Source of the DNA: Nitrospinota bacterium
GTDB lineage: Bacteria > Nitrospirota > Nitrospiria > Nitrospirales > UBA8639
DNA length: 38,915 nt
Direction: 5' to 3'
NCBI GenBank assembly: GCA_022572725.1
Contig: JACZVJ010000016.1
Coordinates: 1 to 38,915, forward strand
Both the position numbers and the translations under genes were made by a program. The notes under the pieces are model-generated. The model worked only from the letters and a program-made list of their open reading frames with translations, searched no databases and was not told where the DNA came from. Of this stretch, positions 1 through 38,915 are shown in pieces (the stretch's first letter is position 1; every line of letters starts with the position of its first letter).

Positions 1-1065
1 CTTAATCCGCAACCTCCCATCATCGGTTACTAACCCAACAACGGCTGCATCAATACCCCATTTCCGGCAAAGGGCGATAACTTCGTCCTGTTGGCCTTTC
101 TTGGCAACAAGAAGCATGCGTTCTTGTGATTCTGAGAGCATGATTTCATACGGTGTCATGTTCGGCTCGCGGCGTGGGACATGGGCCAGTTCAAGCTCAA
201 TCCCCGTGCCCGCCCGTGAGGCCATTTCGCAGGATGAACTCGTAAGTCCGGCTGCGCCCATGTCTTGAATCCCAACGAGCAGGTCCTTTTCCAAAAACTC
301 AAGACAGGCTTCCAGGAGAAGCTTTTCCAAAAAGGGATCCCCCACCTGGACATTTGGACGCTTCGCCTCTGAGCCATCGTCAAAACTGTCCGAGGCCATG
401 GTTGCCCCATGAATGCCATCCCGCCCCGTTTTTGAACCAATGTACAACACGGGGTTTCCCACTCCCTGGGCCACGCCCTTCAGCAGCCGATCTTTTTTGA
501 CAATGCCAAGGCAAAAGACATTGACGAGTGGATTCTTTGAATAAATGTCATTGAACGAGATTTCTCCGCCAACCGTAGGCACCCCAATACAATTCCCGTA
601 CCAGGAAATTCCCGACACCACACCTTTGAGGAGGTGCTTATTCTTGGGAAGGTCCAGCTCTCCAAACCGGAGCGAATCCAAAATGGCTATGGGTCGAGCA
701 CCCATTGTGAAGATGTCTCGGAGGATTCCCCCAACCCCTGTGGCTGCTCCTTGAAACGGTTCAATAAAGGAAGGGTGATTGTGGGATTCAATTTTAAAAA
801 CCGCAGCCAGCCCATCCCCGATGTCCACTGCCCCGGCATTCTCCCCAGGTCCTTGCAGGACTCGCTCCCCCTGGGTTGGCAGCCTTTTTAAATGCACGCG
901 CGAGCTTTTGTAACTACAGTGCTCGCTCCACATCACGGCGAACACGCCAAGCTCGGTCAAGTTCGGCTCCCGCCCGAGGTGTTTGATGATTTGCTGGTAC
1001 TCCTCATCCGATAGCCCATGCTGCACAACAAGTTCTTTGGTGACTTCGATATTCGCGTTGCTCAT
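1..1065 (-). CDS. purL: Phosphoribosylformylglycinamidine synthase II, PurL (partial, C-terminal part off window)
   Basis: Large subunit of FGAM synthase: converts FGAR, ATP and ammonia from PurQ to FGAM in the fourth step of de novo purine synthesis. 355 codons are present, uninterrupted to the left edge; small-type PurL is normally about 720-800 residues, so roughly the C-terminal half is outside. Visible family motifs are WSEHCSYK (His about residue 50, the catalytic base region) and ESHNHPS (about 93-99, ATP/substrate loop), followed by the Gly-rich GAATGVGG stretch. The start is the ATG at 1065-1063, giving [12 protein letters not shown], a normal family start; no strong Shine-Dalgarno precedes it. 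It lies downstream of purS, purQ and a small DUF433 gene on the same strand, so it is probably the distal gene of the purine run. The small size implies the three-protein PurSQL complex, which fits the presence of purS here. Confidence 0.96.
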
Positions 1066-1077
1066 AAAATCAAAAGT

Positions 1078-1147
1078 TAAAGTGAAACTTTAATATCATT
1101 CTTTTTTCCCTCGCTCCCTTTGGGGGGAGAGGTGAAGGTGAGGGGGA
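1078..1147. repeat. Dyad-rich intergenic repeat upstream of purL
   Basis: The gap between purL and the DUF433 gene holds a short dyad (TAAAGT gaa ACTTTA, 1078-1092) and a GC-rich imperfect inverted repeat (CCCTCGCTCCC ... GGTGAGGG, about 1108-1145). The second part shares its CCCTCGC(T)CCCTTTGGGG core with the longer inverted-repeat element at 30745-30916 in the trp operon, so they may belong to one dispersed family. Function is unknown; it could fold in the mRNA between the two genes. The relationship is from inspection by eye. Confidence 0.5.
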
Positions 1148-1178
1148 AAGTTCCTTGGAAGATGCAAAAGTACACCAG

Positions 1179-1424
1179 TCACGGTTTGGAATCCTCAAGA
1201 GTCTTTGTCATCCTTAAAGGCAAATGGTCCGTCACGTAGGAGGCATAGCGTAGCGCCGTAAGCACCTGCTCATGAGTGAGCTGATAAGCTTCCTCGACTG
1301 CCTCAAAGCTTTGGCCGATTCCAAGGGCTCCGACCACTGTCGCCACGTCCGAGGAGGTCCCCACAAGGCATGGTTTCCCCGAGCAAATGTCCGAGTCCAT
1401 CATGATGCCAGGAAAAATTTCCAT
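1179..1424 (-). CDS. DUF433 domain small protein
   Basis: 81 residues from the ATG at 1424. The core SDICSGKPCLVGTSSDVAT, followed by a helix-turn-helix-like stretch (FEAVEEAYQLTHEQVLTALRYA), matches the DUF433 pattern (GKP-IxGTR, then EEI...YPLT-ED-xxAL-YA). DUF433 proteins are small DNA-binding-like proteins often found as antitoxin partners of DUF5615 PIN-like toxins; no such toxin gene is beside it. The usual Arg of the GTR motif is replaced (GTSSD). A TTG at 1460 would add 12 residues and start 14 nt after the purQ stop, but neither start has a clear Shine-Dalgarno. The gene sits between purQ and purL, where such a gene is not usual. Family call is fairly sure; function is not known. Confidence 0.72.
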   Translation of the reverse strand: MEIFPGIMMDSDICSGKPCLVGTSSDVATVVGALGIGQSFEAVEEAYQLTHEQVLTALRYASYVTDHLPLRMTKTLEDSKP

Positions 1425-1474
1425 AGCAAAGACCGTCGTACCTTTTCCAGGGGAAGCCAAGATTTGGAAGTGGC

Positions 1475-2197
1475 TTAGACCGAGGCAAGCGTGGAGTTCC
1501 CACTTGCTTTCTTTAACGCATCCACCATCGATAAGAAGAGGACCTTCCCATCCTCATTGCCAAGCGCATTTTCCGCACACCGTTCTGGGTGGGGCATGAG
1601 GCCCATTACGTTGCCGGCAGCGTTTCGGATTCCTGCGATATTGTCGAGCGAGCCATTTGGGTTTGAATCGGTCAACACTTTCCCTTCCAGTGAGCAATAC
1701 CGGAAAACGATTTGCGCATTGGCTTTCAAAGCAGACAGGGTCACCGGGTCTGTGTAATAGTTGCCCTCTGCATGGGCGATGGGGAGTTTGAGGACCTGTC
1801 CGGACTCACACCGGCCGGTGAACGGGGTCGAGGCGTTCTCCACCTTCACGTACACCTCTTTACAGATGAAAGTTAGTTCTCGGTTCCGCAACATGGCGCC
1901 GGGAAGAAGGCCAACCTCAAGCAGAATTTGAAAGCCATTGCAGATCCCCAAGACCATCCCGCCCTTGGTGGCGAATTGTTGCACCGCCCCCATGATCGGG
2001 GAAAAGCGAGCAATGGCTCCGGTCCGAAGATAGTCTCCGTATGAAAAACCACCAGGAAGGATGACGGCGTCGATTCCATCGAGGGTCGTTTCCTGGTGCC
2101 AAATCAAATGGGCTTGGTGGCCTAGGACCTCGGAGAGGACGTAAGCACAATCCCGGTCACAGTTTGAACCCGGAAAGACCACGACTCCAAAATTCAT
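1475..2197 (-). CDS. purQ: Phosphoribosylformylglycinamidine synthase I, PurQ (glutaminase subunit)
   Basis: Class I glutamine amidotransferase that hydrolyses glutamine and passes ammonia to PurL in the PurSQL complex. 240 residues, normal for the family (about 220-240). The catalytic triad is visible: nucleophile Cys86 in GICNGFQ, and His203 and Glu205 in MPHPER. The N-terminus ([16 protein letters not shown]) is a textbook PurQ start, and the [12 protein letters not shown] oxyanion-strand motif follows at about 48-58. It begins 13 nt after the purS stop and ends 50 nt before the DUF433 ATG, consistent with cotranscription. No oddities. Confidence 0.97.
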
Positions 2198-2210
2198 TGG
2201 CGGGGAAGCC

Positions 2211-2456
2211 TCAGTGAGAGTCTAAGTCGCATTGGTAATTTTCAATCACGGGATTGGCCAGAAGTTTTTCGCACATGGCCTTCAGCGTTGATTCCGCTAC
2301 GGCCTTGTCTGTTTCGTTGAGTTCTACCTCCAAGTATTTCCCGACCCGGACGCCTTCGACCGAAGTAAACCCCAGGGTGGCTAAGGCCTGCTGAATGGCC
2401 CTTCCTTGGGGATCGAGAATTCCTGGTTTGAGCGTCACCCGAACCCTGGCTTTCAT
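2211..2456 (-). CDS. purS: Phosphoribosylformylglycinamidine synthase subunit PurS
   Basis: Small bridging subunit that docks PurQ onto PurL for ammonia channelling. 81 residues from ATG 2456 ([17 protein letters not shown] at the N-terminus, [12 protein letters not shown] in the middle), the standard PurS fold and length. An upstream in-frame start at 2522 would add a basic, Gly-rich 22-residue leader that is only purB sequence in another frame, so I reject it. The ATG lies one base after the purB stop codon (TAG A ATG), so translation is probably coupled to purB. Confidence 0.95.
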
Positions 2457-2457
2457 T

Positions 2458-3807
2458 CTATTGGCGCTTCCGCCTCCCCTTCCCGGCTGATTTGGCCTCC
2501 CGCCCCTGCTTGGCCGACCCAAACACCCGGCGGTAGATCTGGCCCATGTGGCGAATATAAGACCGGGGCTCGAAGCAGGCTTGAATTTCTGCAGGACGCA
2601 ATTTTCGGCTGATAAAAGGGTCTTTGACGACCAGCCCTTGGAAATCCCCCCTCCCCTGCCAGGCTTCCATGGCGTTTCGTTGGACGGCTTCGTAGGCTAC
2701 CTCACGGCCGGCTCCCCGATCGACTAAAGCCAACAGCAATCGCTGGGAGTAAATCAATCCACCAGTGGCATTCAAATTCGTCATCATGCGAGAGGGATAC
2801 ACCGTCAGGCTTTCTAGCAGGTTCGTCAGGCGAACAAGCATGTAATCAATGAGAATGGTGCTGTCAGGAAGGATAATTCGTTCGACGGAGGAATGGCTGA
2901 TATCCCGCTCATGCCACAACGCAACATTTTCCATTGCCGCCAGGCTATGGCCGCGCACCACCCGCGCCAACCCGCAGAGGTTCTCGGCCCCCACCGGATT
3001 CCGTTTATGGGGCATGGCGGAAGACCCCTTCTGTCCTTCACTGAAGAATTCTTCTACTTCTGAGACTTCGGTTCGCTGGAGATGTCGAATTTCGGTTGCG
3101 ACCTTCTCCACGCTAGAAGCCAACAAGGCCAGAGTAGTCAGGAAGGCAGCATGCCGGTCTCGCTGGACGATTTGGTTGGAGATAGGTGCAGGTTTCACCC
3201 CCAGTTTGGCACACACCGTTTTTTCAACACTGGGTGGCAGGTGGGCGAATGTTCCCATCGCACCTGAGAGTTTACCGACTGCGATATCCTTCCCGGCAGC
3301 TAACAGCCGGTTTCGGTGCCGTGTAAACTCTTCAAACCAAATGGCGAATTTAAAACCCAGGGAGATCGGCTCGCCATGAATCCCATGGGATCGCCCCACC
3401 ATGATGGTGTCACGATGTCGGAAAGCCTGGTTTTTTAAAACCTCAAGTAATCCATCAAGATCTCCAAGGATGATCCCGACCGCTTCAACCATTTGAAGGG
3501 CGAGTGCGGTGTCCAGGATGTCTGATGATGTGAGGCCCGAGTGCAGGTGTCGGGCCTTCTCCCCCACCTGCTCTGCCACAGATTCCAAAAAGGCTATGAC
3601 ATCATGTTTTGTGACTTGCTCAATCTCCGCAATTCGATCTGGATCAATCCTGACCTTGCGCCGGACATAGGCGGCAACCCCACGCGGGGTTTTGCCAGAC
3701 TGCTCGAGCGCCTCGCAGGTGGCTAACTCCACCTGAAGCCAGGCCTCATATTTCCGGGCTTGGGTCCAGAGGGCCCCCATTCGGGGCAAGGTATACCGGT
3801 CAATCAT
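2458..3807 (-). CDS. purB: Adenylosuccinate lyase
   Basis: Fumarase/aspartase-superfamily lyase acting twice in purine synthesis: SAICAR to AICAR and adenylosuccinate to AMP, each releasing fumarate. 449 residues; family usual is 430-475. Visible marks: LTSSDILDT (about 92-100), GRSHGIHGEP with the catalytic His at about 141-144, and the flexible signature loop SSAMPHKRNP (262-271) carrying the catalytic Ser. The C-terminus ends in a Lys/Arg-rich tail (SAKQGREAKSAGKGRRKRQ) that looks like an extra basic extension. Its ATG lies inside the end of nusB (8-nt overlap), and its stop nearly touches purS. Confidence 0.97.
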   Translation of the reverse strand: MIDRYTLPRMGALWTQARKYEAWLQVELATCEALEQSGKTPRGVAAYVRRKVRIDPDRIAEIEQVTKHDVIAFLESVAEQVGEKARHLHSGLTSSDILDTALALQMVEAVGIILGDLDGLLEVLKNQAFRHRDTIMVGRSHGIHGEPISLGFKFAIWFEEFTRHRNRLLAAGKDIAVGKLSGAMGTFAHLPPSVEKTVCAKLGVKPAPISNQIVQRDRHAAFLTTLALLASSVEKVATEIRHLQRTEVSEVEEFFSEGQKGSSAMPHKRNPVGAENLCGLARVVRGHSLAAMENVALWHERDISHSSVERIILPDSTILIDYMLVRLTNLLESLTVYPSRMMTNLNATGGLIYSQRLLLALVDRGAGREVAYEAVQRNAMEAWQGRGDFQGLVVKDPFISRKLRPAEIQACFEPRSYIRHMGQIYRRVFGSAKQGREAKSAGKGRRKRQ

Positions 3808-4369
3808 CAGGGGTGGGGAGGGTCTGGTTGCCTGCCGTGAAAAGGATAGTTTCCTTGGGAGGGTTCCCGCTATTTTGGGAGATGGCTGTTCGTTTTTCCT
3901 GAAGCCTGGGATCCTGCTTCAGCACCTGGTCAAGGATTCCGTTCACAAAGCCTTTCGTGTCCTCATCCGCAAAACTCTTGGCGAGTTGTAGGGCTTCGTT
4001 GACGCTCACCTTCGCCGGCACATCGGGAAGCCATATGAGCTCGAAGAGTGCTTGGCGGAGAATGGTCCGATCCACTACCGGCATTCGGTCAATCGTCCAA
4101 TTCTTCGCGTACTGACTGATCAGCCGGTCCAGCTCCTGCCGGTTGGCTTGCACGCCTTCCACGAGTTGTTCAGCAAAGCCTTGAACCTGGCTGGTCACCC
4201 TTTGGTGGGACCAGAATTCGTCCTTCCAAAATTCCGCAGTTCCATGGAAATCCCATTGAAACAGCACCTGGAGGGCTAGGACCCGGGCTGCGTGACGGCT
4301 TTGGTTCTGTGGTGGTTTACTCTCCTCTTGGAATCGGGATGAGCCGGCTTCGGGTGAGGTCGTCGTCAT
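3800..4369 (-). CDS. nusB: Transcription antitermination factor NusB
   Basis: All-helical protein that with NusE (S10) binds boxA RNA and supports antitermination, chiefly of rRNA operons. 189 residues, longer than the usual 130-160: a polar N-terminal leader of about 25 residues and a C-terminal tail of about 35 residues flank the NusB core. The core is recognised by [16 protein letters not shown], then [22 protein letters not shown] and [27 protein letters not shown], all diagnostic. The start overlaps the ribH stop as ATGA, and the 3' end overlaps purB by 8 nt. The ribH-nusB order is very common in bacteria. Confidence 0.96.
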
Positions 4370-4893
4370 GGGCGTGGGCTTTTTTCTGACTGTGGGGGGC
4401 TATGAAAGCCAGTGGGGTTCCGAGTAGATTCATGGAGCTTTTTCATTAAAGTGGCCATTTCGATCGCTGTTCGAGCCGCTTCAGCCCCTCGGTTTTTTTC
4501 GGAGGAGCCTGCCCGTTCCAAGGCCTGTTCGACCGTATCCGTGGTGAGGACCCCGAACACGGTCGGAATTCCCGAATCCCACCCTGCTTGAGCAATACCC
4601 CGGCTGGCCTCGGCACTGATATAGTCGAAGTGCGGGGTTTCGCCTCGAATCACCGCCCCCAGGCAAATAACAGCATCAAATCGGCGAGACCTTGCTAAGT
4701 GGCGGGCGATCAAGGGAATTTCAAATGCACCCGGGACACGGACCACTTCAATGTCCTCCTCTTCGGCCCCTTCTTTTTTCAATGTTTCAATCGCGCTGGC
4801 CAGCAATCGGCTGGTCACAAATTCGTTAAAGTTACTCACGACAATTCCAAAGCGATTGCCCTGAGCTTTCACGTGTCCTTCTTTCGTCTCCAT
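4366..4893 (-). CDS. ribH: 6,7-dimethyl-8-ribityllumazine synthase
   Basis: Penultimate riboflavin enzyme: condenses 5-amino-6-ribitylamino-uracil with dihydroxybutanone phosphate. 175 residues from ATG 4893, which has AAAGGG about 3-8 nt upstream; a GTG at 4908 would add five residues. Core motifs are [16 protein letters not shown] (ribityl pocket), VPGAFEIPL, the phosphate-binding [14 protein letters not shown] (with the catalytic His) and FGVLTTDT. A Pro/Ser-rich tail of about 20 residues follows the normal family C-terminus. Located 122 nt downstream of ribBA with nusB immediately after, so riboflavin and purine genes share this run; GTP, a purine product, is a riboflavin precursor. Confidence 0.96.
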
Positions 4894-5015
4894 CGACCCT
4901 TTGACCACAAGAAAGAATGGCCCCGGAAGTTTGGCGACCAGAGCGGCAATTCGCGCATTTTTATGTGGAACCCTAATTGGGCACTTGGCCTGTGATTGGA
5001 ATCAAGCTCCAAGCC

Positions 5016-6212
5016 TTAGACATTATTGAGAATGTGTCCCAACTTGGCCTTTTTGGTACGCAGGTAATGAACGTTGGTATCCTTGGGAGTGACTTCGATG
5101 GGCACCCGCTCCACCACGTTCAATCCATAGCCACCGATCCCCACGATTTTCCGTGGATTATTGGTGATTAGTCGAATTTTCCTGAGGCCGAGGTTCACCA
5201 GTATTTGCGCTCCAATCCCATAGTCTCGAAGGTCCGGTTTAAACCCAAGTTTGAGATTTGCCTCGACCGTATCACTCCCCTGGTCCTGGAGATGGTAGGC
5301 TCGGATCTTGTTCACAAGCCCAATCCCCCGGCCCTCCTGGTTCAAATACAGCAGAACCCCTCTTCCCTCCTTTTCAATAATCTCCATAGCTCGGTGGAGT
5401 TGCTCACGGCAATCACACCGCAAAGAGCCGAATACATCCGAGGTGAGACACCCGGAATGGACACGGACCAAGGTGGGCGAATGATCAATTTGGCCTTTGA
5501 CCAAGGCGATGTGCGTTCCATTGTCCAATTCGTTCTCGAAGACAACCGCGTCGAACTCTCCGAAAATCGTGGGGAGTTTGGCGGTTTCTGCTCGTTTCAC
5601 AAAGGTTTCACGGGACAGCCGGTACTTAATTAAATCTTTTATCGTCACCAGCTTGAGTCTATGGCGCTTGGCAAACTCCACCAAGTCAGGAACTCTCGCC
5701 ATCGTGCCATCATCATTCATGATTTCGCAGATGACACCGGCCGGGTACTTTCCTGCTAATCGTGCGAGGTCCATTGATCCCTCAGTTTGGCCGGCACGTT
5801 TGAGAACTCCACCCTTATGGCCTCGTAGGGGAAAGATATGCCCAGGCCTGGTGAAATCTGTGGCTTTGCAGGCGGAATCCACCGCCATACGAATGGTGGT
5901 CGCGCGATCGGCCGCGGAAATTCCGGTTGTGATATCCCGAGCCGCGTCAATAGACACGGTGAAGGCCGTGCCAAAAGGAGCTGTATTCTCGGCGGATTGA
6001 GGATGGAGCTGAAGCTCATCGGCCCGTTCTGTTGTGAGAGCGAGGCATATGAGCCCCCGGCCATGTTTGGCCATAAAGTTGACTGCTTGAGGGGTAACCT
6101 TTTCTGCGGCAATGACCAGGTCACCTTCATTCTCCCGATCTTCATCATCGACCAGGATGACGAATTTTCCTTTACAAATGTCTCGAAGGGCTTCTTCGAT
6201 GGAATTGAACAT
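5016..6212 (-). CDS. ribBA: Bifunctional 3,4-dihydroxy-2-butanone-4-phosphate synthase / GTP cyclohydrolase II
   Basis: Two-domain riboflavin enzyme of 398 residues. Residues about 1-205 are DHBP synthase (RibB): acidic metal-binding loop [17 protein letters not shown], and [11 protein letters not shown]. Residues about 206-398 are GTP cyclohydrolase II (RibA): zinc ligands in [17 protein letters not shown], the NQEGRGIGL loop and [10 protein letters not shown] near the end. The ATG at 6212 is chosen because a G-rich ribosome-binding stretch (GGGTGGGGCGG) lies just upstream and homologues start at this point; a TTG at 6257 would add 15 atypical residues. First gene of the minus-strand run. 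No FMN riboswitch (RFN element) is recognisable in the short space before it. Confidence 0.97.
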
Positions 6213-6307
6213 GACCCGCCCCACCCTATTTGTAAGCAAATTGACTAATGACTCCAAAGCTTATAGGCAGTTTTCTCTATTCTGTCAACGAATGTCTCGG
6301 GGAGCGA

Positions 6308-7528
6308 CTACCCTTCTTCAGGTGAACGTTCAATCGGCAACTTCAGGGACCGCTGAACTCGTACCGCACACACTGCGGCCACTCCAGACAGGACCCCAAA
6401 TACCACAAACCCACCGGCGTACGTCTCGGTCAGATCTTTGAGAATCCCAAACCAGGAAGCCAGAAAAAAGCCTCCAAGCCCCCCGGCCGCCCCGACAAAA
6501 CCCGAGGCAGTTCCCATAACCCCATGAAAGCGCAAAGACACGACCTGGAAAACGACCCCGTTGCCAAAACCCAGTAACAATAGGACGGTTATGGTGAGAG
6601 GAAAAGCCCAGCCTGGTGGCAACAAACTGCTGAGAATAAAGCTTACCATAGCAATCAGGGGAAATACTGCCTGCAATAACCACACTCCCCCGAAACGATC
6701 TGCCAAATGCCCTCCAATAGGCCGTGCCAGGCTCCCAGCTAATACGCACAATCCCGTCATCGTTCCGGCGGCAACCATATCAAGCTGGTATTGATCATGG
6801 AAGAAGATCGGGAGGAAGCTAGACAGCCCCACAAACCCTCCAAACGTGACCGCATAAAGAAAACACAGCCAGTACATGAGCGGCTGTTGGAGAATGGAAC
6901 CCAAAGATTGGGAAGGACCAATCTTGGCCTGAGCCTGCAGAAACCCAGGTTTGTCAGGAACAAGACAGTAAAAAGCAAGGGCAGTGACCAGGACGGGCAC
7001 TACCATCAGACCAAATGTACCATGCCACCCGACGACTTCAGCCAGTCGCGGCGCGAAAAAAGTCGCAAGCAGAATCCCACTATTCCCCACCCCTGCCACT
7101 CCCATGGCTAATCCCTGGTGGGCTAGAGGGTAGGCCTGGCTGGCAATTGGCAAGGCAATGGCGAAACTGGCTCCGGCAAACCCCAATATCAACCCTGTGC
7201 CAAGCATATGAAAATAGCTGGTCCCATAAAGCCACCCTAAAAGAAGGGCTACCACTTCCAGCCCTAGAATGGCCAGACCTACATTTTTGGCGCCAAATTG
7301 GTCGGCGAAAGGCCCCACGACAATTCTCAACATGGCGCCGCCCAACAATGGGACCGCCACCAAAAACCCTTTCTGCGTGGCGCTCAATTCAAACTCTGCG
7401 GCGATCACCACACCCAGGGCGCCGATCAGAAGCCACACCATACAACTCACTTCAAAATGCAGCCAAGCCCCAAGCAAGGACGGCCAATGCCCAGCTCGAA
7501 GACCCCTCAGACCTTCTCTTAAAAACAT
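6308..7528 (-). CDS. Nitrate/nitrite transporter, NarK/NNP family (MFS)
   Basis: 406-residue polytopic protein with about 12 hydrophobic segments. It belongs to the NNP branch of the major facilitator superfamily. The nitrate signatures are visible: GFAGASFAIALPIASQAYP...GLAMGVAGVGNSG at about 116-151, and its repeat GFGNGVVFQVV...GAAGGLGGFF in the C-half. The two substrate-binding arginines known from E. coli NarK correspond to Arg68 (GAMLRIVVGPFAD) and Arg269 (GSLARPIGGHLAD). The start ATG 7528 is preceded by GAGGGGAGTCAGG. Substrate direction (nitrate uptake, nitrite exchange) cannot be read from sequence. It stands alone, about 95 nt upstream of the ribBA start on the same strand; no nitrate reductase genes are in the window. 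Confidence 0.9.
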   Translation of the reverse strand: MFLREGLRGLRAGHWPSLLGAWLHFEVSCMVWLLIGALGVVIAAEFELSATQKGFLVAVPLLGGAMLRIVVGPFADQFGAKNVGLAILGLEVVALLLGWLYGTSYFHMLGTGLILGFAGASFAIALPIASQAYPLAHQGLAMGVAGVGNSGILLATFFAPRLAEVVGWHGTFGLMVVPVLVTALAFYCLVPDKPGFLQAQAKIGPSQSLGSILQQPLMYWLCFLYAVTFGGFVGLSSFLPIFFHDQYQLDMVAAGTMTGLCVLAGSLARPIGGHLADRFGGVWLLQAVFPLIAMVSFILSSLLPPGWAFPLTITVLLLLGFGNGVVFQVVSLRFHGVMGTASGFVGAAGGLGGFFLASWFGILKDLTETYAGGFVVFGVLSGVAAVCAVRVQRSLKLPIERSPEEG

Positions 7529-7670
7529 CCTGACTCCCCTCGGTTTGACACCATGGTCAACTACAACTGCTCCTGCAAAAATAGGTCAAAAAGCCCGGAT
7601 TCATCTCACTATAGAAGATGGAATTCCAAGCACGCAATGTGAAGACCCACATCAGGCTCATTGAGGGAGG

Positions 7671-7721
7671 TTGACAGTTTTGCGCTCTTTCTTTGTGATT
7701 CGGGTAAAATCCGTTTATAAT
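7671..7721 (+). promoter_or_regulatory. Putative sigma-70 promoters of rpoH
   Basis: Two overlapping candidates: TTGACA at 7671-7676 with TGTGAT 17 nt later (7694-7699), and TTGTGA at 7693-7698 with a perfect TATAAT 17 nt later (7716-7721). Both would give a transcript of about 120-150 nt before the sigma-factor ATG, carrying the 7755-7833 palindrome in its leader. Predicted from consensus only. Confidence 0.55.
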
Positions 7722-7754
7722 TTCAGATAGTTTGCGGTATCGTGATTAAAGATG

Positions 7755-7833
7755 AAAATGGGGACAGGCTCCGGTGGAGTCCGTTCTGGTCAGGGACTGT
7801 CCCCCTTCTGTGCTGGAGCCAGTCCCCATTTTT
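7755..7833. repeat. REP/MITE-like palindrome in the rpoH leader
   Basis: Left arm 7755-7772 (AAAATGGGGACAGGCTCC) pairs with right arm 7814-7833 (GGAGCCAGTCCCCATTTTTT) with a single A/A mismatch, separated by about 40 nt that contain a further dyad (GGGAC T GTCCC, 7793-7803). The AATGGGGACAGGCTCC-type arm resembles dispersed REP-like palindromes linked to REP-associated tyrosine transposases in other bacteria (resemblance from memory, not searched). The element ends about 18 nt before the sigma-factor start codon. Confidence 0.7.
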
Positions 7834-7851
7834 TGAACTGGATTTTCCTCG

Positions 7852-8871
7852 ATGAAAAAACGGAATTCATCATCGTACGAAGACGAGACTGAGGTCGGAA
7901 TTGAAGATCTAGAGGACGATCTTCTCCCGGGGACCAATTATCCTGGCAAGGACGAGTCAGGGAGCCTGGGCCCAAGGGTGACCGGAAGAGCCTCTGAGCC
8001 TGATCCTCAGGCCGACAGTGCCGACCTGGTTCCAACAACCACTCTGAGCCGCTATCTGGCGGAAGTCCGGCGTTACCCCTTCTTAACTAAAGAGGAAGAA
8101 CTCCGACTTTTCCATGAATATCACGTGAAAGGGAGTCGGGAGGCGGCTGTTAAACTGATTTTAGCCAATCTACGCGTCTCCTTGGCTATCGCCTCTGAAT
8201 ATCGCCACACAGGGGCTGACCAAATGGACTTGGTCCAGGAAGGCAACGTGGGACTGATGCAGGCCATTAAAAAATTCGATCCGGCTCGAAATGTACGGTT
8301 TCATGCCTATGCAGCCTGGTGGGCCCGAGCCTATATCCTGCGCTACCTCCTGAATACCTTCCGACTGGTCAAGATCGGGACCACCCAAGACCAGAGGAAA
8401 CTGTTCTACAATTTGAAAAAGGAAAAAGCGAAACTGGCACGGCAAGGATTCGTGCCTGACGCCAAGCTCCTGGCCGACCGCCTTCAGGTACGGGAACGTG
8501 ATGTTCTGGAAATGGATCAGCGCTTGGGGAGCTGGGAACTTTCACTGGACCAGCCTATTAACGCCGAGGAAAGTGAAGCGACCTACCTCGACCTGCTTCC
8601 CTCTCAAGCGCCAGGGGCCGATGAGCAGTTGGCTGAAGGGCAACTCCGGCTGCTGTTCCGCCGAAAACTCGGGGAATTCGCCAAAACCCTTAATGAGCGG
8701 GAGGAGGATATCCTTCGAAACCGGCTCCTGTCTGAAACCCCCTTTACCCTTGAGGAGCTCGGGCAGAAATATTCTATTACCAAGGAACGGGCCCGGCAAC
8801 TCGAATCCAAAATCATTAAGCGTTTACGGGAATATATGAGGTCAGAACTCAAGGATTTTGACCGGCTTTAA
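7852..8871 (+). CDS. rpoH: RNA polymerase sigma factor, RpoH-like (sigma-32 class)
   Basis: 339-residue sigma-70-family protein. The first about 60 residues are acidic and low-complexity. Sigma region 1.2/2 follows: LSRYLAEVRRYPFLTKEEE, then DLVQEGNVGLMQAIKKFDP (region 2.2, core binding) and RFHAYAAWWARAYI (2.3/2.4, -10 recognition). QRKLFYNLKK at about 183-192 matches the RpoH box that separates sigma-32 proteins from RpoD/RpoS. Region 4.2 HTH is FTLEELGQKYSITKERARQLESK near the C-terminus (-35 recognition). GroES-GroEL directly downstream supports a heat-shock role. No good Shine-Dalgarno precedes the ATG, and a strong palindrome lies just upstream, so translation may be structure-controlled as E. 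coli rpoH is (inference). Could be annotated only as an RpoD-family factor by some tools. Confidence 0.85.
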   Translation: MKKRNSSSYEDETEVGIEDLEDDLLPGTNYPGKDESGSLGPRVTGRASEPDPQADSADLVPTTTLSRYLAEVRRYPFLTKEEELRLFHEYHVKGSREAAVKLILANLRVSLAIASEYRHTGADQMDLVQEGNVGLMQAIKKFDPARNVRFHAYAAWWARAYILRYLLNTFRLVKIGTTQDQRKLFYNLKKEKAKLARQGFVPDAKLLADRLQVRERDVLEMDQRLGSWELSLDQPINAEESEATYLDLLPSQAPGADEQLAEGQLRLLFRRKLGEFAKTLNEREEDILRNRLLSETPFTLEELGQKYSITKERARQLESKIIKRLREYMRSELKDFDRL

Positions 8872-8886
8872 AGCTCTTTCCTTTTT

Positions 8887-8949
8887 TTGGATTGTACCCT
8901 ACCCAAGAAGGGTCATTTTCCACAGTGGTACGCCAATTGGCGTAATCCA
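8887..8949. promoter_or_regulatory. Nested dyads between rpoH and groES
   Basis: A perfect 16-bp palindrome TACGCCAATTGGCGTA occupies 8929-8944. Outer arms TTGGATT (8887-8893) and AATCCAA (8943-8949) bracket it, and GTACC/GGTAC (8894-8898, 8927-8931) plus ACCC/GGGT offer a competing fold. It could be a weak terminator of rpoH or a regulator site upstream of the groE promoter. The palindrome is seen directly; its role is inferred. It is not a CIRCE (HrcA) element. Confidence 0.45.
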
Positions 8950-8985
8950 AAAGTAGAGAAGTTGGGTTTTTCCTTGGTGGGGCCC

Positions 8986-9016
8986 TTGACTTTCCTCTTC
9001 AAAGACTTACTTTATA
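8986..9016 (+). promoter_or_regulatory. Putative groESL promoter
   Basis: TTGACT at 8986-8991 followed at a long spacing (19 nt) by TTTATA (9011-9016), part of an AT-rich run TTTATATAAA. The preceding base makes CTTGAC, close to the sigma-32 -35 hexamer (CTTGAA), but I see no CCCCAT-type sigma-32 -10 at the right distance. Spacing is off for sigma-70, so confidence is modest. Confidence 0.35.
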
Positions 9017-9035
9017 TAAACCAAACTTCAAGGAT

Positions 9036-9060
9036 GGTACCATGCCCTGGCATGGTAACC
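9036..9060. promoter_or_regulatory. Operator-like palindrome at the groESL start region
   Basis: TACCATGCC CT GGCATGGTA (9038-9046 and 9049-9057) is a perfect 9+9 dyad with a 2-nt centre, extended to GGTACC.../...GGTAACC with one extra base. It lies about 20 nt downstream of the putative -10 and about 70 nt upstream of groES. Position and symmetry fit a repressor operator or a 5' leader hairpin. It differs from CIRCE (TTAGCACTC-N9-GAGTGCTAA). Confidence 0.5.
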
Positions 9061-9128
9061 CCTTAACTTAACGCCCGCCGAAATGCAGGAATAACCCGGT
9101 CATTTCACCAAAAGGAGGAAACCTAGAT

Positions 9129-9458
9129 ATGGCCACGCAAACGAAGGAAAAGGAGAAGGAAAAAGAGAAGGAAAACGATGCCACTTCTGCCAAAGGCTTT
9201 CAGCCATTAGGCGACCGTATTTTCGTCACGTATACGGAGGAACTGGAACGAACTTCAGGGGGCATCTATGTGCCGGATTCTGCCAGAGAAAAGCCTCAAC
9301 GGGGTACCGTTGAAGCCACAGGGAAAGACGTCAACACCCTTAAAGTCGGCGACCAGGTTCTGTTTGATAAATATTCTGGCACCAAAATAAAGATCGAGAA
9401 CGAGGATTGCCTTATTCTGAAGGAAGAAGACATTCTCGGGATTTTCGTCCAGTCTTGA
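9129..9458 (+). CDS. groES: Co-chaperonin GroES with charged N-terminal extension
   Basis: Heptameric lid of the GroEL folding chamber. 109 residues; usual length is 95-100. Residues 1-22 are an extra Lys/Glu-rich stretch (four KE repeats, then NDATSAK) placed before the conserved start FQPLGDRIFV. The rest is ordinary: mobile loop ERTSGGIYVPDSAREKPQRG, then VGDQVLFDKYSGTKIKI and CLILKEEDILGI. The start is fixed by an excellent Shine-Dalgarno (AAGGAGG at 9112-9118). The groEL ATG is 80 nt downstream; the two are surely cotranscribed. Confidence 0.96.
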   Translation: MATQTKEKEKEKEKENDATSAKGFQPLGDRIFVTYTEELERTSGGIYVPDSAREKPQRGTVEATGKDVNTLKVGDQVLFDKYSGTKIKIENEDCLILKEEDILGIFVQS

Positions 9459-9493
9459 CGCTCGGAAGTGAGCAGGATATGCTGGACACGTAG

Positions 9494-11197
<1,704 letters not shown>

Positions 11198-11230
11198 GCT
11201 CGACTCTTCCTTTCCGGAAGACGTTTTTGG

Positions 11231-11268
11231 CAAAGGCTCGGGGGAACTCCCCCGGGCCTTTGTTTTTT
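11231..11268 (+). terminator. Rho-independent terminator after groEL
   Basis: A long GC-rich stem (CAAAGGCTCGGGGG / CCCCCGGGCCTTTG with loop AACT, 11231-11261, one mismatch) is followed at once by seven T. Textbook intrinsic terminator 34 nt past the groEL stop. Confidence 0.95.
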
Positions 11269-11431
11269 TATTGCCATCCCGAAAACCGAGATTCTCCACT
11301 TCCTCTTTCTCTATATTTCCCGCACCTTCTGATTCTACAAGAGTTGCGTGGGATCCTTATCAGGAAACCCCAGAAAGTTCTCGATCACCATTGGTAAAAT
11401 CATGAGGGACTGGTCAGCTTGGAAACGTCTG

Positions 11432-11440
11432 TGCTATAAG
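11432..11440 (+). promoter_or_regulatory. Possible extended -10 upstream of the Cys-rich protein
   Basis: TGC-TATAAG (11432-11440) reads as an extended -10, 29 nt before the start codon of the next gene. A weak TGGTCA sits 18 nt upstream. Short and speculative. Confidence 0.3.
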
Positions 11441-11469
11441 CTGGACTCGTGGACTGAGTAGCTCGGGAA

Positions 11470-11988
11470 ATGAATTTCAAGGGGTCCCGTATGGTCCTTT
11501 TGGGGTTGAAGTATGGCGTGATCATTCTTGGGTTGTTGTTATTTGCCAGCCTCCAGGCTGGGGCCGGACCCCGAACGGAGTCGATTTGTAATTTGGGAAT
11601 GGTAAAAGGAGAACCCGGGCGGAGTTGCCAGGTTCCCATTCCTGATGGCTGCACCGTCGCAAAATTTCCCGGCTATGATGAACGCTGGACAGATGTCTCA
11701 AAAGGCGGGGCCACGTCTTGTCAATTTAATGAAGCCGAAACGGACTGGAACACTGTTATTACCGGGACCTGTGGGCCCTGCAAAACCGACAGATGTTCGG
11801 GCCGATTCAGCGTTATGTTTAATTGCTCGGGACCCGCTCCTCCAGCGAGTCCCCATTCACCTCCCTCCCGGTGCGGGGTTTTTCCCTTCAAATTGAACAC
11901 CTGGGCTTATGAAATACAACTGCCTGGATGGGTTGGGTCCATCAAGGGACAACCTCGACGGGAACCTGACATTTCCAGAATTTTATAA
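11470..11988 (+). CDS. Exported Cys-rich protein of unknown function
   Basis: 172 residues; no family recognised. Residues about 8-33 form a signal peptide (VLLGLKYGVIILGLLLFASLQAGAG, likely cleavage after AGA or nearby). The mature part is small and rich in cysteine (Cys40, 53, 61, 84, 101, 104, 109, 119 and 134), including a GTCGPCKTDRC cluster, so it probably has disulfides and works in the periplasm or outside the cell. After residue about 120 it becomes Pro/Ser-rich (PAPPASPHSPPSR), which may be a degenerate or frameshifted tail. Start at ATG 11470 or at ATG 11491, which would put the signal peptide at the very N-terminus. Monocistronic between the groEL terminator and queG. Confidence 0.6.
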   Translation: MNFKGSRMVLLGLKYGVIILGLLLFASLQAGAGPRTESICNLGMVKGEPGRSCQVPIPDGCTVAKFPGYDERWTDVSKGGATSCQFNEAETDWNTVITGTCGPCKTDRCSGRFSVMFNCSGPAPPASPHSPPSRCGVFPFKLNTWAYEIQLPGWVGSIKGQPRREPDISRIL

Positions 11989-12088
11989 CATGCCCATTTA
12001 CCTCGATTCCCTTGAGGGACGAACAACCCGGTTTTCCACAGCCTCAGATTAGAATTTGCCAGTTTGGTCTGGCAAGGATTATCTCCTT

Positions 12089-13108
12089 TTGATCAATGTT
12101 TCGGACTCCATAAAGCAGGTAGCCAAGGACCTTGGTTTCCAGGCTGTTGGAATTGCCCGCGTTTCCGATCCGGGACATTTCCAGCAAGAATCAAACCAAC
12201 ACACTAGCCATCCCACGCCTTCATCGCCTGGCCTGCTTCCTTCGCTTCTCGATTGGCTCGCTCGTGGATACCATGGAACAATGGGGTGGATGGCCAATAA
12301 CCCCCACCGGAGAAGTGATCCTACTGCGGTTTTGCCAGGGTGCCGATCGATGGTCTGTGTGGGGATGAACTATTCCACTAATCATCAAGCCGATGAAGGC
12401 CGTGGCAAGGGGCGCATTGCACGCTATGCGTGGGGAAAAGATTACCATTGGGTCATGGAGAAGCGCCTGAAGAAATTAGAACAACACATTCAGGATCTTG
12501 CACCTGAGGCGAAAACGCGGAGATATGTGGATACGGGGCCCATTATGGAAAAGGCTTGGGCACAACAGGCTGGCTTGGGATGGATTGGCAAACATTCCAA
12601 TTTGGTCTCGCCGACATATGGGTCATGGCTCCTGCTAGGGGAGATTTTAACCACCCTTGATTTGGAGATAGATGAACCTGGAACCGATCTCTGCGGATCA
12701 TGCAGCTTGTGTCTCCATGCCTGCCCCACCCAAGCAATGCCCGAGCCTTATGTCGTAGATGCCACCAGATGCATTTCTTACCTGACGATTGAATACCGGG
12801 GAAGTCCTGAAAACATTCCCCATGATCTTCGCCGAAAACTGGGCAATCGGATATTTGGCTGTGACGATTGTCTAGACGCCTGCCCGTATAACATCAATGC
12901 CCCCCAGACCGAAGAAACGGCGTTTCTTCCATCCAAGGGAACCCTCGCTCCTGATTTGGAGGTTCTGGCTAAAATGACCGAGGAGGAGTTTGGAGAAACC
13001 TTCCGAAACAGTCCTGTACGGCGTGCCAAGTATGTGGGGTTCCAAAGAAATGTCCGTCTGGCCTTGGCCAGCGAACACAACCCCGCTATTTCAGCTCAAC
13101 GACGGTAA
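12089..13108 (+). CDS. queG: Epoxyqueuosine reductase QueG
   Basis: Cobalamin- and [4Fe-4S]-dependent enzyme that reduces epoxyqueuosine to queuosine in tRNA wobble position 34, the last step of queuosine synthesis. About 339 residues from the TTG at 12089; a TTG at 12056 would add 11. The first is preceded by AAGGA 10 nt upstream; no ATG is available, so the start is uncertain. Two ferredoxin-like clusters are visible: CGSCSLCLHACPTQAM with a following RCISYLTIEYRG, and CDDCLDACPYN. DTGPIMEKAWAQQAGLGWIGKH is a QueG signature. Its 3' end overlaps the convergent mutS2 by 23 nt. Confidence 0.93.
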   Translation: MINVSDSIKQVAKDLGFQAVGIARVSDPGHFQQESNQHTSHPTPSSPGLLPSLLDWLARGYHGTMGWMANNPHRRSDPTAVLPGCRSMVCVGMNYSTNHQADEGRGKGRIARYAWGKDYHWVMEKRLKKLEQHIQDLAPEAKTRRYVDTGPIMEKAWAQQAGLGWIGKHSNLVSPTYGSWLLLGEILTTLDLEIDEPGTDLCGSCSLCLHACPTQAMPEPYVVDATRCISYLTIEYRGSPENIPHDLRRKLGNRIFGCDDCLDACPYNINAPQTEETAFLPSKGTLAPDLEVLAKMTEEEFGETFRNSPVRRAKYVGFQRNVRLALASEHNPAISAQRR

Positions 13109-15521
13109 CGCCATCACCCCCTTCATCCGATTCCCCCGGTCGAAAGGAAAAGCCGTAAGGTGAACTGGAAAGGTACTCACGAACCGCCGTCTTGAGTTTC
13201 CCTGTTCCATGGCCATGGATCACACGGAGTGATAGCCTGCCATCCAATGCAGCCTGATCCAGAGTGGCAGTCATCAGTTCAATGGCCTCTTCTACAGTTT
13301 GACCACGAAGGTCCAGGGCCGCTAAGGAGGATGGGCTAGCCCCCTCAGGGCGAATTGGTTGCAGTGGCGAAGGATTTCTAATTTTCGGCATAGGGAGAGA
13401 GTGACCGGGTTTCTTCAAGTCTGCGGAGGTATCTGCGGTGTCCACCCCTCGACCGACCAACAATGCGGCACCAACGGACAATTCCGATTCACCCACTCGA
13501 ATACGGACTCGCTTCTTTCCTTTGGGCGATTCGAGCAGGACTCCTACCGTTCCAAGGTGGGATATTTCAACAGAATCTCCTACGCGTAGCTCATCTAAAG
13601 GGACAGGTTCGGTTTTGGGGCCAGGTAGGCTCTGTTTCGCTTCCTGTTCTATGCCACTCAGGCGATCCTTGGCCCCTTTGGCCTTCAGCAACGTTCGTTC
13701 TTTTCTCAGTTCGCCAAGCGTAGTCTGAATTTCGGACCGAGCACGGACAAGTTCTTCGGCAAGCTTTTTTTTGAATTTTTTCTGTTCTTCCCTTTCGGTT
13801 GCCCGTAACCGTTCGGCAACTTCACGAGCCTCGACTGCAGCGCGAGCGGCTTCGTCACGTTGACCACTGGCTTCAGCCAACTCCTCATGAAGGCGGCTTT
13901 GGGTTGCATGAAGCTGGTTTAATATTTGATCAAGCTGTCGGTCTTCCCGTTGGACGAGGTCAAGAGCATGCGCCAAAACGGCAGGGTCCATCCCGAGGCG
14001 GCCAGCAATTTCGATGGCGGATGAGCCACCGGGAATACCTTCAATGAATCGGTACGTGGGAGCCAATGTCGAAACGTTAAACTCCAGGCTTGCGTTCAGA
14101 AAGCCCGGGGTTTGTAGGGCCAACGTCTTCAGTGAGTTGTAATGGGTCGTGACTGCAACCTTTAACCCCAAGCTCGCTAAGTGCCGGAGCAACGCTTCCG
14201 CGAGGGCCGCTCCTTCGGTTGGGTTGGTTGAGCCCACAACTTCATCGAGCAAAACGAGAGCCATGATGTTGCGAATCTTCTCCCGTGGCGACGTCAGCTC
14301 CAATAGTCGAATAATATTGGTCATATGCGCCGAAAAGCTGGACAGATCTTTTGTTAAATCCTGAGAATCCCCAATATCGGCAAAAACATCCAAAAAGAAT
14401 GCCATTTCAGACCCCTCAGCGCAGGGAGGGTGGAGCCCGGCACGAACCATGAATGCAAACACTCCAAGCAATTTCAGCGTCACTGTCTTCCCACCAGTAT
14501 TAGGACCGGATATCACTAAAACCCGCTGATCGTCCTCCAGAGTAATATCGTTGGCTACCACTCGTTTTTTTGCCAATGCCAGCAAGGGGTGACGAGCCTT
14601 TTTGAGCCGAATTCGGCCTTGCTCGTTGAGGGCGACTTTAGATCCCTCGATCATCCGGCTCAGGTGGGCTTTTGCTCTAATGCAATCAAGAGTGGTCAAT
14701 ACCTCGAGGTTGCAGCGCAGGGCTTCCACCTGGCTCCCGACCATCGTGGACAACTCCTGGACAATCCGGTTCACTTCACGAGCGATTTGCAGCTCCCCCA
14801 CTTTTATTTGATTATTCAAATCAACGAGCTCCCGGGGCTCCACAAACACCGTCGCCCCACTGGCTGACATATCGTGGACGATCCCAGGGAGCTTGTGCGC
14901 CATCTCTGCCTTGATGGGTAAAACATAACGATTCTCCCGCTGAGCAAAGTACTGCTCCTGAAGAATTTCCTCATATTGGGTGGAGACGAGCATGTGTTCC
15001 AGGCGGTGCCGGATACGTTGCTTCAACTCTTGGACTTCTTGGATATATTGGCGAAGGGTGGGTGTTGCGGACTCTAAGATATGTCCTTCCCCATCAACAC
15101 AGCGATCAATGGCGGATTTAACCCAGGAGAGATCCGCTAAGTTGCCAAGGTAGGAAGCAAGGGTGGGAGCTTTGGTTCGATGAAAAGATAAGCACCGCCG
15201 AACAGCCTCCGAAAGGCCAAGCATAACCGATAGGGCGCGGAGTTCTTGTGCCTCTAGGGAGGCCCCTTTCTCGGAACGGGTTAACGCAGGGTGCAAATCT
15301 TGGAAGGCAAGGGCGGGAAAAGGAGCTTCACTTTCTAGAAGTGAGACCATTTCCGTTGTTTCTTGCAAACGGACCCGGGCTGATTCCACCTCAGTTTCTA
15401 ACACGAGGTTTCGACAACGCTCAGCGCCTATTGCCGAATGGGCATGGTTGGATAAAAGGTTGAGGAGAGTGTCCCATTCAAGATCTCGTTTAGCCTGGTC
15501 TTGCAAGGGGTGGTAAGACAT
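13086..15521 (-). CDS. mutS2: Endonuclease MutS2
   Basis: MutS-family ATPase with a C-terminal Smr nuclease domain; MutS2 proteins act against homologous recombination or on stalled/collided ribosomes depending on species, not in mismatch repair. 811 residues, normal (780-800). ATPase core: Walker A GPNTGGKT at 339-346, ALVLLDEVVGSTNP (Walker B, about 421-434), and VTTHYNSLKTLA. A long coiled-coil stretch (about 530-620) follows. The Smr domain is at the end: LDLRGQTVEEAIELM and RVIHGHGTGKLKTAVREYL with the conserved HGxGxG. Start ATG 15521. Convergent and overlapping with queG. Confidence 0.96.
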   Translation of the reverse strand: MSYHPLQDQAKRDLEWDTLLNLLSNHAHSAIGAERCRNLVLETEVESARVRLQETTEMVSLLESEAPFPALAFQDLHPALTRSEKGASLEAQELRALSVMLGLSEAVRRCLSFHRTKAPTLASYLGNLADLSWVKSAIDRCVDGEGHILESATPTLRQYIQEVQELKQRIRHRLEHMLVSTQYEEILQEQYFAQRENRYVLPIKAEMAHKLPGIVHDMSASGATVFVEPRELVDLNNQIKVGELQIAREVNRIVQELSTMVGSQVEALRCNLEVLTTLDCIRAKAHLSRMIEGSKVALNEQGRIRLKKARHPLLALAKKRVVANDITLEDDQRVLVISGPNTGGKTVTLKLLGVFAFMVRAGLHPPCAEGSEMAFFLDVFADIGDSQDLTKDLSSFSAHMTNIIRLLELTSPREKIRNIMALVLLDEVVGSTNPTEGAALAEALLRHLASLGLKVAVTTHYNSLKTLALQTPGFLNASLEFNVSTLAPTYRFIEGIPGGSSAIEIAGRLGMDPAVLAHALDLVQREDRQLDQILNQLHATQSRLHEELAEASGQRDEAARAAVEAREVAERLRATEREEQKKFKKKLAEELVRARSEIQTTLGELRKERTLLKAKGAKDRLSGIEQEAKQSLPGPKTEPVPLDELRVGDSVEISHLGTVGVLLESPKGKKRVRIRVGESELSVGAALLVGRGVDTADTSADLKKPGHSLPMPKIRNPSPLQPIRPEGASPSSLAALDLRGQTVEEAIELMTATLDQAALDGRLSLRVIHGHGTGKLKTAVREYLSSSPYGFSFRPGESDEGGDGVTVVELK

Positions 15522-15543
15522 AGGGTTGTTGAAGGTCAGATCA

Positions 15544-15567
15544 GGGTGGACCTGCTTGAGTCCACCC
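15544..15567. promoter_or_regulatory. Perfect 8-bp inverted repeat upstream of mutS2
   Basis: GGGTGGAC (15544-15551), 8-nt spacer, GTCCACCC (15560-15567), in the 193-nt gap between mutS2 and the upstream exported-protein gene on the same strand. No T-run follows on the minus strand, so it is not a standard terminator of that gene; an operator or leader hairpin for mutS2 is possible. Confidence 0.4.
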
Positions 15568-15714
15568 AGCTCGGCTTTTTCAGGGATATACAGCGGTTTC
15601 CAATGAAAGGTTGCCGGTTCGTGGCCTTTTTCTTGGCATCAGAATACCGAACCTAGCACTGAAACGAAAGAAGGGGAGTTTTAACCAGGTAGGACAATAG
15701 CGGGGCGACAAAGC

Positions 15715-16182
15715 TCAATAAAAATTAGAGGCGGCTTCCTCAAGGGAGACCTTAAGCTCCTTTACGGCGCGATTAATGCCATTTTTAATATCCTCCCATG
15801 CCACCTCGGTGCTCCGTATGGCGTGTTCGATTTGTGGGAGAATTCGGTCCTTTTGCTCTTTTAACTTATCTAGGCGGGCCAGGAGTTGCACTCTAGTTAC
15901 TTCCCGTAATTCCGACCCTTTTTCCTTCAATTCTCGAAGTCGTGCATCAAATTCTTCAAATTGTTGGCGAATGTGCCGTTGAAATTCTTCTTTTCTCTGT
16001 TTGGCGTGATCCTTTACTATCCGGGCAGCCTTTTCAGCTTCCCCTTTTACGGTCGGACGGATGCTAGCTTCATTGGCAAAAACGACAGTTTCCGGCATGA
16101 CACACCAGAAAAAAATCCCTGCTAAAACCCACCGTGCAAGGGGGTTGCCGAGTTTAGGCTCACGCATCATCAGGACCTGCAA
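15715..16182 (-). CDS. Exported coiled-coil protein of unknown function
   Basis: 155 residues, not recognised as a named family. A signal peptide is likely: basic N-terminus, hydrophobic core WVLAGIFFWCVMPETVVFA, and a cleavage-like FANEA site at about 34-39. The mature part is almost entirely charged helix (AEKAARIVKDHAKQRKEEFQRH; FDARLRELKEKGSELREV; LARLDKLKEQKDR), with heptad-like spacing and no cysteine, so a periplasmic coiled coil is expected. Start at 16182 or at the next Met (16167). Divergent from the gene at 16424. Confidence 0.68.
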   Translation of the reverse strand: MQVLMMREPKLGNPLARWVLAGIFFWCVMPETVVFANEASIRPTVKGEAEKAARIVKDHAKQRKEEFQRHIRQQFEEFDARLRELKEKGSELREVTRVQLLARLDKLKEQKDRILPQIEHAIRSTEVAWEDIKNGINRAVKELKVSLEEAASNFY

Positions 16183-16423
16183 TCCGTTTGTCTGGCCTAT
16201 TGAGGTGAATCCTCTATTAGCCCGGATTCCTTTATTCGAAGCTGAACGAGGCTTGCCTCTAGGTCATTGGTTCCAGGTGATTTTTAATGTTCGCTCCTAA
16301 CAATACTTTTCGGCAATCTTGAAAAAAGCTTGCATTTGGTGAGAGTTGGTGACCCATAGTGCCTTCACCAGTGTTGTATTTACACCACTTGCCCTGCCGG
16401 TTGGCTTTTCTTAGAATGCCCTC

Positions 16424-17671
16424 GTGGCCCCTCTCATGACCCAAGAAGAAGCCCGTGCATACGTAAATTATCTGTTTACCCTGAGCCTCCGACGGGAGGA
16501 CGCATTTGGTCCATTGGCCATAACCTTTTTGCGAGAACATGACTTGAGCCAGCTTGGGATCATACCGGAAGAACAATTCAACCTCCTGTTCGCGACCGTC
16601 CAGGCCTTTGCTGCCGAGCCGAAACGATACTCCATCAAATTAGAGTTATTGCAAAAAGCCCGCCAGCTCCTGCCATCGACGCGCTTCTTTGATCCTGAAT
16701 TAGACAGGCAGTTAGACCACGATATTAGGAAAACCAATGCCGAGTTATCCATTTATAATGAGGCCATGAAGGCACCCCGCGGGCAGACGGTCGAAAAGCA
16801 GCGTCTCATTGTCGAGACCGACGTTCCTGAATATTTTTTGGATATCGCCCAAAGACGTGCTGCTGCATATTATCAAGCCAAATATCGGTTAACGAAGGAA
16901 GCGAAAACCGCCCAGCATTTTGGAGGAGCACCTCGTCGGTTTGAACCAGATAATTTGGCCCTTCACAAAGAGTTTCCTGGGGCCTGTGCCCCGTTCATGA
17001 CGGCCCGAACCAATGCCTTCCACATGATGCTCCCCTTTGATTTAAAAATCAGCCGCACACCAGAAGACCCCCTAGAAGCAGGGGTGAGAGTTTTTTATGG
17101 CAAAATGGGGTACTCCTATCCGCTCCGGTATGAACTGGGAAAGCTGTGTAGTTATCACGATGGACAGGTCTATGATATTCCCCTAGAGGACCCCAACCTG
17201 ATTTTCGTGTCGGTTTCTGAAGTGAAGGATCGGGAGTTTCCTGCTAAATCCCTTCAACATTCGGAAGATGTGCCGCCAGAATTTGCATACTCGTTGGCGA
17301 TCCTGGAGCATACAGGGAGCTTGGGCCCATTTATTCAGATTAGCTGCAATTTTAAGGTATGGTTTGATGCCTCGGTCGTGTCGCTCTTAATTCAAGGGGC
17401 TCCTGACCTTCATGAGTACGGACTCCAAGGAGGGTCGGGCCTGATGACGCGATCTTATGCCTCCGATAAAGTTCACACCTATGTGGAAGCCCAGTCCCAA
17501 CCCTGGCAGGAAGGCCTCAGTTTTAACTTCGTCAATATGCACCTTCAAATAAGTCCAGGGGCCAACACGGCCTTTGTTCCGCATAGTACGCCAATTTTTA
17601 CAGTCTATCCGGTGCTCAATCGTCAGTGTTACAAATTCGAGGAACGCCAGCAGCTCGGAGAGAGCCAGTAG
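16424..17671 (+). CDS. Conserved-looking protein of unknown function (415 aa)
   Basis: I do not recognise the family. The reading frame is long, open, and has codon use like its neighbours, so it is a real gene. No signal peptide or membrane helix is seen; it looks cytoplasmic and soluble. Residues 1-100 are helical and charged; the middle is of mixed composition with HKEFPGACAPFMTARTNAFHMM. The C-terminal two thirds is rich in beta-type segments (GVRVFYGKMGYSYPLRYELG, LIFVSVSEV, FIQISCNFKVWFD, THYV-like aromatic strands). Start is a GTG at 16424 or ATG at 16436 (MTQEEARAY); neither has a good ribosome-binding site. It stands alone between divergent and downstream genes. Confidence 0.72.
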   Translation: MAPLMTQEEARAYVNYLFTLSLRREDAFGPLAITFLREHDLSQLGIIPEEQFNLLFATVQAFAAEPKRYSIKLELLQKARQLLPSTRFFDPELDRQLDHDIRKTNAELSIYNEAMKAPRGQTVEKQRLIVETDVPEYFLDIAQRRAAAYYQAKYRLTKEAKTAQHFGGAPRRFEPDNLALHKEFPGACAPFMTARTNAFHMMLPFDLKISRTPEDPLEAGVRVFYGKMGYSYPLRYELGKLCSYHDGQVYDIPLEDPNLIFVSVSEVKDREFPAKSLQHSEDVPPEFAYSLAILEHTGSLGPFIQISCNFKVWFDASVVSLLIQGAPDLHEYGLQGGSGLMTRSYASDKVHTYVEAQSQPWQEGLSFNFVNMHLQISPGANTAFVPHSTPIFTVYPVLNRQCYKFEERQQLGESQ

Positions 17672-18126
17672 CTGAAAACTCCCACCCTTTATCAAAGCCT
17701 TACGCTTGTTAAAAATCTAGATTTCTGACCAACCCCACAATCCCGTGTCATTTCTTGCCCTTCCTGCTGTTAAAGTATTTATGTGCAAGTCATTAATTTA
17801 TTTGAGAAAAACACGAAAAAATGCTGCCTAACATGTTTGGCTGGAGGGAACACAACCCTTTTGATTATTCGAAGAGCCAAGAGGAAATTTCTACAAAGTT
17901 CTCCGTGGTGGTTGCTAAGGTAAGGGTTCCTGTGCTAACCTTACAGGATCAATGGATGACGACGGCCCAAGACGAAGCTATCGTCCTCAGTCCAAGACAT
18001 GCCTTTTAACCCATTCTGCATTTCTTTGTTTTCTCTCCACCCCCCTAGTCCCCTTCACCGAATGGCGCAGGATCCTTGAATTTTTCTCTCCGCCCGCCTT
18101 GCTGTTGACTCGCCCATAACACACGT
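17672..18126. other. Gene-free stretch of 455 bases
   Basis: Between the 415-residue protein and the CNNM/CorC gene. It holds an AT-rich segment (17750-17830) and an imperfect dyad GTAAGGGTT/AACCTTAC at about 17920-17945. One 62-codon reading frame (17821-18009) is present but shows no recognisable features and I do not support it. I see no clear RNA gene, terminator or promoter. Confidence 0.5.
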
Positions 18127-19404
18127 ATGGAATTTCTGGGTATTCTGATCTGCCTGGTATTATCCGCTCTGTTTTCAGGGGCGGAGATCGCCTTTTTTTC
18201 CATTAGTGAGAGTAGGCTGCAGGCGACGGCTGATGAGGGGCGGAAAGGTTCCAGAATGGGTCTTCGCCTCCGATCAAATCCCCAACGGCTCCTTTCGACA
18301 ATTTTAATTGGGAACAATTTGGTGAACATCATGGCAGCCGCGTTAGTCACCATCCTTGCAATGGAACATGGCCCAATAGCGGTGGCCATCGCGACTGGAT
18401 TCTTGACCTTTGTCATTTTACTGTTTGCAGAAATTGTCCCAAAAACGCTCTGTGCCAGGCATTCGGCTACCGCGGTTCAGTTTCTTGCCTATCCGATCTA
18501 TGGGGTGGAGAAAGTATTTTCGCCAATCTTGTATTTTCTGGAACCTTTAATTTTGAAGCTGACCGGTGGTCGGGGGTTGACGGTCCCATTCGTCACTGAG
18601 GAAGAACTTAAAATCATGCTGGAGGCAGGCGGGAAGGCTGGTGTGTTGGAGACCGAAGAGGTGAAGATGATTAAGAACGTCTTTCAATTCACCGACTTGA
18701 CTGCTGAGGAAGTCATGACCCCTCGAATTTATATGTTTGGGCTCGATGGGAATTTAAGCCTCAATGAAGCGAAGGAGGAGCTATTCAAATCCAAATATTC
18801 CAGGATTCCAGTGTATGACGGAAACCTCGACAACGTCAGCGGCATCTTGTATCGGAACCAGGCGTTAAAAGAACTTGCGCAAGGTCAGCAGGACCGATCT
18901 CTCAAAGAACTAGCCCGGCGAGCCCTGTTTATTCCGGGAGCCAAAGCCGCCGACGATTTATTAAGGCAATTCCAACGGGAAAAGCGGCATATTGCGATAG
19001 TGGTCAATGAATTCGGTGGGGTTATGGGGTTAGTCACCACAGAGGATCTGCTAGAAGAAGTAGTTGGCGAAATTCTCGACGAAACGGACATTACCGAAGA
19101 GCTGATTACGCGCATCGGAAAGAATCAAATCTTGGTCAATGGAAGGACTGAGGTGCGAAAAATAAATGAGTTTTTTAAAGTCGAACTCGATGAGGAGCAA
19201 AATACAATCAGCGGTCTGATTCAACAAGAACTAGGTCATATTCCGACAATCGGAGAGGAAATCCACGCTGATGGCTGCCGGCTGATCGTGCACGATGCCG
19301 ACGAAAAATCTATTAAAAGTGTGAAGATCTTTAAGTTTGAAGAACCTGCAGCCGAAACCAACGAACCCGAAGCAGAAACCTCCCCTGCTTTTCCTTTGGA
19401 ATAA
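18127..19404 (+). CDS. CNNM/CorC-family membrane protein (DUF21-CBS-CorC_HlyC)
   Basis: 425 residues. The N-terminal DUF21 transmembrane domain (about 1-180) opens with LICLVLSALFSGAEIAFFSISESRL and contains NPQRLLSTILIGNNLVNI and LLFAEIVPKTLCARHS, the CNNM signatures. A CBS pair (about 195-320) follows, with VMTPRIYMFGLDGN, YSRIPVYDGNLDNVSGILYRNQ and HIAIVVNEFGGVMGLVTTEDLLEEVVGEILDE. The CorC_HlyC domain (about 335-410) ends the protein. The family includes Mg2+ exporters and proteins once called haemolysins; Mg2+/Co2+ efflux is the best guess. The C-terminal tail is acidic (AAETNEPEAETSP). Monocistronic. Confidence 0.93.
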   Translation: MEFLGILICLVLSALFSGAEIAFFSISESRLQATADEGRKGSRMGLRLRSNPQRLLSTILIGNNLVNIMAAALVTILAMEHGPIAVAIATGFLTFVILLFAEIVPKTLCARHSATAVQFLAYPIYGVEKVFSPILYFLEPLILKLTGGRGLTVPFVTEEELKIMLEAGGKAGVLETEEVKMIKNVFQFTDLTAEEVMTPRIYMFGLDGNLSLNEAKEELFKSKYSRIPVYDGNLDNVSGILYRNQALKELAQGQQDRSLKELARRALFIPGAKAADDLLRQFQREKRHIAIVVNEFGGVMGLVTTEDLLEEVVGEILDETDITEELITRIGKNQILVNGRTEVRKINEFFKVELDEEQNTISGLIQQELGHIPTIGEEIHADGCRLIVHDADEKSIKSVKIFKFEEPAAETNEPEAETSPAFPLE

Positions 19405-19606
19405 ACCATTAACCCAATACTTTTTTTGACTTCCGGAGCGGGAATTCCCATTACCCGTATCCCCTGGCTTGGGATTTTCTTGAACCTCCCGAAGAAGCTG
19501 GCCTGCCCAGTTAAAATTAGCTAATTTTTCTCTTCCCCCAAGACTCAAAACCCTTCCTTCTTTTCTCAAGTCTTTATCCTGAACCGTGAGAAATTCCTCA
19601 TTGGAT

Positions 19607-21661
<2,055 letters not shown>

Positions 21662-21679
21662 CTACCAATGTAAAAGAGT

Positions 21680-23575
21680 TTATCCCTGGATGAATTGTGC
21701 TGCGTAACTGCGGATTTCGTGCCCATTGAGAATGTGAAAACGACGAAGCCGAGCTACGGTTTGCCCTGAAAATCTGGACAAGGGAATGGGAATGAGTTTC
21801 CGGTGGAAACGTCTCGTAATTTGACGCCAACGAGCTACAGGAGGAATGGGCGAAACGAATGCAATGTGAGACTCTCGGGAGTGGGAGGCTGCTCCTGCAA
21901 TCAGGCGCTCCTCCAGAGTTTGGGCAAAGTCCAAGCGGGGATCGTCCCAGATGTTAGGAATAGGCCTTGGGGGGAAGAGGAACATCGCGCCCCCATACTG
22001 GGACTGGCCGATCCCAGGACCGATCATGCTTTCAAGAAACGGGGTGGCGAAAAAACATAAAGTTGATTCTTCTGCGTGCTCAGCATACCAAGTTGCTTGC
22101 CAGGAAAATTTTGAGGGATCCGCGGGTACCTCAAATAAGAACACCACAACCTCGACTGTCCCCCGAGACGGAGGAATGTCCTTCACGTAAATATCCGGCC
22201 GTCCCTGGTTTGATTGTGGTTTCCAATGTCGGAGAGTTTCTCGCAGATCAATGCCGTCTCGCATCGAGGTGGTGAACTTGTCGACCCGAGCCAAGTCCGT
22301 GCCCAGAAGCGCCCGTGCCTGTTCACGGACATGTGCGGAAAATCCTTCAATTCGACCATCTTCTGGAGGCCATGAACACTGTCCAAACGGATTCCATCGA
22401 TAGGCCCACTGGCGTTTCTTTGCCTGGGGTGGTGCTGGTCTCAGGGAAAGAGATCGCCAAGTAAGTGGTGGCCCTTGGAGCCGATTCTTCCCGTGAGAAA
22501 CTTCCCCATCTGGGGATTCCAATTGATTGATACCCACTTCGTAGCAGGGAAATCCATAAAGGGAGGTCGCCTCTTCTTGGAACGCATAGGATTTAGCCGT
22601 CTCCAGGAGAGTGATGGCAAAGTCATCCCCCATGATTTGTTTTGCGGCCAGGACCAATGTGTAGAGATCGGGGATCAAGCGGTGTTCGAGCAAGGCTAAA
22701 TTCCGTACGTATTGGAGATACGTTTGGAGTAGCTGAGGGGTCACCCAATTGTGTTCCTGTGCAAGATCAGCATGGCGTGTTGACAGCCACCGCTTTCGAG
22801 ATTCGATGAGAAGTTCTTTGATGCCATCAACGGAAAGATGCTCATCCGAGCGCGCCTCCACCCGACGTTGCTCGAATAGTTCGGTCAAAAAAGGAAGTTC
22901 GCATAGGGTAAAGTATAAGGTCGAGGGAGAAACGGTGCTAAGAAAGGGTAAGCCATGAATAGGTTCCGGTTGATCAAACGACCAGTGTTCTCGATAGGCG
23001 TCTCGAAGCCAAGGCCAATCCTCCACTGGACAGACACACACAATCGACTCGTAGTCCAGTTCTAGCTCATGCAGTTTAAATGCCATCCATTTCACACGAC
23101 GCCACCGTTGGCTGCCAGGCTTGGGGTAGGGCATAAAAGGAAGAAGGCCTGCAAAAAAGCTTGGGAGGGAAACGTGCTTGAGCGAGTAGGGATCTGGGGC
23201 CGGGTAAGTGGTAGGCTCGAAAACCGTCACTTCTCGGTCTATATAGGCCCGGTCCATGCCCTCACCCATCGCGACTCGAATAGCCATGATGACCGGCTGA
23301 CAGGGATCGATGGGCACAAAATTCTGCACAACAATTTCTTTCTGATCGGGTTCGGGCAGGACCACGAGGCTGACCTGAGGGAGCCGTTCAACACCCTGCT
23401 CCACTAGCTCTTCTACCGATGGAGGCAAGGGAACGGCCAGGCACTCAGCTCTTTTGGAAAGGAGGATTTCCCGAATGCCTTGCGCCACATCCCCACTCCC
23501 ATGCCGAATGGGCAGTATTCTGATCTTGGCGGAAAGCTGGAAAACCGTCTCAGCGGTTTGCGTGAGGGGTTTCAT
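21680..23575 (-). CDS. DUF5682-like protein, probable partner of the adjacent MoxR ATPase
   Basis: 631 residues, soluble, no signal peptide. The N-terminal region opens with IRILPIRHGSGDVAQGIREI, then LVEQGVERLPQ and FVPIDPCQPVIMAIRVAM...DRAYIDREV. This order (short strand, RH motif, then a strand with 'FxPID..P' and 'xxIDREV') resembles DUF5682/TraB-like proteins that sit beside MoxR ATPases. I call it similar, not certain. The middle (about 130-330) is helical with many Trp. The C-terminal part (about 400-631) has a strand TVEVVVFLFEVP and an SWQATWYAEHAEESTLCFF segment. No vWA MIDAS motif (DxSxS) is seen. It lies 85 nt downstream of the AAA+ gene and 33 nt before ligA. Confidence 0.6.
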   Translation of the reverse strand: MKPLTQTAETVFQLSAKIRILPIRHGSGDVAQGIREILLSKRAECLAVPLPPSVEELVEQGVERLPQVSLVVLPEPDQKEIVVQNFVPIDPCQPVIMAIRVAMGEGMDRAYIDREVTVFEPTTYPAPDPYSLKHVSLPSFFAGLLPFMPYPKPGSQRWRRVKWMAFKLHELELDYESIVCVCPVEDWPWLRDAYREHWSFDQPEPIHGLPFLSTVSPSTLYFTLCELPFLTELFEQRRVEARSDEHLSVDGIKELLIESRKRWLSTRHADLAQEHNWVTPQLLQTYLQYVRNLALLEHRLIPDLYTLVLAAKQIMGDDFAITLLETAKSYAFQEEATSLYGFPCYEVGINQLESPDGEVSHGKNRLQGPPLTWRSLSLRPAPPQAKKRQWAYRWNPFGQCSWPPEDGRIEGFSAHVREQARALLGTDLARVDKFTTSMRDGIDLRETLRHWKPQSNQGRPDIYVKDIPPSRGTVEVVVFLFEVPADPSKFSWQATWYAEHAEESTLCFFATPFLESMIGPGIGQSQYGGAMFLFPPRPIPNIWDDPRLDFAQTLEERLIAGAASHSRESHIAFVSPIPPVARWRQITRRFHRKLIPIPLSRFSGQTVARLRRFHILNGHEIRSYAAQFIQG

Positions 23576-23660
23576 ATATTTTTCTACCAGACTGGGCCCT
23601 GGGAAGTCTTATCCTCGGCGAGCAAGACTAGTCTTTTTAGGCTTTGAGCCGAACCGCGAT

Positions 23661-24608
23661 TTACCGGTCAGGATGCAAGGGATCGTCTGGTTCAAAAAAG
23701 AAATCCCCGAGACCTCTTGGAACGGATTGTCCCCCAATCACTCGTTTCCGTTGACGGGAGACCCCTTCAAGGTCCAAGGCTTCTTCTCCTAAGACCTTAA
23801 TGAGTGCCTCCCGCCACACCTTATCCCGGGAAATCGGATGGGAAGGATCCTGAGCCAATCGCTTGAGCGCAAACTGCAAAAGATGAATCCCATCTCGAAC
23901 CGAATACCCCAAGTCCAGATGATGCGCCTCTTGAAGAAAGTCTGCGGTCAGGGTCAAGACATCCTGCGGTGCAAAGGGAAGGTGATACCGAAGGATGGCC
24001 ATTTCATGGTCCCGAGTCGGAAATTCCACTTTCAAACTAGGTTGTAGGCGAGAAAGGATGTAATCGGGCACTTCGTAAGTGGATGCATCTTCATTCATGG
24101 TGACGCAACAGCGAAAATCCTGGTGTGCCTGGACCTGAATTCCGGCAATGATGGATTCCACGTATCGCCGATGATCCAACAGGGGCGCGAGGGAAGCCCA
24201 ACTCTTTTCGTTCATGCGGTTACCTTCGTCTAAAAGGCAAACTCCGCCGGTTAGCATCGCCGTAACGAGTGGTGAGGCGTGATAGGCAATGGTCCCACCC
24301 TCGGCAATGACTGGAGTAATCAGAAGATCCTCGGGTCGGGTGTCAGCGGTACACTGGTACATGTACAGCGCTTGCTTGCGTTCTCGCGCTGCGGACATGG
24401 CGAGAGTCGTTTTCCCAATTCCAGGATACCCAAGAATTCTGGGACAGAGTGGGACATCCTTTTGATCAATGACCATCCAACAGGCGAGAAGCTGCTGAAG
24501 AACCTCCCGGTCACCAATCCATTCTTGATCTGCAAGGCTTGGCTGGCCCAGACGAAGAGTGACCCCTTCCACGTTGAGGGTCCTGAGGCTTTCGGAACCA
24601 GTGCTCAT
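23661..24608 (-). CDS. MoxR-like AAA+ ATPase
   Basis: 315 residues. Walker A is [12 protein letters not shown] (about 59-70), Walker [13 protein letters not shown] (about 126-137), sensor 1 VTMNEDAS (about 170-177), and an arginine-finger region [13 protein letters not shown] follows. The DEGNRM form and the order 'MEDL-type PEDLLITP...LLDE.NRM...[13 protein letters not shown]' fit the MoxR/CbbQ/RavA branch of AAA+ chaperones, which remodel protein complexes together with a vWA or other partner. No partner vWA gene is here; the next gene, a DUF5682-like protein, is the likely partner. First gene of a possible three-gene run with ligA. Confidence 0.85.
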
Positions 24609-24834
24609 GAACGATTCTTCAACTCACGGGGACTAATAAATTTCCTGGTGGGGAAGATTCAAAACGTACCATAGCTTAGTTGGGCGGTCAAACAGAGAAC
24701 GCCTCTAACACCAGGGTCCGCATTCAGGATTTGACATTCACCTCTCCCCGATCTATTCTGAAGATGTTGTTACTCCCCGCATCTTTCCTAAACTAAAGCG
24801 TGCGAAGAATTCCCCCAAAAATTAGAGGATCAAC
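24609..24834. other. Divergent control region between MoxR ATPase and LysM gene
   Basis: 226 bases without a gene. The right half holds a strong LysM-gene promoter (24731-24759). The left half, which should drive the ATPase gene, shows no clear hexamers by eye. Confidence 0.5.
24731..24759 (+). promoter_or_regulatory. Sigma-70 promoter of the LysM lipoprotein gene
   Basis: Perfect TTGACA (24731-24736), 17-nt spacer, TATTCT (24754-24759), about 75 nt upstream of the start codon. The best sigma-70 match in the window. Confidence 0.7.
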
Positions 24835-25455
24835 ATGGTTGGAGGGTCTTTGACTATGAAACGTGCCATGAGGGACCGGACCACGGCCAAGCGGCTTGGC
24901 TTGAAAACTTGGCAATTGTTTATGACCATGGGTCTTTGTAGTGGCCTTCTAACCAGTTGTGTGAGCTCTGAAAAGTATGAAGCAGAAAAGTCCAGAGCCC
25001 TCAATTTTCAACGACTCCTGGCCCAAGAAGAAAAGCGCACAGGCGAACTCAATGTCCAAGTCCAAGAGGCCCGACGACAGACGGCTTCACTAGGAACTCA
25101 AAATCGGGACCTCACGACGGAATTGCAAGGCGTGCGAGATCAAATGGTACGGCAACAAGAAGAACTTGCTCAAATGCGCGAGCAAAGTAGCCAAATGGAG
25201 GCCACCGCAACTGAGGATTTGATCTTATCAGAAGCCTCCCTTTCCGAATTTGGTCTTGGCGACATCTCCTTTGAGGAATCGGATTTCAGCGAAGTTGGGT
25301 CTACCGGAGCCGTATATTACACCGTCGTGAGAGGCGACACTCTCTATCAGATCTCCAGGGAATATGGTGTTACCGTCAATGACCTTTTGTCATGGAACAT
25401 TCTCGACGGCGACCTCATTTCTGTTGGGCAAAGATTAGTTGTCAGTAGTCCTTAG
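24835..25455 (+). CDS. LysM-domain lipoprotein with coiled coil
   Basis: 206 residues. The hydrophobic stretch LFMTMGLCSGLLTSC ends in a lipobox (LLTSC, Cys about 42), so this is a probable lipoprotein facing the periplasm. A coiled coil (about 45-120, KYEAEKSRALNFQRLLAQEEKRTGEL and repeats) follows. A LysM domain (about 160-204, YTVVRGDTLYQISREYGVTVNDLLSWN) at the C-terminus should bind peptidoglycan. The ATG 24835 is chosen because AGAGGA lies 6 nt upstream; an ATG at 24856 would give a shorter, more typical signal peptide. Likely role: cell-envelope tether or peptidoglycan-associated spacer. Confidence 0.85.
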   Translation: MVGGSLTMKRAMRDRTTAKRLGLKTWQLFMTMGLCSGLLTSCVSSEKYEAEKSRALNFQRLLAQEEKRTGELNVQVQEARRQTASLGTQNRDLTTELQGVRDQMVRQQEELAQMREQSSQMEATATEDLILSEASLSEFGLGDISFEESDFSEVGSTGAVYYTVVRGDTLYQISREYGVTVNDLLSWNILDGDLISVGQRLVVSSP

Positions 25456-25502
25456 TCCAAAACCTGTTCCCGCCCTTCAACCAAACCCTTCTCCCTTCCA
25501 GG

Positions 25503-25518
25503 GACCCCTCGAGGGGTC
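25503..25518. other. Perfect 16-bp palindrome after the LysM gene
   Basis: GACCCCTCGAGGGGTC, 48 nt past the stop codon. No T-run follows, so it is not a standard intrinsic terminator. It could be a transcript-end hairpin or a protein-binding site upstream of trpE. Confidence 0.4.
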
Positions 25519-25590
25519 TGATGTAGGCCATCCTGAGATTTCTCTTCCCTGGTTCTAAGGAACCCGAGCGGCCCTTCGACCAGCGTTTCG

Positions 25591-25620
25591 TTGACTTGCC
25601 AAAACCCCCTATGCTACGGT
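25591..25620 (+). promoter_or_regulatory. Putative trpE promoter
   Basis: TTGACT (25591-25596), 18-nt spacer, TACGGT (25615-25620). The trpE ATG is only 8 nt beyond the -10, which would make the transcript leaderless or nearly so, and there is no Shine-Dalgarno before the ATG. Weak -10, so only a candidate. Confidence 0.35.
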
Positions 25621-25627
25621 CGCGAAC

Positions 25628-27124
25628 ATGAAAAAGCCTTGTTATTCATTGGGTTTTGAGGAATTTTCACGTTTGTCGACCCAGGGAAATTTAGTCCCAA
25701 TTTATCGGGAAATCTTGGCGGATTTAGAGACCCCGGTCTCGGCTTTTTCCAAGATCAACACGGGGGCCGCCGCCTACCTTTTTGAAAGTGTGGAGGGTGG
25801 AGAAAATTGGGGTCGGTACTCCTTTCTTGGAAGTCATCCGATGCAGGTGATGTGGGAAGAACAGGGGCACCTTATGGTCCGGCAGGGGAAGCGTGTGGAA
25901 AAACTGGCATTGAGGGAAAACCCCCTCGACCAAATCCAGGAAATCATGGCCAAATTTCACCCCGTTCAGGTTCCCGACCTTCTCCGATTTACTGGGGGTG
26001 CCGTAGGCTTCCTCGGTTACGACATCATCCAATATTTTGAGCCCGTTCCTCCCTCCCCCAAGGACGTGTCGATCTTTCCCCAATTCGCTTTTCTCCTCAC
26101 CGACACCTTGCTCATCTTTGACAATGTGGCTCACACGATAAAGGTTGTGGCTAATGCACACATCCCGAGCACGAAAAGGTCCGACATTAAAAAAGCTTAC
26201 ATTGAGGCGATTTCCCGCATCGAGCAAATGATCAACCGCCTCAAAACACCCCTACGCCGGCCTCCTGCCCGCCACCCCCGTCGTCCGATTCGCTTTATGT
26301 CCAACATGAGCCAACCGGAATTTGAAAAGATGGTCATGCGGACAAAGGAATATATCCAGGCGGGGGATATCGTTCAGGCGGTGATCTCTCAACGGTGGGA
26401 AACCCGGATTGCCACTTCACCACTGGAAATCTACCGGGGACTTCGGGTTATTAATCCATCACCCTACATGTTTTATCTTCGAATTGCAGGGGTGGAACTA
26501 GTCGGCTCGTCACCCGAAGTTCTGGTTCGGTGCGAGGGGGAGCAAATCGTCGTTCGGCCAATAGCCGGGACCCGCAAGCGAGGGAGAACCGAGACGGAAG
26601 ATCAAGCGCTGGAACACGAATTGTTAAGGGACGAAAAGGAGCGTGCGGAACATGTCATGTTAGTCGATTTAGGGCGCAATGATGTGGGACGAGTGGCCCA
26701 AGCCGGGACGGTAACCGTGAACCCCTTCATGACAATCGAGCGCTATTCCCATGTGATGCACATCGTCTCCCAAGTAACTGGTACGCTTAAGAAGGGAAAC
26801 ACTGCCTACGACGTGATGAGAGCGTGTTTCCCTGCCGGCACGGTTTCAGGCGCCCCGAAAATCCGGGCCATGCAGATCATCGAAGAACTGGAACCTACTC
26901 GCCGGGGACCCTACGCAGGTGCGGTCGGCTATTTTAGCTTTTCGGGAAATATGGACACCTGTATCAATATTCGGTCCATTATGATCAAAGGACAACGGGC
27001 TTTTATTCAGGCAGGAGCGGGTATTGTTGCCGACTCTGATCCAGAACGGGAATATGAGGAAACCTGCAATAAAGCCAGTGCCATGATGCGGGGTATTGAG
27101 ATGGCAGAGCGAGGGTTGGAGTAA
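25628..27124 (+). CDS. trpE: Anthranilate synthase component I
   Basis: Chorismate-binding subunit: makes anthranilate from chorismate using ammonia from TrpG, the first committed step of tryptophan synthesis. 498 residues, normal. The N-terminal regulatory region has YLFESVEGGENWGRYSF; Ser54 lies in the LLES-type motif that binds feedback tryptophan, so feedback inhibition is expected. The catalytic domain has VQAVISQRWE, SPSPYMFYLRI-like NPSPYMFYL, GSSPEVLVR, RPIAGTRKRG, ADHMLVDLGRND-type EHVMLVDLGRND, and FPAGTVSGAPKIRAMQII. The start is well supported by homology; no Shine-Dalgarno is visible. First gene of trpEGDCFBA. No leader peptide with tandem Trp codons is seen upstream. Confidence 0.97.
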   Translation: MKKPCYSLGFEEFSRLSTQGNLVPIYREILADLETPVSAFSKINTGAAAYLFESVEGGENWGRYSFLGSHPMQVMWEEQGHLMVRQGKRVEKLALRENPLDQIQEIMAKFHPVQVPDLLRFTGGAVGFLGYDIIQYFEPVPPSPKDVSIFPQFAFLLTDTLLIFDNVAHTIKVVANAHIPSTKRSDIKKAYIEAISRIEQMINRLKTPLRRPPARHPRRPIRFMSNMSQPEFEKMVMRTKEYIQAGDIVQAVISQRWETRIATSPLEIYRGLRVINPSPYMFYLRIAGVELVGSSPEVLVRCEGEQIVVRPIAGTRKRGRTETEDQALEHELLRDEKERAEHVMLVDLGRNDVGRVAQAGTVTVNPFMTIERYSHVMHIVSQVTGTLKKGNTAYDVMRACFPAGTVSGAPKIRAMQIIEELEPTRRGPYAGAVGYFSFSGNMDTCINIRSIMIKGQRAFIQAGAGIVADSDPEREYEETCNKASAMMRGIEMAERGLE

Positions 27125-27128
27125 CAGT

Positions 27129-27258
27129 AAGGAGTGAAGAATAAGGAGTGAAGAGTAAGGAGTGAAGAGTGAAGAGTAAGGAGATCACATTTGAGCTTGT
27201 TTTAGACTTCAAAACGGATCGTTGTGTTCCTTCCCCACACTCCTCACTCCTCACTCCC
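27129..27258. repeat. Purine-rich tandem repeats with complementary run between trpE and trpG
   Basis: Three near-identical 14-bp units AAGGAGTGAAGA(A/G)T (27129-27142, 27143-27156, 27157-27170), then partial copies to 27183. A pyrimidine run CACTCCTCACTCCTCACTCCC at 27236-27258 is the near complement, so the two could pair into an imperfect hairpin about 50 nt apart. It lies in the 146-nt trpE-trpG gap. The repeats also contain many GGAG motifs. This looks like a slippage microsatellite. Confidence 0.75.
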
Positions 27259-27270
27259 AACTAAGGTTCC

Positions 27271-27846
27271 ATGCTTCTTGTCATCGACAATTACGACTCT
27301 TTCACCTATAACCTTGTCCAGTACCTGGGTGAATTGGGAGCGGAGATTCAAGTCTACCGGAATGACAAAATTTCGATCGAGGAAATCGAACGGTTGGCTC
27401 CAGAGCGATTGGTCGTGTCACCTGGTCCCTGTACGCCAAAGGAGGCAGGGATTTCCGTTGAGGCTTTGAGACTTTTTGCAGGGCGAATTCCCGTGTTAGG
27501 AGTCTGCCTTGGTCATCAATCGCTGGCCTACGCCTTTGGTGGTGAGATTATCCGCGCCGATCGGCTCATGCATGGCAAGACTTCGATGGTTCATCACGAC
27601 GGAAAAACCATCTTTCAGAAATTGCCCAACCCCTTTGAGGCCACTCGGTACCATTCATTAATTGTGAATCGGAGGACAATTCCCCGTGATTTGGAAATTT
27701 CGGCCGAAACTGGCGAAGGAGAAATTATGGGGTTACGGCACCGTCCTACCGGAGCAGAAGGGGTTCAGTTTCACCCGGAATCTATTCTGACCAAGGCTGG
27801 GATGGACCTTTTGCGAAACTTTTTAACATTCCCTCAACAGCCATAA
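27271..27846 (+). CDS. trpG: Anthranilate synthase component II (glutamine amidotransferase)
   Basis: Glutaminase subunit that feeds ammonia to TrpE; in many bacteria the same protein also serves p-aminobenzoate synthase (PabA). 191 residues, normal. N-terminus [19 protein letters not shown] is diagnostic. The catalytic triad is visible: Cys79 in GVCLGHQ, His168 and Glu170 in FHPES. The oxyanion motif [11 protein letters not shown] is at about 50-60. Unfused to trpE or trpD. It lies between trpE and trpD. Confidence 0.97.
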
Positions 27847-27918
27847 CCCGTTATTGCATAAACCTACAGAGCTGGAGTGGTCTTCAACCGTCGATCTCGA
27901 CTCAAGACCTGATATCTC

Positions 27919-28938
27919 ATGATCAAAGACATACTCGCGAAATTAGCCGAAAGAATAGACCTCTCAGAAAAGGAAGCCGAGGAGGTCATGCTTCACATCA
28001 TGCAGGGCGCTGCGTCGGATTCGCAAATTGCTGCCTACCTCATGGGGCTGAGGATGAAAGGGGAGACCGTTGACGAGATCACCGGATCGGTGAAAGCCAT
28101 GCGTGAGATGGCTCATCGGATCCACGTGGGTGACCCTCTTGTCGTCGACACATGTGGGACTGGAGGCGATTGCTCCAGCACGTTTAACATTTCAACAGCC
28201 GCCGCCTTTGTTGTGGCAGGGGGGAACATGACTGTGGCCAAGCACGGCAACCGGTCCGTTTCATCAAAGTCGGGAAGTGCCGACGTGTTATCTGCTCTCG
28301 GCGTGCAAATTAATCTGCCGCCAGAACGTGTGGAAGAATGTATCAATGAAGTCGGGATCGGGTTCCTGTTTGCACCCCTTTACCATGGAGCCATAAAGCA
28401 TTGTGCCAAACCCAGATCGGAGATGGGAATTCGAACCGTGATGAACATCCTTGGCCCCTTGTCAAACCCCGCAAATGCTACCATTCAAGTTCTTGGGGTC
28501 TACGATCGGGCTTTGACGGAGAGACTGGCCCAAGTCCTCATCCGCCTTGGCACCCAACACTGCTTCATTCTCCATGGGAGCGATGGGCTGGACGAAATCA
28601 CGTTGACCGGCATCACCCACGTATCTGAAGGAAAAACTGGAAGGATTTCCAGCTATCACATTTCACCAGAAGATTTTAACCTTGAAAGGGTGAACTCCAG
28701 AGAACTCACCGGCGGAACGCCGGAAGAAAACGCCGAAATTATTCAGGACATTCTCAAAGGCCGGCGAAGCGCAAAACGGGATGTGGCCCTCATGAATGCC
28801 GCTCCTGCCTTTGTCGCCTGTGGAAAAGCCAAAACCCTTCATGAAGGATTTGACCAAGCAGGAGAAGTTCTTGATAGCGGGGCAAGCTATGAGAAGCTAG
28901 AGAGCTTGGTTAAATTTACGAATCGTTTCGCCGCATGA
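27919..28938 (+). CDS. trpD: Anthranilate phosphoribosyltransferase
   Basis: Transfers phosphoribose from PRPP to anthranilate, the second step of the pathway. 339 residues, normal. PRPP loop VDTCGTGGD (CGTGGD at 79-84), then FNISTAAAFVVAGG, VAKHGNRSVSSKSGSADVLSALG (anthranilate/Mg region) and MGIRTVMNILGPLSNP. The stop overlaps the trpC start as ATGA, so translation of the two is coupled. Confidence 0.97.
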   Translation: MIKDILAKLAERIDLSEKEAEEVMLHIMQGAASDSQIAAYLMGLRMKGETVDEITGSVKAMREMAHRIHVGDPLVVDTCGTGGDCSSTFNISTAAAFVVAGGNMTVAKHGNRSVSSKSGSADVLSALGVQINLPPERVEECINEVGIGFLFAPLYHGAIKHCAKPRSEMGIRTVMNILGPLSNPANATIQVLGVYDRALTERLAQVLIRLGTQHCFILHGSDGLDEITLTGITHVSEGKTGRISSYHISPEDFNLERVNSRELTGGTPEENAEIIQDILKGRRSAKRDVALMNAAPAFVACGKAKTLHEGFDQAGEVLDSGASYEKLESLVKFTNRFAA

Positions 28939-29744
28939 TCCTCGACCGCATCCTGGAACGCAAAAAAGCAGAACTCCGCCGCAAGGAAAGTCGTGGGTAC
29001 TTAGCTGAACTAAAGGGGCGGATTACCGAGCGGCCCTTACCGCTGGGGTTTACCCAGGCTCTAGAGAATGCAACCAGCCACGACTCCCCTGCCCTCATTG
29101 CCGAAGTTAAAAAAGCCTCTCCCAGCCAAGGACTGATGAGGCCTGAGTTTGCCGACCGATTCGAACCGGTGGAGATAGCTCAAATCTATAAAGAGCATGG
29201 AGCTACTGCCCTCTCGGTATTAACGGATCGGGACTTTTTCCAAGGAAGCCTCGAGAACCTCTCCTCTGTCAAAGAAGGCGTAGGTCTGCCAACTATGAAT
29301 AAGGAATTCATGGTGGGGGACGTCCAGTTTTATGAGGCCCGGGCCTACGGGGCCGACGCTGTTTTGCTCATTGTCGCGGCCCTGGACCGCGTGCAACTCG
29401 AAGATTTCCATGCCATTGCTCGTGGCCTCAACCTTGATGTGCTGATTGAAACCCATCACGAACGAGAGCTGGATAGGGTCCTCGAACGTTTGCCTGAGGT
29501 TCGGCTCATCGGGATCAATAACCGTGATCTCAAAACTTTTTCCACCGATCTGGCCGTCACCCAGCGTCTCGCCAAACGCATCCCTTCAGATAAAATTATC
29601 GTGAGCGAAAGTGGGATCCACAAACGGGATGATGTGCTCCGCATCTTGGAAGCTGGGGCCCGAGCCATGCTCGTGGGAGAATCACTGATTCGCGCCGACG
29701 ATATTGGAAAAAAAATACAAGAGCTGATTGGCACTACAAATTGA
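28935..29744 (+). CDS. trpC: Indole-3-glycerol phosphate synthase
   Basis: Closes the indole ring from CdRP, releasing CO2 and water; fourth step of the pathway. 269 residues, normal for a single-domain TrpC. (beta/alpha)8 barrel with ALIAEVKKASPSQG (catalytic Lys), TDRDFFQGS, MNKEFMV (catalytic Glu), GINNRDLKTF, VSESGI and GEXLIRADD-like VGESLIRADD. Overlaps trpD by 4 nt. Not fused to trpF, unlike in enterobacteria. Confidence 0.97.
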   Translation: MILDRILERKKAELRRKESRGYLAELKGRITERPLPLGFTQALENATSHDSPALIAEVKKASPSQGLMRPEFADRFEPVEIAQIYKEHGATALSVLTDRDFFQGSLENLSSVKEGVGLPTMNKEFMVGDVQFYEARAYGADAVLLIVAALDRVQLEDFHAIARGLNLDVLIETHHERELDRVLERLPEVRLIGINNRDLKTFSTDLAVTQRLAKRIPSDKIIVSESGIHKRDDVLRILEAGARAMLVGESLIRADDIGKKIQELIGTTN

Positions 29745-29799
29745 GTTTCTTCGGAATTAGCGTGGGCAAAAAAAGATGGATGAATGTCCTTGTGTTCCA

Positions 29800-29925
29800 C
29801 TCCTTACAAAGGAGGGGTGAAGGGGAGGTAGCCTCTGGCTGCCGGAGAAGTGGCTGAGAACCTTCAATGTTTTCTGAGGCTTCCCAGACTCTACCCCACC
29901 TCGCCTCCCCGTACAAAGGGGAGGA
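29800..29925. repeat. MITE-like inverted repeat between trpC and trpF
   Basis: About 126 bp with imperfect terminal inverted repeats: the left arm CTCCTTACAAAGGAGGGG (from about 29800) mirrors the right arm that ends CCTCCCCGTACAAAGGGGAGG (to about 29924). The right end also folds on itself (CCTCCCC GTACAAA GGGGAGG). The final GGGGAGG sits 4 nt before an in-frame ATG of trpF (29929), so the repeat supplies a Shine-Dalgarno-like sequence. No transposase inside; seen once in this window. Confidence 0.7.
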
Positions 29926-30012
29926 ACCATGAGCCAGTTTCCCAAAGCAGAAACTCAGTGGAACAAAGTTTTCCATGAAAGATCCACTGAAAACTCGGAA
30001 GAATCCAAATTG

Positions 30013-30645
30013 ATGACTTTTCCTAAAGTAAAAATTTGCGGGATCACGAATTCTCAGGATAGCCAAGTGGCCGTCAATGCCGGAGCTGATGCGTTAGGGT
30101 TTGTCTTTTATAAACAAAGCCCTCGGTATGTGAAACCGAAAATAGTGAAATCCATCGTCACAGAGCTTCCGCCATTTGTTTTAACCGTTGGTGTTTTTGT
30201 GAATGAGGAACTGGCAATCGTTCGGGATATCATGGTTGAATGTGGGCTCGCACTGGCACAGCTTCATGGGGATGAAACACCAGCCTTCTGTGAAGCCTTG
30301 GGCCACCCGGTGCTTCGCGGAATCCGGCTCCGGGATCGTGGGACCTTTTTAGCCATGGCCGAATACAAAGGGCGGGCTGGAGTGCGGGGCTTCGTGGTAG
30401 ATGCTTTTTCAGAATCAGGCTTTGGGGGGACCGGGCAGAGGGCGGATTGGAGCCTGGCCGCCGAGGCAGCCCAATCCTCCCCTATTCTTCTGGCGGGAGG
30501 CCTCACTCCCGAAAACGTTCAAGAAGCCATCCAAAACGTGCGACCTTATGGTGTCGACGTGAGCAGCGGTGTAGAAGCTAGCCCCGGCAAGAAAGACCCT
30601 GCGAAAGTCATGGCGTTTGTCCGCGTTGCTAAGCTTGTCTCCTAA
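30013..30645 (+). CDS. trpF: Phosphoribosylanthranilate isomerase
   Basis: Isomerises PRA to CdRP, the third step of the pathway. 210 residues from ATG 30013 (MTFPKVKICGIT), the family length and start. KICGIT (catalytic Cys), GADALGFVFYKQSPRYV, VGVFVNE, LAQLHGDE, FVVDAFSESGFGGTG, LLAGGLTPENV and GVDVSSGVEASPG (phosphate loop) are all present. An in-frame ATG at 29929 with strong GGGGAGG, donated by the adjacent repeat element, could add 28 polar residues (SQFPKAETQW...). Which start is used is unclear; the extension is not family-like. Confidence 0.94.
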   Translation: MTFPKVKICGITNSQDSQVAVNAGADALGFVFYKQSPRYVKPKIVKSIVTELPPFVLTVGVFVNEELAIVRDIMVECGLALAQLHGDETPAFCEALGHPVLRGIRLRDRGTFLAMAEYKGRAGVRGFVVDAFSESGFGGTGQRADWSLAAEAAQSSPILLAGGLTPENVQEAIQNVRPYGVDVSSGVEASPGKKDPAKVMAFVRVAKLVS

Positions 30646-30744
30646 GTACCCCTCTCGCTATACTCGGTTCGAAATTCCCTCTCAGATCCACTTTTTCCTC
30701 CAAAGGATGAGAGGAGAAAGAAATGCTTTTCATTAATTTTCGGA

Positions 30745-30916
30745 CTATAGTGTTTTAACTTTCAACTAGTACATCTCACTTCTCCCTCGCCCTTTGGGGA
30801 GACCTGCCTGCGCACCGAAGCGCTTTCAGCCTTCGTAGCCACTTCGGCGAAGGAGGCTCGGCGGAGGCGTGGGGTTGGGGTGAGGGATAATCTCGCCAGA
30901 AAGTTAAAACCTATAG
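30745..30916. repeat. MITE-like element (172 bp) between trpF and trpB
   Basis: Terminal inverted repeats CTATAGTGTTTTAACTTTC (30745-30763) and GAAAGTTAAAACCTATAG (30899-30916) match except for one base inserted. The interior is a second GC-rich imperfect inverted repeat (CTCCCTCGCCCTTTGGGGAGA ... GGTGAGGG) with an irregular central region containing CGAAG/CTTCG segments. It shares the CCCTCGC(T)CCCTTTGGGG core with the repeat upstream of purL (about 1108-1145). No open reading frame inside; a non-autonomous mobile element is likely. Confidence 0.78.
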
Positions 30917-30961
30917 CATTTACAGAGAAACTCCTAACCTTTCCCCCTAAAGTGATGACGA

Positions 30962-32155
30962 ATGGCTCTCATTCCTGACAAACGAGGCCGATTTGGCAAA
31001 TATGGAGGCATGTACGTACCGGAAACACTCATGCCTGCAATACTGGAGCTTGAGCAGGCCTACCAATCTGCCCGCCGTGACCGCCGCTTTCAACGGGAAT
31101 TTCAAGACTGCTTGAAACAGTACGTCGGCCGCCCCACTCCGCTGTATCTCGCGGAACGGCTGACGAAGAAGTTGGGGGGAGCCAAAATCTACCTCAAACG
31201 CGAGGATCTCTGTCACACCGGTGCCCACAAGATCAACAATACCGTCGGCCAAGCACTCCTGACCCGCAGAATGAAGAAACATCGAGTGGTTGCGGAAACC
31301 GGTGCGGGCCAGCATGGAGTGGCCGTGGCCACGGTCGCCGCCATGTTTGGCCTTGAAGCCGAGATTTACATGGGCACGGAAGATATGGAACGGCAAGCGC
31401 TGAATGTTTTTCGTATGCGGCTTTTAGGATCTAAAGTCACCGGCGTAAATGCCGGCAGCCGTACCTTGAAAGATGCCATTAGCGAAGCCATGCGAGATTG
31501 GACCACGAATGTGCGGACGACCCATTACCTGCTGGGCTCGGTGCTTGGCGCGCACCCCTACCCGATGATGATCCGAGACTTCCAGTCCGTCATTGGTCGG
31601 GAAACCAGGCGCCAAATCCTGGCTGCTGAAGGCCGGTTGCCGCATTGGCTAGTGGCGTGTGTCGGTGGAGGGAGCAACAGCCTTGGGCTGTTCTATCCTT
31701 TTCTCAAAGATCCCAACGTCCGGATGGTAGGGGTGGAAGCTGGGGGGCTGGGACTGACCAGTGGAAAGCATGCGGCTCGGTTTTCAGGCGGACAGCCTGG
31801 GGTCTTGCACGGTACCATGACCTACCTCTTGCAAGACGAGCATGGTCAGGTCAACATGACCCATTCCGTGTCGGCAGGATTGGACTACCCTGCCGTGGGC
31901 CCCGAACATAGTATGCACCATGACTCCGGCCGGATCCGGTATACCGCAGCCACCGATGAAGAGGCCCTTGAGGCCTTCGATCTCCTTTCTCAAGAGGAAG
32001 GGATCATCCCCGCCCTCGAAAGCGCCCACGCCGTGGCAGAAGTCATCAAGCTAGCCCCTACCCTGAAGAAACATCACCTCATGATCATCAATCTCTCCGG
32101 GCGAGGAGATAAAGATGTCCAGCAAATCGCCCGGATGAGGGGCCAACCTCTTTAA
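30962..32155 (+). CDS. trpB: Tryptophan synthase beta chain
   Basis: PLP enzyme condensing indole (channelled from TrpA) with serine to tryptophan. 397 residues, normal. N-terminus [19 protein letters not shown] is diagnostic; PLP Lys90 lies in [23 protein letters not shown], the phosphate-binding VGGGSNS, and [12 protein letters not shown] are present, as is the C-terminal LSGRGDKDV. This is the common TrpB1 type that pairs with TrpA. Follows the MITE-like element, with a short gap before trpA (13 nt). Confidence 0.98.
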
Positions 32156-32168
32156 CAACACTTCTCCC

Positions 32169-32990
32169 ATGACCAATCGCATTTCCTCAACATTTGACCA
32201 GCTCCAGCAAAAGGGAGAAAAAGCGCTGATCCCATACATCATGGCTGGGGACCCCTCCTTATCCGAAACAGAAAGTTTGGTTTTGGCGCTGGAACGTTCT
32301 GGCGCCGACCTTATTGAATTAGGGGTTCCGTTTTCGGATCCCATCGCCGATGGACCGGTGATTCAGAAAGCTGCCGAGCGGGCGTTGCACTCCGGCACAT
32401 CGCTCCGGCGCATTCTCACCTTGGTGAGAAGCCTCCGACCGAAGACGCAGATTCCCCTGATTTTGATGGCGTATTACAACACGATACTGGCAATGGGGGA
32501 AGCACCATTTTGCCGTGAAGCCGTGGCAGCCGGAGTCGATGGGGTGATCGTCCCGGATATGCCACCGGAAGAGGCAGAGCCCCTTTGGAAAGCCTCAGAG
32601 AGTGAGGGACCTTGCCTGGTCTTTCTTCTTGCACCAACCAGCACATCCACTCGCAAGGTTCAGGTCATCCATCGGACTCGTGGCTTTATTTACTATGTCT
32701 CCTTGACCGGAATCACCGGGGCCAAGTTACAAGACCTAAACAACGTGCGAGTCAATGTTGAAGGTATCCGTAAGAAGACCAGAAAACCCATTGCTGTTGG
32801 GTTCGGCATTTCGACTCCGGATGATGCCAGGCAAGTCGCAGAATTTGCAGATGGCGTTATCGTGGGGAGCGCGTTCGTGCGGCTCATAGGTGACTCAACC
32901 CAGAACCCGGACTTTATCGAGCGGGTTGGCCAATTCACTCGGGAACTCAAAGAAGCTATCAGATCAAACGGCCATCACCCCAGAGCCTAG
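32169..32990 (+). CDS. trpA: Tryptophan synthase alpha chain
   Basis: Cleaves indole-3-glycerol phosphate to indole and glyceraldehyde-3-phosphate, passing indole to TrpB. 273 residues, normal. Catalytic Glu50 in LIELGVPFSDP and Asp61 in IADGPVIQ match E. coli Glu49 and Asp60. Later motifs: LMAYYNTI, GVDGVIVPDMPPEEA, FLLAPTST, YYVSLTGITGA and GFGISTPDDA...GVIVGSAFV. Last gene of the trp operon. No clear intrinsic terminator follows. Confidence 0.97.
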   Translation: MTNRISSTFDQLQQKGEKALIPYIMAGDPSLSETESLVLALERSGADLIELGVPFSDPIADGPVIQKAAERALHSGTSLRRILTLVRSLRPKTQIPLILMAYYNTILAMGEAPFCREAVAAGVDGVIVPDMPPEEAEPLWKASESEGPCLVFLLAPTSTSTRKVQVIHRTRGFIYYVSLTGITGAKLQDLNNVRVNVEGIRKKTRKPIAVGFGISTPDDARQVAEFADGVIVGSAFVRLIGDSTQNPDFIERVGQFTRELKEAIRSNGHHPRA

Positions 32991-33108
32991 CGGTCGTTCC
33001 CTAGTTTTCAGTATTTCCCTCACCTTCATTGTTTAGCCCCAAATCTCACGGCCTGACATCCTAACTCATAATATTTTTGTTCTTCTGGGTTTTCCGTGGG
33101 TCTTTAAC

Positions 33109-34170
33109 GGGCTTTGTTGCATCATCCAAAACCCAATAGACTTTCCACCGTCATGTGTATGCTTAGAGAATTCTCTCTGACACCGGCATACCCAAACTCG
33201 TCATTCGATTTAAAATGTCGCACTTCATCAGTCCTTCAGCCTTTTGATTTTCAAACCGCCGAGCTCGCAGTTTTGGGCTGAAAAGGGCTTTAAACCAAAA
33301 TACGGCATTCTCCGCCAAACTCTGTCGTGTTTACCCACTCGCTACACGCCAGGCCTACCAGCCTTGCTGTTGAATCTGACGAAGATTGGCATCCCGGATG
33401 GCGAGCTTCTTAGGAGGGTGAGAACACCTCATCTGCTTTGCGTTTCGCCGAGGGGAAATCGTGGCTTTCGCTCCGCGCTGGCCAATTGATGCATAGCAGG
33501 CTTTGGTGTCGTAGGCCCCATCCCCGGAGACCTGACAGACCGTACCGGAAATCTGCGTCAACAACCGAGGAAGAACCTGGCTATCATGCACGTGGCTCGC
33601 TAGTAATCTCCGCGTCCACAGTCTCTTTCGTGTGCTCGTCGACTCCCAGATGGAGTTTGTGCCAGCTACGTCGGCGAACCCCGCGATACTTGTGGACGTG
33701 CCACTCCCCGCTCCGTAGACCCGAAGGCCAGTGGCATCAATGACAATGTGACGGGGCCGGCTCTTCGATGATGCAAAGATCGGGACCGTGAGTGAGCCTT
33801 GTCGCCGAGAAATTGTGCTATAGTTCGGCACCGGCAGGTCGAGTCTCAGGAGACTCATCACCGAGGATACAAAACCTTGAGCGGCTCGCAGGCTGAGGTG
33901 ATAAACGCTTTGGACCACACCGCGCAGTGAATCGCCGTATCCGAATTAGATCCTAGGTGAACCGGACCCAAGGTGACCCTGGGTGTTTCTCCACGTCGTG
34001 AGTCCGGCTTCATCTATCCAGAAGGTCATTCCGCCCCGAGCAATGAGGGCCTGATTATAATGATGCCAGTTAGGAACACGGTATCGGAAATTATATGGGT
34101 TGTGTCCCATGAGCCATTGTACCGCCCCCCACCATCACTCGCCAATTGTGCAACAACGCTTAGCAAGCCG
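33109..34170 (-). mobile_element. Degraded IS5-family insertion sequence
   Basis: A transposase remnant (33163-34110) lies between candidate terminal repeats: GGGCTTTGTTGCA at 33109-33121 and the reverse complement, CGGCTT...TTGTTGCA, at 34148-34170, where a 9-nt insertion appears to interrupt the match. CTTTAAC flanks both ends (33102-33108 and 34171-34177) and may be a target duplication. The insertion lies at the stop codon of the sugar ABC ATPase gene. Ends are proposed by eye. Confidence 0.7.
33163..34110 (-). pseudogene. IS5-family transposase, inactivated
   Basis: From ATG 34110 the N-terminus reads NFRYRVPNWHHYNQALIARG and TFWIDEAGL, then meets a TAA at 33948-33946. The SDTAIHCA segment is one frame off, and VQSVYHLSLRAAQGF returns in frame. 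HIVIDATGLRVYG (first catalytic Asp) is intact. A one-base loss near 33707 puts EWHVHKYRGVRRRSWHKLHLGVDEHTKE in another frame, and a one-base gain near 33601 restores ASHVHDSQVLPRLL, so a single open frame hides about 35 shifted codons. VSGDGAYDTKA carries the second Asp. A TAG (33357) and TAA (33333) then break the C-terminal part (SLAENAVFWFKALF, catalytic Glu; RRFENQKAEG), which runs on to a TAA at 33163. The copy is dead. Confidence 0.85.
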
Positions 34171-34172
34171 CT

Positions 34173-35288
34173 TTAACAAGGTAGTTTATTTCCTTCCTCA
34201 GTAAACAGATGTAACTTTTTCAAATCAAATACAAAGTCTAATTTTTGGCTTTTTCTGACCCTGAGATCTTTATTAAACCGAGATTTAAAACTTCCTATAT
34301 CGCCCTCAAGGTGAACGATGGTAGAATCGCCTAGGTATTCGACCATTTTCACTTGAGCAGCCATCTTGGGACTCGGTGCTACGGCATGGCTATAGTGTTC
34401 ATCAAGATAGATATCTTCTGGTCGAACACCTAAAGTCAGCCCGCCAGAATTTTTCGACCAGTCTAATTGATAATCCTTACCGATATGGCTCAAATCAATT
34501 TTATAGGAGCCCACCTGAAAAAACGACCTCCCTTCATTTAGAATGCCGCGTCCATGGATAAAATTCATGGGTATAGACCCCACAAAGCCTGCAACAAACT
34601 GATCAACAGGATTATTATAGACCTCTTCCGGTGTTCCTGTCTGGCAGGCTACGCCTTGGTTTAAGATGATCATCCGATCGGCCATGGTCATGGCTTCATG
34701 CTGATCATGAGTGACATAGATCGAAATAGCTCCGCATTGTTCATGGAATTTCAAAATCTCTTGGCGCATCTCAATTCGCAATCGGGCATCTAAATTTGAT
34801 AGGGGTTCGTCAAATAAAATAACTTTCGGCTTGCGAACAAAAGCTCGTCCCAAAGCCACTCGCTGCCTTTGGCCGCCACTGAGAGCCCCTGGTTTTTTGT
34901 CCAGTAAGTCTTGGAGATGCAAAATCTTTGCGGCTTCCGTCACGGTTTTTTCGATTGTCTGAGTTGCCTCCTTGCGAATCCTCATTCCAAAGGCGAGATT
35001 TTCATATACATTCATATGAGGAAACAGCGCATAATTTTGAAAAACCATGGAGATATTTCGTAAATTAGACTCCACGTTGGTAATATCCTTGCCATCAAGA
35101 TTAATCGCACCATTTGATACGGGAACAAGACCGGCAATCATCCGCAATAATGTCGATTTACCACAACCGGAAGGTCCCACTAATACTACAAACTCACCCG
35201 GTTCAAATTTTGCGGAAAATCGCCGAATCGTGGGTTGGTCATTCCCTGAATAATGTTTTTCTAGATTCTTTAGTTCGAGGCCTTGCAT
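34173..35288 (-). CDS. Sugar ABC transporter ATP-binding protein (UgpC/MsmK/MalK type)
   Basis: 371 residues, CUT1-type import ATPase. Walker A GPSGCGKST (38-46), Q-loop VFQNYALFPHM, signature LSGGQRQRVALGRA (136-149), Walker B VILFDEPLSNLDARL (156-170), H-loop YVTHDQHEAMTMADR. A TOBE/OB-like regulatory domain (about 240-371) includes GVRPEDIYLDEH. The C-terminus (LKKLHLFTEEGNKLPC) ends right at the IS boundary but looks complete. Downstream of the two permease genes on the minus strand; one shared ATPase could energise the permease pair. Confidence 0.93.
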   Translation of the reverse strand: MQGLELKNLEKHYSGNDQPTIRRFSAKFEPGEFVVLVGPSGCGKSTLLRMIAGLVPVSNGAINLDGKDITNVESNLRNISMVFQNYALFPHMNVYENLAFGMRIRKEATQTIEKTVTEAAKILHLQDLLDKKPGALSGGQRQRVALGRAFVRKPKVILFDEPLSNLDARLRIEMRQEILKFHEQCGAISIYVTHDQHEAMTMADRMIILNQGVACQTGTPEEVYNNPVDQFVAGFVGSIPMNFIHGRGILNEGRSFFQVGSYKIDLSHIGKDYQLDWSKNSGGLTLGVRPEDIYLDEHYSHAVAPSPKMAAQVKMVEYLGDSTIVHLEGDIGSFKSRFNKDLRVRKSQKLDFVFDLKKLHLFTEEGNKLPC

Positions 35289-35292
35289 CGTG

Positions 35293-36108
35293 TTAACCTT
35301 TTATCCCGCTAGAAGCCAAAGCCTCGACAAAATATTTTTGAAAAAAACTATAGCTGATAATAATCGGCACTACCAACATCATATTCGCGGCCATTTCAAC
35401 TCCGAATTGACCACCTGATTCGCCGCCCTTGGTGAATAAAACCACCATTTGGGGCAAAGTCATCATGGCTTTTTCGTGCACAACGATCATGGGCCATAAA
35501 ACTTCATTCCATGATCCCATAAAGGTTAATATTCCTATTGTGACAATGGCGGGCTTTGCCAAGGGCCAAAATATCTTACGCAATATCTGGAATTCGCCTG
35601 CTCCTTCCATGCGGGCCGCTTCCATGAGTTCATAAGGAATGGTCATAAATGTTTGCCGGAAAATAAGAATACCCATTCCACTCATCAATGAGGGCACGAT
35701 GAGGCCCAGATAGGAATCTGCCCAACCGAAATAGACGATGAGTTGATAAAGCGGGATCAATGTCAATTGCCCAGGTATCATCATGCTGATCATCACGATG
35801 GCCATGATGGCTCCTTGACCCTTGAACTTCAGTTTTGCCAATGAATAGCCCACGAGAGAGGAAAAGAAAATAACCGAACAGGTCACCGTTCCTGCAATCA
35901 AACAACTATTCATAAATGCCCGACCTATGGGAATCCGATCAAAAACCGCTTGATAATTTGCTAGGGTGAAATTTTTGGAGAACAAACCTAAATCTTGAAA
36001 TTCTGTCATAGGCCGGAGAGAGATGGAACCCATCCATAAAAACGGATAGATAAACGAAACTGCACCGGCAGTTAACATAACGTAGAGTATTAATCTTCTC
36101 ACGCTCAT
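35293..36108 (-). CDS. Sugar ABC transporter permease, MalG/UgpE type
   Basis: 271 residues from ATG 36108; an earlier in-frame codon at 36156 lies inside the upstream permease and is unlikely. The junction is TAATG, with a one-base overlap of the previous stop codon. About six transmembrane helices. The EAA loop is visible as YELMEAARMEGAGEFQILRKIFWPLAKPAI, and the C-terminus (FFQKYFVEALASSGIKG) ends in the GxxKG typical of MalG-type permeases. Forms the membrane channel with the adjacent permease. Confidence 0.93.
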   Translation of the reverse strand: MSVRRLILYVMLTAGAVSFIYPFLWMGSISLRPMTEFQDLGLFSKNFTLANYQAVFDRIPIGRAFMNSCLIAGTVTCSVIFFSSLVGYSLAKLKFKGQGAIMAIVMISMMIPGQLTLIPLYQLIVYFGWADSYLGLIVPSLMSGMGILIFRQTFMTIPYELMEAARMEGAGEFQILRKIFWPLAKPAIVTIGILTFMGSWNEVLWPMIVVHEKAMMTLPQMVVLFTKGGESGGQFGVEMAANMMLVVPIIISYSFFQKYFVEALASSGIKG

Positions 36109-36992
36109 TAGTAATAACGTTCTGAATCGAGGTATTTCTTTTGTATAAACACACACACCATAATAATCAAGGCTAGGGCAAATCCCAATGTCGCAGCATA
36201 GCCCATATGCTGAAATGAAAACGCCTGCTTATACATATACAGAACGACTGACATCGTACTACCTAGAGGCCCACCCCCCGTCATCACATACGGCTCAATG
36301 AATAAGTTAAACCCCCCTAGTGTCGACATCACGACAACCAAAAACATCGTTGGCTTTAAAAGTGGCAGAGTGATGTAGCGAAATTCATGCCACGAAGAAG
36401 CCCCTTCCATTTTGGCGGCTTCGTAGACCGTTTGTGGGATCGCTAAAATACCGGCAAGGAAAAAAACGACATAGAGACCCAGATTCTTCCATGTGGCCAT
36501 AATGGCAATCGCTGGCATGGCAATTCCTGGGTCTGTCAGCCACGGCACCGCATCAATCCCTACCAGAGATAAGACATAATTAATGAGACCAACCTCTGTT
36601 GAATAGAGCCGTTGCCACAGTATGGTCACGGCAGCACCAGAAATCACCACGGGCAGAAAAAATGTCGCGCGGAAAAACACTCGGCCCTTTAAAGGCTTCG
36701 CGAGGACGATAGCAAGGGCAAGCGCTACGATGATTTGCAACGGAATGTGTATAACTAAAAAATATAGGGTATTCGTCAAGGCCTGCCAGAATAAATGGTC
36801 TGACATAAGATATGTGAAATTTCTTAACCCGACGTATTCAGGGTCGGTCATCAGATCCCAGCGATGAAAAACGAGATACAGAGAAAAACCGACTGGATAA
36901 AGAAAAAAAACCACAAGGTGAATCAAGTAAGGACTAGTAAATAAAATTCCGGCTTTTGAATGTGATTGTTCAGATTGCATCGGGTTCACCAA
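36108..36992 (-). CDS. Sugar ABC transporter permease, MalF/UgpA type
   Basis: 294 residues. About six helices. N-terminus LFTSPYLIHLVVFFLYPVGFSLYLVF, then YVGLRNFTYLMSD and NTLYFLVIHIPLQ, and the EAA loop YEAAKMEGASSWHEFRYITLPLLKPT. GGFNLFIEPYVMTGGGP is a CUT1 permease mark. Begins at a GTG at 36992 overlapping the binding-protein stop (GTGA), or at ATG 36980. Cotranscribed with binding protein and second permease. Confidence 0.93.
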   Translation of the reverse strand: MVNPMQSEQSHSKAGILFTSPYLIHLVVFFLYPVGFSLYLVFHRWDLMTDPEYVGLRNFTYLMSDHLFWQALTNTLYFLVIHIPLQIIVALALAIVLAKPLKGRVFFRATFFLPVVISGAAVTILWQRLYSTEVGLINYVLSLVGIDAVPWLTDPGIAMPAIAIMATWKNLGLYVVFFLAGILAIPQTVYEAAKMEGASSWHEFRYITLPLLKPTMFLVVVMSTLGGFNLFIEPYVMTGGGPLGSTMSVVLYMYKQAFSFQHMGYAATLGFALALIIMVCVFIQKKYLDSERYY

Positions 36993-38239
36993 TTTTTATA
37001 AATATGTTCAACATGGTTTGCGGCATTTTCAATGGCTTTGTTTGCCGGGATAGTTCCATACACTGCGGACGCCTCATATTGCTGCCCCAAAAAATCGAGG
37101 ATTTCGACGATATGTTCCGAATTATCCCCGGGCTTGGTAAAGGGAACCTGCGAGGCAAATGGAATCAGATTCTTCCTTCTGACAAAAACCTCCTTATAAT
37201 AGCTGTCATTGATTAATCCTTTGCGAACTGGAATTTGACCGGTTATGTCGAGTAATAATTTATCTGCCTTCTTCGACGTCATAAATTTGACGAACTCCCA
37301 TGCCGCCTCAGGGTGCTGAGTATTTTTAAACACCACAAAGGATTTGGGATCCCCAAATGTATAGGCAGGCCCATGATGGCCATCGGGAACCGGGATGGGA
37401 ATCGTCTTGAAATTAAATTTTTGCGCCATCGACCGTTCAAACATTTTAAGAGCCCAAGGGCCAACGATAGTCATGCCAACTTTTTGTTGGGCAAATAGAT
37501 TCGACACCGTACCGGATTTAGGGAAATACCCGCGGGCAAAACCCCTCTGGAAAAAATCCATCACCGCGATGGCCGAGACGTTATTAAAATCAGCCCGGCC
37601 TTGGTTTAATAGAGAGCGACCATTTGTGGCCGCCATGTAAAATGGCAGAAAATCATATAAACGCTGCCACCACATCACCGTCATCGACGGACTCATAGCC
37701 CATCGATCAACTCGCCCGTCACCATCAGTGTCCGCTGTCAGCTTCTTCGCGGCCGTCCAAAATTCATCATAGGTTCTTGGGGGTTTGATGTTGAGCTTTT
37801 GAAATAGATCGATATTATAAACCAGCATGACTGGATTCAATTTCCATGGCCATTGATGGTAATGGCCGTCTGGCGAGCGGTAGTCTTTCAAGATCGTGGC
37901 GCCGATCCGTGCCTCTGTTTCTTTGGCAAAGTTTTTTAAGCCATCCAATCTTAACAAGGTATCGGCCTTAACAAATTTATTAAGCATGGCCGGCAGCATA
38001 TTGGAATAAATATCTGGATTGGTTTTCGCAACTATGGCGGCTAACAGGACCTCTTCGCTGCTCGCACCAGCTGGGACGGGTTGTAATTTTATCGTGGTTT
38101 CAGAATGGCTATGATTCCACTCTTTCACAAGGCGCTTGGCGAGTTCAATTTCATCGGGGTTGGTGGCGCACCAATAGACAAGCGTCGCTCCGACACAAAT
38201 TTCAGCATATAAAAGGATAGCGAGAAGTATGATCCACAT
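36986..38239 (-). CDS. Extracellular sugar-binding protein of ABC transporter (CUT1)
   Basis: 417 residues. N-terminal signal peptide WIILLAILLYAEICVGA, cleaved likely near residue 18; no lipobox Cys in the usual place. Then the family features: VYWCATNPDEIELAKRLVKEWN, PDIYSNMLPAML, YNIDLFQKLNIKPPRTYDEFWTAAKKL with DTDGDG (Ca2+-loop-like), and MTIVGPWAL. Substrate is unknown; members take up oligosaccharides or glycerol-3-phosphate. ATG 38239 has GGAG 6 nt upstream. First gene of the operon. Confidence 0.93.
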   Translation of the reverse strand: MWIILLAILLYAEICVGATLVYWCATNPDEIELAKRLVKEWNHSHSETTIKLQPVPAGASSEEVLLAAIVAKTNPDIYSNMLPAMLNKFVKADTLLRLDGLKNFAKETEARIGATILKDYRSPDGHYHQWPWKLNPVMLVYNIDLFQKLNIKPPRTYDEFWTAAKKLTADTDGDGRVDRWAMSPSMTVMWWQRLYDFLPFYMAATNGRSLLNQGRADFNNVSAIAVMDFFQRGFARGYFPKSGTVSNLFAQQKVGMTIVGPWALKMFERSMAQKFNFKTIPIPVPDGHHGPAYTFGDPKSFVVFKNTQHPEAAWEFVKFMTSKKADKLLLDITGQIPVRKGLINDSYYKEVFVRRKNLIPFASQVPFTKPGDNSEHIVEILDFLGQQYEASAVYGTIPANKAIENAANHVEHIYKNW

Positions 38240-38324
38240 TATGGCTCCATATGAGAGACGACCTCCCTCCGAGGTGGCCTCCGTCTCTAATTTTCAGACC
38301 ACCTGAGTCAACATAATTCTTGCA

Positions 38325-38469
38325 TTTTTACCGCAAGGGTTATAAGAGGCCGTTTTTTAGAGGTTTTATAAGAGGACGATCTGTTGATCTCGTCACACCA
38401 AAATTTCTCAATCATAGAATTCGTGACCGAATTTTGGGAGGAGCCCAGGTTCTCTATGCCGAAAGATGA
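38325..38469 (+). pseudogene. MntA-like antitoxin nucleotidyltransferase, C-terminal remnant
   Basis: Only the last part of a MntA/minimal-nucleotidyltransferase gene survives. In frame: SVDLVTPKFLNHRIRDRILGGAQ and VLYAER, then TGA at 38467-38469. The DLVTP-x-LNxxIRDxIL pattern matches the MntA C-terminus. A one-base shift upstream (about 38370) separates it from ARVIRGRFLEVL. The N-terminal GSxxxGxxxxxSDxD active site is missing. Its end overlaps the hepT start by 14 nt, as in intact MntA-HepT operons. Confidence 0.65.
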
Positions 38470-38617
38470 CAGCGTGTATTTGGGCCACATGCTTGATACG
38501 GCCCGAGAGGCAAGGGAACTCGTCCTTGGGATAGACCGCAAGTGCCTACCAACAAGACCGGACTCTCAAATTAGCCCTTGCGCACTTGATCCAGGTGTTG
38601 GGCGAAGCCGCGCGACG
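38456..38617 (+). pseudogene. HepT-like toxin, frameshifted and truncated remnant
   Basis: From ATG 38456: MPKDDSVYLGHMLDTAREARELV, typical of the HepT (DUF86) start. A one-base shift at about 38536 moves the rest to another frame, where DRTLKLALAHLIQVLGEAARR continues the family pattern (RxxLxLALxHLIxxIGEAARR). The sequence then runs into the transposase remnant on the opposite strand. The RX4-6H active site expected later is absent. Fragment of an MntA-HepT toxin-antitoxin pair. Confidence 0.7.
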
Positions 38618-38859
38618 AGCTTTCCGTGCCAGGCCAGCAGCGTCTCAGGGTTGACCACCGCCACCACTTCCGCCAAGGTCTTTTTCCCGAACCGTGTGCC
38701 AAGCTCAGCCACCGTGGGACGGTCGCCGTCAGTGAGCCGCACTCGTCCGGTGATCTACTTCCGCAACATGCGGTTTTCTGCGACACGATATTCGTTCCGC
38801 AACAACAGGTCTTGGTCCACCGGTCCCGTGATAGAGGCGAGGTATGTTTTCCACTCCAT
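38566..38859 (-). pseudogene. Integrase-type transposase, N-terminal remnant with stop
   Basis: In the frame from ATG 38859: MEWKTYLASITGPVDQDLLLR, NEYRVAENRMLRK, TAG, then ITGRVRLTDGDRPTVAELGTRFG, KKTLAEVVAVVNPETLLAWHGK, ending at TGA 38566-38568. The pattern VDQxLLLRNEY-xxAENRxLRxQ-ITGRxRLxDGxR matches the N-terminus of integrase-core (rve-type) transposases I know. A stop codon and truncation leave no DDE catalytic domain. Homology fades near 38618, where the HepT remnant begins, so this junction is probably a rearrangement scar. Confidence 0.72.
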
Positions 38860-38915
38860 AGCTCCTCCACCTGGTCATGATGACATTCCTGTTGGTGTGG
38901 AGTATCTGGGGTCGG
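38860..38915. other. Right edge, no gene recognised
   Basis: 56 bases upstream of the transposase remnant; may hold its end, but no terminal repeat is visible here. Confidence 0.3.

Follow-up and report, generated by a model that had tools for sequence, protein, structure and literature searches.

CbbQ and NorQ are MoxR-type ATPases whose partners are vWA proteins. The E. coli genes yehL-yehM-yehP-yehQ, in this order, form a cluster of the MoxR-DUF5682-vWA type, and a SWIM-domain gene is a further feature of clusters of this kind. MoxR ATPases are generally found together with a vWA cofactor and act like chaperones in the maturation of specific complexes (PMC3893208), and there are also ternary conflict systems in which they are joined by a vWA and a third component (PMC7159879). 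The TIKI enzymes carry a conserved 2His/2Glu site, and a member of the TIKI superfamily that lacks this site was reported to have no endopeptidase activity in one assay (PMC6254334).

Our study examined a locus within a stretch of DNA of 38,915 nucleotides, hereafter the window, in which genes for a MoxR-type ATPase and a partner protein precede ligA on the same strand (Table 1). The original prediction had seen in the first two genes a possibly undescribed ATPase module of two proteins that works without a vWA protein. In agreement with this, we found the pair to recur as a real two-gene unit in several phyla, where its members are adjacent, co-inherited and absent together, and no protein-family library names or describes it.

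The locus and its recurrence across phyla

The ORF list and a motif check agreed with the original description of three ORFs, their order and the Walker motifs. Walker A (GYPGIGKTT) and Walker B (LLDEGN(RM)) were both found in the window ATPase, which passed the curated cut-off of PF07728 (AAA_5) with 68.8 bits against a threshold of 22. The ATPase and partner ORFs in the window are separated by 85 nt, and the partner is separated from ligA by 18 nt if the start of the longest ORF is taken, or by the originally predicted 33 nt if the second ATG (21646) is taken. On the strand of the three genes, no terminator-like sites were found between them in the window, outside ligA itself, and from this layout the ATPase, partner and ligA may be transcribed as one unit. 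No Rfam families or tRNAs were found in the window. A 415-aa protein encoded elsewhere in it (16424-17671, + strand) occupies the same locus in Nitrospirales genomes at 69-78 % identity and had no match in Pfam, NCBIfam or PADLOC.

Table 1. Features of the ATPase-partner locus, with positions in the window
Feature	Position	Strand	Length and evidence
MoxR-type AAA+ ATPase (AAA_5), P0002, first gene of the pair	23661..24608	-	315 aa; AAA_5 6.2e-19
Partner protein P0001	21680..23575	-	631 aa; no family match above cut-off
Partner N-terminal TraB/TIKI/DUF5682-like domain, residues 1-241	22853..23575	-	hhalign, fold match, residue counts
Partner helical middle and C-terminal alpha/beta region	21680..22852	-	conserved motifs
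ligA, NAD-dependent DNA ligase	19607..21661	-	684 aa; PF01653 7.2e-87

Among 60 related genomes, the partner was found in 37 and a high-similarity ATPase in 34, and the two sets of genomes agree except for four: G018, which has a partner remnant only, the ATPase being gone; G009, which has a partner and no detectable ATPase in a genome that is 78 % complete and has masked bases near the locus; G055, which is a fragmentary genome; and G007, which has a distant ATPase. In a scan of genome contigs, 169 loci were confirmed as related, and 80 of them were retained. The ATPase adjoins the partner at 55 of the 57 loci from Nitrospirota and at 21 of the 23 loci labelled as Planctomycetota, Latescibacterota and allied candidate phyla, Gemmatimonadota or Omnitrophota; the genes farther out vary. 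Two of the four non-adjacent loci lie on contigs that end close upstream of the partner. The MAGs labelled Gemmatimonadota fall within Latescibacterota in the tree and may be misnamed. Planctomycetota ATPase loci, which were fetched separately, had the partner directly downstream in 13/17 cases and lacked it within a few kb in 4/17. ATPase orthologues that adjoin a partner come from several phyla and show 63-83 % identity, and in Nitrospira proper the two ORFs either touch directly or share one base. The original prediction would have failed had the pair occurred elsewhere only by chance and with varied neighbours; instead, the pairing recurs across phyla.

The ATPase and partner trees are congruent, in that their patristic distances were correlated (r = 0.96, 42 pairs), a value reached by 0 of 2000 Mantel permutations, and they have 22 of 39 splits in common. 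Because the shared ancestry of the genomes feeds this correlation, the unit is supported more strongly by adjacency and joint absence. Outside Nitrospirales, no constant outer neighbour was common to all loci, in a clustering that is blurred by phantom ORFs in GC-rich loci.

No vWA gene was found in the neighbourhood of the pair in the window and none recurred at the other pair loci. VWA_CoxE (PF05762), the one vWA family searched genome-wide, was absent from the genome that carries the window, and a vWA protein from a different family may still act in trans. A MIDAS motif was not detected in the partner, and a hidden vWA domain in its C-terminal half was considered and rejected (hhalign against 21 vWA sequences, P = 0.27). 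These results bear out the original statement that no vWA protein is present at the locus.

The partner protein and its presumed active site

The partner had no Pfam match and nothing over the cut-off in NCBIfam or PADLOC, and no relatives of solved structure were found for it by sequence. PF18934 (DUF5682, gathering cut-off 26 bits) gave no match to the window protein or to any of 44 members, and the partner is thus not a member of PF18934; a divergent relative, P0003, reached 16.3 bits, below that cut-off. The partner family was compared with nine DUF5682 proteins by hhalign, using 40 column shuffles and a reversed query as controls. Residues 13-191 aligned (P = 2.8e-5) with a raw score of 46.6, against 28.2 for the best of the 40 shuffles, and the reversed query gave P = 0.5. 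When the family HMM was run on the ORFs of DUF5682 loci and of other fetched ATPase loci, it matched, besides its own family, only DUF5682 proteins, and these weakly (E 0.006 to 0.9).

The AlphaFold2 model of the whole partner had a pLDDT of 80, and the N-terminal domain modelled alone had a pLDDT of 91. Searched against a viral library, the whole model had a single match at E ≤0.001, to a protein of the TraB family (probability 1.00, E 8.8e-4); the next matches had a probability of at most 0.44. A PDB fold search with the whole model and with the N-terminal domain alone returned no match at E ≤0.001, including no solved TIKI-fold structure, and the weak matches to histidine phosphatases and a Tetrahymena complex IV subunit (TM-scores about 0.1-0.35) were dismissed as noise. 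Intermediate sequences were also found: P0003, which comes from another Nitrospirota family and is encoded near an ATPase orthologue, has sub-threshold DUF5682 and traB matches, and the distant relative L273 has sub-threshold TraB_PrgY_gumN and DUF5682 matches at its GxxH motif. From the controlled profile comparison, the TraB fold match and the intermediate sequences, the assignment of the partner N-terminus to a remote domain of the TraB/TIKI/DUF5682 type appears well supported, with the predicted homology to DUF5682 being remote and confined to residues 13-191. The DUF5682/TraB-like N-terminus of the original prediction, which the profile and structure searches could have overturned, therefore stands as a remote likeness, although not as a match to PF18934 itself.

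The residues of this domain that match the TIKI set are, by position and motif, presumably catalytic in the family. In 13 relatives with intact motifs, these residues are nearly invariant (H25 12/13, E49 13/13, D93 13/13, E97 13/13 and H186, at the end of the GxxH motif, 12/13), and H25, E49, R160 and GxxH are each present in 9/9 of the DUF5682 proteins. The window clade, counted over 45 members, retains H25 in 40, and has E49 in 0/45, D93 in 0/45 (Q in all), E97 in 0/45 and H186 in 2/45, one of these two being the Omnitrophota sequence L103; it still has D113 in 44/45 and R160 in 45/45. The window partner itself reads P instead of E49, Q instead of D93, M instead of E97 and PxxD instead of GxxH. 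Only four fixed differences (E49P, D93Q, G313Q and D484P) separate the window clade from the intact relatives, in a count that compares 11 of the 13 and depends on the thresholds used. Because the window clade is monophyletic in the tree, with high support, and has the motif-intact L266 as its sister, E49 would most simply have been lost in a single event at the base of the clade. The partner of the window clade may retain some activity, H25, D113 and R160 being near-universal.

Two further loci depart from this pattern. At L271:2918-7265 (G218), two diverged TraB-like partners, each of about 705 aa, lie in tandem after a distant ATPase of the pair type; they have VDLP instead of VELP and lack GxxH, possibly a second loss of the motif. 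At L194:6280-8140 (G007), a related ATPase adjoins a short TraB-like protein of 325 aa, in which VELG and CGMAH are intact and the C-terminal half is missing.

The C-terminal half of the partner matched no family. It holds the motifs CSWPPED, S..DG(I/L)D.RETLR, TWYAEH.EES and GPGI...YGG, which are common to motif-intact and motif-lost relatives and rank among the best conserved parts of the protein, and it is probably the part that the module cannot do without. Within TWYAEH.EES, E499 and E503 are conserved, usually together with H500.

Possible roles of the pair

Taken together, we see about an even chance that the pair is a two-protein machine, in which a vWA-less MoxR-type ATPase works with a pseudo-enzyme partner that was ancestrally hydrolytic and now serves as a client adaptor or co-chaperone. 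The ATPase would assemble into a ring and act with its dedicated partner. The ancestral TraB-like domain would have acted as a hydrolase on a peptide or ester bond of a client presented or remodelled by the ATPase, and in the window clade this domain would be a non-catalytic domain for client recognition. The partner, probably a client adaptor of the ATPase, would then take the adaptor or co-chaperone place that vWA proteins fill for other MoxR ATPases. On a broader reading, which we hold tentatively, the pairs would constitute an undescribed class of AAA+ machine in several phyla, combining a vWA-free MoxR-type ATPase with a TIKI/TraB-fold partner. This partner, formerly a hydrolase, would have become a pseudo-enzyme adaptor a single time, in the ancestor from which the present clade in Nitrospira and other phyla descends.

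The original prediction had also suggested that the pair may act with DNA ligase in replication or repair, perhaps by remodelling DNA or replication proteins, and a same-strand trio of ATPase, partner and ligA is indeed conserved throughout Nitrospirales, with short or overlapping junctions. However, the flanks of the trio are also conserved there (LysM/trp genes diverge from it upstream, and a CorC-like gene converges on it downstream), and the adjacency is restricted to this order: ligA is beside the pair in 0/23 loci from other phyla and is absent too at the Nitrospirota locus L081. Nine Nitrospirales genomes lack the pair; their gene order is LysM, ligA, CorC, and no trace of the pair was detected in between. 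Since G018 has a partner remnant and no ATPase, the pair was lost at least there, gain and loss not being told apart in the other pair-less genomes. Furthermore, the LigA that adjoins the intact pair of G010 shares only 40-42 % identity with the usual LigA and is the sole LigA match found. As ligA persists without the pair, and a foreign ligA adjoins an intact one, ligA was rejected as a functional partner; the proposed remodelling role is unsupported, and joint action with the ligase is extremely improbable. The adjacency is best read as inherited gene order, historical and dispensable, and ligA was judged to be a conserved Nitrospirales neighbour that lies outside the module.

The ligA position showed a separate peculiarity, as the usual LigA of three genomes, all from one genus, has apparently been replaced, at the same chromosomal position, by a foreign LigA of 39-42 % identity (L283:8179-10944 in G010, L197:7396-10122 in G018, and L277 in G032). 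The open frame of the foreign LigA is above 900 aa, compared to 684, with a long C-terminal extension that has little or no Pfam match.

Other explanations give the pair a different task. The strong conservation of the C-terminal motifs, in motif-intact and motif-lost relatives alike, would suit a partner that is still an enzyme, with a catalytic site at E499, E503 and usually H500, a TraB-like domain that is only regulatory, and an ATPase that activates or feeds it. We consider this unlikely, as no known enzyme fold or family was found for the partner, conserved glutamate and histidine residues can be structural, and H500 is not present in all intact relatives (K in L262). Maturation of a metal enzyme or respiratory complex, as carried out by CbbQ/NorQ-type MoxR ATPases, is suggested by the nearest solved relatives of the ATPase by sequence, which include CbbQ and NorQ besides midasin, and by its nearest NCBIfam model, GvpN, which scored far under the cut-off. 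However, no oxidoreductase is a constant neighbour outside Nitrospirales, and the window partner lacks similarity to vWA proteins such as those that accompany CbbQ and NorQ, so that this role seems quite improbable. It is highly unlikely that the pair serves as a conflict system, whether against phages or otherwise: Nitrospirales copies are well conserved at one chromosomal locus, unlike mobile, diversifying systems, recurring defence genes were not seen beside the pair, and PADLOC models gave only weak P-loop matches, whereas the patchy distribution, the repeated joint absence, the span of distant phyla and the precedent of ternary MoxR-vWA systems (PMC7159879) would fit such a system. Identity with a known anti-phage defence system was rejected, as no PADLOC model matched.

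Whichever place the partner holds, our study describes a family of ~630 residues that is new to the libraries, occurs in nitrite-oxidising Nitrospira and other phyla and is tied to a vWA-less MoxR-type ATPase. For the reading of the partner as a pseudo-enzyme adaptor, the motif-intact and motif-lost versions of one pair are a natural comparison between an enzyme-like protein and a pseudo-enzyme on one ATPase, and they make the contribution of the partner testable.

Comparison with described systems

A DUF5682 match was found in E. coli. At DUF5682 loci an ATPase ORF was often directly upstream of DUF5682, and vWA-type ORFs with a DxSGSM motif were close to DUF5682 in 5 of 11 loci. One Singulisphaera genome (G325; L166 and L087) has, apart from the pair locus, a DUF5682-like locus that includes an ATPase and a vWA-like ORF. 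The MoxR-DUF5682-vWA clusters (PF18934) and the pair have the same layout, with the ATPase directly upstream of a protein whose N-terminus is DUF5682-like (residues 13-191 in the partner), and the H25, R160 and M164 positions are common to both. However, the window and the other pair loci lack the vWA gene of the DUF5682 and yeh clusters, the ATPase of the pair is weakly similar to that of DUF5682 loci, and PF18934 does not match the partner. The window clade has also lost the glutamate and the GxxH motif, and the C-terminal half of the partner is unrelated to DUF5682 by the tests made.

The MoxR-vWA ternary conflict systems (VMAP, iSTAND, FtsH and beta-propeller types; PMC7159879) resemble the pair in joining a MoxR ATPase to an additional conserved component, although they include vWA and variable effectors, whereas the pair has neither vWA nor effector domains and holds a fixed locus in Nitrospirales. 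The RavA-ViaA and CbbQ/NorQ pairs are closer in organization, as a MoxR-type ATPase and one dedicated partner are encoded next to each other, but in the window partner neither a vWA domain nor a MIDAS motif was detected. The TIKI/TraB/PrgY/ChaN/EreA superfamily (PF01963, TIGR00261) may share its fold with the partner, as the predicted match to a TraB protein suggests, and its VELP and CGMAH motifs are kept in relatives of the pair. The window clade differs from this superfamily in lacking the Glu and the second His, and the partner adds to the TraB-like domain a large C-terminal half and a tie to an ATPase.
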